This document shows positions 1 to 64,000 of a DNA stretch of 64,000 nucleotides, one piece after another. The notes under the pieces are model-generated. The model searched no databases, was not told where the DNA came from, and saw only the letters and a program-made list of their open reading frames with translations. Every line of letters starts with the position of its first letter. The first letter of the stretch is position 1. The DNA lies in NCBI RefSeq assembly GCF_004006665.1, contig NZ_QOCL01000001.1:372001-436000 (forward strand), written 5' to 3'. Both the position numbers and the translations under genes were made by a program. The DNA is from Halobacteriovorax sp. HLS. Its GTDB lineage: Bacteria > Bdellovibrionota > Bacteriovoracia > Bacteriovoracales > Bacteriovoracaceae.

Positions 1-604
1 CAACTATTCGTGTTGAAGTTGGATTCCCTAGTGATGGCCAGTGATTTACAAAGATCGTCAGTTTTTCTTTCTTACCTACAAGAAACTCAACCTCTAAGAT
101 ATTTCTACTTGGCCTTTCTTTAAAATAATCTCCAACAAGAACTAATTCATTTTTTGAAATAAACTTTAACTCTTCACTTTCTTTCCAAAGTACTGCGAGA
201 TCGATTCCACGTTTATCAGGTGAATTACTTACTAAGAACTTCTTATATCCGATTGATTTAGCTAATTGAGAAATAACATTTTCATTTTCAATTTCAACGA
301 GAGCTAGAATGTCAGGAAGTTTTTCATCTCTAACAACCATTTTTTCAATATTTTCAATTTTTACTTCTAAGTTATCTTTTGCCCAATCTGTTTCTAAGCA
401 TTCTGTCTTTCTATAATTAGACTTAACTTTTTGACATGCTTCTTTTTTACCTTTTGTATTTGCAGGTAGAAATGTCCAGTCGTTCTTTCCTTCATCATGT
501 TTAAGGTCAAAAAGGTTTTCGACATTATAAACCATAACTTCAATAGTTTTTCCAAAACATGGAAGTGCACATAGAACAAGAATTGATACAATAATTGATT
601 TCAC
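1..604 (-). CDS. Secreted endonuclease/exonuclease/phosphatase family protein (C-terminus cut by window edge)
   Basis: Read on the minus strand from a GTG at 604 preceded by GGGGA, this frame stays open to base 1, giving about 201 residues with no stop. An ATG-based frame at this place is only a shadow. The N-terminus is a signal peptide (KSIIVSILVLCALPCFG). It is followed by the family signatures VYNVENLFD (N-terminal Asn) and ALVEIEN (acidic metal ligand), and near the window edge by VNHWPS, the usual NHW(K/P)S motif. These are hallmarks of the Mg-dependent EEP fold (DNase I, sphingomyelinase, inositol phosphatases). The substrate cannot be told. The export signal suggests a periplasmic or secreted nuclease or phosphodiesterase. 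A second EEP protein lies at 27254-28462. Confidence 0.85.
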   Translation of the reverse strand, partial: MKSIIVSILVLCALPCFGKTIEVMVYNVENLFDLKHDEGKNDWTFLPANTKGKKEACQKVKSNYRKTECLETDWAKDNLEVKIENIEKMVVRDEKLPDILALVEIENENVISQLAKSIGYKKFLVSNSPDKRGIDLAVLWKESEELKFISKNELVLVGDYFKERPSRNILEVEFLVGKKEKLTIFVNHWPSLGNPTSTRIV

Positions 605-694
605 AAGATTCCCCTTTCATTAAAGATGGACACCTTTTATCAGACCAAACGCAATTCTTCTAGATTACTTATATTTTATTTTGATTTGTTTCAT

Positions 695-719
695 TTGGAG
701 GCACATAATATGCCTCCAA
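695..719. terminator. Hairpin between bcp and the EEP gene
   Basis: A perfect 9-bp stem, TTGGAGGCA with TGCCTCCAA, closes a 7-base loop just downstream of the bcp stop codon on the minus strand. No clean T-run follows on either strand, so intrinsic termination is only a guess. It may instead be an mRNA 3'-end stabiliser. Confidence 0.45.
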
Positions 720-730
720 GTTTTAGATAC

Positions 731-1204
731 TTACAGGTTTTCTTTAAGCCAATTCAAAACATCTTCATGGTGAGTCTTAGTTTTAAACTTATCCATAACA
801 TTGATCAGTTTTCCATTCTTACCAATAATGAATGTTGTTCTCATGATCCCCATATACTCTTTACCCATAAATTTCTTAAGGCCCCAACAACCATACTTCT
901 CAGCAAATTTGTGCTCAGGATCAGATAAGAGATCGAAATTTAGATCGTCCCTTTCAATGAACTTAACAAGACGTTTTTCTTCATCTGGAGAAACACCTAG
1001 TACTACAGTATCTAATTTCTCAAATTGCTTTTTATGATCACGAACACCGGCCGCTTGTACAGTACAACCTGGCGTCATCGCCTTTGGATAAAAATAGAGG
1101 ACAACATTTTTTTTACCTTTAAAGTCCTTTAAAGAAACCTTTTCACCACTTTGGTTTAACATCGTAAATGCCGGTGCATTATTTCCTATTTTTGGAAAGC
1201 TCAT
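731..1204 (-). CDS. bcp: Thioredoxin-dependent peroxiredoxin, Bcp/PrxQ type
   Basis: 157 residues, the usual Bcp length. This cytoplasmic peroxidase reduces hydroperoxides with thiols. The AhpC/TSA thioredoxin fold is complete: the APAF entry motif, FYPKAMTPGCT with the peroxidatic Cys47, and the C-terminal GIMRTTFIIG strand. The resolving cysteine that most PrxQ enzymes carry five residues later is Ala52 here (CTVQAAGVRD), so a one-cysteine mechanism is expected unless Cys106 (YGCWG) takes over. The start is supported by AGGGAG seven bases upstream. It follows the metallo-hydrolase gene by 16 bases, so the two are probably co-transcribed as a detoxification pair. Confidence 0.95.
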   Translation of the reverse strand: MSFPKIGNNAPAFTMLNQSGEKVSLKDFKGKKNVVLYFYPKAMTPGCTVQAAGVRDHKKQFEKLDTVVLGVSPDEEKRLVKFIERDDLNFDLLSDPEHKFAEKYGCWGLKKFMGKEYMGIMRTTFIIGKNGKLINVMDKFKTKTHHEDVLNWLKENL

Positions 1205-1220
1205 TTTTTTCTCCCTAGAG

Positions 1221-1991
1221 TTACCAATTATTACGCAACTCTCTTAATCTTAAAAATACTTGTTTATCTGAGCTTACATTACCACTCAATCCACTGACAA
1301 TTTCTTTACTGTCTAGTCTAAGAAAAGTATTAATTTCTCTTTCTATTTTCATATTCGTCGTTAATTTAGTTGTATCTACGTTTTTTAAGTTTTCTAACAT
1401 TTCACAGGCGCATGTATTACTAGGCTCTCGATCAATAGTGAAGCCGAGATTATTTAGGATATAGTCATGTCCTGGATAAAGGATGACGTCATCTCCTAAA
1501 TTCTGAAACTGTGTTGAGATCGTATGATAGAAAGTTTCAGGTTCACCACCTAAGCGACAGTGCCCTATTCCAGCATTAAACATGGTATCCCCTGAAAAAA
1601 CAGCGACCACTTGATCATTCTGAATGTACTTAAGGCAAAGGTGAGCAAAAGTATGTCCAGGAGTGTCCATCACCTTTAAAACCCCACCCTTTACGGCGAT
1701 GTCTTCATCTTTTGTTAACAATCTATCTATCCCAGGAATCTTCCCCTCTGCGTTATAATGAGCAAAGACCTTGGCCCCTAACTTTTTGACAATTCCTGGG
1801 TTTCCACAAATATGATCTGGATGTTCGTGAGTATTTATAATAGTATCGATTTCTAGGTTTAAAGAATCGGCAAATTCAATCATTTGCTCAGCATCAAATG
1901 GATCAATACAGATGGCCTTACCATTTGCGGCCTCAACTAAATAAGAGAAGTTGCGAAGTGGACTTTTTGTATAGAGTTGATGGACATACAT
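1221..1991 (-). CDS. Metallo-beta-lactamase-fold hydrolase, glyoxalase II-like
   Basis: 256 residues. It has the di-zinc signature THEHPDH, then PGHTFAH, SGDTMF and YPGHDY, all in the order of hydroxyacylglutathione hydrolases. The tail contains E-x-NTFLR, similar to the substrate-binding C-terminal helices of GloB. Likely reaction: hydrolysis of S-lactoylglutathione or a related thioester, acting after the GloA at 37509-37928. A persulfide dioxygenase role is less likely but not excluded. I chose ATG 1991, with AGGTG six bases ahead; an in-frame GTG at 2000 would add three residues. It is the first gene of the pair with bcp and is divergent from the Ste24 protease gene. Confidence 0.85.
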   Translation of the reverse strand: MYVHQLYTKSPLRNFSYLVEAANGKAICIDPFDAEQMIEFADSLNLEIDTIINTHEHPDHICGNPGIVKKLGAKVFAHYNAEGKIPGIDRLLTKDEDIAVKGGVLKVMDTPGHTFAHLCLKYIQNDQVVAVFSGDTMFNAGIGHCRLGGEPETFYHTISTQFQNLGDDVILYPGHDYILNNLGFTIDREPSNTCACEMLENLKNVDTTKLTTNMKIEREINTFLRLDSKEIVSGLSGNVSSDKQVFLRLRELRNNW

Positions 1992-2064
1992 CTTTGACAC
2001 CTATTTTTGAAATTTGTAAGATCATAGCTTATTGTTCTTAAATAAAACACCAATTGGGGAATCT

Positions 2065-3312
2065 ATGCAAACAGCGGAAATGGTCACAAAGGCCTTCCTT
2101 TTCTTTCTTTTTACTAAATCACTCATTGAGTCTTATCTAGATAATAGAAACAGAAAGAATATTCTGGCAAATAGAAATAAAGTTCCAGAGAAATTCGAAA
2201 CTCAAATTACTTTAGAGGAGCACCAAAAAGCGGCTGATTACTCTATTGCTAAAATTCAAGTAGCCAAAGTTTTTAACTTTATAGAATTAGTTGTTCTCCT
2301 TATCTGGACACTTGGAGGCGGTATCCAAGCGTTGGATGTTTTTGCAAGAACTTTAGCTTTAAGCGAAATTATGACTAGTGTTGCTTTCTTCGCAATCTAT
2401 TTACTTATAAGCATGTTGCTAAGCCTACCTCAATCAATTTATTCAACATTTGTACTAGAAGAAAAGTTTGGGTTTAATAAAACAACACCAAAAACTTTCA
2501 TTGTAGATAACATCAAAGGTATTATTCTAGGAGCAGTTATAGGAATGCCAATTCTTTATGGAATCCTCTGGATGATGAATGCTCTAGGACAATACTGGTG
2601 GGCATATGCATGGGCATTCTTAACTATTGTTCAATTTGTTATTATCTGGGCATACCCACGTTTTATAGCTCCACTATTTAATAAGTTTTCAGAGCTTGAA
2701 GAAGGAGATGTTAAAGAAAAGGTAAATATCTTACTTGAAAAAACTGGCTTTGAAAGTAATGGCCTATTTGTGATGGATGCAAGTATCAGAAGTAGTCATG
2801 GTAACGCTTACTTTACTGGCTTTGGTAAGAATAAGAGGATTGTTTTCTTTGACACTCTAATAAAGAACCTTACCCCTGATGAAGTTGTGGCCGTGCTTGC
2901 TCACGAACTCGGACACTTCAAAAGAAAGCATATTATTAAAGGATTAGTTAAAGGTATTGTTTTCAGTTTCATAGGATTTGCGATCTTAGGTTTTCTTGCT
3001 TCTTGGGCACCTTTTTTCAAAGGCCACGGTGTGCTTACAACTAGTACTCACTCGGCATTACTATTATTTATGATGGTGGCTGGAGTCTACACATATTGGC
3101 TCATCCCTCTTAATGCAATGACATCTAGAAAGTATGAATTCGAAGCAGATGAGTTTGCTAGTCAATACTCAAGTGCGCGTGACCTAATAACCGCACTTGT
3201 AAAACTTTATAAGCACAACGCCAGTACGCTAACTCCGGATGAGGCGTATAGTAAATTCTATCACTCTCACCCTCCAGCATTAATCAGAGTTCAGCATCTA
3301 GAATCTCTTTAA
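2065..3312 (+). CDS. M48 family CAAX-type membrane protease (Ste24-like)
   Basis: About 415 residues. The N-terminal half carries several hydrophobic segments (peptidase M48 N-terminal domain). The second half holds the zinc site HELGH (His280, Glu281, His284), two more membrane spans, and the third ligand in EFEADEFA (Glu360). The order YPRFIAPLFNKF, GNAYFTGFG, RIVFFDTL, HELGH is typical of Ste24/HtpX-related integral membrane proteases of bacteria. Role: quality control or processing at the inner membrane; the substrate is unknown. I chose ATG 2065 because GGGGA lies just upstream. An in-frame TTG at 2032 would add 11 residues. A strong terminator follows at 3360. Confidence 0.9.
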   Translation: MQTAEMVTKAFLFFLFTKSLIESYLDNRNRKNILANRNKVPEKFETQITLEEHQKAADYSIAKIQVAKVFNFIELVVLLIWTLGGGIQALDVFARTLALSEIMTSVAFFAIYLLISMLLSLPQSIYSTFVLEEKFGFNKTTPKTFIVDNIKGIILGAVIGMPILYGILWMMNALGQYWWAYAWAFLTIVQFVIIWAYPRFIAPLFNKFSELEEGDVKEKVNILLEKTGFESNGLFVMDASIRSSHGNAYFTGFGKNKRIVFFDTLIKNLTPDEVVAVLAHELGHFKRKHIIKGLVKGIVFSFIGFAILGFLASWAPFFKGHGVLTTSTHSALLLFMMVAGVYTYWLIPLNAMTSRKYEFEADEFASQYSSARDLITALVKLYKHNASTLTPDEAYSKFYHSHPPALIRVQHLESL

Positions 3313-3359
3313 AAATCACTCCAAACAAATGCCCTTTTGGCACCAAATTATAAATAACT

Positions 3360-3397
3360 CGATGTAAGAATCCTACTATTCTTACATCGCTTTTATA
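3360..3397 (+). terminator. Intrinsic terminator after the Ste24-like gene
   Basis: An 11-bp perfect stem, GATGTAAGAAT with ATTCTTACATC, closed by one more C-G pair, has a 6-base loop and is followed by GCTTTTAT. It is 48 bases after the protease stop codon and ahead of the promoter for the small secreted peptide gene. Confidence 0.8.
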
Positions 3398-3444
3398 AGT
3401 CATTGAAACACCGTATCAACATAATTTATGGTTAAATTATTTTT

Positions 3445-3472
3445 TTGACACAGCGTAAGAAAAGAGTAATTT
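3445..3472 (+). promoter_or_regulatory. Sigma-70-type promoter for the small secreted peptide
   Basis: A consensus -35 TTGACA (3445-3450), a 16-base spacer and TAATTT (3467-3472) as -10 lie 38 bases ahead of the start codon at 3510. The preceding gene has its own terminator, so this is the likely start of a monocistronic unit. Confidence 0.6.
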
Positions 3473-3509
3473 ATGAGTTAGAAGTACTTAACTCTAAACA
3501 GAGAGAATT

Positions 3510-3761
3510 ATGAAAGCATTACTAACATTAACATTCTTATTTTCTATCTTTGCCTCAACTTTTAGCAATACAACTACGGCCGAAAGAAAGCAAAGACCAT
3601 TTAATGATGAAGGACCTATCTGTAAAGAGGGTTGTAACGGATCTGGTAAAGACAAAAGATCTTTTTCTAATGAATTTCAATTTGAATTAACTAAAGTAGT
3701 TGCCAAGAACGAACCAAAACCTCCTTTCAATGATGAAGGACCTGGTGGAAATAAAGGCTAG
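3510..3761 (+). CDS. Small secreted protein with two FNDEGP repeats
   Basis: 83 residues, not recognised as a known family. The N-terminus is a clear signal peptide (MKALLTLTFLFSIFASTFS). The mature part of about 64 residues carries the same hexapeptide FNDEGP twice, once near its N-terminus (RPFNDEGPIC) and once at its C-terminus (PPFNDEGPGG). It also has two close cysteines (ICKEGC) and an S-G-K-rich middle. The start has GAGAG nine bases upstream. It stands alone between a strong promoter and a strong terminator, which argues that it is really expressed. It could be a periplasmic or exported peptide, or a precursor cut between the repeats. The function is unknown. Confidence 0.75.
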   Translation: MKALLTLTFLFSIFASTFSNTTTAERKQRPFNDEGPICKEGCNGSGKDKRSFSNEFQFELTKVVAKNEPKPPFNDEGPGGNKG

Positions 3762-3770
3762 AAATAAAAA

Positions 3771-3819
3771 AAGAAGAAGTTAACTTGATTCAATTCTGAA
3801 TCAAAACTTCTTCTTCTTT
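3771..3819 (+). terminator. Intrinsic terminator after the FNDEGP peptide gene
   Basis: A long two-part hairpin: AAGAAGAAGTT pairs with AACTTCTTCTT, and inside it TTGATTCA pairs with TGAATCAA around a 4-base loop, with a 3-base bulge. It ends in CTTT. The other side has a run of A, so it may also act for the MGMT gene arriving from the minus strand, although that gene stops about 90 bases before it. Confidence 0.75.
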
Positions 3820-3911
3820 AGTTAGCTTATTTATATAACCTAACTTCCCCTCTTTCTAATAAATCGACTTATATCACATGAAATAAACCAAACAAGAAAT
3901 ATGTAAAAAAG

Positions 3912-4370
3912 TTAGATATTCTTCTGTTCGAGATCTAATAATTGTTGCTTTAGAACAAGTCCTCCAGCGTAACCTCCTAATTTTCCATCACTTTGAATCA
4001 CTCTATGACAGGGAATGATAATTGGTAGAGGATTCTTATTATTAGCACCACCAATAGCTCTGGCCCCTTTTGGAAGATTAATTTTCTTAGATATATCTCC
4101 ATAGCTTAGAGTTTTACCATAAGAAATTTTTGATAGCTCCTTCCAAACTTTCATTTGAAAACTGGTTCCTTTTAAATCTAGCAGCAGTTCAAACTTCTTT
4201 CTCTTTCCAGTGAAATACTCGTCTAGTTGTTTTTGAACATCTTTAGCAAAGATTGTTTTCTCTCCATCGTTTATACATTTACTAGGAATATCAAACGAGA
4301 GTAAACTGAGACCATTATCAGAAAATTGAATATAGTACTTACCCATTTTAGTTTTAAGGATTGCATCCAT
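3912..4370 (-). CDS. Methylated-DNA-[protein]-cysteine S-methyltransferase
   Basis: 152 residues from ATG 4370, close to the Ogt/MGMT family length. It moves the methyl group from O6-methylguanine to its own cysteine in a suicidal DNA repair reaction. The active site PCHRV (Cys121) and the downstream GGYAGG hinge are intact, and the winged-helix part (FQMKVWKELSKISYGKTLSYGDIS) is typical. The longer frame to 4427 is not needed: GGAG sits nine bases ahead of ATG 4370. That ATG overlaps the ATG of the divergent amidotransferase in a shared CATG. The two genes thus have no intergenic space, and each ribosome binding site lies inside the other coding region. Confidence 0.95.
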   Translation of the reverse strand: MDAILKTKMGKYYIQFSDNGLSLLSFDIPSKCINDGEKTIFAKDVQKQLDEYFTGKRKKFELLLDLKGTSFQMKVWKELSKISYGKTLSYGDISKKINLPKGARAIGGANNKNPLPIIIPCHRVIQSDGKLGGYAGGLVLKQQLLDLEQKNI

Positions 4371-5031
4371 GAAAAAAATCTCCATTATTGATTGCGCAGT
4401 AAAGACTGCATCACACAATTGCTTCAATAGATTAACAGAGGTTTTTAATAGACCCTTTTTCTTTCACAATCCTGCGATTTTTTCTATGGACAGCTTAAAA
4501 AGAGTTAAAGCAGATGGCCATATAATTTTTGGAAGCTATTCAAATGTTTACGAAAAAATGGAATGGCAAATAGAGCTCGCCAAACTAATGAAAGAAGAAA
4601 TCTTAAAAGGTGTCCCCGTACTAGGAATCTGCTTTGGACACCAACTTATGGCAGAAGCATTTGGTGGAAAGGTAGGTCCCGTTAATATGGAGATGAAGCT
4701 TTATTCTGGTAGTAGAGAAATTGAAATTTTAGAAAGTATTCATGGTTTTACAAAGGGAGAAAAAAGAAGAGTCTTTACTTCTCACAGATTTGAAGTCAAA
4801 GAGATTCCAAAAGACTTTGTTCATCTGGCCACTTCAAGTGAGTGCCAATTTGATGGACTCGCTCACAAAAAGTTTCCATACTTCAGCTTCCAGGGACATC
4901 CAGAAGCTTCTGACTACTTTGTTGCAAATGCTATTTTGAAAGACTCAATGACTCATAGTGAAGAGCAAAAATCTTATGAAGATGGGTTAGATATTGTTTC
5001 TAACTTTATAAAACTAGTTGATTCACTTTAA
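4369..5031 (+). CDS. Class I glutamine amidotransferase domain protein
   Basis: 220 residues. The triad of the GATase1 fold is visible: GICFGHQLMAEAFGG with nucleophile Cys88, and FQGHPEAS with His177 and Glu179. No synthetase domain is attached, so it is a free-standing GuaA-N-like amidotransferase or gamma-glutamyl hydrolase-like enzyme. The acceptor of the ammonia or glutamyl group is unknown. AAGGA lies eight bases ahead of ATG 4369. The start codon overlaps that of the divergent MGMT gene, and the 3' end overlaps the convergent GAF gene by 9 bases. Confidence 0.85.
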   Translation: MKKISIIDCAVKTASHNCFNRLTEVFNRPFFFHNPAIFSMDSLKRVKADGHIIFGSYSNVYEKMEWQIELAKLMKEEILKGVPVLGICFGHQLMAEAFGGKVGPVNMEMKLYSGSREIEILESIHGFTKGEKRRVFTSHRFEVKEIPKDFVHLATSSECQFDGLAHKKFPYFSFQGHPEASDYFVANAILKDSMTHSEEQKSYEDGLDIVSNFIKLVDSL

Positions 5032-5853
5032 GGGAAAAGTTTTACAGTACTCTTTCATTTTCAGCTCTATCTCTTCACTAAATGCAGCTTTACGATTCGA
5101 GTCAATATCAAGTTCTGCAATATAATTTCCTGACCTATCAGTTAATGGAATAATGAGTTCAGAATTTGTTTTTAAGCTACAAGCAATATGTCTCGAATCG
5201 GCGTGAACATCATCCACATTTACAACTCTTTGCTCTCTAAGCGCTAGGCCGCAAAGTCCTTTTTCAATTGGGATTAAAGTGTGATCAGTAGACTCTCCAA
5301 GAAATGGACCTAAAATAAGGTTCTCACTCTCAATGCCTGCTAAGTAACCAGTTTTAAAGTAGACTCCAATCCAGTCAGCAATCTGCGGAATTAATTTCTT
5401 GGCCCCACTAACCCATTCTAAAACTTTTAAATTATACTCAAGCTCTTCGTCAATGTGTGCACTTCTAAGAACAGGAGCTATTTGTTTAGATAGTTCAGAA
5501 ATATCTGATAGCCTTTTCTCATTAAAAAAGTTTTTTTCGTCACTTTCAAGATCTATTACTCCAACAAGTTCATCTTCATAGAATATTGGCTCTACTACCT
5601 CAGAAGCAGTTTGAATAAAACATTGGGAGTATTGTTCATCTGTAGAGACATCGGCAATAACTTTCCGAATACCTATATCAGCAGTTAAGCCGACATTACC
5701 TTTACCGAATTCAAACTCATGACATGGCGGCATTGGACCTACAAAACAGAGCCTTGAAGCTCTATCTTTCTTTCTTCTGTAGATTCCTGCCCAAAAATAA
5801 GTATTCTCTATAGGCGTCAAAAAAATTTCTTTTAATATATTTAGATTATTCAT
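5023..5853 (-). CDS. Tandem GAF protein related to free methionine-(R)-sulfoxide reductase
   Basis: 276 residues made of two GAF halves of about 130 residues. The C-terminal half matches free Met-(R)-sulfoxide reductase (fRMsr): WIGVYF, LGPFLGES, GLCGLAL (Cys201), VDDVHADSRHIAC (Cys225) and SELIIPL. The N-terminal half follows the same pattern (WAGIYR, GKGNVGLTA, QCFIQTASEVVEPI) and keeps the cysteine equivalent to Cys225 (Cys78), but has Val54 where Cys201 sits. It therefore looks like an internal duplication with one half degraded, perhaps kept for dimer formation or signalling. Probably cytoplasmic. The fRMsr activity is inferred from the C-terminal half only. Confidence 0.75.
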   Translation of the reverse strand: MNNLNILKEIFLTPIENTYFWAGIYRRKKDRASRLCFVGPMPPCHEFEFGKGNVGLTADIGIRKVIADVSTDEQYSQCFIQTASEVVEPIFYEDELVGVIDLESDEKNFFNEKRLSDISELSKQIAPVLRSAHIDEELEYNLKVLEWVSGAKKLIPQIADWIGVYFKTGYLAGIESENLILGPFLGESTDHTLIPIEKGLCGLALREQRVVNVDDVHADSRHIACSLKTNSELIIPLTDRSGNYIAELDIDSNRKAAFSEEIELKMKEYCKTFPLK

Positions 5854-5882
5854 ATTTATAAGTGACCTCGTACGCTAATTTG

Positions 5883-6734
5883 TTACAGAACACTTAAAAG
5901 AGATTCTTTTAAAAACTCAAAGTAAGGAGTCCTGTACTTCTCAATCTCGTTATGAATCTCATGATATGCCCCATCAATGACCTTAACCTTAAAGTTCTTA
6001 TCAATTAAATTCAAGAAATTTTCGAGTTGTCCAACATGAACAACCTTATCTTCACTACCATAGGAGCAAAAAGCGGGACACTTTATTCTTAGCGGTCTAG
6101 AGAAGGTATTTTTAGATGCCTTAACAATTTCAAAAATAAGTTTAGAGTGTGGCCTTAACACATTAAACTCATCTTCAATATAATCTTTCTTAACTCTAGG
6201 ATCATGGGAGAGATACTTTAGATCTACCAATCCTCCTAATTTTAGAGAAATAGGTAGTTCGGTTATCTTTGTTACAATCGAAAGAGGAGATGCATTCATT
6301 ATTTCCCCCAGAATACCAGGAAAGCCAACAGGAGGAGCGTTAAGGTAAACTGCGCTTGGATAAAAACTCTCATTTGCTAGATTTTGCATATATCCCGCTG
6401 TAATAAGGGCGCCCATTGAGTGTCCAAAGAGACAGTATTTCTCCATTTTATATGAGTTTTTTAAAAAGTTGATTACTTCATTTAAATCATCATAGTAACT
6501 AGAAAAATCGTTAACATGCCCCCTCTTTCCACCTTGGCTTCTGCCATGCCCTCTCAAATCATACTTCAAGATATTAAAGTGATCACCAAAGACTTCTTCC
6601 ATATAAGAATGACGTTCTAAGTGTTCACCGATTCCATGAGTAATGATTAACCAACAATTCTTCCCCTTCTCGGCGATTTCGAGATGTAATTCTTTACCAT
6701 CAATCGTTTTTAAGTATTTATAGTCTCTTATCAC
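5883..6734 (-). CDS. Alpha/beta hydrolase, monoacylglycerol lipase/lysophospholipase-like
   Basis: 283 residues. It shows oxyanion strand THGIGEH, YDLRGHGRS, nucleophile elbow GHSMG (Ser106), then the acid in YGSEDKVV and the histidine in YHEIHNE near the C-terminus. The pattern matches the Hydrolase_4 (serine aminopeptidase S33/PldB) family, which hydrolyses monoglycerides or lysophospholipids. No signal peptide is seen. The start is GTG 6734 with GGGGA six bases upstream. The substrate is not certain. Confidence 0.88.
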   Translation of the reverse strand: MIRDYKYLKTIDGKELHLEIAEKGKNCWLIITHGIGEHLERHSYMEEVFGDHFNILKYDLRGHGRSQGGKRGHVNDFSSYYDDLNEVINFLKNSYKMEKYCLFGHSMGALITAGYMQNLANESFYPSAVYLNAPPVGFPGILGEIMNASPLSIVTKITELPISLKLGGLVDLKYLSHDPRVKKDYIEDEFNVLRPHSKLIFEIVKASKNTFSRPLRIKCPAFCSYGSEDKVVHVGQLENFLNLIDKNFKVKVIDGAYHEIHNEIEKYRTPYFEFLKESLLSVL

Positions 6735-6821
6735 TGGTATTCCCCTGTTATAAATCTATCATAGCTCATTATTTTAAGGTTTTCACTTTGAGAAATCATA
6801 ACTTTGATTTAAAATGAGCTA

Positions 6822-7205
6822 ATGTACTGTCCAATTTGTCTCAACAATACATTAAATGTAAACTCCAGAGGAGTTGTCCACCTTGTTGTAAATGGCAAGA
6901 AAATGGATTCCGGACGGTTTCTTTTCAATTTCAATGATATGACCAAAGACGAGTTTCTACAAAGCTTTATTGCTAAGATTGAGAGCTTTTTCAAATGGTA
7001 CTCTAACTTTGAAAATAAGGAACCTATTGCCGTAGTCGAGCTTTTTACTAATGATATAGCCTGTCTAGATAGCTGTAAAATCCCTATTGGTCATTATGTT
7101 TCTGTCATCGACCTTCTTGTTAATAAAGAAACGTTAAAGAGCCTACTTAACGAGCACGCTCAAAAGTATCAAATGACCATTGAACTCAAAGAAGATGAAA
7201 CATAA
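6822..7205 (+). CDS. Hypothetical protein with N-terminal CPxC
   Basis: 127 residues, not recognised. It starts MYCPICLNN, with a CPxC pair as in zinc knuckles, and has a second cysteine pair later (ACLDSC), so a single metal site is possible. The rest looks like a compact alpha/beta domain with no transmembrane part. No clear Shine-Dalgarno sequence precedes the ATG; TTTAAAAT sits about ten bases upstream, so the transcript could be nearly leaderless. The next gene starts within its last 11 bases, so the two are probably translated together. Confidence 0.7.
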   Translation: MYCPICLNNTLNVNSRGVVHLVVNGKKMDSGRFLFNFNDMTKDEFLQSFIAKIESFFKWYSNFENKEPIAVVELFTNDIACLDSCKIPIGHYVSVIDLLVNKETLKSLLNEHAQKYQMTIELKEDET

Positions 7206-7653
7206 AGTCCCTCTCTTTATCTACGGAACACTACAAGATTTTGATGTCATGAAACTTGTTACTCAAAGAGAAACTCTCTCTCAGAGTGACTTTACCGATG
7301 CTAGCTTAAACCACTTTTGTCTAGAGGAAGTTAAAGATGAGAACTACCCTCTACTTGTAAAAAGAGATCATCATATTGTTATGGGAAAGATTTTTATTGT
7401 AGAAAGTGAGCAAGAGCTTAATAGACTAAAGTATTTTGAAGATGAGCAAGAGTACACACTTACAGAGCATATCGTAGAAACAAAAAGTGGGAAAAAAGAG
7501 TGCCTACTCTTTTTCCCCACTTCAAATATCGAGTCTTCGCAAAAGAGCTGGAGTTACAATAAATGGTCTCAAGTAACAAACAAAGTAGCTTTCTTGGAAA
7601 GAGTTAAAAACTATATGAGTCAATTCAATACTGAATCTCATCCCAAATGGTGA
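7195..7653 (+). CDS. Gamma-glutamylcyclotransferase-like (AIG2/GGCT fold) protein
   Basis: 152 residues. It begins with PLFIYGTLQD, the conserved substrate-loop signature (YGxL) of the GGCT fold. LKYFEDEQEYTLTEHIVETKSG follows, matching the L(D/E)xxE...Y.R..V strand pattern of AIG2-like proteins. It probably cyclises gamma-glutamyl amines or peptides to 5-oxoproline, but family members differ. I chose ATG 7195; an in-frame TTG at 7180 is possible. It overlaps the upstream gene by 11 bases. Its TGA is directly followed by the stop codon of the minus-strand small ORF. Confidence 0.75.
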   Translation: MKHKVPLFIYGTLQDFDVMKLVTQRETLSQSDFTDASLNHFCLEEVKDENYPLLVKRDHHIVMGKIFIVESEQELNRLKYFEDEQEYTLTEHIVETKSGKKECLLFFPTSNIESSQKSWSYNKWSQVTNKVAFLERVKNYMSQFNTESHPKW

Positions 7654-7776
7654 TTACTCTTCCTCCTCTTCTGAGTTTATTAAACCAATATACTTTTCCA
7701 GTTTTCTTTGTGCCATAGACTCAAATTCATCTTCCATCTCAAAAGACAACTCCAGCAGTGGCTCCGACCTAGTCAT
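7654..7776 (-). CDS. Small acidic protein of 40 residues (short ORF)
   Basis: On the minus strand a GGGAG stands a few bases ahead of an ATG and opens a 40-codon frame: MTRSEPLLELSFEME, then DEFESMAQRKLEKYI, ending GLINSEEEEE. The peptide is strongly acidic and would form an amphipathic helix, ending in five glutamates. The stop codon directly abuts that of the convergent GGCT-like gene. No family is recognised. The good ribosome binding site and the amino acid pattern argue that it is real; the length alone does not prove it. Confidence 0.55.
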   Translation of the reverse strand: MTRSEPLLELSFEMEDEFESMAQRKLEKYIGLINSEEEEE

Positions 7777-8114
7777 GTTTCTCTCCCAAATGAAGTGATA
7801 GGACTATTCTAATTTGAATTCTTTACTCATGAAAAAACCGCTATTTATGAGCAATCAAAGACAATAAATACTCTTTACAAAATCTCAATAATATTACATG
7901 TTTTTTCGCAATAGAAGCTGATCAAATCCTATAATTACTAATACTTATATACACAGGTTACATAACTAATAAGAATAATTATGACATTTTTTTTAGGCAA
8001 TTTAGGGTAAATCTTTAGTTAATCTTGATTTTACTCATTAAGACATTTGGTGGGAAAATATACTAACAAAAGCTCTACACAACGTAGATTTACAGCTTTT
8101 TTAGGACTTTAGTT
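7777..8114. other. Gene-free stretch upstream of apaG
   Basis: 338 bases of very AT-rich DNA. Near its right end there is a -10-like TATACT (8059-8064). An imperfect hairpin (8068-8100) follows, AAAGCT with AGCTTT around an inner CTAC/GTAG pairing, and it ends in six T. This could be an attenuator or a leader structure in front of apaG. I see no ORF or RNA gene that I can support in the rest. Confidence 0.4.
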
Positions 8115-8558
8115 ATGATGACTTCACCTTATTTTGAAATGACAAATGATATTGAACTAAGAGTTACACCAATGTTTCTCAGTGAGTTCTCAGCACCTGA
8201 ACAAAGAGAGTATGCTTTCGTCTACAAGGTGGAGCTTCAAAATAACTATGATGATGATATTCAACTTCTTAGTAAGCAAATAATCATAAGAGATGGAAAT
8301 AAAGAACAGTACACTTTAGAGTTTGAAGATGTTAACGACGAACAAGCATGCATTCCTGCCGGAGAGATGTACGACTATACAACCTATTGCCCACTAGAAA
8401 CTCCTACAGGAAGCCTTAGAGGATCAATGACTGTTATGAGCTTAAGCTCTAATGAGGTCTTTGAAGTTAATATTCCTCTAGTATTTTTTAGAACAGAGCT
8501 AAAAATTGATGCCATCACTGAACCTCAGGAGTTCATACCTCTGGCATTGTCAGTATAG
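8115..8558 (+). CDS. apaG: ApaG domain protein
   Basis: 147 residues, slightly longer than the roughly 125 of E. coli ApaG because of N- and C-terminal extensions. The fibronectin-III-like fold pattern is clear: IELRVTPMFLSEFSAPEQ, then YAFVYKVELQN, ITIRD-like IIIRDGNKEQY, ACIPAGEMYDYTTYCPLETPTG, and the final IPLVFF strand. Members are linked to Co/Mg efflux phenotypes and bind pyrophosphate-containing ligands; the biochemical role is not settled. AGGA precedes the tandem ATG ATG start. The stop codon lies one base from that of the convergent DUF2797 gene. Confidence 0.85.
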   Translation: MMTSPYFEMTNDIELRVTPMFLSEFSAPEQREYAFVYKVELQNNYDDDIQLLSKQIIIRDGNKEQYTLEFEDVNDEQACIPAGEMYDYTTYCPLETPTGSLRGSMTVMSLSSNEVFEVNIPLVFFRTELKIDAITEPQEFIPLALSV

Positions 8559-8559
8559 A

Positions 8560-9357
8560 CTACGACTCAATTGTTATAAAATACCCCTGATGCTTTCTAA
8601 GATTAAGAACACCAATGTCAAAGATTAAATACTGCCCTTTTACGCCTTGTAAAATCCCCTCGATAATAGGTTGTTTATCAAAGCCTAGAGATTTAATTTT
8701 TGTCGGGTATTCATTTACTGGATAGGTAATCTCAACAATTTCTTCATCCAAATCTTGCGCATCATAATCATCTAATAAATCGGCAAACTCTTCAAAGAGA
8801 GATTCCCTGGCCTGAATAAGATCAAGCTTCTCGACATCATTTTGAAGCATCTTTCTCCAATTAGTCTTATCTGACATAGACTTAGCTATTTCCTTTTCAA
8901 TTAAGCCACTCGTAAGCCTATCATTAACTTTAAGAATTGGCAGAGCATAACTGGCCCCTTGATCAATCCATCTAGTAGGAACTTGTGACTGTCTAGTTAT
9001 CCCTATTTTTAAATGGCTAGATACTGAAAGATATACAATATGGGGTTGAAAACAATTCTTCTCTCCCCATTCCGGCTCGCGACAAGTTCCGTCAGCAAAA
9101 TGGCAGAGCTCAGGCTTAACAATGCAAATATCGCAAGCAGCAAGCTTTTGAGAAGCACGAAAAGAATAACCTTGGTTATAGCTCTTAGTAATTTTTTCTC
9201 CTGTAGAAATACAGTTTATAATGCCATCATAGGAGAGCTTGACCTTCTTTCCGATTAATTCATTGATATTTACGAAGCTATCTCCAATCGGAAGACTATA
9301 TTGAACAGGCTTAGAAAGCTCTGAGGTCATCTTTAAAATATTTCCACTTATTTTCAT
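8560..9357 (-). CDS. DUF2797 domain protein
   Basis: 265 residues. The central part has the DUF2797 hallmarks: ICIVKPELCHF, CREPEWGEKNC, PHIVYLSVSSHLKIGITR and RWIDQGA, with cysteines spaced like a zinc site. The LKIGITR strand resembles the GIY-YIG/T5orf172 type of nuclease fold, but I see no proof of catalysis. The function is unknown. The start codon overlaps the esterase stop in an ATGA, so this is the last gene of the nth-esterase-DUF2797 operon. Confidence 0.85.
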   Translation of the reverse strand: MKISGNILKMTSELSKPVQYSLPIGDSFVNINELIGKKVKLSYDGIINCISTGEKITKSYNQGYSFRASQKLAACDICIVKPELCHFADGTCREPEWGEKNCFQPHIVYLSVSSHLKIGITRQSQVPTRWIDQGASYALPILKVNDRLTSGLIEKEIAKSMSDKTNWRKMLQNDVEKLDLIQARESLFEEFADLLDDYDAQDLDEEIVEITYPVNEYPTKIKSLGFDKQPIIEGILQGVKGQYLIFDIGVLNLRKHQGYFITIES

Positions 9358-10040
9358 TGTTCATCCCTTAGAAAAAGGTCGAGTTCATTTATTATTTCGA
9401 GTGGTACTTCGTGAGCACCTGAAAACTCATGATACTGATGGTCTAGATCGTAATTTTCCAAGAAAGATTTTAGCTCTCTAGCTCCTTCAATCGGAAGAAC
9501 AGGGTCGCTTATTCCATGACTTTGAAAAATAGGAAATGAGAAATCTTTCTCGGCCTGCTTCTCCCAGCGCTCAGGAAATAGCATTGTAGATGAAAGTAGA
9601 AAGAGCTTGTCAATAAGATCAGGTCTATGAAAAGCAATATCAGCACTTAACATTGACCCTTGAGAAAAGCCACCAAGATAGATTTTATCGTACTTCTTTC
9701 TCAGTTCTTCAATGGCCCTTGTCACTTTTAAGCGTGCTTGCTCAATACCTTCTGGAACTTTTTCTTGAAAGAATGACAAAAACTTTCCTGTCATTAAAGC
9801 ATTATTAAGTCCCATCATATCTATAGGAAACCAACATCTCCCAGTTTCATAACCTCCCATGGTCGTTGCTTCAACTCCGTTGAGAAAGTACCAACTAGGA
9901 TTCTTTCTTTTCAAAATATAATTTGCAAACGGAACGAAGTCTTTATAGTCCGCACCATAGCCATGTAATACGACGACAACTGTATCAGAGTTTTCTTCTT
10001 TAACAATTGTTTGTAATCCACAAAAATCAATAGCATTCAT
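9354..10040 (-). CDS. Phospholipase/carboxylesterase family hydrolase
   Basis: 228 residues, the size of the YpfH/PlpD-type serine esterases. Catalytic features: VVVLHGYGAD, nucleophile GGFSQGSM, the acid in SHGISDPVLP and the histidine in SGAHEVP. A cytoplasmic enzyme acting on short acyl esters is expected. It starts two bases after the nth stop codon and overlaps DUF2797 by 4 bases, so it is co-translated with both. Confidence 0.9.
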   Translation of the reverse strand: MNAIDFCGLQTIVKEENSDTVVVVLHGYGADYKDFVPFANYILKRKNPSWYFLNGVEATTMGGYETGRCWFPIDMMGLNNALMTGKFLSFFQEKVPEGIEQARLKVTRAIEELRKKYDKIYLGGFSQGSMLSADIAFHRPDLIDKLFLLSSTMLFPERWEKQAEKDFSFPIFQSHGISDPVLPIEGARELKSFLENYDLDHQYHEFSGAHEVPLEIINELDLFLRDEQ

Positions 10041-10042
10041 AA

Positions 10043-10699
10043 TTAGGCCTTATTGTATTTCTTTGCTCTTTTCCTATCAGGAAAACATGCCTGACAAATC
10101 TCACATTGTAGTCCATCACACTGTCTTGCTTGGCAGTATTCACGTCCAAAGAAAATTATCTGTAAATGTAGTTGATTCCACCTGTCTTCTGGAAAACATC
10201 TCTTAAGATCTTTTTCAGTTTGCGCAACATTCTTACCATTAGTCAAACCCCACTGTTGAGCGAGTCTATGAATATGTGTATCAACAGGAAAAGCAGGAAC
10301 ATTGAAGGCCTGTGCCATAACGACACCTGCAGTCTTATGACCTACGCCTGGAAGTTTCTCTAAATCCTCAAAGTTGCTAGGAACTTCTCCGCCATGTGAT
10401 TCGATTAACATTTCACTTAAGCGATGAATTGCTGCAGCCTTCCTTGGAGCTAATCCGCAGGGCTTAACAATTGCTTCTATTTCGTCAACTGTTAGCTTAA
10501 CCATATCGTAAGGATTATCGGCCTTGGAAAAAAGCCCAGGTGTAACCTTATTAACACGAACATCAGTGCATTGAGCAGAAAGTAGAACTGCAATTAACAG
10601 TGTGTATGCATTAGTATGATCTAATGGGACTGGCGTCTCAGGGTATAGTGTCGCTAATATCTCATCGATATATTTAGCTCTTTCAGATTTTAATTTCAT
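10043..10699 (-). CDS. nth: Endonuclease III (DNA glycosylase/AP lyase)
   Basis: 218 residues. It removes oxidised pyrimidines in base excision repair. The helix-hairpin-helix LPGVGHKTAGVV with catalytic Lys122, and PVDTHIHRL with Asp140, are intact. The C-terminal cysteine loop (Cys189, 194, 199, 202, 205) does not follow the E. coli C-x6-C-x2-C-x5-C spacing. The last three are C-x2-C-x2-C and the first ligand could be Cys189 or Cys194, so the Fe-S loop is a variant form. It is the first gene of a three-gene minus-strand operon. Confidence 0.95.
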   Translation of the reverse strand: MKLKSERAKYIDEILATLYPETPVPLDHTNAYTLLIAVLLSAQCTDVRVNKVTPGLFSKADNPYDMVKLTVDEIEAIVKPCGLAPRKAAAIHRLSEMLIESHGGEVPSNFEDLEKLPGVGHKTAGVVMAQAFNVPAFPVDTHIHRLAQQWGLTNGKNVAQTEKDLKRCFPEDRWNQLHLQIIFFGREYCQARQCDGLQCEICQACFPDRKRAKKYNKA

Positions 10700-10817
10700 A
10701 GAGCTAAACTACCAAGAACAATACACTTTTTCTACTTATAGATGAGCTTTGTACAAGTTTTCCCTCTATTAATGAGAAAAAATAAGAGAGAAGATTAGTT
10801 AGAAAAGTGGAGAACAA

Positions 10818-11393
10818 ATGTCAAATGAATTGATTAACTTAGCCCATGAGCTAAATAAAGAAATGTCTGAGCTTAAGATTATATTGGCCAAGATGGAGCA
10901 CGAAATTGCTCACCTAGAGCAGTCTGAGTCATTCGCACCTTTTATTGAGCAAATGAAAAGTAAGTTCGATAAAATTTCAGTTGATATGTTTCGTTACACA
11001 CAATCAGATCAAATTATTAATGTGATTGCTTTTATTAATTCTAGACTTGAGGAGATAAAAAAAGGGACGAATTTTAATTTCCAATTCTTTGGAGAAGAAG
11101 AGTTTGTTATTAATACTTCGAATCAGAAGCTATTTACTTTTTTTAAAGTAACAATTTTGCTCGCATTAAAAATAGAAACAAAAAAGATTAGAATTTATCA
11201 TACAAAGAATACACTATTATTTAAATTCGATTCACAAAAAGACAAAATACTTTCAACACAAGAACTCGAAAGTGATGATCAAATAGCGAAGCTTTTTTTA
11301 TCAATTAAGAAATTTGCTAACCAGTGTCACCTGGAATTCAAAATGGAAAAAATGATTTCAGAAAAAGGTCACAAAATGACCTTGTCCAGATAG
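10818..11393 (+). CDS. Histidine-kinase-like protein without clear ATP-binding boxes (possible phosphotransfer protein)
   Basis: 191 residues, soluble, no known family recognised with certainty. The first 80 residues are helical, with two candidate phospho-accepting histidines (His10 in LAHELNKE, His28 in MEHEIAHLE). The remainder follows the layout of a GHKL ATPase domain: a strand, then a helix where the N-box would be (NQKLFTFFKVTILLA), paired strands, then IAKLFLSIKKFANQCH and GHKMTLSR in the places of the last helix and strand. The Asn and the glycine-rich boxes are missing. This is the organisation of Spo0B/ChpT phosphotransferases; the comparison is by eye. It stops directly against the convergent PBP-like gene. 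Confidence 0.5.
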   Translation: MSNELINLAHELNKEMSELKIILAKMEHEIAHLEQSESFAPFIEQMKSKFDKISVDMFRYTQSDQIINVIAFINSRLEEIKKGTNFNFQFFGEEEFVINTSNQKLFTFFKVTILLALKIETKKIRIYHTKNTLLFKFDSQKDKILSTQELESDDQIAKLFLSIKKFANQCHLEFKMEKMISEKGHKMTLSR

Positions 11394-11849
11394 TTAATGA
11401 ATTTCCACAACTACGATATCCTCACTCTTTGATTCAGGATAACTAGAAATCACACCGATCCCTTGAGGATTATTTTGAATATATTCTATTATGGAGTCAT
11501 CTCTTAGTAGTTGCTTTGGTGGATGTGCCCTACCAGAGAACATCTTCCTTCTCCAATATGATAGAAATTGAGAAGAGTCCATTTGAACGACTTCACTTAA
11601 GAATGTCTTAAATGCCTTTGTTTGAACAGGCAAATGAACTGGTAGAATTCTCTCCCCAGACTCCCAGAACAGCTTATTACCAAGAAATATTTTTCTAACT
11701 ACTTCTTTACTAATATTCGATTCTTTAACGTTAGTAGAACTCAAAACAAAGTATTCTTTAGAAAAACCCTTGGAACTAAAAAAAAGAAAGAGAACTAGAA
11801 TTATTTTTTTACATTGATCCATACTACTCAGCGGGAATAATTTATACAT
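11394..11849 (-). CDS. Short periplasmic phosphate-binding-protein-like protein (PBP domain)
   Basis: 151 residues, or 142 if ATG 11822 is used. A signal peptide (KKIILVLFLFFSSKGFS) is followed by EVVRKIFLGNKLFWESGERILPVHLP, SYWRRKMFSGRAHPPKQL and NPQGIGVIS. These are the recurring motifs of short single-lobe PstS-like proteins. They are about half the size of a true PstS and are often found beside porins and sensor kinases. Role: periplasmic ligand binding, probably an anion, feeding a sensor rather than an ABC transporter, since none is present here. It is divergent from the porin gene at 11908. Confidence 0.7.
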   Translation of the reverse strand: MYKLFPLSSMDQCKKIILVLFLFFSSKGFSKEYFVLSSTNVKESNISKEVVRKIFLGNKLFWESGERILPVHLPVQTKAFKTFLSEVVQMDSSQFLSYWRRKMFSGRAHPPKQLLRDDSIIEYIQNNPQGIGVISSYPESKSEDIVVVEIH

Positions 11850-11907
11850 AGATATATACTCTCAGCTAAAGTAATATATTACAAAAGAAAATTTAATAGG
11901 AAAAAAA

Positions 11908-13014
11908 ATGCGCATTCTTATTCTTATAATTACACTTGTAATTTCATTCCAATCAAACGCGGCTTCTATAATGGATGGTCTTAATATAAATGGGTTCGGT
12001 ACTTTCACCTATCAAAGAAGCGATTCTGAGGCCATTTACTACGACTCTATTACTAATAAGAATAATTTCTTTCTTGGTACTAAAGCTGGAATAAGTCTTA
12101 ACAGATCCTTCAGTAATGAATGGGACTTTACGATGATGTTTCTTGCTAAAGCTGATCGAAATGGTGAAATTACTCCTCATATTGATATTCTTCAAGCTGC
12201 CTGGAAGCCAAATTCTAATTTTGTAGCAAGAGTGGGAAGATTTCGACTACCTGTTTGGATGATTTCAGAGTATCTAGAAGTTGGTATCCTCATTCCTTGG
12301 ATTAGACCTCCTGATGAGGTTTACGCTACTATACCTTTAGAGGAAATTAACGGCTTAAATGCATCCTATAATTTTGAATTAAGTGACTTATACTTTAATA
12401 TTGATGCTTTCACGGGAGTTGGAGCACTAGAGACATCCGGAGACAGTAAAGTGCAAGGAACTCTTGATAATGTATTTGGAGGCGTCCTTTCTGTTAATTA
12501 TGACTTCTTATCACTAAGAGGCTCGTATACTCAGGGTGATTTTGCTTCAAATATCATAAGTACAACTCTAACACCTTCCGGTACTGCAGGATCTCAAGTA
12601 GAGGTCACAGTTATTACAGAATTTAATCTCGGTCGAACAAAAATGCTCTCGCTAGGATTTAAGAGCGAATGGGAGAATACATACTTTCTCGCTGAATACG
12701 CGAAATGGGAGGCATCATCGAATATCGTAAAAGAAAACCAAGGTTACTACCTTTTAGGAGGATATTACTTCCTCGATAAGTCCCTTTTTACACATTTCAC
12801 TTACTCTCGAACAACAAAAGTAGATTCTCAGCTCAGTTTTTATCAAGGTCGGCAAGAGTCTTATATTTACGGTCTTAATTATTCAATTAATCAAAACTTA
12901 ATGACTAAATTGGAACTCAGAAGAGTAAAGCCAGAAGGTAAGGCCTTTTTCAACAAGGATCTAATGGGAGAAGATATACACATTCTTGGTGCCAGTATAG
13001 ACTTCGTTTTCTAA
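11908..13014 (+). CDS. Outer-membrane porin-like beta-barrel protein
   Basis: 368 residues. A signal peptide (MRILILIITLVISFQSNA) precedes a body of alternating strands ending in SIDFVF with a C-terminal Phe, the barrel insertion signal. Phrases such as NGFGTFTYQR near the start and ARVGRFRLPVWMISE resemble barrels of the phosphate-selective porin or alginate-export type that often pair with short PBP-domain proteins. It is divergent from such a protein (11394) and followed 110 bases later by a sensor kinase. The solute is unknown. Confidence 0.75.
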   Translation: MRILILIITLVISFQSNAASIMDGLNINGFGTFTYQRSDSEAIYYDSITNKNNFFLGTKAGISLNRSFSNEWDFTMMFLAKADRNGEITPHIDILQAAWKPNSNFVARVGRFRLPVWMISEYLEVGILIPWIRPPDEVYATIPLEEINGLNASYNFELSDLYFNIDAFTGVGALETSGDSKVQGTLDNVFGGVLSVNYDFLSLRGSYTQGDFASNIISTTLTPSGTAGSQVEVTVITEFNLGRTKMLSLGFKSEWENTYFLAEYAKWEASSNIVKENQGYYLLGGYYFLDKSLFTHFTYSRTTKVDSQLSFYQGRQESYIYGLNYSINQNLMTKLELRRVKPEGKAFFNKDLMGEDIHILGASIDFVF

Positions 13015-13124
13015 TAAATCCTTAGACTTAACTCTCTTTCATAAAGATTTCTTCACTTTAATTTTAAGATTAAAGAAATCAGTTAAAATAGTCGATAAAT
13101 TCTCTATGATATAAAGAGGATTTG

Positions 13125-14531
13125 ATGAAGAGTAAATTACTCCCAAGAAAATTATCGATTTTTGCGCTTATAATTACTATCCAGTATGCGATTGGCAGTG
13201 TTGCACTACTTTATAAACTTTCTAACCAATTTGAAGAAGTTCATAAGTATCACTTCCCTATCTTAGAAATGAACGCAATAAACGTTCGACTAGGACAGTC
13301 CTTATCAAATACAACAAAGAACCTAATTTATGAATATTCTGAAGAAGGCTTTCAGGAATATATTTTTGAAAAGAACTCCCTACAGTTTAATATCTCAATG
13401 TATATTGCCGCACTCAAAGAAGCCGGAAAAGAAAATCTTATAAATGATCAACTCAATAGAGATAAATTAAATAAATTTGAAGAAAAGATAATTTTCCTGG
13501 CAAAGAATAAGAAAACCAAAGAAGCTTTAAAATTATTTAAAAGTAAAATCTATAGTGAATACAAAGAAAGCTATATTGATAATATTCAAATTGTTGCTGA
13601 AGAGCTAATTATCGATAGAGACAAACTACTGGAAAACAAGTCAAAGCTTTTTAAAATGGGAGTGGTTCTATCGGTCGTATTTTTTATCTTTCTAAGTCTA
13701 TTGTGGATTAAAGTTTATATGTCCTATAAGAAAAACTCTCTCGAAAAGTATAAGGCAGAACTAGATCTAGAAGTAGAACGTGTAAAGTCATCTCAAAATG
13801 CGAAGATGGCCAGCTTAGGAGAAATGGCAGCAGGCCTAGCTCATGAGATCAACAACCCTCTTGCGATTATTATGGGATACTCTAATAAATTAGATAAATT
13901 AATAGAGAGGAAAATGCTTAACGAAGAAAACTTATTAGACCTATCTAGTAAAATAAAAAAAACGACATTGAGAATCTCAAGTATCATTAAAGGACTTAAA
14001 GCATTTTCCAGAGATTCACAAGATGACCCACCAGAAAGAACATCTGTCATAGATATAATTAATGATACTCTTAGTTTTTGCCAAGAAAAATTTAAATACA
14101 ATGGTGTTCGCTTGGACGTTAATCATTCGAATAAAAATCTAGATGTACTAGTGAGACCTGTTGAGATTTCACAAGTTCTTCTTAATTTAATTAATAACTC
14201 ATTTGATGAAATTTCTGATCCAAAATATAACGAACCGTGGGTAAGAATTGATACAGAAGTTAGAGAAGATATGATCACTATAGTCGTAAGTGATTGCGGA
14301 AAAGGTATTACTGATGAGATCGCTCAAAAAATGTTTGAACCATTTTTTACGACTAAGGATGTAAATAAAGGAACAGGTTTAGGCCTTAGCATATCTCGTT
14401 CTATAATAGAGAAACATGGTGGTTCATTTATATTAAACAGAGATTTTGAGAATACCACTTTTGAAATAACTCTACCTAGATATACTCCAGAAGAATCCGA
14501 ACAAGACCAAAATAACTCAAGTGCTGCTTAA
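13125..14531 (+). CDS. Membrane sensor histidine kinase
   Basis: 468 residues from ATG 13125, with AGAGGA four bases upstream (a TTG at 13122 is in frame). One transmembrane helix near residues 10-30 and a second near 178-200 enclose a helical periplasmic domain of about 145 residues. A coiled coil leads to the H-box AAGLAHEINNPL with phospho-accepting His240. The ATPase boxes N (LLNLINNSFDE), G1 (DCGKGI), F and G2 (GTGLGLSISRS) are complete, so it should be active. No response regulator lies next to it. Its position after the porin and PBP-like protein suggests that it senses the same periplasmic ligand. Confidence 0.92.
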   Translation: MKSKLLPRKLSIFALIITIQYAIGSVALLYKLSNQFEEVHKYHFPILEMNAINVRLGQSLSNTTKNLIYEYSEEGFQEYIFEKNSLQFNISMYIAALKEAGKENLINDQLNRDKLNKFEEKIIFLAKNKKTKEALKLFKSKIYSEYKESYIDNIQIVAEELIIDRDKLLENKSKLFKMGVVLSVVFFIFLSLLWIKVYMSYKKNSLEKYKAELDLEVERVKSSQNAKMASLGEMAAGLAHEINNPLAIIMGYSNKLDKLIERKMLNEENLLDLSSKIKKTTLRISSIIKGLKAFSRDSQDDPPERTSVIDIINDTLSFCQEKFKYNGVRLDVNHSNKNLDVLVRPVEISQVLLNLINNSFDEISDPKYNEPWVRIDTEVREDMITIVVSDCGKGITDEIAQKMFEPFFTTKDVNKGTGLGLSISRSIIEKHGGSFILNRDFENTTFEITLPRYTPEESEQDQNNSSAA

Positions 14532-14698
14532 AAAAATTATCATATTGACCACTTCAGGGTGTCATTTAAGCGCGAAATAACTCACGAGCGCCATTATGTC
14601 ACCATACTAAAATACAATTTTAACTAGTTAGGGCCGGCATAGCATTTGCTTAATGATTATTGAGTCAAGAAGACTCAGCAGAAAGAAAGGAGTTCTTA

Positions 14699-15136
14699 AT
14701 GAATAACAAAACCACCGCCCTACTAATTGTAAAACCTATTATTATACTTGCACTGATGTTAGCGTTTAGACCTCAAACTGTAGACAAATCTAATCTCACA
14801 AATAACCAAATGACTGAAGAAGTTCAATCTATGAGGGGATATTTCTTAGAAGATCAGGCAATGAAAATAATTGTTTTTCATAAGAGAGTTCAAGCTTTAA
14901 AAAATGAGCTTGTCAGCTCAAAGTTAAAAATTAACGAAGAGATAAAGACTAGCTTCATCTCCATGGTTAAAGAATTTAACTTGGCGATAAATGAGTTTGA
15001 AAAGCTAGAAGAATATAAATCAGAAAATTGGAATAACCACCGTCAACAATTTATAACGTATATGAAAAGTGTAGAATTAAAGCAAATTTCACTGCAAAAG
15101 GAGCTTAGAACTTTAAGAACAACAGTAAGTATATAA
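14699..15136 (+). CDS. Small single-span membrane protein with coiled coil
   Basis: 145 residues from ATG 14699, with AAAGGAG six bases ahead (a longer frame to 14660 has no such site). After NNKTTALLIVKP there is one hydrophobic span (IIILALMLAF). About 120 mostly helical, charged residues follow, with heptad-like spacing (MKIIVFHKRVQALKNEL, FNLAINEFEKLEE, SLQKELRTLR). This gives a type II orientation with the coiled coil in the periplasm, if the N-terminus is inside. No family is recognised. A 6-bp inverted repeat, TGAGTC with GACTCA (14661-14677), sits just upstream of the ribosome binding site. Confidence 0.65.
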   Translation: MNNKTTALLIVKPIIILALMLAFRPQTVDKSNLTNNQMTEEVQSMRGYFLEDQAMKIIVFHKRVQALKNELVSSKLKINEEIKTSFISMVKEFNLAINEFEKLEEYKSENWNNHRQQFITYMKSVELKQISLQKELRTLRTTVSI

Positions 15137-15156
15137 AAATACGATAACTTGGACAA

Positions 15157-15195
15157 AAAAGAAGACACTACCTAAGTGTCTTCTTTTGGTTTTAA
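15157..15195 (+). terminator. Intrinsic terminator before yidD
   Basis: A 13-bp perfect stem, AAAAGAAGACACT with AGTGTCTTCTTTT, 5-base loop, then GGTTTT. It ends the transcript of the small membrane protein gene. Confidence 0.85.
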
Positions 15196-15210
15196 TGCTA
15201 TAAAATTTAA

Positions 15211-15426
15211 ATGAAATTCTTGCTACTTAGCATTATAAAATTCTATCAATACTTCATCTCACCACTACTTGGACAAAAGTGTAGATTTCACCCGAGTTGT
15301 TCAAGTTACTGCAAAGAAGCTTTGACTATCCACCCATTACATAAAGCGATATACTTGGGAACGAAACGAGTGTGTAAGTGTCACCCATTTAACGAAGGTG
15401 GATATGATCCAGTTCCTAAAGATTAG
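15211..15426 (+). CDS. yidD: Membrane protein insertion efficiency factor
   Basis: 71 residues with the full YidD signature: [30 protein letters not shown], then a C-terminal [15 protein letters not shown]. It is a small inner-membrane-associated protein that helps YidC and Sec insertion. Here it is not beside rnpA, rpmH or yidC, its usual neighbours. Instead it overlaps the dacB-like gene by 23 bases, implying translational coupling. Confidence 0.95.
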
Positions 15427-16798
15427 TTTTATCTATTTTATTATAATAAGCATTCATGCCTTTAATTATACTTTAACAAGTAAAGACTCTAATGAGCTTG
15501 CGTGGAGTTTTAAGGCCATACATTCCGATAAGTCCATCTCATACAATGAGAAGAAAGTTTTTATTCCAGCGTCTACTTTAAAAGTAGTTAGTATGTTATT
15601 CGCTCTAGACACCTTGGGTGCAGATTATACCTTTAAAACAAAGCTCTATTACACGGGAAAAATCTCTAAAGGTATTTTAGATGGAGATTTGTATATTGTT
15701 GGTGGTTCAGATCCTTACCTAAATCATCCACAACTAATAAATCTTGCGAAGTCTGTACAAAAACTAGGAATAAAAAAAGTGAATGGTTTTTTAAACTATG
15801 ACACAAGCTTGTACAAAGAACATAAGACAATTTCATCCATCGGACTAGGTGATCAAACCTATAATCCTTCATTCGGACCACTTAATAGTGAATTTAATAG
15901 ACACAGCTTATGGATAAATAGCCAAAAGCAGTATCAGTCTATTATCCCTGAACTTGAAATTAAATTAACAAAGTCGAATCAATTATTACCGACTCAAAAA
16001 TTTAAATGGGAAGAGTCTACAGATTCAGAAAGTTGGAAGATCAACCCAAATGAAAAGCTCTCACGCCGTGAAGACCTTCCTATAAGAAATGCGGCACTAT
16101 GGACAACCAAGATGCTTAGTTTTCATCTAAGTTCATATGGAATAACGATAAAAGGAATAAGAAATAAGTTACTCCCTAAAGAATCTAATCTCATTTTTAG
16201 TAACAAGAGCTTACCTTTATGGAACCTTATTAGTTTGACAATGGAATATTCTAACAATCTCTTTGCTGAATCCATTGCAATGACGGCTTGTCAAAAAAAG
16301 GGGTCACAGTTCCGTGATCAACAGTCTTGTGCAAAAGAGATACAAAAATACTTCTTAAAGTACTCCAAGTCACAATCTAATATAGTTAATGCTTCAGGTC
16401 TTTCCGTTGACAACAAACTCACAGCAGATGCAATGAGTGAATTTCTTAAAAATAAGGGCAGCAAAGATTGGCAAGGCCATTCTTTGGAATCATTTCTCTC
16501 TATTTCTGGTCAATCCGGTTGGATGAGAGATAGACTTGAATCTCCAGAGTATAATTTGCGAGTATTTGCTAAAACAGGCTCATTAGATTTCATTAATAAT
16601 ATTGTTGGCCTGGTAAAAGTAAAAAGTGGAGCATGGTATAGCTTTAGTATTTTTCACATGGATGAAAAAAAGAGAAATCTCTTAGATCTTCTACCTAAGA
16701 AAAAACTTAAACGTTTAGAGAATGAAGCAAAGACCTGGAGAAGATCTTCGCTAGGTAAATTAGATAGTATTTTAGCGGAGTTTATCAATCAGCATTAA
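15404..16798 (+). CDS. dacB: Penicillin-binding protein 4-type D-Ala-D-Ala carboxypeptidase/endopeptidase (S13)
   Basis: 464 residues, close to E. coli DacB (477). The three serine penicilloyl motifs are present: SxxK in PASTLK (Ser57, Lys60), SxN in YSNNLF (Ser283, Asn285) and KTG (390-392). The spacing of 226 residues between the first two shows that the extra S13 domains are kept. A signal peptide ([18 protein letters not shown]) sends it to the periplasm, where it trims or cuts peptidoglycan cross-links. In Bdellovibrio, PBP4 homologues shape the prey wall; whether this one does so cannot be read here. I chose ATG 15404 with GGTGG close upstream; GTG 15398 is an alternative. Confidence 0.92.
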
Positions 16799-16814
16799 TT
16801 AGCAGGAGTTATAT

Positions 16815-17258
16815 ATGGCAGATTTTATTTCAACAAAACATTTCATAGGTTTTCCTTGCACTCATAGACAATGGAAAGCTGATTCTCACTGTAGGTTTGT
16901 ACACGGTTACAGCAGATCATTCTATTTTGAGTTCAAATCAAAAGAACTAACGAAAGAAGGCTGGGTCGTGGATTTTGGTGGATTAAAAGAAGTTAAGGTT
17001 TGGTTAGATGATATGTTCGATCACACTTTCTTAGCTTCAAGTGATGATCCCGCCATGGAGACATTCAAGATTCTCGATAAAGAAGGTGTAATTCAACTTA
17101 GAGTCTTGCCTAATGCCGGAATGGAAGGAACTGCCGAATATGTTTACGAAAAAGTTAATCCAATGATTAAGTCCCTTACTAATAATCGAGCTTGGATAAG
17201 TCGACTAGAAGTAAGAGAAAATGAAAAAAACTCGGCGATCTACATACCTAATAACTAG
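16815..17258 (+). CDS. 6-carboxytetrahydropterin synthase-like protein (QueD/PTPS family)
   Basis: 147 residues. It has the family order STKHFIGFPCTHRQW, then CRFVHGYS, VVDFGGLK, DHTFL, and a C-terminal LEVRENEKNSAIY. The first histidines and the (H)VHGY motif would bind zinc, and the cysteine would be the catalytic base. It matches the QueD-like subgroup with PCTHRQW, so a role in the queuosine/7-deazaguanine route is likely. GTP cyclohydrolase FolE2 at 26287 could supply its substrate. AGGAG precedes the ATG by six bases. The 3' end overlaps the convergent protease gene by 11 bases. Confidence 0.85.
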   Translation: MADFISTKHFIGFPCTHRQWKADSHCRFVHGYSRSFYFEFKSKELTKEGWVVDFGGLKEVKVWLDDMFDHTFLASSDDPAMETFKILDKEGVIQLRVLPNAGMEGTAEYVYEKVNPMIKSLTNNRAWISRLEVRENEKNSAIYIPNN

Positions 17259-18099
17259 ATTCATTAAACCAGCAGGAGGCTCGTTCTCCTGCTAAGTCTA
17301 GATCTTTCTTTATACAGGCCCCAATAGTTATATCCTTATCATCCATTAAGTATGAGTAATCGATTTCACACTTAATAGCTGAAACAATAGTATCTAATCG
17401 ACACTGTGGACTAGGATGTTTTTGTAAAGTCGATGATGGATAAAATCTCTCATACTTACCTATCTCAGGAATAGAACCTCCAGACTTCAGTGAAGCGAAG
17501 AATCGAGTTGCCAAAAGACCGGAATAAACGACCTTCGAACAAACTTCGCCTTCACAAATTGATTTTACTCTGTCTTTAATCAAACTACTCTTTTGAGCCT
17601 CATAAACAGATATTCCTTCTGAATAAATCTTAGGTAAACACTTAGTCGCTGCAAAATAATCGGCCTGCCCTTCTACAGATGACCAACTTCTCTTACTACT
17701 TGCTCCACGAAAAGATTTAGGAGCACCTCCCATAAAGTGACCAAGCTCATGACAAAGAAGAAAATTTAAGACTTCTTCATTCATATCCGGATGCCTTAAA
17801 AGACCTCCCCTAATTCTTAGTATCGGGTTATTATCATCATCTCTAGAGCAAGATGCATTTACCCTATCATCCTCTAGATTAATATCAAAAATTAGTTTCT
17901 TACCATATTCTAGCCTGAGAGTTTCCCTCCATGCTTGTTCAAAATTATTTAAGACCTTTTGAAACCTTACAAGCTCAATTGAACTTGAGTTAACTCCCTT
18001 AAGTACCTTTCCAGAAGTTGGAAAGCGTAAACTATTTTCAGGAACAGAGGCCATAGCAAATGAAGAACAAAATAGAAATATTAAAGGTAACCGCTTCAT
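17248..18099 (-). CDS. Secreted HELGH zinc metalloprotease (M48-like)
   Basis: 283 residues from ATG 18099, which has AAAGGAG just upstream; the longer frame to 18162 has no such site. A signal peptide (KRLPLIFLFCSSFAMA) is followed by a helical region, the zinc site LCHELGHFMGG (His117, His121) and the downstream EGQADYFAA (Glu143), as in M48 peptidases. At least nine cysteines in the mature part suggest disulfides, as expected in the periplasm. No membrane spans follow, unlike Ste24. Substrate unknown. It is divergent from the secreted paralogue at 18248. Confidence 0.85.
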   Translation of the reverse strand: MKRLPLIFLFCSSFAMASVPENSLRFPTSGKVLKGVNSSSIELVRFQKVLNNFEQAWRETLRLEYGKKLIFDINLEDDRVNASCSRDDDNNPILRIRGGLLRHPDMNEEVLNFLLCHELGHFMGGAPKSFRGASSKRSWSSVEGQADYFAATKCLPKIYSEGISVYEAQKSSLIKDRVKSICEGEVCSKVVYSGLLATRFFASLKSGGSIPEIGKYERFYPSSTLQKHPSPQCRLDTIVSAIKCEIDYSYLMDDKDITIGACIKKDLDLAGERASCWFNESSY

Positions 18100-18247
18100 A
18101 AACTCTCCTTTGATATAGAATTTATCTTCCATTGCGAACATTTTAAACATGACATAAGTCATGAATTTATAGATCTTCTATCATTCACCGCCTTAAACGA
18201 TCTTTCTAAGCTCTACCTATAAATAAAAATATCCTATGGAGGGAATC

Positions 18248-18952
18248 ATGAAAAAGTTTCTATTAACACTACTTGCCCTGTCTTCTATTTCAGCGCTGGC
18301 TTCAACTCCTGTTGAAATACATGTTCCAGTAGATAATGTTTTTTCACCAAAAGGTTTTGACAGTAACGATAATGCAGAAGTTATTATCTCAGGATATTTA
18401 CCAAACTTATGTCATAAAGCACCAAGTACTTCATATAAAGTAATTGGTAATAAAATTCATATCGATGTAAAAGCATTAAAATATCATGAGTCAAACCCAT
18501 TCTGCCCTGAAGTTCAGGTTCCATTTGTTGAAGCTATCAATGTTGGAGTCTTAGATAAAGGTCTTTATGAAATCGTTGTTAATGAGAAAACTCGCTATGA
18601 AAAAGATGCATCCATTAGAATTGATGAATCAAGTAGTGATGCAATAGATGACTATATCTACGCCAATGTTGAATATATCGAAAGAAAAGATAATGGATCA
18701 AGAATTGTGGAATTGAGAGGCTATAACCCTAGCGACTGTTTTGAACTTGAAGAGATAAGTGTTATGAACAACGGAAAAGATGTCTATTCTATTCTACCTA
18801 GAATGAAGCAAGTCGCTGATTTCTGTCCAATGAAAATGGTTCCATTTAGCTATGAAATGGAGGTGCCGAATAATCTAAAAGCAAAGAGTGTACTTTTGCA
18901 TGTTAGATCAATGCAAGGAAAGTCAGTAAATTCAGTCTTTCCTAATCGCTAA
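18248..18952 (+). CDS. Secreted two-domain Cys-containing protein, paralogue A
   Basis: 234 residues from ATG 18248 (GGAGGG upstream). A signal peptide (MKKFLLTLLALSSISALA) precedes two similar halves. Each half has GY-x-P-x-x-C, later a CP-x(4,5)-PF motif, then a strand ending at V: SGYLPNLC with FCPEVQVPF, and RGYNPSDC with FCPMKMVPF. This suggests two Ig-like beta domains, each with one disulfide. Paralogue B at 19723 shares the layout and long identical stretches (SILPRM, CPMKMVPF, LLHVRSM). No named family is recognised. The pair brackets a P-loop ATPase gene on the opposite strand. Confidence 0.75.
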   Translation: MKKFLLTLLALSSISALASTPVEIHVPVDNVFSPKGFDSNDNAEVIISGYLPNLCHKAPSTSYKVIGNKIHIDVKALKYHESNPFCPEVQVPFVEAINVGVLDKGLYEIVVNEKTRYEKDASIRIDESSSDAIDDYIYANVEYIERKDNGSRIVELRGYNPSDCFELEEISVMNNGKDVYSILPRMKQVADFCPMKMVPFSYEMEVPNNLKAKSVLLHVRSMQGKSVNSVFPNR

Positions 18953-18958
18953 AAAACA

Positions 18959-18988
18959 AGGAGGGTCATTTATCAAAATGACCCTCCT
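18959..18988. terminator. Hairpin terminator shared by paralogue A and the ATPase gene
   Basis: A 13-bp perfect stem, AGGAGGGTCATTT with AAATGACCCTCCT, closes a 4-base loop. On the minus strand it runs into TTGTTTTTT, a good terminator. On the plus strand it runs into GAACTTTTT. The minus-strand stop codon of the ATPase lies inside the hairpin. Confidence 0.8.
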
Positions 18989-19565
18989 GAACTTTTTCAA
19001 AAGTATCAATAATAGCATCAAGACCCTCTCTAATCTTACTTAAAAAAGAGTCATTATTTGGTACAAAAATAAAATTAGGATGTTTACTCCAGATATCCCG
19101 AAGTTTCTTATCTAGTGCTACCGCCTCTTTTAACGATTCATTTCGAACAGGGTTTCCCCCTTCAATTGAAAGCCCACCAACTGCGGCTGTCTCAAAGAAT
19201 ACAACGGCATCATATCTATTTAGCTCAGCTTCATAAGTAGTGTTAAGATCTAAGAAATAACTCTGCGTATCTAGTGGCCAATATCCAGCCCCATCTAACG
19301 TCCCTCTATCACAGATTAAGACTCTGTTAGAGTAGAGTGTTTCGTGGAGAATTTCACTCTCCGTCTGAACACTGTATATTGCTCTTTGAATTGATTTAAC
19401 TCCATCAATATTATTAGTTCGGGGTAAACCTCCTGAAAAAAGTATTGTTGCAGACTCTGGAACAACTACAACCTTATCACCTAGCTCTCGTCTAAATAGA
19501 TCCGCTGCAGTTGTCTTTCCACCACCCGGACCACCTGTAAGACATATTTTTCTAACTTTATTCAT
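18966..19565 (-). CDS. P-loop ATPase/kinase-like protein (AAA_28 type)
   Basis: 199 residues from ATG 19565, which has GGGGA seven bases ahead. Walker A GGPGGGKTT lies at the N-terminus. VVVVPESATILFSGG and LICDRGTLDGAGYWP (a DRG-type magnesium site) follow. These are hallmarks of the AAA_28 group of small nucleoside-kinase-like ATPases. No DNA-binding domain or export signal is seen, so it is cytoplasmic; the phosphate acceptor is unknown. It runs opposite to the flanking secreted paralogues. Its last codons are encoded within the terminator hairpin at 18959-18988. Confidence 0.85.
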   Translation of the reverse strand: MNKVRKICLTGGPGGGKTTAADLFRRELGDKVVVVPESATILFSGGLPRTNNIDGVKSIQRAIYSVQTESEILHETLYSNRVLICDRGTLDGAGYWPLDTQSYFLDLNTTYEAELNRYDAVVFFETAAVGGLSIEGGNPVRNESLKEAVALDKKLRDIWSKHPNFIFVPNNDSFLSKIREGLDAIIDTFEKVQEGHFDK

Positions 19566-19722
19566 AATTATATCCCCTATTTCCCTAACGCTCAGTGGCG
19601 CAGATCTGATTACATAGATCATACTTCTAATCAAGATTAATCAGATTATACATGCTCTCAAATCATTCCCCAAGAAGAAGTATAAACCTACTATCTAGTT
19701 GAAAAGAAATAAGGAGGATCCT

Positions 19723-20418
19723 ATGAAAAAGTTATTCAAAATTATTGCAATGGCGTTAGCACTGATAATTGTCGCCGCTCCTGAAGCTGCAGTGATAATT
19801 GAAGATGTTCCAGTTGACCAAGTTTACTCACCAGAAGGTTATAAATCTAACGATGATGCAGAAGTCGTTATTAGAGGTTACTTGCCAGATCTTTGTTACA
19901 AATCACCACAAGCTAAAGTCGCTATAGAGGGTAAGAGAATCGATATATCTCTTCAGGCCTATAGAGAAATAGGAGAAAATGTTGTTTGTGCTGAGATGTT
20001 GTCAAACTTTCTAAAACCAGTTCCAGTAGGTGTCCTTGACAAAGGTAATTATGAAATCTTTGTTAATGGAAAACTTCAACCGAATCTAAAAATCGGAGAA
20101 TTTGATAGTGATGCAATCGACGATCGAGTTCTTGCCAATGTCCATAATGCTGTGGCAGATAGTGAAATGAAGATTGTAAAACTTCAAGGTTACAATCCAA
20201 GTGATTGTTATTCGCTAGATGAAGTAGAAATCATTAGTAATGGTAGCAATTCTTATTCAATTCTTCCAAGAATGAATAAACTAAACGACTACTGCCCAAT
20301 GAAGATGGTTCCTTTCGAAATAGAAGTTCAGGTTCCTGAAGAACTCGAAAGCGAATATATTCTACTTCATGTAAGATCAATGTACGGAAAATCAGTAAAT
20401 GCTCTAATTCGTAATTAA
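19723..20418 (+). CDS. Secreted two-domain Cys-containing protein, paralogue B
   Basis: 231 residues from ATG 19723 (AAGGAGG upstream). It has a signal peptide (KKLFKIIAMALALIIVAA). The body is colinear with paralogue A: VPVDQVYSPEGYKSND, RGYLPDLC, VLDKGNYEIFVNG, SDAIDD, QGYNPSDC, SILPRM, YCPMKMVPF, LLHVRSM. In the first half the CP...PF motif is changed (VCAEMLSNF), but the cysteine stays. Unknown function. Because it is so close in sequence to A and lies in the same orientation, a local duplication is likely, with the ATPase either inserted or already present between the copies. Confidence 0.75.
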   Translation: MKKLFKIIAMALALIIVAAPEAAVIIEDVPVDQVYSPEGYKSNDDAEVVIRGYLPDLCYKSPQAKVAIEGKRIDISLQAYREIGENVVCAEMLSNFLKPVPVGVLDKGNYEIFVNGKLQPNLKIGEFDSDAIDDRVLANVHNAVADSEMKIVKLQGYNPSDCYSLDEVEIISNGSNSYSILPRMNKLNDYCPMKMVPFEIEVQVPEELESEYILLHVRSMYGKSVNALIRN

Positions 20419-20440
20419 ATAAAACGTCTATTGAGCATAC

Positions 20441-20474
20441 GAGAAGGGAGGATTTATCCTCCCTCTCTTATTTA
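20441..20474 (+). terminator. Intrinsic terminator after paralogue B
   Basis: GAGA-AGGGAGGAT pairs with ATCCTCCCT-CTC around a very short loop, followed by TTATTT. It separates paralogue B from the convergent priA gene. Confidence 0.75.
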
Positions 20475-20484
20475 AGATAATACT

Positions 20485-22515
20485 TTAATAAATTTGATAA
20501 GGGTCAACATCAATCTTATAAGATATGGAACTAATTCTTACGTAAGATCCTTGAAAGAATTTAAGCAAATTGTGGAGATGATTTACATCATTTGATCTAA
20601 GTGCAATATACCAACAAAACTGATTCGCTCTTTTTTCTATCATGGCAGGACTTGGTCCAAGAATTTGTACATTTAAATTATTATCATTAATCGTTTTCTT
20701 AAGAGCATCACTGACTGAAATAATATTATCTACAAGCCTCTCTTTAAATCTAGAGTTAAAATAAATTACGGCCATTTTACTAAAAGGAGGAAATCTAGAA
20801 ATATCCCTTACAATAAGTTCATCATCATAGAATTCGTTAAAAGAATGCTTTTCTATATACTCAAAAAGCTTATTTTCGGGGCTCAGCGTCTGAACAACGA
20901 CTTTAGCGTCTGGCGAGTACCTTCCTGCCCTACCGTTAATCTGAGTAATCAACTGATAAGCTTTTTCAATCGCCCTAAAATCGGGAAAGTTCATAATGGA
21001 ATCTACACCTAAGACTACAACTAAATTAACTCTCTCAAAATTATGACCTTTCGAAAGCATTTGAGTTCCAACAAAGATATCAATTTCTTTATTATGAAAT
21101 CTCTTTAACTTATCTTCTAATTGCTTAACATTCTTAATCTCATCCCTATCAAATCTCTCAACAGTGTAATTAGCAAGCTTATCACTCAATATAGATTGAA
21201 TCTTCTCCGTTCCAAAACCCTTTTGAAGTAAACTCATATTTCCACATTCAGGGCAAATCTCTGGCATAGGGATTTCATATTCACTATGAGAACTAGATAG
21301 AACATTTCTTTGCTTGAAATAGCGAAGGGGTGTATTAGTATTTGGATCTTCGAACTTATGTCCGCATCCCCTACATTGGACATAATTAGCAAAACCAAGT
21401 CTATTAACGAAAACAAGAACTTGCTCTCCCCTTTCTAATCGAGATTCAATTTCTTCAAATGACTTTGGATGTATAGGCCACAGATCATCATCTTCAAAGT
21501 TATTCTGGGCCGTTCGTTTTGGTCCCTGTCTACAATCAACCAATTCAATTTTAGGGAAACTTCCTGATGCCCTTTTCTCTAAAGCGAAATAGTTTTGATT
21601 TTTACTTCCTTCTTTGAAAGTAAAATAGTTCTCAACCGTTGGAGTTGCTGAGCCCAAGACAATTGGACAATTTGAAAGTTGAGCTTTCTTTATTGCTACG
21701 TCTCTTCCATTATAAGGGCATCTATCACTTTGCTTAAAAGATTGGTCATGTTCTTCATCAACAATAACTAGGCCCAAGTCTTCAATTGGTAGAAAGACAG
21801 AACTACGAACTCCCATAACAACCACTGGAAGCTTATTTTCTTTAAGCTCTTTCCAAATAGCATTTTTTTCAGAATTGTTCACGCCACTATGATACGGAAA
21901 AACTTTACAGTTTAGAAACTTGGCAAATGTTTCAGTGAACTGAGGGGTTAAGTTAATCTCTGGAAGTAAAAATAAAACAGAGTTTCCATTATTGAGCGCT
22001 TCTTTCATTAAGCTTAGGTAAATCAAAGTTTTACCTGATCCAGTTACTCCATGAATATAGAATCGATCAAAACCGCTTCTTAATTTACTTGAGATATTTT
22101 CAAAAGCGAACGCTTGATCCGAATTCAACTCATGTTCTATAGGAAGACCTTGCCCTTCTACAAATGAGACTTTACGGGGCTTCTTTAATATTGTTGGTAA
22201 ACACTCTAAGATCGTCATACCTAAGTTATAATGGTAATAACGAGACATCCACTCATATAAAGACAGCTCTTTTTCAGAAAGAGAAAAGAGCTCATTTTCT
22301 TTAGTACCAATTTCTTTTAATTTGTATTTATCTAATTCACTCTGAACATCACTAGTAGTAAGTCCTGAGGCAACAACACATCCAGCGGCCTTTCTTTTGC
22401 CAAGAGGAACCTCAACGAGGTCCCCTCTTCGAATAGATATATTCTCAGGTAACTTATAGGTAAGTATCCCCTCTGCACCAGGATACTTTACAGCAACTTT
22501 GCAATAGAGATCCAC
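20485..22515 (-). CDS. priA: Primosomal protein N', replication restart helicase
   Basis: 676 residues (E. coli 732). It remodels stalled forks and reloads the replicative helicase. The 3'-end-binding N-terminal domain, Walker A GVTGSGKT, DEEH box, FVNRLGFAN and the helicase motifs GTQMLSKGHNF and QINGRAGR are all present. The zinc region has only two CxxC pairs (CRGC and CPEC), about 50 residues apart. The E. coli protein has four pairs binding two zinc ions. The gap is filled by a non-cysteine insert (TNTPLRYFKQRN). It starts at GTG 22515, six bases after cysS, and is probably coupled to it. Confidence 0.95.
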   Translation of the reverse strand: MDLYCKVAVKYPGAEGILTYKLPENISIRRGDLVEVPLGKRKAAGCVVASGLTTSDVQSELDKYKLKEIGTKENELFSLSEKELSLYEWMSRYYHYNLGMTILECLPTILKKPRKVSFVEGQGLPIEHELNSDQAFAFENISSKLRSGFDRFYIHGVTGSGKTLIYLSLMKEALNNGNSVLFLLPEINLTPQFTETFAKFLNCKVFPYHSGVNNSEKNAIWKELKENKLPVVVMGVRSSVFLPIEDLGLVIVDEEHDQSFKQSDRCPYNGRDVAIKKAQLSNCPIVLGSATPTVENYFTFKEGSKNQNYFALEKRASGSFPKIELVDCRQGPKRTAQNNFEDDDLWPIHPKSFEEIESRLERGEQVLVFVNRLGFANYVQCRGCGHKFEDPNTNTPLRYFKQRNVLSSSHSEYEIPMPEICPECGNMSLLQKGFGTEKIQSILSDKLANYTVERFDRDEIKNVKQLEDKLKRFHNKEIDIFVGTQMLSKGHNFERVNLVVVLGVDSIMNFPDFRAIEKAYQLITQINGRAGRYSPDAKVVVQTLSPENKLFEYIEKHSFNEFYDDELIVRDISRFPPFSKMAVIYFNSRFKERLVDNIISVSDALKKTINDNNLNVQILGPSPAMIEKRANQFCWYIALRSNDVNHLHNLLKFFQGSYVRISSISYKIDVDPYQIY

Positions 22516-22521
22516 TAGGAG

Positions 22522-23985
22522 TTAAACCTTAACATTCCATTTAACCCCATCTGGAGTATCTTGAAAGTCTATTCCTAATGCGTGAAGCTCATCTCTGGCC
22601 TGATCAGCAGACTCCCAGTCTTTATTAGCTCTTGCTTCATCTCTCTTGCTTGCAAGGGCATCTACAGTAGCTCGGTCTATCTTCTTTTCTTTAAGCATCA
22701 TCTCATCGATATCATATAGAAATTTAGAAGGAACTTCTTTAAAGAGTGCCATCATATCACCATAGCGACAAATCCATTCCTTGAGAGCATTAGCTGTTGT
22801 CCAAGAGTTTGGATCCTTCTTTTTCTTTAGAATATTGAGCGCATTAAAAGCTCGAATAACTTCAAAGATACTTGCAATCAATTCTCCGGTACCAAAATCA
22901 TCATTCATAGATTTTTTAATTTTAGCATCTTGCTGAATAAGTAATTGAGAAAACGTCTTATTTACTTTTCCAGCATCACTTTGCTCAAATTCAGATAAAA
23001 CAGTTTCAACCGTGTTTAAAGTTTCATAAACTCTTCTTAATCCAGAGATTGCCTGATGAATTTTATCATCACTCATAGTGAGTACACTTCTATAGTGGGC
23101 CGATAGCATTAAGAACTTTAGAACTTCGGGATGGTATTGATCCATAAAAGCGCGTCCCGTAATCACATTACCTAGAGATTTAGACATCTTTTCATTCTTC
23201 ATATTTATGAACTCATTGTGCATCCAATAGTTACAATATTTTTCACAATTACAACCTTCTCCCTGAGCAATTTCATTTTCATGATGAGGAAAAATTAAAT
23301 CTATTCCTCCCCCGTGAATATCAATTGTATTTCCAAGAATAGACTTAATCATTGCAGAACATTCAATATGCCATCCAGGTCTACCTTTTCCCCATGGAGA
23401 ATCCCAGCTAGGCTCACCTTCTTTAGATGGCTTCCATAGCACGAAATCATATGGATTCTTTTTTCTATTATCCACCTCTACGCGTTGACCAGCATTTAAA
23501 TCTTCCAAATTCTTATTTGAGAGTTTTCCGTAGTCAGAGAAGTTATCTAAAGAATAAAATACTTCGCCATCAACAACATAGGCCTTGTCATTTTTTACAA
23601 GAGTAGCAACGTACTCAACAATTTCATCCATAAACTCTGTTACTTTAGGATTGTGAGTATGTTTCTTAAGCCCAAGTCTATTGAAGTCTTTTTCAAACTC
23701 AGCAATAAATCTTTCAGAAATAACTGTTGAGTCCACGCCCTCAGCGATGGCCTTATTAATAATCTTGTCATCAACATCTGTATAATTATAAACAAAAGTT
23801 ACTTCATAGCCGCTTAGCTCAAGCCAATTTCTAACAAGGTTAAAAAATATAGCTCCTCTAAAGTTACCTATGTGAAGATAATCATAAACAGTAGGTCCAC
23901 ATAGATACATTTTCACTTTCCCTTCTTCGAGTGGTGTAAATGTCTCCTTAGAGTTACTCAATGTGTTATACAGTTTAATTGTCAT
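22522..23985 (-). CDS. cysS: Cysteinyl-tRNA synthetase
   Basis: 487 residues, the usual length. It charges tRNA-Cys. The HIGH-like motif LHIGNFRG, the zinc ligands beginning with YLCGPTVYD, WHIECSAM, HHENEIAQ and KMSKSLGN are all intact. It lies ahead of priA with a 6-base gap and is therefore the first gene of a two-gene minus-strand operon. Confidence 0.97.
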   Translation of the reverse strand: MTIKLYNTLSNSKETFTPLEEGKVKMYLCGPTVYDYLHIGNFRGAIFFNLVRNWLELSGYEVTFVYNYTDVDDKIINKAIAEGVDSTVISERFIAEFEKDFNRLGLKKHTHNPKVTEFMDEIVEYVATLVKNDKAYVVDGEVFYSLDNFSDYGKLSNKNLEDLNAGQRVEVDNRKKNPYDFVLWKPSKEGEPSWDSPWGKGRPGWHIECSAMIKSILGNTIDIHGGGIDLIFPHHENEIAQGEGCNCEKYCNYWMHNEFINMKNEKMSKSLGNVITGRAFMDQYHPEVLKFLMLSAHYRSVLTMSDDKIHQAISGLRRVYETLNTVETVLSEFEQSDAGKVNKTFSQLLIQQDAKIKKSMNDDFGTGELIASIFEVIRAFNALNILKKKKDPNSWTTANALKEWICRYGDMMALFKEVPSKFLYDIDEMMLKEKKIDRATVDALASKRDEARANKDWESADQARDELHALGIDFQDTPDGVKWNVKV

Positions 23986-24088
23986 ATCTTCTCCGTTTTT
24001 TATTCAATATTTAGCACAGCTATTTCTATTTTCAAGTCTAACATTGTACTATAAAGCCTGATTTTAAACGATTCGGAGCTTTAGAACT

Positions 24089-25414
24089 ATGGAAAAATTT
24101 GATTTAATTGTAAGAAATGGCAATTGCATCCTAGACACAGGTATTTTTGTTAAAGATATTGGAATTTCTAAGGGAAAAATTGTTTCAATAGCCGATCAAA
24201 TTAAAGAAGGTGCTCATCAAGAGATAGATGCTAGTGGAAAGCATGTCTTCCCTGGTATTATTGACACTCAGGTTCATTTCAGAGAACCGGGTCTCACCCA
24301 TAAAGAAGACCTAGAGAGCGGATCAAGTGCTGCAGTGCTAGGCGGAGTTACGACATTTCTTGAAATGCCCAACACAAATCCGGCCACTACAACAAAGAAG
24401 GCCATCGAAGAGAAAATAGCTCTTGCACAATCTAAATCCCACGCAAACTTCGGTTTTTTTATGGGGGCCACAAGTGACAACCTTGAAGAGCTTAAAAAGA
24501 TAAGTGAAATTAAAGGATGCTGCGGTATAAAAATTTTCCTTGGAAGCTCAACAGGTAATTTATTACTTTTTGAAAAGGGACCTATTGAGGAGATCTTTAA
24601 AAATACAAAAGGAATCATTGCCTTACACTCTGAAAATGAAGAGATGTTAGTTAGCAATAGCTCAATCAGAGATAATGCCGCTAGTGCTCACGATCATCCA
24701 AAATGGCGGAATGTAGAAACTGCTCTCAGTTCTACTTTAAGAATTATTCAAATAGCAAAACAATGTAATAGAAAAGTTCATGTTCTTCATATTACAACTC
24801 AAGAAGAGATTGAATTTCTTAAAAATAATAAAGATATCTGCACAGTAGAGGTTACGCCTCAGCACTTAACTTTAAGCGCACCTCAATGCTATGACAAACT
24901 TGGAACATACGCGCAGATGAACCCACCAATTAGAGAAGTGCACCACCGCGAAGCTTTATGGGTAGGTCTAAAAGATGGAACAGTAGATGTCATAGGATCA
25001 GACCATGCTCCTCACACTAAAGAGGAAAAGGACAAGGGGTACCCTAACTCACCTAGTGGTATGCCAGGAGTTCAAACAATTTTTCCAGTTCTATTGCATC
25101 ACTATGCAAATAAAAGATTAACTCTTGATGAAATCGTAAAGTTTATGTGTGTAAATCCTGCAAAACTATATGGCCTAAATAAAGGTCATATCAAAGAAGA
25201 GTATGATGCTGATCTAACTATAGTTGATTTAGAAAAAGAAGTTGAGATCCAAGACCAAGAAATGCTATCTAAATGTGGATGGACACCATTTAATGGAATG
25301 AAGTACCATGGAGAGATATCTCATACTATTGTAATGGGAAAAGTAGCGATGCAAAATGGGAAAATTAATAAGTCTGTTCTTGGTTTACCCGTTGAAGTAA
25401 ATAAGAGGTTATAA
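24089..25414 (+). CDS. pyrC: Dihydroorotase
   Basis: 441 residues, the length of the type I (PyrC/AllB-like) amidohydrolases. It closes carbamoyl aspartate to dihydroorotate in pyrimidine synthesis. Metal ligands: IDTQVHFREPG, the lysine in GIKIFLGSSTG, HSENEEM, HVLHITT, and the catalytic Asp in GSDHAPHTKEEK. SPSGMPGVQT identifies the dihydroorotase/allantoinase branch. Dihydroorotase is favoured because cdd follows with no gap, making a pyrimidine unit. Confidence 0.92.
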   Translation: MEKFDLIVRNGNCILDTGIFVKDIGISKGKIVSIADQIKEGAHQEIDASGKHVFPGIIDTQVHFREPGLTHKEDLESGSSAAVLGGVTTFLEMPNTNPATTTKKAIEEKIALAQSKSHANFGFFMGATSDNLEELKKISEIKGCCGIKIFLGSSTGNLLLFEKGPIEEIFKNTKGIIALHSENEEMLVSNSSIRDNAASAHDHPKWRNVETALSSTLRIIQIAKQCNRKVHVLHITTQEEIEFLKNNKDICTVEVTPQHLTLSAPQCYDKLGTYAQMNPPIREVHHREALWVGLKDGTVDVIGSDHAPHTKEEKDKGYPNSPSGMPGVQTIFPVLLHHYANKRLTLDEIVKFMCVNPAKLYGLNKGHIKEEYDADLTIVDLEKEVEIQDQEMLSKCGWTPFNGMKYHGEISHTIVMGKVAMQNGKINKSVLGLPVEVNKRL

Positions 25415-25819
25415 ATGAATGAAAATATAGATAAAGCTTTTAAAGTTGCCCTAGAAGCTAGAAGTAATGCACATGCACCTTACTCAAAGTTTCAAGTAGG
25501 TGCTGCGATCAAAGTAGTTGGAGACGACACAATCTATCCAGGATGCAATGTAGAAAACGCGAGCTATGGAGCAACTGTTTGTGCTGAGAGAAATGCAATA
25601 ATTGGAGCGGTAGCTAGAAATGGAAAAATTGAAATTGAGTATGTAGTTGTTGCTTGCAACACAGATCCAGTTACTGTGCCTTGTGCATTATGCCTGCAAG
25701 TAATTAGTGAGTTTGCGAAGCCAGAGATGCCAGTGTACTTAGGTGATTTAGAATCTGTCAAAAAGACTGTTTTATTTAAAGACTTACTTCCTATGCCATT
25801 TAATACTTTAGATTGCTAA
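25415..25819 (+). CDS. cdd: Cytidine deaminase
   Basis: 134 residues, homotetrameric-type length. It deaminates cytidine and deoxycytidine for pyrimidine salvage. The zinc motifs CAERNAI (with catalytic Glu) and PCALCLQV are present, along with PYSKFQVGAA and NVENASYGATVC for substrate binding. The second motif has PCALC in place of the common PCGxC. Its ATG follows the pyrC stop codon directly, with AAGAGGT inside the end of pyrC. It shares a CTAA stop-codon overlap with the convergent zinc ribbon gene. Confidence 0.95.
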   Translation: MNENIDKAFKVALEARSNAHAPYSKFQVGAAIKVVGDDTIYPGCNVENASYGATVCAERNAIIGAVARNGKIEIEYVVVACNTDPVTVPCALCLQVISEFAKPEMPVYLGDLESVKKTVLFKDLLPMPFNTLDC

Positions 25820-26028
25820 TTTAGTGAGTGTAGAGTTTTTCTAGATCCGTAATCACATTCGATACACTTAGCACTTTCTTCCATCACAAGTGTAGAAGTA
25901 TCGGCCCAATGTGTAATGATCATTTTCTTTCCACACTTAGGACAGTCTTCGATGGTTTTTGTAACTTGTTCACTGTCCCCGTGGTACTTTTCAAAACACT
26001 CTAACTCTAAAATTTCCCTTGCAGACAT
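25816..26028 (-). CDS. Small zinc-ribbon protein
   Basis: 70 residues. Two CxxC pairs (CPKCGKKM and CIECDYG), about 25 residues apart, form a one-zinc ribbon. The 28 residues before them are helical (SAREILELECFEKYHG). No family name is certain; such proteins are often nucleic acid or protein adaptors. Its stop codon overlaps that of cdd by 4 bases. Confidence 0.7.
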   Translation of the reverse strand: MSAREILELECFEKYHGDSEQVTKTIEDCPKCGKKMIITHWADTSTLVMEESAKCIECDYGSRKTLHSLN

Positions 26029-26286
26029 TGGGTGACTCCTATTTTGTTTCTTACCTAAGACCTATCGGCTGGCCTTATGGGGAGTTAAGTTATTTAAATT
26101 TGAATGAATCGCTTTTAGTTTTTATATCGGTTATTGAGAAATAATTACAATTACTAGACTTTTAAATAGCTGATTTCATTAGTATTTATATTTGTCTAAT
26201 CATTGAGTAATCTTGTTTTGATAAAGTTTGCTAAAATAGTAAAAAATAGGTATTTTTTTGACCTAATTGCAAGCTATGGAATTTTT

Positions 26287-27213
26287 ATGAATTTAGATAC
26301 ATTAAGAAGTAAACACTCAGATATTATGGACTGTGAAGTAAAAGACTCAACGGGCCTTAATGACTTTCAAAAACTAACCAATGAGTTTGGTATAGCGATT
26401 CCTAAAGTAGGTATCGAACGTTTTAGAGTCCCTTTAAAGTTTAAGCATTCTGATGGAACTATCATGGGTCACGACTGCGAAGCTTCAATGTTTGTCTTTT
26501 GTGAAGCCCATAAAAATGGTGTAAATATGAGTCGCTTCTGTACTATTCTACAGGATCAAACCCAAGACTCCGTTATAGATGCAGACTTTTTCAAAACTAT
26601 TCTAAGAAGATATAGAACTGAGTTAAGAGATAATCCAAATGAAGAACTTATTGCGGAGTCTTTTCTATCCTTAAAGTTTAAATATCCAGTAAAGCAAAAA
26701 TCACTTAAGTCTGATAACTGGGGATGGCAATACTACGACTGTTCACTACAAGGGCATGAAAATAAGCATGGAGCAATTGACATGAAGCTCACTGTGAATT
26801 TTGAATACTCTTCAACTTGTCCATGCTCACTTTCAATGGCAAAACAATATGAACAAGAATATGCTGATGGTGAAACAACTGTCGGAAATGGTATAGCAAC
26901 TGCACATAGTCAACGCTCTAATGCAGTAGTGACTATCAAGTATGATATTGACACTCCTGTTTCCATAGATGAGTTAATAGAAATGTTACGTGTTGCACTT
27001 CCTACTGAAACACAGAGTTTAGTAAAGAGGATTGACGAACAAGCATTTGCCATACTCAATGGTGAAAACCCTATGTTTGTTGAGCACTCATCAAGAAGAA
27101 TTAGTGCAGTTTTAAATGCTCAAAAAAACATTATTGATTGGCACGCCAAAGTAGAACACTTTGAATCTCTCCACAGTCATAACGCTGTAGCATATATATC
27201 AAAAGAAAAATAA
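26287..27213 (+). CDS. folE2: GTP cyclohydrolase IB (FolE2)
   Basis: 308 residues from ATG 26287; the frame extends upstream to 26203, but those residues are unlike the family start. It converts GTP to dihydroneopterin triphosphate for folate and 7-deazaguanine synthesis. Matches include GIERFRVPLKF, VNMSRFC, STCPCSLSMAKQY with the metal-binding cysteine, AHSQRSNAVVTIKY and HSSRRISAVLN. Unlike FolE this enzyme is not strictly zinc-dependent, and in many bacteria it is induced under zinc limitation. I do not see a clear Zur box in the 258 bases upstream. Confidence 0.93.
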   Translation: MNLDTLRSKHSDIMDCEVKDSTGLNDFQKLTNEFGIAIPKVGIERFRVPLKFKHSDGTIMGHDCEASMFVFCEAHKNGVNMSRFCTILQDQTQDSVIDADFFKTILRRYRTELRDNPNEELIAESFLSLKFKYPVKQKSLKSDNWGWQYYDCSLQGHENKHGAIDMKLTVNFEYSSTCPCSLSMAKQYEQEYADGETTVGNGIATAHSQRSNAVVTIKYDIDTPVSIDELIEMLRVALPTETQSLVKRIDEQAFAILNGENPMFVEHSSRRISAVLNAQKNIIDWHAKVEHFESLHSHNAVAYISKEK

Positions 27214-27217
27214 TCAC

Positions 27218-27246
27218 AGGCCTCTAAATTTAGAGGCCTTTTTTTG
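27218..27246 (+). terminator. Intrinsic terminator after folE2
   Basis: A perfect 22-base palindrome (AGGCCTCTAAA with TTTAGAGGCCT) is followed by a run of T. The next gene starts only 8 bases further on, so that gene must rely on read-through or on a promoter within folE2. Confidence 0.9.
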
Positions 27247-27253
27247 GAACTTT

Positions 27254-28462
27254 ATGAAGACATTCACTTTTTTACTTCTATCGACCCTACTCCTTTCATG
27301 CTCAACAAATAAAACAATCAATCCTGAGAACTCTTATTTAAAAGTCGTTCATTACAATATTAAAGAGCTTGATTCAAAAAAGTTAAACTCAGACTCTCCT
27401 CAAATCAAGGCCGTAAAAAATATTCTTTCAAAATTTGAATTCGATCTTCTCTCAATCAATGAAATACAATATGATTTTCCAAATATACCTAATGCTAAAT
27501 TCAAATCGGAAGGAGAGAACTTAGCTCTCTTTGCTCGAACAGTTGGACTCAAGGGCTATAATTCAATATTCTTTCCTGCAAACACTGGGAAAAATGCATT
27601 AAAGATAAACGCTACAGAATATCTCGATGACCTAAGTGATAAACGAGCACGTAGCTTTGCCGACCAAGACAACTTCGGAATCTATCCGGGTCAATATTCT
27701 ACGGGAATTCTTATTAAAGAAGATATTGAAGTTTTAGATATTAAGTCTATTCAATCAATAAAATGGAAAGAATTTAATCCAACTATTGATCTAAGTAGTT
27801 TTGCACGGGCCAATGGTGATAAAGTTAATGAGAAGATTAGTCTTTTTGACAAAAACTTTACTGACATTAAAGTTAAAAAAGGTTTAAAAACCTTCCATAT
27901 CATTTTACTGCATACAGTTCCCGCTTTTCACTTCGGAAATAAGTCGACGATTAACTATCAAAGAAATGCTGACCAACTAAGATTTCTCGAGTGGTATACA
28001 ACTGGCTCGACAGATATAGACGTAAAGTTAGAAAGAATCAATCCACTACCAAAAGGAGCTTCATATATTGCCATGGGAGACTGGAATACTGAGTTTAATC
28101 ACCCAAAGAATCCTGGTAGTAAAGTTTTAAGAAATTACTCCAAAAAGACAAATATTTGGCTTAAAGAACCTATCTCTCATACAAATGAATCCCCTTCTTT
28201 TGCTCCAAATAGATTAAAACTACAATTAGACTATATCAGCTATTCTAATGACTTCACTTCTATCCATTCTGGAATTTATACACCAGATGAAAAAAGAGTC
28301 GAACTAGGCTGTTCTACATCAACCTATCAAAAAAATATTAAGAGCTACTTTGACAAGAAAACTGGAAAAACTTGCTACGCAAAATTCTCTTCTGATTATC
28401 TAGAATTGAAAGAGGCTTCAGACCACCTCCCGATTTGGGTTAATTTAAATGTAAAGGATTAA
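27254..28462 (+). CDS. Lipoprotein of the endonuclease/exonuclease/phosphatase family
   Basis: 402 residues. A lipoprotein signal with lipobox LLLSC (Cys about 16) is followed by the EEP fold: VVHYNIKEL, LSINEIQYDF with the acidic metal ligand, HTVPAFH, MGDWNTEFN and a final ASDHLPIWV with the catalytic His. It should sit on the periplasmic face of a membrane and cut phosphodiesters; the substrate is open. It is about twice the size expected for the truncated EEP at 1-604. It overlaps the cheB stop codon in a shared TTAA. Confidence 0.88.
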   Translation: MKTFTFLLLSTLLLSCSTNKTINPENSYLKVVHYNIKELDSKKLNSDSPQIKAVKNILSKFEFDLLSINEIQYDFPNIPNAKFKSEGENLALFARTVGLKGYNSIFFPANTGKNALKINATEYLDDLSDKRARSFADQDNFGIYPGQYSTGILIKEDIEVLDIKSIQSIKWKEFNPTIDLSSFARANGDKVNEKISLFDKNFTDIKVKKGLKTFHIILLHTVPAFHFGNKSTINYQRNADQLRFLEWYTTGSTDIDVKLERINPLPKGASYIAMGDWNTEFNHPKNPGSKVLRNYSKKTNIWLKEPISHTNESPSFAPNRLKLQLDYISYSNDFTSIHSGIYTPDEKRVELGCSTSTYQKNIKSYFDKKTGKTCYAKFSSDYLELKEASDHLPIWVNLNVKD

Positions 28463-29865
28463 GAAGCTTTTTTGTTTTCAAACTTTACAGATAATTCAAC
28501 CATTTTATCCGCAATTTCATCTTTGTGTACAATATAACTAGCTCCATCAAGTTCTATGACTGCCTTTGGCATTCCGAAAACAACACAACTTTCTTCATTT
28601 TGAGCTATAGTTAGTGCTCCAAGATCTCTTAACTTTTTCATGCCTTTAGCACCATCACGCCCCATTCCAGTAAGCATCACTGCGATGAGGTTTTCCTTTG
28701 AGGCCATTTTTTCACACGAGTCAAATAGATAGTCCACAGAAGGTTTAAATCTGTTCACTGGAGCATCGTCTGTAATTTCAACAAAAGGTTTACCATGCTT
28801 TTGCTTTATTTTCATTTGCATCCCACCTGGAGCGATGTAAACAGTGTCGGCAACTATAGGCTCACCATCTTCAGCTTCCTTAACTCTAAAAGGACAAATA
28901 CCATTAATTCGATCAGCGAATGCCTTCGAAAATACGGCCGGAATATGCTGAACTATTACAATTGGCGGAATGCTATTTGGCAAACGACTCAAAATATCTT
29001 TGAGTGCAGTAGTTCCTCCAGTAGAAGAACCTATTACAATAGTACAATCTTTATTGAAGCTTCTCATTGATCTCGTGCTAGACTGGTGCACAGACTTAGT
29101 AACACTCTTAAACTTCGATGCTTCAACGACTTTTTCAATCATTATTGGAGCAACTTCTTGGATTTCTTCCATTTTCGGTTTTTGAATATAATCAAATGCT
29201 CCTGAATCTAAGGCCTCAAGAACGAGAGGTCCTTCTTGAATACTTACAGAGGTAATCATAATCGTAGGTATATTATACTTAGGTTGGATTAACTTTAATA
29301 ATTCTACACCATTCATTTCAGGCATATGTATATCTAAAGTAATTACATCTGGTTGAAACTTCTTTATCAGCTCTTCAACTTCACTTGGCTTTTCCGCTGT
29401 AGCGACGACCTCTATCCGAGAAGACTTAGACAAAATTCTCGACAATAAATTCCTAATTGTTTTTGAATCATCAACAATTAAAACCTTTACAATTTTAGGT
29501 TCATTATCTTCTTTTTCAGGTTTGGTAACTCTTAATTTACCTTCACTTGGAAAATAGATAATTTCAAAATTACCAAATCTTTCAACAAGCTTAACTGACT
29601 CGAAAGCATAGTTACTTGCACGAACTTTTAAAAGTTGAATAAAGCTAACCGCGCCAACAACTTTCAAAGTTAATTTATCTACTGGTTGACCTAGCTCACT
29701 TGAGGCTTTAGAAATGAACTCTTCGAAGTGTCCGCTTTGCAGCTCAATAGTGTTAACTAATAAACCGCAAGACTTACCACTTGAAGAGTTTAGAGTGATG
29801 AAACACTCATTTCCAACTTTGAAATAATACTCTTTTTGAATATATTCGCTGTAATACCTCATCAC
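28459..29865 (-). CDS. cheB: Chemotaxis methylesterase CheB with an N-terminal CheD-like extension
   Basis: 468 residues, about 120 more than E. coli CheB. Residues 125-245 are a receiver with phospho-acceptor Asp178 (TLDIHMPEM). Residues 273-465 are the methylesterase with the full triad Ser281 (GSSTGG), His307 (VQHIP) and Asp404 (GMGRDG). The added residues 1-115 look like a degenerate CheD: SSSGKSC (Ser27, Cys33) in place of T-x5-C, His46, LKVVGA, and a closing EIIYFPSEGKLRV strand. It removes methyl groups from MCPs. It starts 5 bases after the CheR fusion gene at a GTG, with ATG 29862 as the alternative. Confidence 0.93.
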   Translation of the reverse strand: MMRYYSEYIQKEYYFKVGNECFITLNSSSGKSCGLLVNTIELQSGHFEEFISKASSELGQPVDKLTLKVVGAVSFIQLLKVRASNYAFESVKLVERFGNFEIIYFPSEGKLRVTKPEKEDNEPKIVKVLIVDDSKTIRNLLSRILSKSSRIEVVATAEKPSEVEELIKKFQPDVITLDIHMPEMNGVELLKLIQPKYNIPTIMITSVSIQEGPLVLEALDSGAFDYIQKPKMEEIQEVAPIMIEKVVEASKFKSVTKSVHQSSTRSMRSFNKDCTIVIGSSTGGTTALKDILSRLPNSIPPIVIVQHIPAVFSKAFADRINGICPFRVKEAEDGEPIVADTVYIAPGGMQMKIKQKHGKPFVEITDDAPVNRFKPSVDYLFDSCEKMASKENLIAVMLTGMGRDGAKGMKKLRDLGALTIAQNEESCVVFGMPKAVIELDGASYIVHKDEIADKMVELSVKFENKKAS

Positions 29866-29870
29866 TTCAT

Positions 29871-31730
29871 CTAATCCCTACTTAAGTACTCGCTAGACAT
29901 GTAAGCAAAACTCGTCGTTGGAACAATATCTGTTGCAACTTCATTTAAGGATGAACTAACTCCTACATCCTCAATAAGTAACTGAGCATCGCTCCACTCT
30001 AGTAGTTGTTCTGCACTATGTGACGAACATTGCCCAAAGACTAAAATAGAAGACTTCTGATCCTTATGCTGTTCATAAGCGGGTTTGAATGCCTTTTTAA
30101 AGTCTGCAAGGTAAACCTTCCCAGGCTCTAGCTTAGCATCTACCGAGTCTAATATCTCTACAGGAAATCTTAACTTATCAGATAGTTCCTCTTGTATCGC
30201 TGCTAGCAAGTTATCCTGCCCCTCAAAGAGCATTAGAGTTGCAGGCTGCTTACCATGTAGTTCATGAAAGTATTTTACAACTTTTTTCTGATCACTGAGC
30301 GATGAAACAATTACTCTAAACTTTTCTTCAACTTTTTCTATAGCAACTTCTTTTTCAAAGGCCTTATCAATTGTACTAACATGGGCCTTGGTTAAGTTCT
30401 TATCAATATAGGCAACACGAAGCTTAGTTTTAATTTCTTCTCCACGCTCCATTAAGTTATTAAGCGCCGGCTTTTCAATAAAATCTGCCGCTCCTGCTCT
30501 CAAACACCTCATTGCGGCATCCGAATCTTCACGAGATGCAGACGAAATAACAACAACTGGAGGGTGATCATCATCATGATAAGTTTCAAGATATGTGACA
30601 CCATCCATTTCAGGCATGTGAATATCTAAAGTTACAACATCAACCTTTCCTTTAAGGTCTTTAAGTTGATTTCTTGCATCGATACCATTACAAGCAGTCC
30701 CAACAACTTCAAAGTCATCCGTACTAAATACCTTCTTAAGAAGAGTTAAGATACTTGATGAGTCATCAATACTAAAAACTCTCAGCTTTGAAGGCATAGA
30801 AAGCTTTGGCTGACTAACAGCAGGAGTAAGTGGCGCCGCTGCTGGAGTAGATGCTTCTGCAGAAGGTTCAACAACTTCAACTTTATGAGCGTAAACAGAA
30901 GGCCCAACATTAGCGATATCTAAATTAAGCCCACCTAATGATTCAGAAATTCCAGAGTAGAATAATCCTGTCTCATGGAGGTGTTTAAAAAAGTTATTTG
31001 TTATTTCTTCAATCTGATGCGACTTAAAGTAAATGAAAACATTTCGACAGAAGATAACATCAAAGATCTCACTTCCCATTTCTTTATGAAAATTTAAGAG
31101 ATTGTAAACCTTGAAAGTACAATTATTAGAAATAGATTTCTTTGCTTTAACGAACTCTGAAATCTCTCCAGTTCCTCTCGCCCAGTTATCACCTAGATAA
31201 TTCATAGGAACAGACTTTATCTCTCGTCTATGATAAACGCCATTTGCACCGATTTTCACAGACTCAGGATCAATATCACTACCTAAGATAGTAAATTTCA
31301 TCGTAGGGTCAAGTTTAGGAAGGTAGAAATTTAAAAACATTGAAAGAGAGTAAACCTCTTGTCCTCTAGAACAAGCAGCTGACCAAATCTTTAAAGTATT
31401 TTCACCTCTAGCTTTTACATTAGAGATTAATCGTGGAAGATTTTCTTTAAGATGTTCAAAGTGAGTAAATTCTCTAAAGAAGAATGTGTGATGAGTTGTT
31501 AGTAATGAAACTAAAACTCCAGATTCTTTATCTTTATGACTATCAATATAAGCAATATACTTTTCTGGAGTTGATAATCCAAGCTCACTCATTCTCTTTT
31601 TGATTCTTGTCTGAACCATTAGAGATTGTTTTTCGCCTAAAACATTCCCAGAAATTCTTGCTACTATACCACTAACTTTCTCTACTAATTCCTCATAAGG
31701 ATCTTCATTCATACTTTTTGCAACGCCCAT
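29871..31730 (-). CDS. CheR methyltransferase-receiver fusion with a CheB-like C-terminal domain lacking the triad
   Basis: 619 residues. CheR (about 9-285) has TTHHTFFFREFTHFEHL, the SAM loop IWSAACSRGQEVYSL and FCRNVFIYF. A Pro/Ala linker (290-312) leads to a receiver (316-435) with Asp369 in TLDIHMPEMDG. The last 150 residues follow the CheB esterase layout: FRVIVSSLSDQ in the GASTGG position, LEPGKVYLA in the pG-vYiAP position, and ending WSDAQLLIEDVG. The Ser, His and Asp of the triad are absent. It should methylate MCP glutamates; the dead esterase part may bind substrate or control the complex. AAGGTGT precedes the ATG. Lies between the MCP and cheB genes. Confidence 0.88.
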   Translation of the reverse strand: MGVAKSMNEDPYEELVEKVSGIVARISGNVLGEKQSLMVQTRIKKRMSELGLSTPEKYIAYIDSHKDKESGVLVSLLTTHHTFFFREFTHFEHLKENLPRLISNVKARGENTLKIWSAACSRGQEVYSLSMFLNFYLPKLDPTMKFTILGSDIDPESVKIGANGVYHRREIKSVPMNYLGDNWARGTGEISEFVKAKKSISNNCTFKVYNLLNFHKEMGSEIFDVIFCRNVFIYFKSHQIEEITNNFFKHLHETGLFYSGISESLGGLNLDIANVGPSVYAHKVEVVEPSAEASTPAAAPLTPAVSQPKLSMPSKLRVFSIDDSSSILTLLKKVFSTDDFEVVGTACNGIDARNQLKDLKGKVDVVTLDIHMPEMDGVTYLETYHDDDHPPVVVISSASREDSDAAMRCLRAGAADFIEKPALNNLMERGEEIKTKLRVAYIDKNLTKAHVSTIDKAFEKEVAIEKVEEKFRVIVSSLSDQKKVVKYFHELHGKQPATLMLFEGQDNLLAAIQEELSDKLRFPVEILDSVDAKLEPGKVYLADFKKAFKPAYEQHKDQKSSILVFGQCSSHSAEQLLEWSDAQLLIEDVGVSSSLNEVATDIVPTTSFAYMSSEYLSRD

Positions 31731-31746
31731 TTTTACACCTTGTTAG

Positions 31747-33948
31747 TTAAACATCTTCAAATCGTTCATCATCTGCACTTGGAACATCAAGTGAAGATCC
31801 GACTGCTTTCTTTGTTACAGCTGGGCTATCGGCTGTAAAGTCGTCTTCGCTTGACTTAATATTTTCTTCATTTGTAATATTTTCTTTTATATCAGAAATA
31901 TTTATTACATTACTCTTTTCAACTTTTGCTTTTCCACCACTTACTAGTGAGCTAAGATCATCTACAACTTCAGCAAGGCGCTTTGACTCCGTATTTAATA
32001 CTTCCGAAGACTGCAAGGCCTCAATTGAGATAGTTGAAGTACTATGTGTCATTTCATCTAGCTGGCTCATTGCTTTAGCAACCTCTTTAATTCCTGACGC
32101 CTGCTCATTTGATGCATTAGTAATTTCAGAAACCTTGTCATTTACTTCCAATACATTTACTAATATTTGATCTAGAACCTCTTCACACTCTTTAGCCGTC
32201 TTAGTTCCAAGCTCAACTTTCTCTTGCCCGACAGAAGAAAGTGAACCAATCTTAGATTTTGTATCAGATACGATTGATTCAACTCTCTTGACACTCTCTC
32301 CTAGCATATCACTAATCTCAGTTGCAGCTTTACCACTGGCAGTTGCTAAGGAACCAACCTCTTCGGCAACCACAGCAAAACCTTTTCCATGTTCTCCAGC
32401 TCTAGCGGCCTCGACAGAAGCATTGAAAGAAAGTAGTTTAGTTTGAAATACGATATCATTAATAACATTAGTCTTATCGCCAATCTCATTGATGACACTA
32501 ATGATCTCATTCATCTTAGTACTAATATTATTCATTTCATTTACAATCTCTTCATTTGAATGATTAATCTCACCCATTGCCCCAATCATATTGGTTACTG
32601 AAACTTTTCCTCTTTGAGCAACCTCTTTAGATTCTTGTGACTTTTTACTTGAGAGTTCAACATTTTCTAAGTTCTTATTTACCATTGAAGATAATTCATC
32701 AAGGGTTGATACCGTCTCTTGAATTGCAGATGCAATTTGGTTAGCACTGTCACTTCGACCTTCAGAGTTTGATTTCATTTTATTTGCATTGCTATCAACT
32801 TCTTTAGCAACTTCCCCAAGAACCTCGTTAGCTGATACGATAGGAGCAACAAGTTTCTTACTAACAAACATCCCAATCAAGGCTATTAAAACTAAAGCTA
32901 CTGTCGCCAAGATTGTTACAAAAATCATCATTGCTTTAACAGGTGCAAACATTTCGTCTTCTTGGATCTCTGTTACGAGTGCCCAATTTTGATTATACAT
33001 TTTAATAGGAGAATAATAGCTTAGAACATCTTTGCCATTAGGGTCCTTAATAAAATGTGTTGCGCTCTTCCCTTCAATTGCTAAATCAACTGAGGGACTT
33101 TTCATAGGTTCATTGTTCTTAAATGAATTAAGAGTATTAAATTTTTCTTTATTTACATAGAAATCAGTTCGAAGGAGTTTATCTGCACCTACTAAATAGG
33201 CCTGACCAGTTTCCCCCATACCGACTCTTTGAGAGACAGTCGCGCTCATCAAGTCAACATCAATTTGAGTGATAACGATTCCCATATCATCACCCTTTTT
33301 AATCCCCTCAGAGAGGTGATCAAATTCAGCAAATTGCTTAATACAATAGAAGGCATCTACTGAATTACTAATTTTATTATATTCATATCCACTAAAAAAT
33401 AATTTTCCAGTGGTGTCTGCAACTGCCTTAGAAAAGCACTTTTCTAGTAAAGTACCTTTGTAGCCTCCATTTAAGAGATTTCGTCCTAAGAAAATATTTT
33501 TCTTATCCGGAATCGCTGTCAGGATGACGGTAGAGTCAAGAGAAACTAACATAAAATTTTTCAAGGAAAAGTCTTTCGTTAGCTCTGTAGTTCTCTGTCC
33601 GTATGTTTGTTCTAAACTGTCATACTGTGAAGTATTAATGTCCTGATCTTCACCAGGAAATAAACTTGCACCATAAAAAGCCCCTTCATAAGCTAGAAAA
33701 AGTCCTTCAACGAGCCTATTCTTCCCCATTCTTTCTGAGAAAACTTTAGTCTGCCTCTCGATTTGAGTTAAACGACTTTTTATCATTTCTCCCATACTCG
33801 AAAACTGATTAATAGATTGTGCTTGAAGAGCTTCTCTTGACTTAAAGTATGAAACAGAAGCAACAATTGTGATGCATACAAAGGCAACAGTAATTATCAC
33901 AAATAATACTTTAAATCTAAAACTAGCTTGATTGGGGCTTTTATTCAT
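31747..33948 (-). CDS. Methyl-accepting chemotaxis protein with double Cache domain
   Basis: 733 residues. One transmembrane helix near residues 12-33 and a second near 342-365 enclose a periplasmic dCache-like ligand domain of about 300 residues. No HAMP domain is obvious after the second helix. The cytoplasmic coiled coil has the conserved tip [19 protein letters not shown], which contacts CheA and CheW, with methylation-type Glu/Gln pairs on both sides. A flexible tail of about 80 residues ends in DDERFEDV, nearly the same as the end of the MCP at 42816. It lies in the che cluster, 16 bases ahead of the CheR fusion gene. Confidence 0.93.
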
Positions 33949-33967
33949 TTTTATTCCAAATTTTAAA

Positions 33968-34417
33968 TTATTTCCAAATACCTGAACCAGCGATCCAGTT
34001 TAATCCACCTTCACACTTCTTAACATATGAAACTTTTGGTGTTGCTTTTTCTGCACCAGGCTTGGCCCATACATAATCAACCCAACCACCAGCAGCATCG
34101 GCCTTTGCTTTCTTGTCGAACTCAACAAATAAAGGAACGCCATTTTCGTCTTTACTTCCCTTAAGGTCCTTTCCATTTAGTCTTCTTTTAATAGGATGTA
34201 GAACCATTTTTACGTCTGAATCTTGAATCCAAACATAGTTAGACCCACAGTATCTATACTTTCCGATTTCTCCGAGAGCACCTTTACCTTTGGCCTTAAT
34301 TAAATCACACATTTTCTCTACTGATTCTTTAGCTTGTTCTTTAGAACAGTCTGCTGCAAAAGTGTTTGACATGCACAGTGAGAACACGCCCACTGCTAAT
34401 AGCGATAGTTTTTTCAT
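33968..34417 (-). CDS. Stand-alone periplasmic single-Cache protein
   Basis: 149 residues from ATG 34417, with AAAGGAG five bases ahead. A signal peptide ([20 protein letters not shown]) is followed by one Cache domain: [39 protein letters not shown] and [17 protein letters not shown]. Such domains bind small ligands and normally form the outer part of receptors, but here no membrane anchor is attached. Its place just ahead of the MCP gene in the che cluster suggests a soluble periplasmic partner that delivers or modulates ligand for that receptor. That role is inference. Confidence 0.82.
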
Positions 34418-34492
34418 AATTTCTCCTTTGTTGAAGAATCGTCCATTTCTCAATTTTTCTTAACTAAAAATAACCTTAATTTATAAATAAAT

Positions 34493-34518
34493 TCAAAAAA
34501 AAAGCCACATAGTGGCTT
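34493..34518 (-). terminator. Intrinsic terminator after cheW
   Basis: AAGCCAC pairs with GTGGCTT around a 3-base loop and, on the minus strand, runs directly into about nine T. It lies just after the cheW stop codon, so cheA-cheW forms one transcript and the Cache-MCP-CheR-CheB genes another. Confidence 0.85.
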
Positions 34519-34521
34519 AAT

Positions 34522-35022
34522 TTATGCTGCTCTTTTTTTCATTGCATTGACGTCTTTTATATCAAGAACCTTTGCAACGTTTAGAAGAACTGTAAGGGAG
34601 TCTTCTTTTCGATAAACTCCGTAGATATATTCAGCATTAACTTGAGTTTCAATTTCAGGAACTTCATTTACTTCCTTTAAGGAAAAGGCCAGTACTTTAT
34701 TTATCGAGTCTACGACTATTCCTAAATTCATTCCATCAAGATCAACAATAATAACGCTCTCTTCATTATTATTTTCTCTGGCCTTTATTTTTAGCTTCGT
34801 TCTCATATCGACAACAGAAATAACTTGTCCTCTTAAGTTCATAATTCCTAGAAAATGAGGAGGAGCTTTCGGTATGGGAGTTGTTTCAGGAACAGAAATT
34901 ACTTCACGAACTGATAGTAATGGAATTGCATAATCTTCCGCTCCAAGACTAAACTCCAAGAATCTCTGAATTTCTGAGCTTTCTTCTTCAGCGAGTGAGA
35001 GATTGTGATTTTCATTGTTCAT
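34522..35022 (-). CDS. cheW: Chemotaxis coupling protein CheW
   Basis: 166 residues. It is a scaffold linking MCPs and CheA. The CheW beta-fold is plain: FLEFSLGAEDYAIPLLSVREV, PIPKAPPHFLGIMNLRGQVISVVDMR and VIIVDLDGMNLGIVVDSI. An N-terminal extension of about 15 residues is acidic. The ATG overlaps the cheA stop codon by one base (TAATG), so both are translated in a coupled way. Confidence 0.95.
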   Translation of the reverse strand: MNNENHNLSLAEEESSEIQRFLEFSLGAEDYAIPLLSVREVISVPETTPIPKAPPHFLGIMNLRGQVISVVDMRTKLKIKARENNNEESVIIVDLDGMNLGIVVDSINKVLAFSLKEVNEVPEIETQVNAEYIYGVYRKEDSLTVLLNVAKVLDIKDVNAMKKRAA

Positions 35023-37154
35023 TACGCCACCTTTCCTAATAAGTCTTCTTTAATATTTGTATTATTCTTCTTCATTGATCCGCTATAAAGCTCATTTAAA
35101 TCTAGAATAAAAGATGGTTTACCATCTCCTAGAATTGAACTTCCCATGAAGCCTTTAGTATTTTTAATTTCTTCACCTAAAGTTTTAATCACCACTTGCT
35201 GCTGATGAAGTATATCATCAACTAAAACAGCAAAAGGATTTTCTGAAGCCTGAATGATGATTGCAATCTTATCAGACTCAGTACCTTCATCCATCGCAAC
35301 ACTTAGAGTTTTTCCTACATTAAAAAGCGGTAATACCTGACCTCTTAAATTCAGACATTTTCCCCAACCTGTAACTTCATGAATAATTTCTTTAGTAGGC
35401 TTTAATGACTCATGTACTTGAGAAAGTGGAATTATAAATTTTTCTCCACCAGTTCTAACAACCATTCCATCAATAATCGCCATTGTCAGAGGAAGTACAA
35501 CCTTAAACACAGAACCTTTTCCTTGCTCAGTTTTAACTTTAACTTCACCTGATAGCTTTTCTATATTTGTCTTAACAACATCCATCCCAACACCACGTCC
35601 AGATACTTCTGTAACTTGTTCTTTCGTCGAAAAACCTGGATGAAAAATATATTGGATAATATCTTCATCAGAAATAGACTGACCTGGCTTAATAAGACCT
35701 TTTTCTGTTGCCTTTCTTCTAATCACATCAGCAGGAATACCACTACCATCATCAGAGATTTCTATTACAAGGTTATTTCCTTCATGTAATGCTCTAATTG
35801 TGACATTTCCAACTTCATCCTTACCACTTTTAACTCTATCTTCTGTTGACTCTAAACCATGATCAACAGCATTTCTTACTATGTGAACAAGAGGATCTGA
35901 TAAATGCTCAAGAACAGTTTTATCAATTTCTGTTTCTTCTCCAAAAAGTGTTAACTTAACTTTCTTATCTAGAGTTTTAGAAGTGTCTCTAACAATTCTA
36001 CTCATTTTTTGTAGAGTTGATTTAACAGGAACCATTCTAAGTGACATTGAGATTTCTTGAATCTCTTTTGATAGTTTTCCTAGTTGCGATATAGATTTAT
36101 TTGTTAGTTGATCCTGAACGGCACTAAACCTACTTTGATCTAATACTGTTTGTAGAATAACTAACTCTCCTACAACATTATTAAGCTTCTCTACTCTTGA
36201 TAGTGAAACTCTTATACTTTCATCTTCCGTTATTTTTTTAGCCGGTGACTTAGAAGCAGCAGGTGCTTTTGGTGCAGCCTTTTTCTCTTCTACAACTGGC
36301 TTAATAGGCTGAACGTTATCCGCAGGAGCAGTAACAGTTGGTGTTTTATCAGCAGCATTTGAAAACTTTAAACCTTGTTCAGTCTTTGTGTCTTCTAGTC
36401 CCGATATAATATCATCGTCACAAGTTCCTAGCTCTCTAAGAGCTTCAATTGCTGCAGCTGATATCTCAGGAGCAGCTGCACTTTCTTCAATAATAGTTTC
36501 AGTTTTTGACTCTAATTCTGCCAATAAACTATCATCAACATTTCCTAATTCTTTCAAGGCCTCAAGAGCTGCCGCTGATATTTCTGTATCTTCGTTACTT
36601 GATGGCTCCTCACCAATAACTTCATCTAATATTTCTTCTAATTCACTTTCAAAGTCTATTGAATCTTCACTTTCCCAGTTTGATTCATCAGCTATGATTT
36701 CAGAACTAATTTGTTCTACTTCTTCAACATTAGAATCTGTAGCTTCTACAGCTTGCTCACCAGATAGATCTCCATTTAAAGCAGAGTGAATTTTTGCAAC
36801 AATGGCTTCACTTTCAAATGTTGCATCCATATCATCTTTAAGGGTTTGAATCATATGTGTTATATGATCATTACACTCTAATAGAAGGGAAACAATTCCA
36901 TCAGTTACTGGTAATTCACCTGTTTTAACTTTTAAGATTAGGTTTTCCATTTCATGGGTAAATTCAGCAACCTCACCGAAACCAACGGCCCTAGAAGTCC
37001 CTTTTAGGTTGTGGGCAAGTCTAAAAATTTGATCTAAGAGTTCAGAGCTTTCTTTATCATTTTCTAAAGCAAGAAATGACTGCTCCGTGTCTTCAAGTAA
37101 CTGAAGTGACTCATCTAGGAAATCTTCTTTTAGCTCTCTTTCAAAATCGTCCAT
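35022..37154 (-). CDS. cheA: Chemotaxis histidine kinase CheA
   Basis: 710 residues. The HPt domain (1-125) carries His48 in RLAHNLKGTS. A long acidic linker (130-310) replaces a recognisable P2 domain. It contains a 25-residue element twice, at about 191-215 and 230-254, sharing EISAAA, EAL, ELG and DD. The dimerisation helices, the ATPase core (HIVRNAVDHGLES, DDGSGI, GRGVGMDVV) and the C-terminal CheW-like domain (IIPLSQVHESL, NLRGQVLPLF) follow and look intact. It phosphorylates response regulators; the receivers visible here are those of CheB and the CheR fusion, since no CheY gene lies in this window. Confidence 0.95.
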   Translation of the reverse strand: MDDFERELKEDFLDESLQLLEDTEQSFLALENDKESSELLDQIFRLAHNLKGTSRAVGFGEVAEFTHEMENLILKVKTGELPVTDGIVSLLLECNDHITHMIQTLKDDMDATFESEAIVAKIHSALNGDLSGEQAVEATDSNVEEVEQISSEIIADESNWESEDSIDFESELEEILDEVIGEEPSSNEDTEISAAALEALKELGNVDDSLLAELESKTETIIEESAAAPEISAAAIEALRELGTCDDDIISGLEDTKTEQGLKFSNAADKTPTVTAPADNVQPIKPVVEEKKAAPKAPAASKSPAKKITEDESIRVSLSRVEKLNNVVGELVILQTVLDQSRFSAVQDQLTNKSISQLGKLSKEIQEISMSLRMVPVKSTLQKMSRIVRDTSKTLDKKVKLTLFGEETEIDKTVLEHLSDPLVHIVRNAVDHGLESTEDRVKSGKDEVGNVTIRALHEGNNLVIEISDDGSGIPADVIRRKATEKGLIKPGQSISDEDIIQYIFHPGFSTKEQVTEVSGRGVGMDVVKTNIEKLSGEVKVKTEQGKGSVFKVVLPLTMAIIDGMVVRTGGEKFIIPLSQVHESLKPTKEIIHEVTGWGKCLNLRGQVLPLFNVGKTLSVAMDEGTESDKIAIIIQASENPFAVLVDDILHQQQVVIKTLGEEIKNTKGFMGSSILGDGKPSFILDLNELYSGSMKKNNTNIKEDLLGKVA

Positions 37155-37173
37155 TAAAAACCTTCAAAATTAT

Positions 37174-37187
37174 GAACATCAATGTTC
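37174..37187. promoter_or_regulatory. Inverted repeat in the cheA leader
   Basis: GAACAT-CA-ATGTTC, a perfect 6-2-6 inverted repeat, ends 19 bases before the cheA start codon on the minus strand. It could be an operator or a small RNA hairpin close to the ribosome binding site (AAGG). Its function is unproven. Confidence 0.35.
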
Positions 37188-37298
37188 TATTCCTTTGGCT
37201 TTTCGACATATATTTAGAGAAATTAATAGAAATATCCATATTAAGTTAAAATTAAGTTTTCTTAAGGATCAAAATACTCAGGTAATGGACAAGTGGAC

Positions 37299-37328
37299 AA
37301 AAAAAAGCCATCTCGAAAGATGGCTTTT
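37299..37328 (-). terminator. Intrinsic terminator of tRNA-Val
   Basis: AGCCATCT pairs with AGATGGCT around the stable tetraloop CGAA (TTCG on the minus strand), flanked by A/T pairs. On the minus strand a T-run follows. It begins 12 bases after the encoded CCA end of the tRNA. Confidence 0.85.
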
Positions 37329-37340
37329 ATATAAAAAATC

Positions 37341-37415
37341 TGGTGGGCGTGGCAGGGATTGAACCTGCGACATCTGCCTTGTAAGGGCAGCGCTCTCCCA
37401 CTGAGCTACACGCCC
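37341..37415 (-). tRNA. tRNA-Val (anticodon TAC)
   Basis: 75 bases including an encoded CCA. The acceptor stem GGGCGTG pairs with CACGCCC, with discriminator A. The D arm is GCTC/GAGC, the anticodon arm CTGCC-CTTACAA-GGCAG with anticodon TAC, the variable loop ATGTC, and the T arm GCAGG-TTCAATC-CCTGC. All stems pair fully. It reads valine GTA and GTG codons and probably others by wobble. It has its own promoter and terminator. Confidence 0.97.
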
Positions 37416-37441
37416 AGATCTGTTTTGCTGTTTGGAGCGCT

Positions 37442-37470
37442 AGAATATATATCCCGCTTTTTTTTGTCAA
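37442..37470 (-). promoter_or_regulatory. Strong sigma-70 promoter of tRNA-Val
   Basis: On the minus strand TTGACA (37470-37465), a 17-base spacer and TATTCT (37447-37442) are followed by the G+C-rich AGCGCTCC, a discriminator typical of stable-RNA promoters under stringent control. The -10 is 27 bases from the tRNA 5' end. Confidence 0.8.
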
Positions 37471-37508
37471 ATACTTTTTTAAAGAATTTTTGATTCAATA
37501 TTAACTAT

Positions 37509-37928
37509 TTACCAAGTTCCAGTATTTTCCATACTCACAAATGGCTCCATAGGTTCAATGGCACCACCCTTTTGGAGAAGTTCTATTGATATACCATCCG
37601 GACACTTTATAAAGGCCATATAGCCGTCTCTAGGCGGTCTAAGTATAGTCACACCCTTATCCATTAAAGTCTTACAAGATTCATTGATATCATCTACTTC
37701 AAAGGCCAAATGTCCAAAGTTTCTACCACTAGAGTACTCTTCTTGCTGCTCCCAATTATGAGTCAACTCAACCTCTGGCTCCCCTGGGGACGTGGCCAAG
37801 TAGATTAAAGAAAATTTTCCTTGAGGATAATCTGAGCGACGTGTCTCAATCAAGCCTAATTTATTAACATAGAAATCTAGCGACTCATCTAGATTTTTAA
37901 CTCTTATCATTGAATGCAAAAATTTCAC
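37509..37928 (-). CDS. gloA: Lactoylglutathione lyase (glyoxalase I)
   Basis: 139 residues. It turns the methylglyoxal-glutathione hemithioacetal into S-lactoylglutathione. The four metal ligands match E. coli GloA positions closely: His5, Glu54, His73 and Glu116. SLDFYVNKLG and PDGISIELLQKG are conserved. The hydrolase at 1221-1991 could do the next step. It stands as a single gene between lon and the tRNA. Confidence 0.93.
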   Translation of the reverse strand: MKFLHSMIRVKNLDESLDFYVNKLGLIETRRSDYPQGKFSLIYLATSPGEPEVELTHNWEQQEEYSSGRNFGHLAFEVDDINESCKTLMDKGVTILRPPRDGYMAFIKCPDGISIELLQKGGAIEPMEPFVSMENTGTW

Positions 37929-37991
37929 AACGACTCCTTTTTTAGGGAGTCTAACTCATTGGTCTAAAAAATTGAAATTTATTTTACTGAA

Positions 37992-38025
37992 CAAAAAAGA
38001 AAAGGGAGACTAATGTCTCCCTTTT
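37992..38025 (-). terminator. Intrinsic terminator after lon
   Basis: AAAAGGGAGAC pairs with GTCTCCCTTTT around a TAAT loop, and the minus strand continues with CTTTTTTG. It begins 46 bases after the lon stop codon. Confidence 0.88.
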
Positions 38026-38070
38026 CACCCCAATACCATCAAGCATAAAAATACTATCTTTTAAGCTTTA

Positions 38071-40497
38071 TCAGTTAGCAACTTCCATTGCTCCTGTATC
38101 TGAATCAATAACTTTAAGTGGTGTTGCCACATGTTGCATGAACTGCTCTGGGTTCTGTAACTCAAGAGCATATTTAAGAACATTATCAACTTGGAAACAT
38201 GGAATGATTGTTAAACCATTCTTTACTTCAGTTGGAATATCTGGAAGATCCTTTTCATTCTTAATTGGGATAATCACAGTATCTATACCAGCTTGTTTCG
38301 CAGCTAATAATTTTTCTTTAAGTCCACCAATTGGAAGCACTCTACCTCTAATTGTAACCTCACCTGTCATCGCAACAGTTTGCTTTACAGGAATTCCTGT
38401 AATCGCCGAAGTTAAAGCTGTAACCATTGTAATACCGGCAGAAGGACCATCTTTTGGAGTTGCTCCCTCTGGTACATGAACGTGAATATCATTCTTATCA
38501 TACCATTCAGCATCAATACCAAGTCTAGCACTTATAGATCTTACATAGCTTAGTGCTGCTGATGCAGACTCCTGCATAACTTCACCCAACTTACCTGTAA
38601 CTTTAACTTGTCCTTTTCCAGGAAGAGTTACAACTTCAATATGTAATAACTCACCACCAACCGAAGTCCAAGCTAGTCCATTCACAAGACCGATTTGAGG
38701 TTCTTGCTCAATTGCAGTTCTATCAAACCTCTTAGGACCTAAGTACTTTGTTAGTTGCTTAGGAGTAACTGAGAACTTCTTCCCTGCTTTGTGATCCTTT
38801 GCAACAACTTCAGTAGCAATTTTTCTACAAACAGTATTTAAAAGTCTTTCGAACTCTCTTACACCAGCTTCTCTTGTGTAACCTCTTACAACCTGTAAAA
38901 CAGATGAGTCACTAATTGAAACTTCATAATCCTCAAGTCCATTGCTCTTAATAGCTTTTTTAAATAGGTATCTCTTACCAATTTGTAATTTTTCCTGTGG
39001 AGTATATCCAGAGACATGAATAATTTCCATTCTATCTCTTAACGGTCCAGGAATTTGTCCTAAATCATTTGCAGTCATAATAAACATGACTTTTGATAGA
39101 TCGTACTCACATTCAATATAGTGATCTCCAAAGTTCTTATTTTGTTCAGGATCAAGAACCTCTAACATTGCTGCAGCAGGATCCCCTCTCATATCTGAGC
39201 TCATTTTATCAATTTCATCTAAAAGAATTACTGGGTTACTTGTTCCAGCTTTCTTAAGTCCTGAAATAATTTTCCCAGGCATAGCTCCAACGTATGTTCT
39301 TCTATGACCACGTATTTCAGACTCATCTCTTACACCACCTAATGATATTCTTACGAATTCTCTATTAAGTGATTCGGCAAGAGACTTTGCAATTGACGTT
39401 TTACCAACACCAGGAGGTCCCGCCAAACAAAGGATCGTTCCCTTTCCTTCATCTTTTACAAGAGATCTAACAGAAAGATATTCAACAATTCTTTCTTTAA
39501 CATCTTTCATTCCATAGTGATGATCATCAAGAACTTCCCATGCTCTCTTTATATTATTATCGTCTGTTGAGTACTCTCCCCAAGGAAGGTTAATCATCCA
39601 GTCAATATAATTTCTAACGACTGCTGCTTCAGCAGACATTGGAGACATAGATTTTAGCTTTTGAATCTCTTTTAAAGTTTTATCTCTTGCTTCATCAGGC
39701 ATGACTTTAGCAGCAAGTTTTTCTTCCATTTCATTAATGTCAGTCTTACCGTCGTCTTTTTGACCAAGCTCTTTTTGAATTGCACTCATCTGCTCATTCA
39801 AATAATATTCTTTTTGAGACTTTTCCATTTGTTGCTTAACGCGAGTTCTTATTCTTCTCTCAACATTAATAACTTCAATCTCACCTTGCATCTTCTCTAA
39901 AAGAAGATGAAGTCTATCTTCAACATTTACAGCTTCTAAAATTTCTTGCTTCTCAGGAATCTTCATACTTAGATGAGCAACAATAATGTCTGCTAATCTC
40001 GATGGATCCGTAATAGAAGAAATACTCATTAGAAGTTCTGGTGGTATTCTCTTATTGAGTTTTACATATTGTTCGAATGTACTCTTAATGCTTCTCATTG
40101 TAGCTTCAAGATTTACAGCATCAACAACATCAACTTGTGCTTTTGTAACTTCGGCCCAGTAACCTTCAGGCTTCGCTACAAACTCATTAATATTGGCACG
40201 ATACTTACCTTCAATTAATACCTTTACAGTATTGTCAGGTAATCTTAGCATTTGAATAATATTTACGACTGTACCTACTTCGTAAACATCTGCTCTTTCT
40301 GGGTTTAGAACATTAGCGTCTTTTTGTGTAACCAAAAATAGCTCATTGTTGTTCTTTGCTGCTTCTTCAAGGGCTGCAATTGACTTTTCTCTTCCTACAA
40401 ATAGAGGAACCACCATATGTGGAAAGATAATAACATCTCTTAGGGGAAGAAGAGGGAATCTCTTTGAAGAGTTCACAGACTTAGTATTGTCTGACAT
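38071..40497 (-). CDS. lon: ATP-dependent protease Lon
   Basis: 808 residues, full length. It degrades misfolded and regulatory proteins in the cytoplasm. The N-terminal LON domain starts with FPLLPLRDVIIFPHMVVPL. The AAA module has Walker A GPPGVGKTS, DEIDKM and the arginine finger region. The protease domain has the Ser-Lys dyad in DGPSAGITM and GGLKEKLLAAKQ. AGGAGGT precedes the ATG. It is a single-gene unit with its own terminator. Confidence 0.98.
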   Translation of the reverse strand: MSDNTKSVNSSKRFPLLPLRDVIIFPHMVVPLFVGREKSIAALEEAAKNNNELFLVTQKDANVLNPERADVYEVGTVVNIIQMLRLPDNTVKVLIEGKYRANINEFVAKPEGYWAEVTKAQVDVVDAVNLEATMRSIKSTFEQYVKLNKRIPPELLMSISSITDPSRLADIIVAHLSMKIPEKQEILEAVNVEDRLHLLLEKMQGEIEVINVERRIRTRVKQQMEKSQKEYYLNEQMSAIQKELGQKDDGKTDINEMEEKLAAKVMPDEARDKTLKEIQKLKSMSPMSAEAAVVRNYIDWMINLPWGEYSTDDNNIKRAWEVLDDHHYGMKDVKERIVEYLSVRSLVKDEGKGTILCLAGPPGVGKTSIAKSLAESLNREFVRISLGGVRDESEIRGHRRTYVGAMPGKIISGLKKAGTSNPVILLDEIDKMSSDMRGDPAAAMLEVLDPEQNKNFGDHYIECEYDLSKVMFIMTANDLGQIPGPLRDRMEIIHVSGYTPQEKLQIGKRYLFKKAIKSNGLEDYEVSISDSSVLQVVRGYTREAGVREFERLLNTVCRKIATEVVAKDHKAGKKFSVTPKQLTKYLGPKRFDRTAIEQEPQIGLVNGLAWTSVGGELLHIEVVTLPGKGQVKVTGKLGEVMQESASAALSYVRSISARLGIDAEWYDKNDIHVHVPEGATPKDGPSAGITMVTALTSAITGIPVKQTVAMTGEVTIRGRVLPIGGLKEKLLAAKQAGIDTVIIPIKNEKDLPDIPTEVKNGLTIIPCFQVDNVLKYALELQNPEQFMQHVATPLKVIDSDTGAMEVAN

Positions 40498-40831
40498 AGT
40501 ACCTCCTGCACTACTGGTATTGATTGGGTAACATACACAAGGACTTCATGTCGCTAAATCGTATGTCTTGTATAAATTGTCTCATAAAAAGAGCCTCGGT
40601 CAAAAGAAAAAAGAGAGGCCTATATTTCCTATAAAAAATTCTTATCGTTTGTTATATCCCTCATATAGCTTGTTTTGAGTACTCTAAATATTTGTTTTTC
40701 ATGAAAGAACTGTGTTTTCTTGTCCAAATGTTAGAAAAAGTTATTAAACTTTTAAATCAAAAAATATTAATAAAGTTAATAAATGTTAGAAGAGACTAAA
40801 AAAGAAATATTTTCCAGGTATCATTTTGTCC
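40498..40831. other. Gene-free stretch upstream of lon
   Basis: 334 very AT-rich bases. On the minus strand TTGACC (40603-40598) and GACAAT (40581-40576), 16 bases apart, are a possible sigma-70 promoter for lon, with a leader of about 70 bases. I do not see a heat-shock-type (CTTGAA...CCCCAT) promoter. I see nothing else I can support. Confidence 0.35.
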
Positions 40832-40862
40832 AAAAAAAAAGGCCCTCCGGAGAGAGGGCCTT
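40832..40862 (-). terminator. Intrinsic terminator after the DUF3373 barrel gene
   Basis: AAGGCCCTC pairs with GAGGGCCTT around a 6-base loop, and on the minus strand a run of T follows. It ends the transcript of the barrel gene at 40889. Confidence 0.9.
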
Positions 40863-40888
40863 AAACTTCAAGTATAATTTTCTAACTT

Positions 40889-42235
40889 CTAAAAGTTAGC
40901 AATTAATCTAGCATAACCAGCAGTTCTTTTTTGCTTAATATTTGTTCCTGCTCCAAGAACACCATTAACATAAGATTTTTTATGAGTTTTACTCATATAA
41001 CCTAGAACTAACTTTAGGCTTGAATTAAACTTAGTCATAGCAAAAGCATGTGATCCTTTAGAACCTGCTCCCCCATAAAAACCTATCGCGTTTTCAGTAC
41101 TATCAAGTTGAAATGCTTTGTCCCCAATATCAATATACTCATAACCTACTTTATACTTATTACCAAAGTTATAAGCAGTAGCAAGAAGTAAAACATTATC
41201 CGAACTTTCTGTTACAGATGCAGCCGTAGAAGCAGGAGTATACATTCCACCAGCGGTTGCATACGTTCCAGTTGAAGTTGTTTTAACTTTCTTCCAAGTT
41301 AGAGAAAGATCAAGACCTGTTTTCGCAATACCATTCATTTCAGCGTAAAGAACAATTGTATCAAGCTTGAATCTTAAACTTGAAACCTTTTGAGTTGTTC
41401 CAGAACAAAGACCAGTTGTAGTACTACAAACAGGCAATACACCATCAAGGAAAATATCATCAGCTTTAAGATACTGCCCAATAATATTTAGACCGTCATA
41501 CGAATCAGTTGGGTTTCCTTCATAATCTGCCATGACAGACCACATATTTGAAGTATTCTTAACTTTACGACCATTAGAATCATAAGAATCGTTATCAGTC
41601 CAATCAGCTGTCTTGTCGATGAATGCTGTAGGTGTATAAATCGCTCTTAAATTAAGTGTTCCTACATCTCCAGTCTTAAGTCCATAAGTAAGCGCCATAC
41701 CGTCTAACATATAAGCGTATGAAACCATTGGATAGGCTCCTGAGCGAGCAGTACCTGCAGAAAAATGATATGGAGGACCATCGACAGTTGGCATTCTACC
41801 AATTGTATAAACTAAGTTATTAGTTATTGAGTAATTAATAAACGCTCTCTCAACATATAACTTTGTTCCTGCTCTATCACGTCCACCTGAACCAGAGTCA
41901 GTCGCAATAGAAGATCCTCCTCTAGCTGCGAAATCATTCCAACTCTTAGACATAGCAAGACGTCCATAAAAGCTTAATCTGTCATTAGGTTTCGCTGACA
42001 TATTTAGCTTAAAATAAGTTGCCCATAAAGTTTTATTTGTATTTTCTACTGATGTAGAGTTTTTTTCATCCACTGAAGAATAAGTATCTACTCTATTTTC
42101 TAGTTGTCCATCAAATGAGAAAATATTTAAATCTCTTGATAGTTCAAGCTCTTCAACTCTTTCTTCTAATGTTTGCGCTGATGCTCCTGTTGCAAGAGCG
42201 GCCGTAGCAAAGGCCATTGTCATTATTTTTTTCAT
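40889..42235 (-). CDS. DUF3373-type outer-membrane beta-barrel protein
   Basis: 448 residues. A signal peptide (MKKIMTMAFATAALATGASA) is followed by a short coiled region (TLEERVEELELSRDL), which could trimerise or attach to peptidoglycan. The barrel contains LYVERAFINYSITNNLVYTIGRMPT, DGPPYHFSAGTARSGAYPM and a C-terminal Phe. The IGRMPTxDGPP phrase is characteristic of DUF3373 proteins known from epsilonproteobacteria and relatives. A channel role is likely; solute unknown. It follows the small secreted Cys protein gene by 27 bases. Confidence 0.82.
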   Translation of the reverse strand: MKKIMTMAFATAALATGASAQTLEERVEELELSRDLNIFSFDGQLENRVDTYSSVDEKNSTSVENTNKTLWATYFKLNMSAKPNDRLSFYGRLAMSKSWNDFAARGGSSIATDSGSGGRDRAGTKLYVERAFINYSITNNLVYTIGRMPTVDGPPYHFSAGTARSGAYPMVSYAYMLDGMALTYGLKTGDVGTLNLRAIYTPTAFIDKTADWTDNDSYDSNGRKVKNTSNMWSVMADYEGNPTDSYDGLNIIGQYLKADDIFLDGVLPVCSTTTGLCSGTTQKVSSLRFKLDTIVLYAEMNGIAKTGLDLSLTWKKVKTTSTGTYATAGGMYTPASTAASVTESSDNVLLLATAYNFGNKYKVGYEYIDIGDKAFQLDSTENAIGFYGGAGSKGSHAFAMTKFNSSLKLVLGYMSKTHKKSYVNGVLGAGTNIKQKRTAGYARLIANF

Positions 42236-42262
42236 ATTAACATCCTTGTATTTTATTTTTAG

Positions 42263-42520
42263 TTATCCACCAATAGAAGAAGAAGCATCTTTACATGGAA
42301 GAGAGCAGTCAGATGAGATTTGAACTGTTGCCCCACTGCAAGTTTTAAGCTTGATAACATTTCCGGCCCTTCCAGGAGTAGCTAAAGCAGCTGCATCTCC
42401 ATCACTTTTTCCACAATGCTGTTTAACTGCACTAATAAAATCGTCCTTTGCACCAGCAAAAACTTGAGGCTGTAGCCCTAGTCCTACTAGAAAAATTAAC
42501 GAGAAAATTTTCTTCGTCAT
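42263..42520 (-). CDS. Small secreted four-cysteine protein
   Basis: 85 residues; no family recognised. A signal peptide (TKKIFSLIFLVGLGLQPQVFA) leaves a mature protein of about 62 residues with four cysteines (QHCGKS, KTCSG, SDCSLPCKD), enough for two disulfides. AAGGAGAG lies close to the ATG. It is first in a two-gene unit with the DUF3373 barrel, so it may be a periplasmic partner of that barrel. Confidence 0.72.
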   Translation of the reverse strand: MTKKIFSLIFLVGLGLQPQVFAGAKDDFISAVKQHCGKSDGDAAALATPGRAGNVIKLKTCSGATVQISSDCSLPCKDASSSIGG

Positions 42521-42773
42521 ACACTCTCCTTAGTCTATGTTCGATTAATAATCATTTTTTAAACTATTATCCATAGAAATTTAAAAGGATAAATATATTT
42601 ATCTAAACTAAGTTAAGAAGAATATTGGAAGATTATTCATTTTGGACTAAATCAGCACCTCTGAATATGCAAAATAGCTCGTCATAGAAGCGTTTTCGAA
42701 TAATTAGCTTGGTCAAAATACTTATAACCGAGTGGGAAGATATGAATTAAAAAATTATTGTTATCTTTAGAAA

Positions 42774-42802
42774 TGAAAACGGCCTTTATTGAATAAAGAC
42801 CG
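42774..42802 (-). terminator. Terminator after the second MCP gene
   Basis: An imperfect hairpin built on CGG-CTTTATT with AATAAAG-CCG (one mismatch); on the minus strand it is followed by TTTTC. It lies 14 bases after the MCP stop codon. Confidence 0.6.
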
Positions 42803-42815
42803 CCAATTTACACTT

Positions 42816-45044
42816 TTAGATATCTTCAAATCTTGGATCGTCTTGTTTTGGGATATCTGAGCCTACCGCCGAAGGAGTGTGGTGAACTCCAGAGTTCGTT
42901 TCTTTTTTAACACTTTCAGCTGCTGCAACTCGTGTACTTTCATTTTTCTTTTCCTTAAAAGAAAGAACTTTTCCAGACGGTTCTGCTCTCTTAGTACTTT
43001 CTGTGTTTTTTGATTCTACTTTATTTGGCGCTTGAATTCGTTTAGTTTGTGAAATACCAGTTCCACCTATAACTTCACTTTCAAGTGTTGCTACAACATC
43101 TTTTAAGTAAAGAGACTCTTCATTCAATTGTCTTGAACAAGTTAAAGTTTGATCTGCGATCTGAGAATTCTCATGAGTTGTTTCTTGAAGCTGGTTCATT
43201 GCTTCTGCGATTTGAGAAACACCTTGCTCCTGCTCTCTTGTTGCCGTCGAGATTTCTTGTGCCATAGAGGCAACAGTTTTAACATCATTAACGATACTAT
43301 TTAAGGCAGCATCACACTTTCCAGAAACTTCGATCCCTTCATCAATTTTTTCTTTCGACTTAACCATGATACGTTCAATACTTGATTGAGACTCTTTAAC
43401 AATATTTTCGACAGTTGCAATACTATCACTTAAGATTTCACCAATTTCATCTGCAGCTTTCCCACTCATTTGAGCAAGATTCCCCACTTCTTCTGCAACG
43501 ACAGCAAAACCTTTGCCGTGCTCACCCGCTCTAGCAGCTTCTACAGACGCGTTAAACGAAAGTAGCTTCGTTTGAAACACGATATCATTTATAACTTTTG
43601 TTTTTTCAGAGATTTCGTTAATCACTTTAACAATGTCATTAATTTTCTTATTTCCTTCAGTTGTCTGATTAAGAATCTCTTCATTAGACCCTTTAATTTC
43701 ATTCATAGCACTGACTACTTGAGAAACAATATGCTTACCATCATTTGCATTATCTTCAGAAGACTTTGCAACTTCAACCGATTTTTCAGCATTTTGTGCG
43801 CTCATCTTTACCATCTGTGAAACTTCATCAAGGGTCGAAGCAGTTTCTTGAATGGCAGAAGCCTGATTTGCAGACATGTCTGAAACTTTAGTAGACATCC
43901 CTTGCAGATCTCCTACGAATTTTGCATTTCTTCCAAAACTCTCCTTCAATCCACTAACGACTTCATTTAATTTATTATATAAATTATTTGAAATAAAATA
44001 TGAAATGACTAAGCATGAAATAAGCAACACGACAAATGTTGTATAAAAAGTAGTTCTTAGTTCGATAATATCACCAAAGGCAACACTTGGATTCATTCCA
44101 ACAACTACAGACCACCCAATTTTCTCTAAGAATTTTTCATTATTTATTTTTCTAAAAGCATAAAGAGTTTCACTATCCTCAGAAAAGGACTTATCAACGA
44201 TACTTCCATTTTTTCCACTACTTAATAACTTACTTACTTCATTTCCAGAAGAAAAAATATTTTGTTTTAATAGTTTACTATCGAAATCTCTTTGTACCCC
44301 ATAAACACTATCTTTATTCTTACCTAAGTAAGCAGTAACAAGACCTGCTTTATCGAGTAGATAAATTGAAGCATCGTCCTTTCCAGACTCTTTAAGAGCA
44401 TCATACAGAGAGCTTAATTCATTTTCTACCCATGAGAAATTAGTAAAAGCAGTTAAAACTCCTAGAGGGTCACCGTATTCATCCTCTAGCATAGTTGTAA
44501 AATGTGTTCCATAGCGCTTATTCCCATAGGCCTTAGTTATAATTTCATCAACAATAGGATGCCCAAGTCTTGAACCAAAAATTTTCTTTTTAAAATTCTC
44601 TGTCATTTTCCCTGACACTGCGTCTTTAAACCATTTTTCATTTGAAAAATTATGAGACTTCAAAATCTTTGTATCTATTTTCTTTCCAGCAGAATCAATC
44701 GAACTAGAAGCAATTAAATTACCTTTAAGATCAGTAACAAGAAGGACATCATTCAGTGGATAGAGTGTTATAATTTCATTAAGAATAAATTCCATTTTTT
44801 CAGGGTCTTTTGTATTCTTAATTCCATCATTTTTCCCAAATGATTGAACGTTATGATACTGAGAGTAGAAAACTTGAGAGATGGAACTTTCAAGAGCATT
44901 TGAATAGAGTGAAAAGCCAGCAATAATACTATCTCTTTGTTTACTTAGACCCTTTTCAAATTGAAAAAGTACAACTAATCCAAAAAGAAATACCATACCT
45001 GCAGAAATTAAGAGAAGTTTTGTTTTTAATCTGATTTTTTTCAT
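42816..45044 (-). CDS. Methyl-accepting chemotaxis protein, second copy
   Basis: 742 residues. A transmembrane helix near the N-terminus ([17 protein letters not shown]) and another near residue 340 ([19 protein letters not shown]) flank a periplasmic domain with Cache-like strands ([12 protein letters not shown]). The signalling tip is the same as in the che-cluster MCP ([19 protein letters not shown]), as are large parts of the coiled coil. The 90-residue tail is Lys/Glu/Ser-rich and ends DDPRFEDI. It is a single gene outside the che cluster, with its own terminator. A 6-5-6 inverted repeat (ATCTAT-TCGGT-ATAGAT, 45078-45094) lies in its upstream region. Confidence 0.93.
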
Positions 45045-45117
45045 ATTCTCACTCGGTAAAATTTAACAATATTATAAATCTATTCGGTATAGATGATTTA
45101 TATATTAGTTTTTTCCA

Positions 45118-45143
45118 TAAAAAAGCCCCGATATAATCGGGGC
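45118..45143 (-). terminator. Intrinsic terminator after clpX
   Basis: GCCCCGAT pairs with ATCGGGGC around a 3-base loop, and the minus strand goes on with six T. It ends the clpP-clpX transcript. Confidence 0.88.
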
Positions 45144-45180
45144 GAGGTGAAAATTAATTTTATCTTTAGATTAGAAGTCT

Positions 45181-46491
45181 TTATGAAGCAGACTCAATAT
45201 CACTCTTAGTTTTTAAAGTACTTCCAGAAGTTTCTTTCTTCTTTCTCTCTCCTTCAACAACTTTAGGTGATTCTTTACCTTCGATCGATGCTTTAGTTAC
45301 AATAATTTTACATGCTTTTTCATTAGCAGGTACATCATACATAACATCTAACATCGTTTGCTCTAGAATTGCTCTAAGGCCTCTAGCTCCAGTTCTCTTT
45401 TTCATTGCTATAGCAGCAACTTCTTTAAGAGCATCTTCTTCAAACTCTACTTCAATTCCGTCGTACTCAAATAATCTTTGGTATTGTTTTGTAATTGCAT
45501 TCTTTGGTTCAGTAAGAATCTGAACAAGTGCTTGTTCATCCAATTCTTGTAAAAGTGCATTAACTGGAAGACGTCCAATAAATTCAGGAATTAATCCAAA
45601 TTTTGATAAATCTTCAACTTCAATACCACCAAGTTTTTCAACAACTGACTGTTCAACACCTTCAGACTTTTTAACTAGTCCCATTGGTCTCTTAGTCATT
45701 CTTTTTTCAATAATTTTATCAAGCCCAACAAAAGCTCCGGCCACAATAAAGAGAATATTCTTAGTATCGACTTGAATAAACTCTTGTTGCGGATGCTTTC
45801 TTCCTCCCTTTGGAGGTACAGCAGCGACAGTCCCTTCTATTAGCTTTAGAAGTGCTTGCTGAACACCTTCTCCAGATACATCTCTAGTAATTGAAGGGTT
45901 CTCACTCTTTCTTGCAATCTTATCGATCTCATCAATATAAACGATCCCTCTTTGGGCTCTTTCAACATCGTAGTCACAAGATTGAAGTAGGTTGAGAATT
46001 ATATTCTCAACATCTTCCCCTACGTAACCAGCTTCAGTTAGTGAAGTCGCATCAGCAATTGCAAAAGGAACATTTAAGTACTTCGCAAGGGACTGAGCAA
46101 TCAATGTTTTCCCTGAACCTGTTGGACCAGCAAGAAGAATATTTGATTTCGCTAATTCGATATCATCCTTTCTTCCTTTGGCCGCTTGCCCATGAGAAAC
46201 TCTCTTGTAATGGTTATGAACAGCAACAGAGATAATTTTCTTAGCTCTATCTTGTCCAATTACATAATTATCAAGATGTGCCTTAATCTCATGTGGTTTA
46301 GGAACATTATCAAGTGATGCTTTACTTGTTGATTTCATCGAATCTTCGAAAATAATGTCATTACAAAGTTCAATACATTCATCACAAATATAAACACTAG
46401 GTCCAGCAATTAACTTCTTTACTTCCTTTTGTGATTTTCCACAAAAGTTACAATGAAGAGTGCTGTTGTAGCTTCCTTTTTCTTTAGTCAT
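45181..46491 (-). CDS. clpX: ATP-dependent Clp protease ATP-binding subunit ClpX
   Basis: 436 residues. It unfolds substrates for ClpP. The N-terminal zinc finger ([15 protein letters not shown]), Walker [18 protein letters not shown], the pore loop YVGEDV and the C-terminal sensor GARGLRAI are intact. An IGF-like ClpP-binding loop should lie in the stretch near residue 265 ([11 protein letters not shown] region). A Ser/Lys-rich tail follows. It starts 16 bases after clpP. Confidence 0.97.
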
Positions 46492-46507
46492 CTTAGTGTT
46501 CCTTTAT

Positions 46508-47116
46508 CTATTTCTTTTTTTCAATAATTTGATCAATAATTCCAAGCTCAATTGCTTCTTTAGGAGATAGGTAATTATCTCTATCTGTTTCAGCAACAAT
46601 TTTATCCATCGTCATCTCTTTAGAAGAGTGATTAATATAGATACCATTTAATTGATCTTTAAGATCTTGGATTTCTTTTGCTTGAATCTGAATGTCTGAG
46701 CATTGCCCTTGAGCACCACCAAGAGGTTGGTGAATCATAATTCTAGAATGAGGCATAGAGTATCTGTGCCCTTCTGCTCCAGCAGTAAGAAGTAAAGATC
46801 CCATAGATGCAGCAAGACCAACACAGTAAGTATGAACAGGGCAAGAGATGTATTGCATAACATCGTAAATACCAAGGCCAGCATAAACTGATCCACCTGG
46901 ACTATTAATATAGAAATGAATCGGCGCTTCAGGATCGTCTGTTTCCAAAAATAACATTTGCGCCATAATTAAGTTCGCAACTGTATCATTAACCTGCGTT
47001 CCAAGAAAAACGATTCTATCCAGTAGGAGTCTAGAATAAATGTCATATTGTCTCTCTCCCCTGGCCGTTTGTTCGATAACAATTGGATTTGGGATGTGCA
47101 TTTTCGGATTCGTCAT
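46508..47116 (-). CDS. clpP: ATP-dependent Clp protease proteolytic subunit ClpP
   Basis: 202 residues. The catalytic triad is Ser104 (LAASMGS), His129 (MIHQP) and Asp180 (TDRDNYLS). The hydrophobic N-terminal region [19 protein letters not shown] is typical. It is first in the clpP-clpX operon. No tig gene lies upstream; instead a 314-base divergent region separates it from ahpC. Confidence 0.98.
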
Positions 47117-47430
47117 GGTTTTATTACCCTTTGTTGATTAAATAAATGATCGTATTCTTTGATACTTGTCGGCCAAAACAACAAATACTTTAATGTATAA
47201 GAGTAATCTTTGTTAAAGAAATCCACAATAGGAAAGAGTTGTAACACCCTGTTATTTCAAGGTAAACTACTCGGCCATTAGACAAAATTGTCATTGTATT
47301 TTATTGCAATAGCCCATTATGACTTTGTTTAAGTAAAATCTCATTTTATAGCTTGCCTAGTCTTGAATTTAGAAAGAATTGATCATAAAGTTTTTAAAAT
47401 AATTTTTTTGAACACTTAAAGGAGATCATT
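47117..47430. other. Divergent regulatory region between clpP and ahpC
   Basis: 314 bases without an ORF that I can support. It must hold promoters for both genes. I see short dyads (GACAA-AA-TTGTC at 47281-47292 and ATTGCAAT near 47303) that could be operator elements. I find no convincing OxyR or PerR box and no well-spaced -35/-10 pair. Confidence 0.35.
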
Positions 47431-48033
47431 ATGACTACTGAAACTGTATATCCAACAACTCTTGTTGGTAAAAGTGCACCAGAATTTAAAGGTAATGCCG
47501 TTGTTAACGGAGAAATCAAAGAAATCGCTCTTTCTGATTACAAAGGAAAGTGGAAAGTTCTTTTCTTTTACCCACTAGATTTTACTTTTGTTTGCCCTAC
47601 TGAGATTACTGCATTCTCTGACAAGATTAAAATGTTCAAAGACATGAACTGTGAAGTAATTGGTTGTTCAGTAGATTCTGAATTCTCTCACCTTGCTTGG
47701 ACACAACAACCAAGAAACAAAGGTGGACTTGGAGAAATTGCTTACCCACTACTTGCTGACCTTACTAAAGAAGTAGCTAGAAGCTACGGTGTTCTTATGG
47801 ATGATGCTGTTGCATTTAGAGGGACTTTTATCATTGACGATAATAATATTGTTCAACAATGTTCAATCAACAACCTATCTGTTGGTAGAAATGTTGAAGA
47901 AATTGCAAGACTTGTTGAAGGTTACCAGTATACAGCTAAGCATGGAGAAGTTTGTCCAGCTGGTTGGAACAAGGGTGCTGACACTATGAAGCCAGATCCA
48001 ACTGGTTCTCAAGAGTACTTTAACAAATTATAA
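47431..48033 (+). CDS. ahpC: Typical 2-Cys peroxiredoxin (AhpC-type)
   Basis: 200 residues. It reduces hydrogen peroxide and alkyl hydroperoxides. The peroxidatic Cys55 lies in FTFVCPTE and the resolving Cys175 in GEVCPAGW. GGLG and the C-terminal extension (YF-type ending QEYFNKL) mark a sensitive 2-Cys enzyme of the Tsa/Prx1 type. No ahpF lies next to it, so the reductant is probably thioredoxin. AAAGGAG precedes the ATG. A single-gene unit with its own terminator. Confidence 0.95.
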   Translation: MTTETVYPTTLVGKSAPEFKGNAVVNGEIKEIALSDYKGKWKVLFFYPLDFTFVCPTEITAFSDKIKMFKDMNCEVIGCSVDSEFSHLAWTQQPRNKGGLGEIAYPLLADLTKEVARSYGVLMDDAVAFRGTFIIDDNNIVQQCSINNLSVGRNVEEIARLVEGYQYTAKHGEVCPAGWNKGADTMKPDPTGSQEYFNKL

Positions 48034-48059
48034 TCAATTGATTTAAATTCAAATGTACG

Positions 48060-48091
48060 AAGGCCGCAATAATTTTATTGCGGCCTTTTTA
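48060..48091 (+). terminator. Intrinsic terminator after ahpC
   Basis: A 13-bp stem, AAGGCCGCAATAA with TTATTGCGGCCTT, is followed by TTT. It ends 16 bases ahead of the DedA start codon, so the DedA gene is either read through or has a promoter close by. Confidence 0.9.
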
Positions 48092-48107
48092 GTAAAGGAT
48101 TATCAAA

Positions 48108-48710
48108 GTGGAACAAATTATAGAATATATTCAACTCAATGTTGCCATTGCACCATACCTTATATTCGGTCTTCTCTTCTTAGCTGGATTCAATATTCCC
48201 GTATCAGAAGACTTGATGCTTTTTGTTTCTGCAATCCTTGCAGCCCAAAATCCAGAATATGCTACAGCACTTTTTATAGCCGTATTTGCAGGGGCCTATA
48301 TAAGCGACCTTATCTGCTACGGCCTTATGGGAAGATATCTTGGTACTAAGATTTTTAAAATTAAATTTCTCTCCTCTATCGCTTCGCCAGAAAAAATTGA
48401 GAAAATAACAAATTTTTACGAGAAATACGGAATACTCACTCTTCTTTTTGGCCGCTTTATTCCTTTCGGTGTTCGAAACGCATTGTTTTTAAGCGCTGGA
48501 TTAGGAAAAATGAATGCATGGAAGTTTGCCATTAGTGACTTCATTGCTTGTTCTATCTCCTGTGTGACTTTCTTTTCTCTTTACTATCATTACGGAAAAA
48601 CAGTTATTGAATATGTTAAAAAAGGTAATATAATCCTGTTTTCAATAGCCATTATTGTTGCTCTCATATTATTTTTAAGAAAAAAGAACTCTAAATCATT
48701 GAAAGTATAA
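48108..48710 (+). CDS. DedA family membrane protein
   Basis: 200 residues with about five membrane segments. The DedA/SNARE-associated motifs are present: LAGFNIPVSEDLMLF with the acidic pair, a mid-region FAGAYISDLICYGLMGRYLG and FGRFIPFGVRNALFLSAG with the key arginines. Family members are lipid scramblases or flippases, for example of undecaprenyl phosphate, and support membrane potential and drug resistance. It starts with GTG 48108, with AAAGGA eight bases upstream. Confidence 0.9.
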   Translation: MEQIIEYIQLNVAIAPYLIFGLLFLAGFNIPVSEDLMLFVSAILAAQNPEYATALFIAVFAGAYISDLICYGLMGRYLGTKIFKIKFLSSIASPEKIEKITNFYEKYGILTLLFGRFIPFGVRNALFLSAGLGKMNAWKFAISDFIACSISCVTFFSLYYHYGKTVIEYVKKGNIILFSIAIIVALILFLRKKNSKSLKV

Positions 48711-48714
48711 GATA

Positions 48715-48826
48715 TTCACAAAACTTGTGTAAATTATATAGTCGCTACGCGTACTTCTTGAAGAGATATAAATATTTTGGGATAAGTGCTTCACAGAAAT
48801 TGTGAAGATCAAAAAGTATCTTCACA
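48715..48826 (+). promoter_or_regulatory. Cluster of TTCACA elements upstream of a small gene
   Basis: TTCACA occurs three times: 48715-48720 (followed by AAACTTGTGTAA, a partial dyad), 48790-48795 within the perfect inverted repeat CTTCACA-GAAAT-TGTGAAG (48789-48807), and 48821-48826. TTCACA at 48715 with TATAGT 16 bases later may also be a promoter. The pattern looks like operator sites for a dimeric regulator; the regulator is unknown. Confidence 0.4.
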
Positions 48827-48849
48827 GCTATCTAAATAAAGGGATAAAT

Positions 48850-49137
48850 GTGAAAAATGTGCTGAACCTTAATAATTATACTGAACTTAAAGAAGAAAAA
48901 TCTTTAATGAAATACTTAAAAGTTTTGAACTTTCATGACCTAATGGTTGAGGCAGAAGAGGCCTTAAAAGAACTTAATAATGGCAAACTAAATAAAGAAG
49001 TCTCTTTAAGATCTAAAACAATTATTAAAGAATTCACTAATAGGTTAAAAGGTGACTCTGATGTTTTTTCTAATGGATTAACTGTCATTAATGAGAACTT
49101 AGAAAAGAATTTTGGAAAGATAAAAGATATACTTTAA
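48850..49137 (+). CDS. Small helical hypothetical protein
   Basis: 95 residues from GTG 48850, which has AAAGGGA five bases upstream; a longer version from GTG 48802 would start within the inverted repeat. It is charged and mostly helical (LMVEAEEALKELNNG, LRSKTIIKEFTNRLKG, LEKNFGKIKDIL), has no cysteine and no signal peptide. No family is recognised. It is followed by a weak hairpin and then a strong bidirectional terminator. Confidence 0.6.
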   Translation: MKNVLNLNNYTELKEEKSLMKYLKVLNFHDLMVEAEEALKELNNGKLNKEVSLRSKTIIKEFTNRLKGDSDVFSNGLTVINENLEKNFGKIKDIL

Positions 49138-49178
49138 AATTTGATCAATAGATCAAATCCCTCTTTTTTGTGTAAAGA

Positions 49179-49208
49179 AAAGGCCACTCGAATGAGTGGC
49201 CTTTTTAT
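49179..49208. terminator. Bidirectional terminator between the small gene and the porin
   Basis: AAAGGCCACTC pairs with GAGTGGCCTTT around GAAT and is followed by TTA on the plus strand; the minus strand gives CTTTTCTTT. A weaker hairpin (TTTGATC with GATCAAA, 49140-49157) followed by CTCTTTTTT lies just upstream and could end the plus-strand gene first. Confidence 0.88.
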
Positions 49209-49228
49209 ATCTAAGTTTTAAATAAAAA

Positions 49229-50320
49229 TTAGAATTTTAAAACAGTTCCTACTGAGAAGATTGTAGCGTCATTGTTTTTAACATTTGTAACAGCTACGTG
49301 TGCAGGATCTTTATGCTCAAGTGAAGTAAAGATTGCGTTCATAGAAACATTCTTATTAAACATATGATCATATCCTACAGAGATCTGAGTATCTTCAACT
49401 TTTGTAGTTGTACCACCAGTAACTTTTGTTTCATTTTCTAGCTTGTAGTAACCAAGGCTTGCTGTGTGAGCACCATGATTATACTTAAGACCAGCAGTCA
49501 TTCTACCTTTTTCTACATCAGTAGTTGCATTTGTCTTCTTGTTTTCTTCTTGAGACCAACCTAGAAGAACAGTGAAACCATTCATTGAATACTTACCACC
49601 AAAAAGTAGGTTTGAATTATCACCTGTAGCAGACTTTGCCCAAGTAACCATACCTGCGTGAAGACCAAGCTTCCCCATTCCTAAATCTTTATCAAAAGAA
49701 AGTAGGTGCTCAAAGTAAGTTGGTTGTCCACCAGCATCTGTTGATGTGTTAGATCTGTCATCATTCTTATCAACAGAAATAGTATATTTCGCTCCACCAA
49801 ATGAAGGAGTCGAATATTTAACTAGATCTTTTCTAGATCTATATAGGAAACCAACACCTGAAGCAGCATTTTGAACGTAAGCAGCATAATCAGCACCTAC
49901 ACCAGAAGCAACTGTTCCATTGAATGTATCAATTCCAAGAACAGCTAAAGCTGTTGCAGTATAATCTTGACCTACAGTAACTGTACCGTAAGCTGTTTCA
50001 AAATCAACTTTTGCAAGACGAACTCTGATTCTACCAGAAGTACCTGTACCGTCATTTGCAGCTGTTGAGTTAAATCCCATCTCTAAAGCATAATTAGCTT
50101 TCCAAGTTCCCATATCGTAAGAACCTTTAGCACCTAATCTTGATTCAGAGTTATCAACATCTACTAAACCTGGAGTAGACTTTCTGTTGTAAACATCTTC
50201 TTGAGAAACGTGAAGGTAAGACTTGTTAAGTTTACCGTAAACCGTTGGCATTTTCATTTCTGCTTGAGCAACAGGAGCTGCAAATACAGCTACAGAAGCT
50301 AGTGCTAATAATTTTTTCAT
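49229..50320 (-). CDS. General porin-type outer-membrane protein
   Basis: 363 residues. A signal peptide (MKKLLALASVAVFAAPVAQA) is followed by VYGKLNKSYLHVS, ESRLGAKGSYDMGTWKANYALEMGF and TVTVGQDYTA. These give the strand pattern of Gram-negative porins of the OmpC/Neisseria type. It ends in a strand closing with Phe. Trimeric diffusion channel expected. The gene is single, with a long AT-rich leader and an AAGGAAGG ribosome binding site, and is flanked by a strong terminator, which suggests high expression. Confidence 0.88.
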   Translation of the reverse strand: MKKLLALASVAVFAAPVAQAEMKMPTVYGKLNKSYLHVSQEDVYNRKSTPGLVDVDNSESRLGAKGSYDMGTWKANYALEMGFNSTAANDGTGTSGRIRVRLAKVDFETAYGTVTVGQDYTATALAVLGIDTFNGTVASGVGADYAAYVQNAASGVGFLYRSRKDLVKYSTPSFGGAKYTISVDKNDDRSNTSTDAGGQPTYFEHLLSFDKDLGMGKLGLHAGMVTWAKSATGDNSNLLFGGKYSMNGFTVLLGWSQEENKKTNATTDVEKGRMTAGLKYNHGAHTASLGYYKLENETKVTGGTTTKVEDTQISVGYDHMFNKNVSMNAIFTSLEHKDPAHVAVTNVKNNDATIFSVGTVLKF

Positions 50321-50452
50321 TTATCCTTCCTTGTTAGTAATGAAACAAATTTATAATATTAATTTATACTAAATTCTAAAACTAAACTAATGAAGAAGCA
50401 AAGCTATATATTGATTAATTTAATAAAATTTAGATAATCTAAAGAAAGCAGA

Positions 50453-51022
50453 CTATAGCGATTCAAGCGATTGATAATCGTGAAGAACTTTTTGACGTAA
50501 TAGTGAAAGTTTCTGATCTGGATCATATCCTAACAAAGAAGATACATAACGCAGATGCTTCTTTTTTTGCTCAGAGTTCCCATGAGATTCAAATAAGTTT
50601 AAAAGATAAATAGTATTCTTAGCAAAGATTGACACATATTTCTTTATTGTTTCAATCGCTTCATCATTTAAATGAACAAACTCACAGCCAATTCGAGTTA
50701 CAAATATTTGATCCACAGCACTGAGACCTTCAAATTGTCTCACTGTTCTAGCTTTGACTCTAATATTTTTTGTCTTCAACTCATCTATACCAATTTCAGC
50801 TATTCTCTCCGCACTGAGTGAGGAAAATTCAGGAAACTGAGGAATAGATAAAAGTAAAGGAATAGCATTAACCTCAGGAACACTTGGCAGGTTTTCTAGA
50901 AGAACTCCACCTTCAGAAATATTAAGACAATAGGCCTTAAAAACATAACGATCGCTCTGATAAAGAGCGATCGTTGTTAAAGGTGATCTTAAATGTTTTC
51001 TTTTAAATAAGGCCTCTGACAT
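50453..51022 (-). CDS. PilZ domain protein (c-di-GMP receptor)
   Basis: 189 residues. The c-di-GMP-binding pattern is present: R-x3-R in KRKHLRSPL at the N-terminus and NISEGGVLL (N-x-S-x-G-G) about 25 residues later. The beta-barrel continues to GCEFVHL. A helical C-terminal part of about 60 residues is specific to this protein. It starts 3 bases after the PhoH-like gene, with which it forms an operon. Target unknown; in predatory relatives c-di-GMP controls lifestyle. Confidence 0.85.
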   Translation of the reverse strand: MSEALFKRKHLRSPLTTIALYQSDRYVFKAYCLNISEGGVLLENLPSVPEVNAIPLLLSIPQFPEFSSLSAERIAEIGIDELKTKNIRVKARTVRQFEGLSAVDQIFVTRIGCEFVHLNDEAIETIKKYVSIFAKNTIYLLNLFESHGNSEQKKKHLRYVSSLLGYDPDQKLSLLRQKVLHDYQSLESL

Positions 51023-51025
51023 TTT

Positions 51026-52336
51026 TTATAACAGCTTACTGGCCGCTTCAGAGAGTGCCGATCTCTCACCCACTTTTAAACTAGTGTGAGCGACGATATC
51101 TTCTGTTTTTAAACGATCTACACAATAAGTTAGACCATTATTTATTTCATCTAAATAAGGACTATCAATCTGTTGAGGATCGCCAGTTAAAATAACTTTA
51201 GTCCCCTCTCCTGCTCTTGTAATGATTGTCTTAACTTCATGAGGAGAAAGGTTCTGTGCTTCATCTACAATTAAGTACTGCGCCGGAATTGAACGTCCTC
51301 TGATATAAGTTAGAGGTTCTACATGTAGAAGTCCGTGCTCTATAAGGTCATCATAAGAAGATCCGCCCCCTCTATTTTGATTAAATAGAAAGTCCATATT
51401 ATCAAAGATTGGCTGCATCCAAGGAGCAAGCTTTTCATTCACGTCACCAGGTAAGAAACCAAGGTCTTTTCCCATCGGTTGAACAGGTCTTGAAACTAGT
51501 AGTCGCGTGTACTTTTCTTGATTGATAGTCATTTCTAAACCAGCAGCAATTGCTAGAAGAGTCTTTCCCGTTCCGGCCTTACCAACTAAAGTAACAAGCT
51601 TAACCTCATCATTTAGTAATGCATCTAGAGCAAATTGTTGCTCCATATTTTTAGGATAAATTCCCCATATCCCTTCACGCATTGGAATTAATGGAACTAT
51701 CCCCTTTTTAGCAAGAGAATATCTTCCGAGGGCCCTTTTTCTATCATTTCCTTTAGCTTGAATAACAATATATTCATTTGGATAAATATCCATTTCCTCA
51801 GCATCTTCAAAAGGAAGATGACGATTCTTTTCAAAGTTTGCTAAGGCCGTCTCATCCATTTCTAAAACTCTATGACCATGATAAATCTCATCTAATGAAA
51901 TATTCTTTTTTCCATAGTCTTCAGAGTTCAACCCAAAGATATCTGCCTTTAATCTTAAGTTAATATCTTTAGTTATTAAGTAAACATCATCCCCTTCTTC
52001 CTTAAGACTTAAAGCAGAAGAAAGAATAAGATTATCATTGATAGTTAAATCAATTGTATCTTCATATTGATTCTTAACTTTCTTATCGACAGAGATCATC
52101 AGAGTTCCGCCATTAGAAAGTTCTACACCTTTAGATAGTGGTCCTTTTTGACGAAGATCATCTACAAGTCGAGAAAAGTGTCTCGCATTACGTCCATTCT
52201 CATTCTGATCTTTCTTAAAGCGATCAACTTCTTCAACAACAACAAGAGGAATAAAGACAAGATGATCTTTAAACTGAAAAATTGAAGTTGGATCAAATAG
52301 AATAACATTTGTGTCTAGGACAAAAGTTTTTTTCAA
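51026..52336 (-). CDS. PIN domain-PhoH family ATPase (YlaK type)
   Basis: 436 residues. The N-terminal PIN ribonuclease domain begins FVLDTNVILFDP, with the first acidic residue and later conserved acidic sites (VVEEVDRFKK, DLTINDNLIL). The C-terminal PhoH ATPase has Walker A GKAGTGKTLLA, SRPVQPMGKDLGFLPG, LIVDEAQNL (Walker B) and GDPQQID. YlaK-type proteins couple an RNA helicase/ATPase to an RNase. Upstream gene of a pair with the PilZ protein. Confidence 0.93.
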   Translation of the reverse strand: MKKTFVLDTNVILFDPTSIFQFKDHLVFIPLVVVEEVDRFKKDQNENGRNARHFSRLVDDLRQKGPLSKGVELSNGGTLMISVDKKVKNQYEDTIDLTINDNLILSSALSLKEEGDDVYLITKDINLRLKADIFGLNSEDYGKKNISLDEIYHGHRVLEMDETALANFEKNRHLPFEDAEEMDIYPNEYIVIQAKGNDRKRALGRYSLAKKGIVPLIPMREGIWGIYPKNMEQQFALDALLNDEVKLVTLVGKAGTGKTLLAIAAGLEMTINQEKYTRLLVSRPVQPMGKDLGFLPGDVNEKLAPWMQPIFDNMDFLFNQNRGGGSSYDDLIEHGLLHVEPLTYIRGRSIPAQYLIVDEAQNLSPHEVKTIITRAGEGTKVILTGDPQQIDSPYLDEINNGLTYCVDRLKTEDIVAHTSLKVGERSALSEAASKLL

Positions 52337-52494
52337 AAGGAACCTCCAAAAAGAGTATTATTTCTCTTCTTAATATAGATATAAGTTTTAGTTATAAGGA
52401 AATTGGTTGATACGATAGGCTGAGAAATATTCTAATCCTTGATTATTTCTATTATTGTTTATTGTAGAGAAAAGAATAAGAAGATGCAAAAAAA

Positions 52495-53604
52495 TTATAG
52501 ATCTATATCAACATCAAGAAGATTTAATTGAATAACGGCCCTTTTTGATTCAAATTCTTTGAAATCTACACCTGCCTCAGCACTATAGAAGCCTGCAAGA
52601 ATCTTAAAAGGCCAGAGCCTAAGTTCTGCTCCATAACTAATAAATCCCTCAGAATAGCCACCTAATAAGGAAATGAACGGCAATTCAATTTCTAGGCCCG
52701 TTCTAAAGCGTCTAGCAAAAGGCATATAGATATTTAAAGGAGCAAGATCAAAGGATAGTGAGTAAGCAAATGGACCTAAAGACTGCTTCCAATTACCACC
52801 TGCATTAACATACATTTCTTGCTCAGGAATCACCGCATTGCCAGACACTCTTCTAAAGTTAGTGCCACCCACATCTAAAATACTAACGCCCCATGAAAAT
52901 TCACTCATGCCTGTATTAAAGGCCTGTTCAAAGCCCAAATCAACACCCCAGGCCTTTCCTTTTGACCAACCAATAGAATTACGTAAATCATCAATCGAGC
53001 TTGTATTACTTGTAATCTTTGCAAGAAGGTCAGTTCCAAATAAATCAAACTCACCGTCTATCCCTTCTCTTTGACTATGTTTAATAGAAATACCAACGGA
53101 AGTTCTATTTCCCATTTGCTTTTTCCCTCCACTTCCAAAGTTTAAAGCAAATCCAGCGACAAAACCTCTATCCACTCTATAATCGAGGTCAATTATTGGG
53201 TGAGTTGCATTTTGAAGAAGAAAACTAGTTCTCGTTTGAGCAAATAAATTAAACCCGAAAGTGGCCATTTTAAGCCCAGGAAAAACCCCTGCTTGTAAGT
53301 AAACAGGAAAACCAAGTAATCTATCTGCAATAGCAGCAGGATCGCTCGAAGGAAAATCTTTAAACCTATCAACTTCATCTAGCGCATTGGTAATTCCAAA
53401 TTGAGGGTTAAGTGGAGTTATTTCTATTCCACCATTTCTTCCTAGTGCTGCAGGATTATAGAAGAGAGTATATTCATCATCTGCTCTTGCAGTATAGGCA
53501 TCCCCTAAAACTAAAGCTTTCGGTGAGCGACCAATATGTATAATCTCTTTTGAAAAGAGATTAAATGGGAAAGTAAATAGTAAAACTAAGAAAAGTTTTT
53601 TCAA
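52495..53604 (-). CDS. PorV/PorQ-like outer-membrane beta-barrel protein
   Basis: 369 residues. A signal peptide (KKLFLVLLFTFPFNLFS) is followed by IGRSPKALVLGDAYTARADDEYTLFYNPAALG. This is the start seen in PorV/UPF0164 and FadL-related barrels (gene product with an A(M/L)GDAYTA...YNPA pattern). The rest is rich in Gly and aromatic strand residues. Possibly a channel or a surface anchor. It lies 3 bases behind the lipoprotein gene and is probably assembled or used with it. Confidence 0.75.
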   Translation of the reverse strand: MKKLFLVLLFTFPFNLFSKEIIHIGRSPKALVLGDAYTARADDEYTLFYNPAALGRNGGIEITPLNPQFGITNALDEVDRFKDFPSSDPAAIADRLLGFPVYLQAGVFPGLKMATFGFNLFAQTRTSFLLQNATHPIIDLDYRVDRGFVAGFALNFGSGGKKQMGNRTSVGISIKHSQREGIDGEFDLFGTDLLAKITSNTSSIDDLRNSIGWSKGKAWGVDLGFEQAFNTGMSEFSWGVSILDVGGTNFRRVSGNAVIPEQEMYVNAGGNWKQSLGPFAYSLSFDLAPLNIYMPFARRFRTGLEIELPFISLLGGYSEGFISYGAELRLWPFKILAGFYSAEAGVDFKEFESKRAVIQLNLLDVDIDL

Positions 53605-53607
53605 TTG

Positions 53608-54567
53608 TTACCTGTGTAAAGTTTCAAAAATACCTGCATAGAAATACATTATGTCTTCGTCATTTCCTGCAAATAAATTTTCACATCTAGCCTGGCTAGT
53701 TGTATCAAAAAGCCGTGTATCAAAAGTTGGTTTAGCAACGAGTATGGCGGCTTTTAACAACTCTATCGCCGTCCCCAATAGTTTAAAATCACTAAATTCA
53801 TCACTCGTTGCCGAGTTTATAAAGCTATCTAAAGTATCAATAAAGTTATTGAATAAGATGATTCCATGACAAGCATTTTGAAGGTTGACTAGATCAGCTC
53901 CTGCAACTAAATCTGTATGGCCACTATTGGAGCCCGGAGCACATGTCCCCGTTGTACCAATTGAAGTTAAAAAAGCATCAACGCTAGCATTGTAATCTAA
54001 ATAGCAAGGGTTCCCTTGTCCCCCTCCCCCTTTAGCACCAGTTAAAGCACTAGCGTTACCATAGAAGTAATTAAATTTTCCAAGCTGGGCCATACTTAGA
54101 TAAAAGCCAAAAGAATTAATATCTTTTCCCTTATCTCCAAATGCAGCCAAACGTAAATCAGATGTTGGATTAAGGGTTAAGCTAAGGCCACCAGCATAGA
54201 GAATGATATCTAATGCAGCTTGAAGATTTGTGAAATTAACATTATCAACGGCATCATTAGGACTAGTAGTAAAAGTACTAAACTCTCTAAAGAGTAAATT
54301 GACATCAGAGATTTTTGCTAAGTCTGTTCCAAAGAGCACAGTAGTACTATAGCCAGACTTACAAGCATATGCAGAAGCAAGTGTTTTTAAATAACTATCG
54401 TTATGATTTTGACGACCTTCTAATTCTAGTATCGAGATTGCTTCTTGGCACTGACCACGAGTCAATGCTAGGTTTGCTCTAAGAATTGCATTTTCAACTT
54501 TTTCATCTTTTTTTCCACAAGAGGAAAGAAGAAGAACAAAGAGAACAGATATAATTATTTTATTCAT
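53608..54567 (-). CDS. Lipoprotein with TPR-like N-terminus
   Basis: 319 residues. Lipobox LLSSC at residues 13-17 (MNKIIISVLFVLLLSSCG). Residues 25-70 form a helical repeat of TPR type (NAILRANLALTRGQCQEAISIL, SYLKTLASAYACKSG). The rest contains a Gly-rich loop (AKGGGGQG) and four more cysteines. No named family recognised. It is co-transcribed with the PorV-like barrel (3-base gap), so an accessory role in surface assembly is a fair guess. Confidence 0.7.
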   Translation of the reverse strand: MNKIIISVLFVLLLSSCGKKDEKVENAILRANLALTRGQCQEAISILELEGRQNHNDSYLKTLASAYACKSGYSTTVLFGTDLAKISDVNLLFREFSTFTTSPNDAVDNVNFTNLQAALDIILYAGGLSLTLNPTSDLRLAAFGDKGKDINSFGFYLSMAQLGKFNYFYGNASALTGAKGGGGQGNPCYLDYNASVDAFLTSIGTTGTCAPGSNSGHTDLVAGADLVNLQNACHGIILFNNFIDTLDSFINSATSDEFSDFKLLGTAIELLKAAILVAKPTFDTRLFDTTSQARCENLFAGNDEDIMYFYAGIFETLHR

Positions 54568-54649
54568 GAGTATTCCAATCAGGTTTTTGACCTGAAATTA
54601 TACTCATTATCCCCTATTAGAGACTATTGAAGCTAGAGAGAAAAAAGCT

Positions 54650-55864
54650 CTATGATTTCATGAATTCAACAATTTTACCTATTGCTTCGGCAAAGAAGTC
54701 CTTAGTTGGCACTAAGGAAATTCTAGCAGAATTAGGGATTCCAAAGTCACCTCCAGGAACAATAGCTACGCCATGCTTTTCAAGTAAGTCACTGCATATC
54801 TGAGTGGAGTAATCGGTCTTGTCATCAGGACTAGTTAGATACTTATCCATAATTGGAGCACCTGAAAAATCTACTAAAAAGTAAAAAGCTGATTTAGTCT
54901 GGTACCAACACTGCGCAAGTTTATTCTCTCTAAATTTGTCCTGAACAGTACGTGAATTTTCTCTCAAGTGGGCCTTGATTGGTTCAAGATAATCTCCAAT
55001 AAGATTAAAGTTGTACCCTTCTAAAGCTTTTTGAATCAGGCTATTTGCACCTGATGTAGTCTGTCCTTGTAATCTAGACATAGCAGAAATAAGGTCATTA
55101 GGAGCAATACAAAAACCTATCCTTAGCCCTGTTAAGGCCATATTCTTAGACACACCATCAATGATAATAGTCCTCTCAATAAGCTCTTTTTCATACTGAT
55201 AAAAGTAGGTTGGTTTAGGATCGAAGTAGCTAAGCTCATAGTAAATTTCGTCACTAATAATAATAATGTCTGGGTATTTGAGCATTAGACTAGCAAAGTC
55301 TCGCATCCATTTTTCACTATAGTGAACTCCTGAAGGATTGTTAGGACTGTTGATAATAATTGCTTTAGTATTCTTATTAATTGCGCTTTCAATATCTTCT
55401 AAAGATGGATGGAATTCGTCATAAATATTAGAAGCAACCGTTACGGGCTTTCCATCATAGAAACTAACCATCTCAGGATAAGAGACCCAGTAGGGAGCAG
55501 GAATAATCACTTCATCATCTTTATCAATTATTGAAGCAAAAACATTCGCTAGACTATGCTTACCACCATTACTCACAAGAACACTATGTGTATCAGAGGC
55601 TTTAACATCTCTAGACTCTTCAAAATAAGTAAGGACCTTCTCTCTCAAAGTCTTAAAACCTGCAACAGGAGAATATTGAAAACTATTTAGAAAAACTAAT
55701 TCTGTCCTAAGTGCTTCAGTAAATTCATGTCCTGGTCTAAAAGGTAGTTGTCCAGCTGTAAGATTCCACACCTGTTTTCCCTCTTTTTCCATTGCAACTG
55801 CTTGTGCATTAAGCTTCAAAGTTATACTTTCAGAAATAGTCGAAACTCTTTTACTTATTTTCAT
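54650..55864 (-). CDS. Class I pyridoxal-phosphate aminotransferase (aspartate aminotransferase-like)
   Basis: 404 residues. Fold-type I features: LTAGQLPF near the start, NGGKHSLANVF, IIPAPYWVSYPEMV, NSPNNPSG, IISDEIYYEL and the PLP lysine in GVSKNMALTGLRIGF. The C-terminal ARISLV with its carboxylate-binding Arg is present. It most resembles the Ib subgroup of aspartate aminotransferases, although prephenate or other substrates are possible. It starts 8 bases after coaD. Confidence 0.9.
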   Translation of the reverse strand: MKISKRVSTISESITLKLNAQAVAMEKEGKQVWNLTAGQLPFRPGHEFTEALRTELVFLNSFQYSPVAGFKTLREKVLTYFEESRDVKASDTHSVLVSNGGKHSLANVFASIIDKDDEVIIPAPYWVSYPEMVSFYDGKPVTVASNIYDEFHPSLEDIESAINKNTKAIIINSPNNPSGVHYSEKWMRDFASLMLKYPDIIIISDEIYYELSYFDPKPTYFYQYEKELIERTIIIDGVSKNMALTGLRIGFCIAPNDLISAMSRLQGQTTSGANSLIQKALEGYNFNLIGDYLEPIKAHLRENSRTVQDKFRENKLAQCWYQTKSAFYFLVDFSGAPIMDKYLTSPDDKTDYSTQICSDLLEKHGVAIVPGGDFGIPNSARISLVPTKDFFAEAIGKIVEFMKS

Positions 55865-55872
55865 TAAAATCC

Positions 55873-56346
55873 TTAATTATTTAAAAGCCATTTATAGATT
55901 GTTTCTGGTAAGAAGCTCTTAACATTACCCTTATGATTATAGACTTCTTTAACTAGAGAGGAAGAAACAAAGTAATTTTGTCCCTCGGTCATTAGAAAAA
56001 TAGTTTCAATTTCGGGGTAAAGTTTTTTGTTCATTGAGGCCATCTGGAACTCAAACTCAAAATCCCCCGTAGGTCTCAATCCTCTAATGATTGTATCAAT
56101 TCCATTATTTTTAGCGTAATCGACAAGTAGCCCACCCCAAGAATCAACTTTAACTTTCTTTTCAGATTTGAAGTGTTCACTGATCATTTCAAGTCTTTGT
56201 TCAATTGTAAAAAGTGGTTTCTTAGTCGGAGATATTGCGAGTAAAACAGTTACCTCATCAAATAGCGCGAGAGATCTTTTTAAGATATCATCGTGCCCTG
56301 TAGTAAATGGATCGAATGTTCCTGCGTAAACTGCTTTTCTAGTCAT
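55873..56346 (-). CDS. coaD: Phosphopantetheine adenylyltransferase
   Basis: 157 residues from ATG 56346 (GGAG six bases ahead); the longer frame adds nine residues unlike the family. It makes dephospho-CoA from phosphopantetheine and ATP. The nucleotidyl transferase motif TFDPFTTGHDD (TxGH), GLLVDYA, IIRGLRPTGDFEFE and the C-terminal SSSLVKEV (ISSSxVKE-type) are all present. Located between rsmD and the aminotransferase in one minus-strand run. Confidence 0.96.
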   Translation of the reverse strand: MTRKAVYAGTFDPFTTGHDDILKRSLALFDEVTVLLAISPTKKPLFTIEQRLEMISEHFKSEKKVKVDSWGGLLVDYAKNNGIDTIIRGLRPTGDFEFEFQMASMNKKLYPEIETIFLMTEGQNYFVSSSLVKEVYNHKGNVKSFLPETIYKWLLNN

Positions 56347-56409
56347 TGAATACTCCGTAATTGAATTTATCAATATAAAGAATATTCTATAGATAAAATG
56401 AATAATTGC

Positions 56410-56991
56410 CTAGCCATGTAAGAGAATAAAACTTGTTCCTTGAGAATAAATCTTTCTTGCATCAATCATCTCTTCTAATACTTTTTTCTTTATTCCTTTT
56501 TGCTCATCAGATTCAATCCAAATCTCTCCAGAAAAATTAGCATTCTTTAAAAGTTTAATCGATTCTTCATAGATATTATGTATTTCATATGGTGGATCTA
56601 TAAAAATAATAACCGACTCTTTTTCCTCTGCAGAGTAATTAGAGTAGCTCACTAGAAATGATTCAAGCCATTTTAATCCACAACTCTTTACAAGATTAAT
56701 TTCACCAAGAGAGTCTGAGCTTCTTTTTGATTTGTTACAATTGTCCTTAAGCAGACCAAATACCTTGCTATTTTTCTCAACAATTGTCGCGCTTTCAGCT
56801 CCTCTAGATAAGGCCTCCAATGCAATTGCACCTGATCCACCACATATATCAACAAAGTGAAAACCACTCATATCTTGGCGAGCATCAAAGATTTTTCTTC
56901 TTAACATTACTGAAGTTGGGCGAATAAGATCACCCTTAGGAACTAAAAGGGTTTGACCTTTAATCAAACCCCCTAATATTTTTATAGACAT
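56410..56991 (-). CDS. rsmD: 16S rRNA (guanine966-N2)-methyltransferase
   Basis: 193 residues. SAM-binding FVDICGGSGAIALEALSRGA, VEKNSKV and the catalytic IDPPYEI match RsmD, as does the IRPTSVMLRRKIF entry (RPTxxxxRExxF type; here with Lys instead of Glu). It modifies the 30S subunit late in assembly. The rsmD-coaD order is common in bacteria. Confidence 0.93.
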   Translation of the reverse strand: MSIKILGGLIKGQTLLVPKGDLIRPTSVMLRRKIFDARQDMSGFHFVDICGGSGAIALEALSRGAESATIVEKNSKVFGLLKDNCNKSKRSSDSLGEINLVKSCGLKWLESFLVSYSNYSAEEKESVIIFIDPPYEIHNIYEESIKLLKNANFSGEIWIESDEQKGIKKKVLEEMIDARKIYSQGTSFILLHG

Positions 56992-57010
56992 ATTTTTGTT
57001 TTAACCGGTT

Positions 57011-57679
57011 TTATGCGGCCTTCTTTTTAGACTCTTGTGATGATGTGGTCAATGGAATATTAAAATTAACACCACCTTCCATTGTCACTGTACAACCATT
57101 TGACTCTGTTATCTTAATTTCAACACCACCCATTTCGACAACAAGACCTGAATCTCCATCGACTTTTAGAGTTGCAGTTTCAGAACCAATTTTAAAATTA
57201 AGATTTAAATCCATTGAACCTGTCGCAGAAAAGTCCATATTTGCGCCAGATGACGCTACTTTATTTTCCGAAACTGGTAGCGACACAACATTTGAAACTT
57301 CATCAATAGATTCAGTTTCTACAGTTTCAGATACCACTTCTAGCGACTCTGTAACTTCTGGCTGCTCTACTTCAGCTTGCGGTGCTTCATTAACTTCTTG
57401 GGCAACAACTTCTTCCTGCATCGCTTCAACCTCAGAGACTTCTTCGCTTGCAGCAGTTGTCATTTCACCAGCAATTGACTCAACTTCTTTATCAATTTCA
57501 TTTTGTAGTGAACTTGTAGGAGCTTCACTTAGGGCCAAATCTTCTGGAGACTTATCACCTTCGTCAACAAACTCTTTTTCAAGACTTTCAATTTCATTCA
57601 TTATATCTTCTAGCTCTGTGTCATTAAAGCTTTGTTCTATAGTATCTGTCATTGCTTCTTCTAGTTTATTTTCGTCCAT
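57011..57679 (-). CDS. Acidic low-complexity protein with C-terminal beta domain
   Basis: 222 residues. The first 150 are extremely acidic and low in complexity (runs of Glu, Val, Ser, Ala with EVVAQEV- and VEQPEV-like patterns). The last 60 form a repetitive beta pattern (MDLNLNFKIG, ATLKVDGDSG, VEMGGVEIKI, TVTMEGGVNFNIP). No signal peptide and no family that I recognise. AGGAG precedes the ATG. It is the first gene of the run with rsmD, 19 bases apart. The long opposite-strand ORF here is a shadow of its skewed composition. Confidence 0.7.
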   Translation of the reverse strand: MDENKLEEAMTDTIEQSFNDTELEDIMNEIESLEKEFVDEGDKSPEDLALSEAPTSSLQNEIDKEVESIAGEMTTAASEEVSEVEAMQEEVVAQEVNEAPQAEVEQPEVTESLEVVSETVETESIDEVSNVVSLPVSENKVASSGANMDFSATGSMDLNLNFKIGSETATLKVDGDSGLVVEMGGVEIKITESNGCTVTMEGGVNFNIPLTTSSQESKKKAA

Positions 57680-57945
57680 GTTTAGTCTCCTACTGGCCCC
57701 ATATATAACGCGGCTATATATTTACCTCCAGCTTATCGCCCCCAAATGTAAGAAACTTTAACATTTTCAAAAAAAGGCAATAAATACCTATAGTTACCTA
57801 CTAAAATGATCAATTAGCTGCTATAAAAACCGTCAAATAATGTGACAATTTAATAGTTTTAAGGTAGAAAGCTCTACCCACAATTTTAATGAGAAACAAT
57901 TAAAAATATGCACTACAAAAGAGCAAAAAATATTCGGTGTAAAAG

Positions 57946-60768
57946 TTGAATCAAGAACAGTTTAAAGCATTGTCTTGGCTTAATTCATCCCCACTTAATA
58001 AAGGTTTAACTTCAAACCAAGAGGACTCCCTGCAAGGAAGTCTCGACCTTGAATTGCCTTTTCAAGAAAAAGAAGCCAAGCCTTCATTTACACCGCAAAA
58101 CTTTCTCGTCCCAGGTTGGAAGGGTGAAGGGCTACTTTCTAGGCCTGCACTAATTATCAAAAAGTCTCATAAAGAACTTATTGAAGACGCAAAAAATCAA
58201 TTTAGCGATATTATTAATAGAAATAGCTCTTACCAGCAGTCTGTATTTAATGAATTCCAGAATTTTCTAGAATATAAGAAAGTTAAGAATCATTTCCTAG
58301 ATAGCTCTTCAAAATTTTGTAAATATATTTCTGCCCAGATTAACGAAGATATCGATGTAAAAAACTTTATCGAAGTCTACGCCTTTAGATCAGTTTCAAT
58401 TTACATTTATAAAGCTAAGTTTCTTCTCACTCTTGCTAAGAAATTAGAAATCAGTTTAGAGAAAATAGACCTTCATAATCCTAACTCCTTTTTAAGTAGA
58501 ATATTTAAAACTGGTTCTAGCACAGCTTTAAACTGTGAATCTTTTAAAATTAATCAGTATAGCTGGTATAGGCCTTCATCATCTACTAGAGATAGTGTTA
58601 TTGACTTAAAGAATAACCTTCTTTCTGTCTCTACAACTGAAATGATTAAGATTGCGACTTATGACTTGAATGAGCTTGAGTATTCTCATTCTTATTCTCA
58701 TAAAGCATTTGGTTTATTCGTGAACAATTTAATTATTCACTTCCCTAAATGGATTGAAAATGAAAAGGACACACCGACTACTTCATTTGAGAAGCTATTT
58801 AATAAAAAAGCAAATTCGAGACTAGAAACACTACTTACGAAATTTGAAGGAAATCACCTTTCTTCATTAGGGCTATCCCACTGGATGGCCCAAGAAAATA
58901 ATGTTGTAGGTAGTTGGGATCAGGTTATATGTCCTGACTTTAACGGGTGTGAGTTTTCACATGGAATGTTTACTAGAATTTGCCAAGAAATACACTTCTT
59001 ATCTTTTTTAGTTAATCTCGCCTCATACCAAGGCCATGAAGTTCTGACTCTTATTTGTAGTGTTATGAATGATAAGAAAAAGAAGTCAGCAACAGCAGAA
59101 GATGGACAGATGTCATTTCTTGGAGGAGAGCTAAAAGACTCTCCACAGGTATTTGATCGAATTGTACTTAATCTAACAACATTACCAAAGAAGAACCCTC
59201 ACCATTACTTCCTTGCTCAGGTTAACAATCAACTTGCAGAGTTAAGTAAAGATGGCTATCTCTATGTTTTTTCTAATCAAAAACTATTTGTTCCGTCTCA
59301 TAGTGAAAAGGTTGAACAATTATTGAAGAGCTACAAAGTTGAAGCAATCTTTAACTTTGACCAACTCCAGGGACGTGGAGAAATCTCTAACTACCTATAT
59401 GTTTTAAGAAAAAGAAGAGTTTCACAAGAGCAGCTCTTCTTAGACCCTATTAAATCTTCTGAAAAAGAATCATGCCTCAGCTTCAGATGGAGTGGACATC
59501 TAGAAATTTTCAAACAATTTGGCTCACTTGTTGATGAATTTGAAACCTTTATGGCAACTAGATCTCATAACTCCACTCCTGTATTTCAGGCCGAGCCAGA
59601 TGAGCATACTTCTTTTGAGTTTCATCAGGATGCCATTTTAGATGGTCTGCTACTTAGTTCAACTTCTAATGATACAAGTAATATTACTCACCCTAGCTTT
59701 TTTAAGAATTTAACAAAGTCCTGTGTTCCTTTTGATAACTTCTTTCAAATTGAAACACTTTCAAGTGACTACAATTCTTCAAAATCTAGCTCCCTGACTT
59801 CAGACATGCTAGGAATCTCGGTTAGAAATGAAGATAGATTTCCGCTTCTCCTCATTGTTAACTACACAAACTCTTCTGATATTAAGCTCGAGCTTACAAC
59901 TTCAGATGTTTACCAGGCCAAGTTAGAGCAATACGGAATGGCATACTTCCAATATTTTGGAATCATTCCAAAAAGAAGCGATATCAATCTAAATGTTTTT
60001 AGAGAGTATTTTAATACTCAATTTGGAAAGCAAATTATTCAACTTTCTTTAAATGGCGGACATACAAAAATTAAATCGAAGCTTAGATCACTACTAATCC
60101 CAAGCTTCTTTTTAGAAACGAACCAGATTCCAGAAAATATAATTACATCTTTTGGTCTTTTTAATTTAAATTCATCAGAAATTTTGAATTCTCACCCAGA
60201 AGATCTCAGCAGTAAATTTGATAAGATTCTTCCGTTCCTTAGTTCTGTTGAAAAAAGATTTCCTTGGCACACGATGGGAATGCTTTCTCATTTTAAATTA
60301 AACCTACAAAATTCTCTTGATAAGCTTGAACAAACGCCTAGTGATTTATTTAAGAATCCATTTATTATTGATCAGCTTATAAAGACTCCTTCGGTTTCAA
60401 TTTACCCAAGGTCTAATGATATTTTTATAAATACTCCACTCTCAAACACTAGTGATATTCATAAACCTCTGACGGCGATTGAATCTCACTTTGATGGAGA
60501 AAACTCTTATGTAAAGCTGCTCTCTAATGAAAATACCATTATTGAGCTCTACACTGACCAGTTGGTTGCCCAATTTGCAAAGTTTATTCTAGACTCGGCA
60601 ATAGGCATGCCAATTTCCTCAATACTGCAAAACCTAAAGATACCTTCGGCTGCAGACCTTAAAAGTATTGTCTCAAACCACTCTGAGCTAAAAGAATCGA
60701 TATCTAATATCGAGTCTATTTGTAATGCCAAAATACAAACAATTTTAACAAGCAAGATAAATTCATAG
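57946..60768 (+). CDS. DNA N6-methyltransferase-like protein lacking the catalytic NPPF motif
   Basis: 940 residues. An N-terminal helical part (1-300) comes before a region laid out like HsdM/type IIG enzymes. CPDFNGCEFS (329-338) is in the motif I place. FDRIVLNLTT follows (Asn409; NLTT where NPPF/Y is expected). YFLAQVNNQLAELSKDGYL and then ISNYLYVLRKR come next, as in the family. A TRD-like C-terminal part ends with LNGGHTKIKSKLR and LLIPSFF. The catalytic loop seems lost, so methylation is unlikely; DNA binding may remain. It starts at TTG 57946. A 13-codon ORF (ATG 57908) ends in a TGA that overlaps this TTG. The ChaN-like gene follows after 53 bases. Confidence 0.65.
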   Translation: MNQEQFKALSWLNSSPLNKGLTSNQEDSLQGSLDLELPFQEKEAKPSFTPQNFLVPGWKGEGLLSRPALIIKKSHKELIEDAKNQFSDIINRNSSYQQSVFNEFQNFLEYKKVKNHFLDSSSKFCKYISAQINEDIDVKNFIEVYAFRSVSIYIYKAKFLLTLAKKLEISLEKIDLHNPNSFLSRIFKTGSSTALNCESFKINQYSWYRPSSSTRDSVIDLKNNLLSVSTTEMIKIATYDLNELEYSHSYSHKAFGLFVNNLIIHFPKWIENEKDTPTTSFEKLFNKKANSRLETLLTKFEGNHLSSLGLSHWMAQENNVVGSWDQVICPDFNGCEFSHGMFTRICQEIHFLSFLVNLASYQGHEVLTLICSVMNDKKKKSATAEDGQMSFLGGELKDSPQVFDRIVLNLTTLPKKNPHHYFLAQVNNQLAELSKDGYLYVFSNQKLFVPSHSEKVEQLLKSYKVEAIFNFDQLQGRGEISNYLYVLRKRRVSQEQLFLDPIKSSEKESCLSFRWSGHLEIFKQFGSLVDEFETFMATRSHNSTPVFQAEPDEHTSFEFHQDAILDGLLLSSTSNDTSNITHPSFFKNLTKSCVPFDNFFQIETLSSDYNSSKSSSLTSDMLGISVRNEDRFPLLLIVNYTNSSDIKLELTTSDVYQAKLEQYGMAYFQYFGIIPKRSDINLNVFREYFNTQFGKQIIQLSLNGGHTKIKSKLRSLLIPSFFLETNQIPENIITSFGLFNLNSSEILNSHPEDLSSKFDKILPFLSSVEKRFPWHTMGMLSHFKLNLQNSLDKLEQTPSDLFKNPFIIDQLIKTPSVSIYPRSNDIFINTPLSNTSDIHKPLTAIESHFDGENSYVKLLSNENTIIELYTDQLVAQFAKFILDSAIGMPISSILQNLKIPSAADLKSIVSNHSELKESISNIESICNAKIQTILTSKINS

Positions 60769-60821
60769 AATCCTTTTAAACTTTTCGAAATTGATTATAA
60801 TGAAATTAACGAGAAAGGTTT

Positions 60822-62453
60822 ATGAAAACAGATATCACTAAAATTCGAAAGAACATATATAGCTATATGAAGAAGAAGGCCCTTTCTTTAGAAGGAACTC
60901 CTTCGAAAGAGTTTCTATCTTATCAAAGAATACAGAAGAGGCACTCAAATAGAGATTTTCTCGTCTCAAACTTCCAAAGCCTGATTAAATCAATTAAGAA
61001 GTCTAAACTCATTTATCTAGGAGACTTTCACTCTCTAGATCAAAGTTCGAGAAACCTACACAGAATTATCCGGGCACTTACTGATTCAAAAGACCAATTA
61101 GTTTTAGGAGTGGAGTTTGTTCATATTAAACATCAACACCATATCGATCGTTTTCTAGCAGGACACTTAACTGAGATTGAATTCCTTGAAAATGTAAACT
61201 ATTACGAATCGTGGAGATTTCCATGGAATCAATACAGAGTTTTCTTCGATCTTGCTAAAGAAAGAGGTTATAAGATTCTAGCTCTAAACTCTAAAGGATC
61301 ATTAAGCGAAAGAGATACTCGGGCTTCTGAAATCATCGTAAATTACCTCAGTGCTTTTCCATACTCTAAACTCTTAGTTATGTTCGGTGAGTATCACATT
61401 GTTCCTACAAAGCTACCTAAAGAAGTTTCAAAGAAGGCCAGAAAAGAATATCGACAAACGATCATTCATCAAAACCTTGACGAGGTCTACTGGAAACTTG
61501 AGCAAACCAATATGGGCCGCAAGAAAACACAAGTTATTCAGTTTGAGGATAACGAGTATTCAATTCAATCCTCTGCTCCATGGGTTAAGTACGAAAGTAT
61601 GATTTACTGGTATGAAAATTTATTAGAAGATCCTGAATTTGATATTCACGACTATGTAATGTCTTCTGGTCTGAAAAGTTTTAATGAGAATGCATCGGAT
61701 ACTTACCTCTTTCTAATTGAAAAGATGCTTTCTGGACTTAATCTGAAACTAGATAGATCTGCTTTAGAAGATTTCAATCTCTACGATCATCATAAGATGA
61801 GCTTTATACTTAAGAGACTTGAAAAAATCACAAAACCGACTGTTGGAAAATTCTACAAAGACCTGGTAATCAAAGGTAAGAGCTTTAAAGTTCCCAATTC
61901 AAATGATTTCTATTGCTCAAATTATTCAATGAATAGACTGAGCTACTTAGGTGGTATACACCTATGGCACTACCTCAGAAAGTTTGGCAATAATGAAACA
62001 GTAAAGATTCTCTCATTTCCTTCACAAGAAAAGAGATTTTCATTTCTAGTTTACCAATTCTGCTTTGCCTATTTTTGCTCAAAAATGATTAATCCATACA
62101 GAAAGTGCGATCTCTATGCAGACCTTTTTGAAAAATCTAAAGCGAAGACCTCTAAAGACTCAGACGTCTTTAAGTCTTGTTTAGAACTAATTGAACATGA
62201 TACGAGAAAGATTAAATTATCACTTACCCTTAAGGGTCAAAGTTTAACTAGCATATATAAAATATCAAAGAGAATTGGATATATGCTTGGAGATATACTC
62301 TTTGATCAACACTTTGAAAAAGAATCTAAATCACTTGAGAAAATTTTCAATATTTTACATAAAGAAGAAATGAATGAAGAGAATTATCTAAAGCTTTTAA
62401 AGTTACTCCTACCTAAGAGAAAATATAAAAGCTTTAGAAAGAGATTTTTTTAA
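60822..62453 (+). CDS. ChaN/Tiki-superfamily protein with long C-terminal extension
   Basis: 543 residues. Residues about 55-210 match the ChaN heme-binding/Tiki/EreA fold: LIYLGDFHS (GExH position, here GDFH), LVLGVEFVHIKHQHHIDRFL, WNQYRVFFDLAKERGYKILALN and LLVMFGEYHI. The acidic and His residues of the site are mostly kept. The remaining 330 residues are helical and not recognised. No signal peptide or lipobox is present, unlike classical ChaN lipoproteins, so the protein should be cytoplasmic. AAAGGT precedes the ATG. It lies downstream of the methyltransferase-like gene and its stop codon abuts that of the kinase gene. Confidence 0.7.
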   Translation: MKTDITKIRKNIYSYMKKKALSLEGTPSKEFLSYQRIQKRHSNRDFLVSNFQSLIKSIKKSKLIYLGDFHSLDQSSRNLHRIIRALTDSKDQLVLGVEFVHIKHQHHIDRFLAGHLTEIEFLENVNYYESWRFPWNQYRVFFDLAKERGYKILALNSKGSLSERDTRASEIIVNYLSAFPYSKLLVMFGEYHIVPTKLPKEVSKKARKEYRQTIIHQNLDEVYWKLEQTNMGRKKTQVIQFEDNEYSIQSSAPWVKYESMIYWYENLLEDPEFDIHDYVMSSGLKSFNENASDTYLFLIEKMLSGLNLKLDRSALEDFNLYDHHKMSFILKRLEKITKPTVGKFYKDLVIKGKSFKVPNSNDFYCSNYSMNRLSYLGGIHLWHYLRKFGNNETVKILSFPSQEKRFSFLVYQFCFAYFCSKMINPYRKCDLYADLFEKSKAKTSKDSDVFKSCLELIEHDTRKIKLSLTLKGQSLTSIYKISKRIGYMLGDILFDQHFEKESKSLEKIFNILHKEEMNEENYLKLLKLLLPKRKYKSFRKRFF

Positions 62454-63884
62454 CTATATGACCTGTTCTTGAATCGCAGCAAGAATTTCTTTCTTAGTAC
62501 CCTTTTGAATGCTTGCAACTCTCTTTTGCTCTACTTCAACATGCTTAAGAACAATTTGAACCTTTGAACCTACAACTTCACTATTAGTATAAAGATTTTC
62601 AAAACTCATTGTACCATTAACATCTTCAACTAGTTCGCTCGAGATCTTTAACGCCAGAGGCATATGCTCATCAATATCTCCAAGCCCACTTGCGGCAGTG
62701 AGAAAGTCTCTCGAAAATCCAACCCCTGAGTCAGTTAAATTAACACAAACACTTGAGCCTACTCTCTTGGCATTTATAGAAATTCTGTTAGAACTATCAC
62801 TGCTTTGACAATTCTTTACTGCATTCATTACAACGTTATAAATAACTTGTTCTAGAGCCTCACTCTCACCTTGTACATTTATATTTTCTTTAATATCCAG
62901 ATCAATCATGACCCCATCTGCCAAAAGCTTATTTGAAAGGTGATCTACAACCTTACTAAGAACTTGATCTAATCCAGTCACTGGACCTTTATACTTAGGA
63001 ACTTCTCCCTCAGCTTTTAATACTTTAGAATCATCCATTTCAGACTCTAACCAAATTGCATCAAGCTTCGAATCACCCAAGACAGGTGTCTCAAGATCTA
63101 TAGTTCTCATCTTTGTAGTAGATATATCCGCAACAGGGTTTAAAGCATGGAACTGAGAAAATAGCTCCGAACAATAAACAAGCTGATTTTGCTCCAAAGC
63201 CTCTTTAATGATATTTCCAACTTCAGCATGTACAATAGCATCTCCATTTTCAAGCCTTCTTCTAGCGTCTACTTCAAGCTGATTATTCTTTTGTTGTAAC
63301 TTCTTCTTTTCAACAAAATCCCAAAGAAGTAATAAAGGTGCAAGAATTGAAAGAACAATCAAAAAGAGGTTTAAATTTTCTTTTGATAAAGACATTCCTT
63401 CAACTTTTGAAATGACATCTCCCTCTAATTGATCGAATTTAATTTCTAACTTTTCAAATCTATCGCTTAAATTACTTAAAGCAATTTCTCCGCTTTGATC
63501 AGAAAATGAACTAGAAGACTCTTCAACTCTTTCATGAAACCAATTTACATCAGTCATTAGAGCATTTATCGACTGAGAAATTTTTCCTGCAACTGCACTA
63601 ACCTCTTTTTCAAAGAATGCATTTGTTTCAGAAAAACATTCCTCTGTTGTTTTCATAAAACCAGATTCTAAGTACATTGAAGAAGCATCTCCAATAACTT
63701 TTGCAGTATAACTTTGATTAACTCTACTAAAGCAAGTCGATAAACCTGCTTGCATTGATTTTAAATTTGATACTTTGGTTGAGACTTGGTGCTGAAAAAC
63801 ACCTGAAAATATAAGCAGGGCCGTAGCTCCAATACCAGCGATTGTTTTTTTCTTACTAAACCAACTTTGAAGTTGCTGCTTCAT
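62454..63884 (-). CDS. Membrane sensor kinase-like protein with divergent H-box
   Basis: 476 residues. A helix near residues 14-30 and another near 172-190 (LFLIVLSILAPLLLLWDF) enclose a helical periplasmic domain. A coiled coil follows. The ATPase domain (330-450) has the N-box EQVIYNVVMNAVKN, DSGVGF and a weak G2 region (GLGDIDEHMPLALKI). I do not see a canonical HE-x-x-x-P box; the nearest histidine is in AIVHAEVGNIIKEA. It may be a kinase with an unusual acceptor site or a pseudokinase. AAGGAATG stands ahead of the ATG. No response regulator lies next to it. Confidence 0.75.
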   Translation of the reverse strand: MKQQLQSWFSKKKTIAGIGATALLIFSGVFQHQVSTKVSNLKSMQAGLSTCFSRVNQSYTAKVIGDASSMYLESGFMKTTEECFSETNAFFEKEVSAVAGKISQSINALMTDVNWFHERVEESSSSFSDQSGEIALSNLSDRFEKLEIKFDQLEGDVISKVEGMSLSKENLNLFLIVLSILAPLLLLWDFVEKKKLQQKNNQLEVDARRRLENGDAIVHAEVGNIIKEALEQNQLVYCSELFSQFHALNPVADISTTKMRTIDLETPVLGDSKLDAIWLESEMDDSKVLKAEGEVPKYKGPVTGLDQVLSKVVDHLSNKLLADGVMIDLDIKENINVQGESEALEQVIYNVVMNAVKNCQSSDSSNRISINAKRVGSSVCVNLTDSGVGFSRDFLTAASGLGDIDEHMPLALKISSELVEDVNGTMSFENLYTNSEVVGSKVQIVLKHVEVEQKRVASIQKGTKKEILAAIQEQVI

Positions 63885-63938
63885 TTTTCCATTCCTTGGA
63901 ACCCATTGAGGTCTTATAAATAGATTAATTCGTTTAAC

Positions 63939-64000
63939 CTATTGAAAATCCATGGTTTGTGACTCCATGGAATTATTTGCTACTCCTATTTTTGCAACTC
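63939..64000 (-). CDS. Possible C-terminal end of an upstream gene (cut by window edge)
   Basis: On the minus strand one frame is open from the window edge to a TAG at 63939, reading VAKIGVANNSMESQTMDFQ. The composition looks protein-like, and the position just upstream of the kinase gene fits an operon neighbour. With only about 19 residues this remains a guess. Confidence 0.25.
   Translation of the reverse strand, partial: VAKIGVANNSMESQTMDFQ

Follow-up and report, generated by a model that had tools for sequence, protein, structure and literature searches.

A CheR methyltransferase carrying a receiver and a degenerate CheB methylesterase domain in a chemotaxis operon of Halobacteriovorax sp. 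HLS

The chemotaxis operon and its CheR and CheB proteins

The window (the whole 64,000-nucleotide stretch of DNA analysed, from a marine predatory bacterium) carries a minus-strand chemotaxis operon (28459–37154) comprising cheA, cheW, a small Cache-domain protein, an MCP, the CheR gene and a CheB gene. All coordinates given below for this operon are on the minus strand. The CheA kinase (35022–37154; Hpt, H-kinase_dim, HATPase_c and CheW domains) is the presumed phosphodonor of both receivers encoded downstream, and the MCP (31747–33948; Pfam MCPsignal, E 1e-38) is the presumed substrate. CheW (34522–35022; Pfam PF01584, E 5e-35) is separated from the MCP by a free-standing single Cache domain (33968–34453; sCache_2, E 4e-20) with a signal-like stretch at its N-terminus. 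Most of the relatives examined also had cheA and cheW upstream.

Several features of these neighbouring proteins were recorded in passing. The linker of CheA (36426–36581, inside cheA) contained the short motif ISAAALEALKELG twice; close relatives had one to three copies in their CheA, and none was matched in more distant relatives. A P2-like domain was not matched in CheA, and the linker motif may dock receivers. The C-terminus of the operon MCP reads DERFEDV and is not an NWETF-type pentapeptide, which in enterobacteria tethers CheR. Outside the window, at G000:C1:487244–488254, a CheD match and a CheR match were located near each other, both in open frames of 406 aa, so that a CheD-CheR fusion is possible there.

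The CheR gene (29871–31730) encodes a protein of 619 aa. CheR_N was detected at residues 19–66 (E 1.5e-5, slightly under the curated cut-off), followed by the SAM-binding methyltransferase domain of CheR (residues 81–271, 30918..31490; Pfam PF01739, E 5e-43), a receiver (REC; residues 318–427, 30450..30779; Pfam PF00072, E 1e-20) and a last domain of 155 aa (residues 465–619, 29874..30338), identified below as a degenerate CheB methylesterase domain. The first-pass annotation of this DNA had read the same order, CheR, a receiver with Asp369 and a CheB-like region, and all three parts were recovered, the first two by Pfam and the last by profile comparison and predicted fold. The CheR domain aligned with CheR structures 1bc5/1af7 (phmmer, E 1e-31) and retained the FFRE, SxGxE, SDID and CRNVxIYF motifs, whose columns were invariant among 17 orthologues; with these motifs kept, it is probably active. 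The receiver is apparently a working one, judging from its phosphorylation residues (D322/D323, the phosphoacceptor D369, S397 and K420), which were invariant in 35 relatives. Scanning the genome contigs with the full-length alignment returned one clear orthologue, the remaining matches being generic CheR or receiver genes.

A few bases past the stop of the CheR gene begins a partner gene (28459–29865; 468 aa) encoding a CheD-like N-terminal domain, a REC domain (Pfam, E 5e-25) and a CheB methylesterase domain (Pfam CheB_methylest, E 4e-62). The GSSTGG, QHIP and GMGRDG motifs of the latter are intact, which bears out the earlier statement that a live CheB lies next door. For the first 120 residues of the partner no meaningful Pfam match, and no CheD match, was obtained in any of 28 members. 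In profile–profile comparison (hhalign) the N-terminal domain (29512–29856) matched the CheD profile with Prob 87.7 and a score of 38.7, shuffled profiles reaching ≤14.7. CheR, REC, live CheB and dead CheB were also tried as its identity and gave no profile match (≤16.9), leaving CheD alone. The LGSC...H catalytic motif was absent from the window partner and from the aligned relatives with a CheD-like domain; a Cys one place off the CheD catalytic column occurred in the window's genus only. The N-terminal domain of the partner therefore seems, as far as sequence comparison goes, to be a degenerate CheD-like domain, and its own profile found it in many genomes with the dead CheB domain, across the phylum.

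Ancestry and predicted fold of the last domain

Searched alone against Pfam, NCBIfam and PDB sequences, residues 465–619 gave nothing significant, and the PF01339 cut-off was reached neither by the full protein nor by the isolated last domain. Matches of the isolated domain to UBR5, HycI and other proteins in the HMM and PDB sequence searches were rejected as chance. We gathered orthologues of the complete protein, drawn from its family and its phylum, and aligned their last domains. A profile of 17 of these degenerate domains, built with no live CheB included and run on 369 Bdellovibrionota genomes, also retrieved live CheB ORFs (E 1e-6 to 1e-4 per genome, over profile positions ~33–114). Aligning 35 degenerate with 38 live CheB domains in hhalign gave Prob 91.3 and a score of 47.2 over 158 columns. 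The controls scored lower: 60 column-shuffled profiles reached ≤17.7, the CheR profile 13.9 and the reversed live-CheB profile 12.7, and the REC profile scored 23.9, which came from 7 columns of common linker.

The predicted structure pointed the same way. An AlphaFold2 model of the last 188 residues, computed from 17 degenerate sequences (pLDDT 83, pTM 0.79), retrieved only CheB among its top eight PDB chains in Foldseek (E 3e-6 to 6e-5), with an unrelated chain coming next at 4e-3. When the model was superposed on the CheB catalytic domain, as had been proposed in the first-pass annotation, CheB chains were nearest in VIA-align (6ymz, Z 16.8; 1chd, 16.2; 3sft, 15.9; 1a2o, 15.8), followed by the archaeal CheB 7esg (10.8) and the first unrelated fold (10.0).

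A second AlphaFold model, covering REC and the last domain (309 residues; 35 degenerate sequences; pLDDT 88.6, pTM 0.78), aligned with full-length CheB over 293 residues for 6ymz_C (Z 24.7, rmsd 4.5) and over 300 residues for 1a2o_A (Z 24.2, rmsd 4.9), compared with Z 18.6 for the top receiver-only match. Since these alignments span both domains, the rear half of the protein corresponds to a whole CheB chain. In the prediction the two domains sit relative to each other largely as they do in CheB, a placement taken from one AlphaFold model, and the larger rmsd over two domains permits some shift between them.

That the last domain is homologous to the CheB methylesterase had been judged by eye; it is now backed by profile searches, by hhalign with its shuffled controls and by the predicted fold, which agree with one another. 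The outcome named beforehand as refuting the homology, namely a profile result or fold with no relation to CheB, was looked for and did not turn up. Descent of residues 465–619 from a CheB methylesterase domain is thus well supported.

Loss of the catalytic residues and origin of the dead form

None of the GxSTGG, QHxP and GMGxDG motifs was found in the last domain of the 619-aa protein, in agreement with the first-pass annotation that its catalytic triad is missing, although one detail needs qualifying. Ser477 of the window protein falls in the Ser164 column of the profile alignment, but that column is Ser in just 13/35 relatives. The Thr165 column holds a bulky hydrophobic residue in most of the 35 degenerate domains, the His190 column Glu503 (Glu/Asp in 28/35 relatives) and the Asp286 column Ser570, with scattered residues across the relatives. 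In addition, a segment of ~30 residues following the YIAP strand of live CheB has been deleted in the degenerate domains. With the motifs absent, the catalytic columns unconserved and this segment missing, the methylesterase reaction has very likely been lost, insofar as this can be read from residues. Because the Ser-His-Asp triad was looked for and not found, the domain does not count, as an enzyme, among the CheB methylesterases.

The same fusion, which the first-pass annotation had proposed looking for in other Bdellovibrionota, occurred across the phylum, degenerate relatives (17-domain profile, E ≤1e-16) being present in 91/369 genomes from 13 families. The phylum also contains CheR-REC-CheB fusions whose catalytic motifs are intact, 14 in all, at twelve other loci (L081–L087, L089–L091, L094 and L095). 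In a maximum-likelihood tree of dead and live fusions, built on CheR plus REC, the 42 dead proteins formed one clade (UFBoot 96, SH-aLRT 95), with a single origin recovered in 97% of the 200 bootstrap replicates, although the bootstrap had yet to converge fully and certain rows were long. This clade was nested among the live fusions, with the fusion at L081 as its sister (100/97).

A live REC-CheB ORF directly followed the dead gene in 35 of the 42 cases and was part of the same polypeptide in 3 more (38/42 in total). Single chains with the order CheR-REC-pseudoCheB-CheD-like-REC-CheB (1053–1181 aa) were found at L061 (1109 aa), L062 and L088. For the other 4/42 dead proteins the stretch examined showed no partner gene; one of these four, G358, has an X-REC-CheB ORF on another contig. 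An adjacent, separate REC-CheB was found for none of the 14 live fusions in the stretch read. The single-chain versions and the near-constant adjacency suggest, on gene organisation, that the CheR protein and the partner CheB form a physical pair.

Our computations support an origin of the dead form in a CheR-REC-CheB fusion whose motifs were intact, a single ancient loss, conservation of the domain ever since and its near-constant pairing with a second, live CheB. In the best-fitting course of events, an active fusion first acquired a second CheB; the copy linked to CheR then ceased to be catalytic, and the domain itself was kept.

Proposed function and comparison with known systems

We infer that the protein joins CheR to a whole, catalytically dead CheB response regulator, whose REC-pseudoCheB pair acts as a phosphorylation-switched docking module for receptors or the partner CheB; we give this reading a probability of about 0.55. 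CheA of the same operon would phosphorylate both receivers, in the CheR protein at Asp369 and in the partner. Phosphorylation of Asp369 would alter the packing of the receiver against the pseudo-CheB domain, as it does in true CheB. The pseudo-CheB domain, no longer an enzyme, would then serve as a switchable docking surface holding CheR to receptors, to the partner CheB or to both, so that methylation and demethylation would be run by one paired adaptation complex in which the partner CheB has taken over catalysis from the old domain. The invariant REC residues of the 35 relatives and the modelled CheB-like arrangement fit such a phosphorylation-gated module.

Both partners seem to bear a degenerate copy of an adaptation enzyme, a pseudo-CheB domain on CheR and a CheD-like domain devoid of its motif on CheB. 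An extended form of the docking reading, which we put forward tentatively and hold to be rather doubtful, is a complex of reciprocal pseudoenzymes, with a dead CheB on CheR and a dead CheD on the live CheB, in which one CheA, by phosphorylating the two receivers, would switch both pseudo-domains and so coordinate the addition and removal of methyl groups inside a single particle.

The first-pass annotation had raised competition for MCP sites beside a phosphorylation-gated scaffold. On the former reading the dead domain would instead be a competitive brake, occupying the CheB-binding face of the receptor when phosphorylated and barring the live CheB, so that CheR wins. Retention of the CheB fold and of the CheB-like receiver arrangement would suit such a role, as would the live CheB that is nearly always encoded alongside. 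However, deletion of the ~30-residue segment beside the active site and the unconserved catalytic columns speak against a preserved receptor-binding cleft. With the former active-site region not conserved, competition is less supported than docking, and we consider it unlikely.

Conservation lies elsewhere in the domain. A C-terminal P-x-T-S-F (residues 604–608) was near-invariant, the P and S of P-x-T-S being invariant in 35 sequences, and an acidic residue close to the old QDE position was conserved. The near-invariant motif and this acidic residue might be taken as signs that the domain has acquired a different catalytic or ligand-binding function resting on other residues, for instance the conserved S607, S561 and E587, yet the conserved polar residues are few and no known ligand-binding family was matched, making a new activity improbable.

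The domain diverges widely between genera, all but the closest relatives being 26–38% identical to the window protein, which might indicate a functionless, decaying relic kept for no other reason than its place at the end of the gene. Within the genus, however, amino-acid identity of the dead domain (0.76) equalled that of live CheB (0.77; CheR, 0.80), and dN/dS was ~0.09, a rough figure because synonymous sites were close to saturation. Retention in 91 genomes and 13 families and the invariant P and S likewise argue against decay. As the domain is conserved, we set the relic aside as very improbable. Finally, an unrelated alpha/beta fold resembling CheB by chance, for which pairwise identity to CheB of just 10–16% and the silence of HMM libraries on the isolated domain could be cited, is barely credible given the Z-scores of CheB chains (15.8–16.8, against 10.0 for other alpha/beta folds), the profile matches that stand against their controls, the same position behind a receiver and CheB-type linker, and a tree that places the domain within CheR-REC-CheB fusions.

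The textbook view has phosphorylation acting on CheB only, with CheR left unregulated. The fusion of CheR with a conserved pseudo-CheB domain and a receiver that apparently works leads one to predict that the methyltransferase is likewise subject to phosphorylation feedback, in a broad group of carriers that includes predatory bacteria. The steps from active fusion to retained module make up a defined evolutionary series, which the natural live, dead and single-chain variants allow to be tested.

In the literature searched, most of it from outside subscription journals, no account of CheR fused with an inactive CheB turned up, and the novelty of a pseudo-CheB on CheR is accordingly provisional. 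The consulted portion of a Bdellovibrionota genome study lists CheB and CheR and mentions no fusion (PMC8067016). The cheBR fusions reported for Geobacter unite CheB and CheR in one protein, as here; they are named only in a table footnote, with neither domain order nor catalytic state (PMC8396549).

The closest known architecture for the rear half is CheB itself (1a2o, 6ymz; PF01339 with PF00072), which shares the receiver and the alpha/beta methylesterase fold, their order and a similar arrangement. Compared with CheB, the window protein has neither the catalytic motifs nor the ~30-residue segment, has the C-terminal P-x-T-S-F and carries the module behind CheR. The live CheR-REC-CheB fusions of the phylum have an identical domain order and lie just outside the dead clade in the tree, but differ in possessing GxSTGG and GMGxDG and in having no second CheB adjoining. 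The partner gene has its own counterpart in a CheD-REC-CheB protein of the same family (L025), which has the same domain order and adjoins a cheR; the CheD domain of that protein retains LGSC and the His, whereas the window partner keeps neither.

Follow-up and report, generated by a model that had tools for sequence, protein, structure and literature searches.

Eukaryotes offer well-known examples of dead enzymes that still have a function. METTL14 and DNMT3L are inactive methyltransferase folds kept under selection, each working as obligate partner to an enzyme known to be active; METTL14 supports METTL3 as its inactive half. In bacteria we are not aware of a DNA methyltransferase that has been dead for as long as the one considered here appears to have been and is still a single-copy core gene across a predator lineage. 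Target-recognition domains (TRDs) of restriction-modification systems are usually hypervariable. The closest described systems are M.BseCI (7qw8) and CamA (7lnj), type I HsdM (EcoR124I 7bto, PacII 7vru, 2okc) as well as BREX PglX and MmeI. In the gamma group of N6-adenine DNA methyltransferases the elements are described in the order motif I - motif IV - TRD (PMC8187626), and the same source presents CamA as an orphan encoded by a core-genome gene. Our literature search found no paper on the protein analyzed below; subscription papers and preprints were outside its scope.

The window is the whole stretch of 64,000 nucleotides of Halobacteriovorax sp. HLS that was analyzed; its order, referred to below, is the Bacteriovoracales. 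The gene is located at 57946..60768 on the plus strand as an unbroken frame of 940 codons with a TTG start, and it is present as a single copy in its own genome. According to the predicted structure (AlphaFold with 77 sequences, pLDDT 81.2, pTM 0.60) the protein has an N-terminal helical domain (residues 64–240, 58135..58665, +) in place of the HsdM N-terminal domain. This domain contains a YSWY signature (residues 205–208, 58558..58569, +), of which S206 and W207 are invariant in alignment A4. A Rossmann-like methyltransferase core follows (residues 241–490, 58666..59415, +), supported by the predicted model and by structure matches; it harbors the places of the former SAM-binding motif I (residues 296–316, 58831..58893, +) and the former catalytic motif IV (residues 403–420, 59152..59205, +). 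Model and structure alignment further delimit a TRD-like region (residues 583–726, 59692..60123, +) and a C-terminal domain (residues 727–940, 60124..60765, +) that ends in a long helix (902–939). Its stretch 815–929 is also recognised outside the order.

The predicted fold is that of a gamma-group N6-adenine DNA methyltransferase with a TRD, the elements following the order motif I - motif IV - TRD. The top Foldseek match of the model is M.BseCI (7qw7, E 1.8e-6), and VIA-align likewise gives M.BseCI as best solved match (Z 13.8, rmsd 5.4, 384 aligned, residues 253–940). CamA is also among the structure matches. Like these two enzymes the model shows a core followed by a TRD and aligns over most of its length (about 245–940); it differs in lacking NPP[FY] and motif I, in its extra N-terminal helical domain and in sequence, with 9–11% identity. 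HsdM chains share the N-terminal helical domain and the core and align by VIA from about residue 59–64 to 576, whereas alignments with MmeI and BREX PglX are near full-length (63/64–940, Z 9.7–10.0, rmsd 13–15 Å). In contrast to HsdM, PglX and MmeI, the locus contains no HsdS/HsdR or BREX genes, the catalytic motifs are lost and the distribution is not that of a defence gene. The window protein matches no PADLOC family at E≤1; for L168, a distant orthologue, there are matches to MTase_II (5.1e-21) and PglX (1.3e-6).

At the sequence level the window protein gave no match in Pfam, in NCBIfam or in PDB by phmmer, the order profile gave none in PDB by hmmsearch, and there was no methyltransferase among the 25 families listed for 50 order members. 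In other families the order profile does pick up ORFs of 899–1025 aa, which it matches collinearly (E 1.6e-5 to 5.7e-8). When members of this enlarged family were compared with Pfam, Eco57I (best 4.2e-16), N6_Mtase (2.2e-9) and MmeI_Mtase (4.8e-7) were each matched by 4 of the 30 members and TaqI_C by 5 of them (best 0.0012). This transitive route from the order profile via far ORFs to Pfam agrees with the ancestry given by the predicted fold. Two profile comparisons by hhalign count against it: between the order profile and the f8-type profile the probability was weak (28.9%, E 5.9e-4), and with the motif-I-bearing group the match was local only (residues 69–223, 94.2%, E 1.2e-7). The comparison of A2 with A4 was not counted as evidence because sequences are common to both sides. 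A preliminary description of this DNA had proposed an intact frame of methyltransferase ancestry with a TRD in the C-terminal part, to be recognised by methyltransferase profiles. Frame, ancestry and TRD-like region were borne out; the profile match exists for some members of the enlarged family and not for the window protein itself.

Where motif IV should be located the window protein reads L408-N409-L410-T411-T412, and at the place of motif I only G302 is left of the glycines. Both the NLTT reading and the degraded motif I had already been noted in the preliminary description. The losses extend over the entire protein family: motif IV ([DNS]PP[FYW]) is found at its proper place in none of 145 distinct family proteins, with one off-place match in L166. 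As a control we used 30 loci matching Eco57I in the same relatives, 28 of them non-family and two family members. NPP[FYW] is present in all 28 non-family loci and absent from both family members, while the [YF]SW signature shows the opposite pattern (2/2 versus 0/28) and is detected by regular expression in 141 of the 145 family proteins. Motif I (DPxxGxG) is absent from the window protein and from every order member, and is retained at the right place in five of the 145 proteins (L168, L210, L211, L195 and L166, the last one reading NPIAGAG); matches of the regular expression in L167 and L201 fall elsewhere in the protein and were excluded. Even these five read GCPPE, GCPPE, SAPPE, CCPPE and HFPDH, respectively, at the place of motif IV. 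The families f4 and f5 retain motif I together with an acidic residue after GC, whereas f8 and f12 carry F-x-PTLRDG where motif I would be. The simplest order of events, by parsimony and without a rooted tree, is that motif IV was lost first, since its loss is common to every family member seen, and motif I later in most lineages. As neither motif I nor motif IV is present, the window protein should not be classified with the methyltransferases.

The dead catalytic stretch (residues 400–490) is the most conserved region of A2, with a mean column identity of 0.626. Conservation reaches 99% for N409, P414 and K415 and 100% for N417, so that on sequence grounds the loop appears to be rebuilt in the window's order as N-L-x-x-x-P-K-x-N-P, a new invariant signature; the pattern continues with H-H. 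The former SAM site now reads K-F-x-G-x-x-L-x-S-L-x-L-S-H-W-x-A-Q, with G302, S307, H312, W313, A315 and Q316 conserved to 94–100% in A2, G302 being invariant. The TRD-like region has a mean column identity of 0.518: it is not hypervariable and about as conserved as the rest of the protein.

Next to the gene we found rsmD (56410..56991, −; TIGR00095 E 4.9e-25, which is below the curated cut-off, and synteny), coaD (55873..56373, −; TIGR01510 E 2.7e-54 and synteny) and a PLP-dependent aminotransferase gene (54650..55864, −; by synteny). The full neighbor set further comprises phoH, a kinase-like gene and a ChaN-like (Cofac_haem_bdg) gene at 60822..62453 on the plus strand (PF04187 E 2.4e-21). 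Downstream, the ChaN-like gene is the usual neighbor not only in the order but also in several further families. Neither a restriction nor a specificity subunit is present at the locus, in line with the preliminary description. Genes of the divergent rsmD/coaD/aminotransferase block lie upstream in 36 of 38 order loci; of the two exceptions one is rearranged and one is cut by the fetched stretch. Outside the order rsmD and/or coaD are close by in divergent orientation at all 26 loci examined.

Of the 129 genomes of the order 125 carry the gene, among them all 73 of good quality (completeness of 90% or more, contamination of 5% or less); the four genomes without it are 56–88% complete. It thus resembles CamA in occurring in all good-quality genomes of a lineage without a cognate nuclease. 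With a profile widened by six distant ORFs, 186 of the 368 genomes of the phylum gave a match at E≤0.001. Of these, 61 lie outside the window's family and carry 12 family labels, six of the 61 having supplied rows to the profile. Divergent orthologues (L168, L200, L165 and others) show about 12–17% identity to the window protein, a full-length collinear match, the YSW signature and the same rsmD/coaD neighborhood; at this level of identity orthology was settled by the shared gene place. The dN/dS values of 0.009 and 0.034 indicate strongly purifying selection despite the lost catalytic motifs; they come from the only two of 56 pairs with usable dS, the other 54 being saturated. Order-wide presence, synteny and dN/dS led us to reject a recent pseudogene or a restriction-modification remnant, and they support the earlier proposal that the gene is kept for another job. 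Although the active site was dismantled long ago, many lineages of the phylum of predatory bacteria around Bdellovibrio have retained the gene at the same position on the chromosome, and an important role other than methylation is therefore very probable. Two genomes contain two full-length family copies each, G113 with a contamination of 9% and G148 with 2%; in G148 a true duplication of the gene is possible.

Searching the genomes of f6, f2, f3, f7, f11, f14 and f15 with the profile gave no match at E≤0.01. In f6, f11, f14 and f15 the rsmD/coaD/aminotransferase block is present without the gene at nine loci (L221, L223, L224, L226, L228, L231–L234), where it runs into sigma-54 regulator and/or kinase genes. 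Several families thus retain the same neighborhood without the gene, which indicates that it is not universally needed; the copy in these families may also be divergent beyond detection or relocated. The syntenic place without the gene and the missing profile match also led us to reject a copy in the putatively Bdellovibrio-like f6 genomes. Bd1029 of Bdellovibrio, described as a class I SAM-dependent methyltransferase (PMC11656739), is therefore taken as another gene. Other candidates were rejected as well. Two weak f9 matches are ORFs with an intact NPPY and represent ordinary methyltransferases, and a third weak match, in G178, is a frame of 213 aa. An ORF of 843/845 aa adjoining rsmD in f3, which we take to be SecA-like, has no profile match. 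In the genome of the window itself we noticed two further genes of this kind. L151 (G000:C14:615965-616906) appears to be an intact type I M gene, carrying DPTCGSGG and NPPF, with what is presumably an S-like gene behind it; L152/L265 (G000:C9) is an open frame of 1560 aa with EPAMGSG and NPPW that encodes a large methyltransferase-like protein.

Between rsmD and the pseudo-methyltransferase gene a divergent gene is located at 57011..57679 on the minus strand. It encodes an acidic protein of 222 aa with a net charge of −43. In its model a helix at the N-terminus is followed by an acidic linker of low confidence and, at the C-terminus, by a beta domain that is well predicted. Foldseek gave nothing at E≤0.001, and the best VIA match of the beta domain, the CPAP G-box with Z 7.7, is below trust level. 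Homologues of the acidic gene adjoin the pseudo-methyltransferase gene in other families (11 loci with E 4e-19 to 2e-3, one at 0.063), whereas its profile found none in 18 loci lacking that gene. Genome-wide, 17 of 25 gene-positive genomes contain it, whereas among the 18 gene-negative ones no match reached E<0.01 (one genome gave 0.014); many of the 25 supplied profile rows, G013, G017, G046, G093 and G364 did not. Counting against a partnership, 8 of the 25 gene-positive genomes yielded no acidic gene. Nor did f4, f5, f10 and f13, which include motif-I-retaining families.

Upstream of the acidic gene a block common to five genomes of the genus reads as a sigma-28 (FliA)-like site, TAAAG-N17-CGATA at 57734..57760 on the minus strand. 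Of 83 distinct order regions 27 contain the pattern TAAAG-N16/17-CGATA, as compared to 0.11 on average and 2 at most in 100 shuffles; regions identical over the last 150 bases were counted once and near relatives remain in the 83. On the other strand it was found in none, and outside the order in 0 of 11 regions. In Bdellovibrio TTAAG-N16-CCGATA is reported for 92 of 140 attack-phase promoters (PMC3627812). The 27 sites together with this consensus suggest that attack-phase expression in this order probably applies to the acidic gene and not to the pseudo-methyltransferase gene itself. Against this stand the 56 of 83 order regions from which the site is missing, and for the pair as a whole the fact that it faces the acidic gene and not the pseudo-methyltransferase gene. 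The promoter scan for the latter gave one site, under the shuffle mean. Directly 5’ of it, at about 57860–57930, a second block is conserved in the five genus genomes (AAAGC..TACCCAC ... ATGCACTAC), without a match in any promoter scan. In the 64 kb there are two sigma-28-like sites where 0.33 are expected; the other one is located at 13071–13097 (+), just upstream of an ORF at 13122–14531 (+), presumably encoding a histidine kinase.

With moderate confidence we consider the protein to be an ancient, non-catalytic pseudo-methyltransferase, most likely a sequence-specific DNA-binding scaffold acting with the acidic partner. The ancestor of much of the phylum would have possessed a gamma-group N6-adenine DNA methyltransferase with N-terminal helical domain, Rossmann core and C-terminal TRD. 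Catalytic motif IV would have disappeared first and SAM-binding motif I later in most lineages, being left only in few families. From then on the protein would have been retained without catalysis, its gene being inherited vertically as a single copy next to rsmD/coaD and its former active site rebuilt with lineage-specific invariant residues. TRD and DNA cleft may still bind one fixed chromosomal DNA sequence or structure, such sequence-specific binding being plausible, and the protein could serve as scaffold or regulator together with the divergently encoded acidic protein. In the predatory lineage sigma-28 would probably turn on the acidic partner in the motile attack phase. The pTM of 0.60 is a point against this explanation, and the net charges of the TRD-like region (+2) and the core (−1) argue against a strongly basic DNA surface. 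This modest positive charge and the 8 of 25 genomes without the acidic gene are among the points that weigh most heavily.

The low net positive charge and the divergent acidic partner with its sigma-28-like promoters would also fit a protein-protein hub in a motility or attack-phase structure that has given up nucleic acid contact; however, the TRD-like region is still conserved (0.518), as is the complete architecture of the gamma group, and we regard such a hub as unlikely. By analogy with METTL14, the protein may instead be the inactive half of a two-protein methyltransferase, with a separate adenine methyltransferase as the active enzyme, for which it would recognise the DNA or which it would activate. 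A dead catalytic site in a conserved fold with a TRD would be expected of such a subunit, and the genome does encode intact adenine methyltransferases, e.g. the type I M/S pair on G000:C14 (DPTCGSGG, NPPF). Unlike for METTL14 and DNMT3L, no active enzyme partner was found among the locus genes, nor a universal one in the Eco57I-type class in relatives: the locus contains no active DNA methyltransferase gene, and matches of the Eco57I type are present in only 31 of the 59 relatives searched, which makes this class no universal partner. We consider this possibility unlikely.

Even less should be expected of residual methyl transfer, by an altered motif or to RNA or protein. It could draw on the kept fold, on the 99% conservation of N409, the first residue of motif IV, and on the intact motif I and acidic residue after GC in f4 and f5; motif I is gone in the window's order, however, and the PP-[FY] that serves the flipped adenine is missing from 145 of 145 family proteins, with GCPPE, CCPPE, SAPPE or HFPDH in its stead even where motif I persists. 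Last, the family shares its ancestry with the methyltransferases of restriction-modification and BREX systems, and the preliminary description had suggested a defence decoy. A decoy or a degraded restriction-modification gene is very improbable in view of the vertical inheritance in a fixed housekeeping neighborhood, the low dN/dS values, the missing PADLOC hit of the window protein and a TRD-like region about as conserved as the rest. Taken as a whole the earlier interpretation is partly supported, and the conservation and selection in relatives that it pointed to are found; beyond its view lie the ancient loss shared across much of the phylum, the new loop signature and the conserved divergent acidic gene.

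The natural series of proteins with motif I present and then absent offers a way to ask how a DNA-modifying enzyme becomes something else, and the two divergent genes are a concrete pair for genetics in Halobacteriovorax or Bacteriovorax. The family also illustrates that methyltransferase-like annotations can conceal non-methylating proteins. Our most far-reaching proposal, which we put forward tentatively, is that this is an undescribed phylum-level bacterial pseudo-DNA-methyltransferase that lost its catalytic and cofactor sites step by step, has pockets of invariant residues specific to each lineage in their place, and would form a sequence-specific chromosomal DNA-binding system with a co-conserved, sigma-28-driven acidic partner. 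If true, predatory bacteria and their relatives would have made an architectural or regulatory protein out of an epigenetic enzyme.
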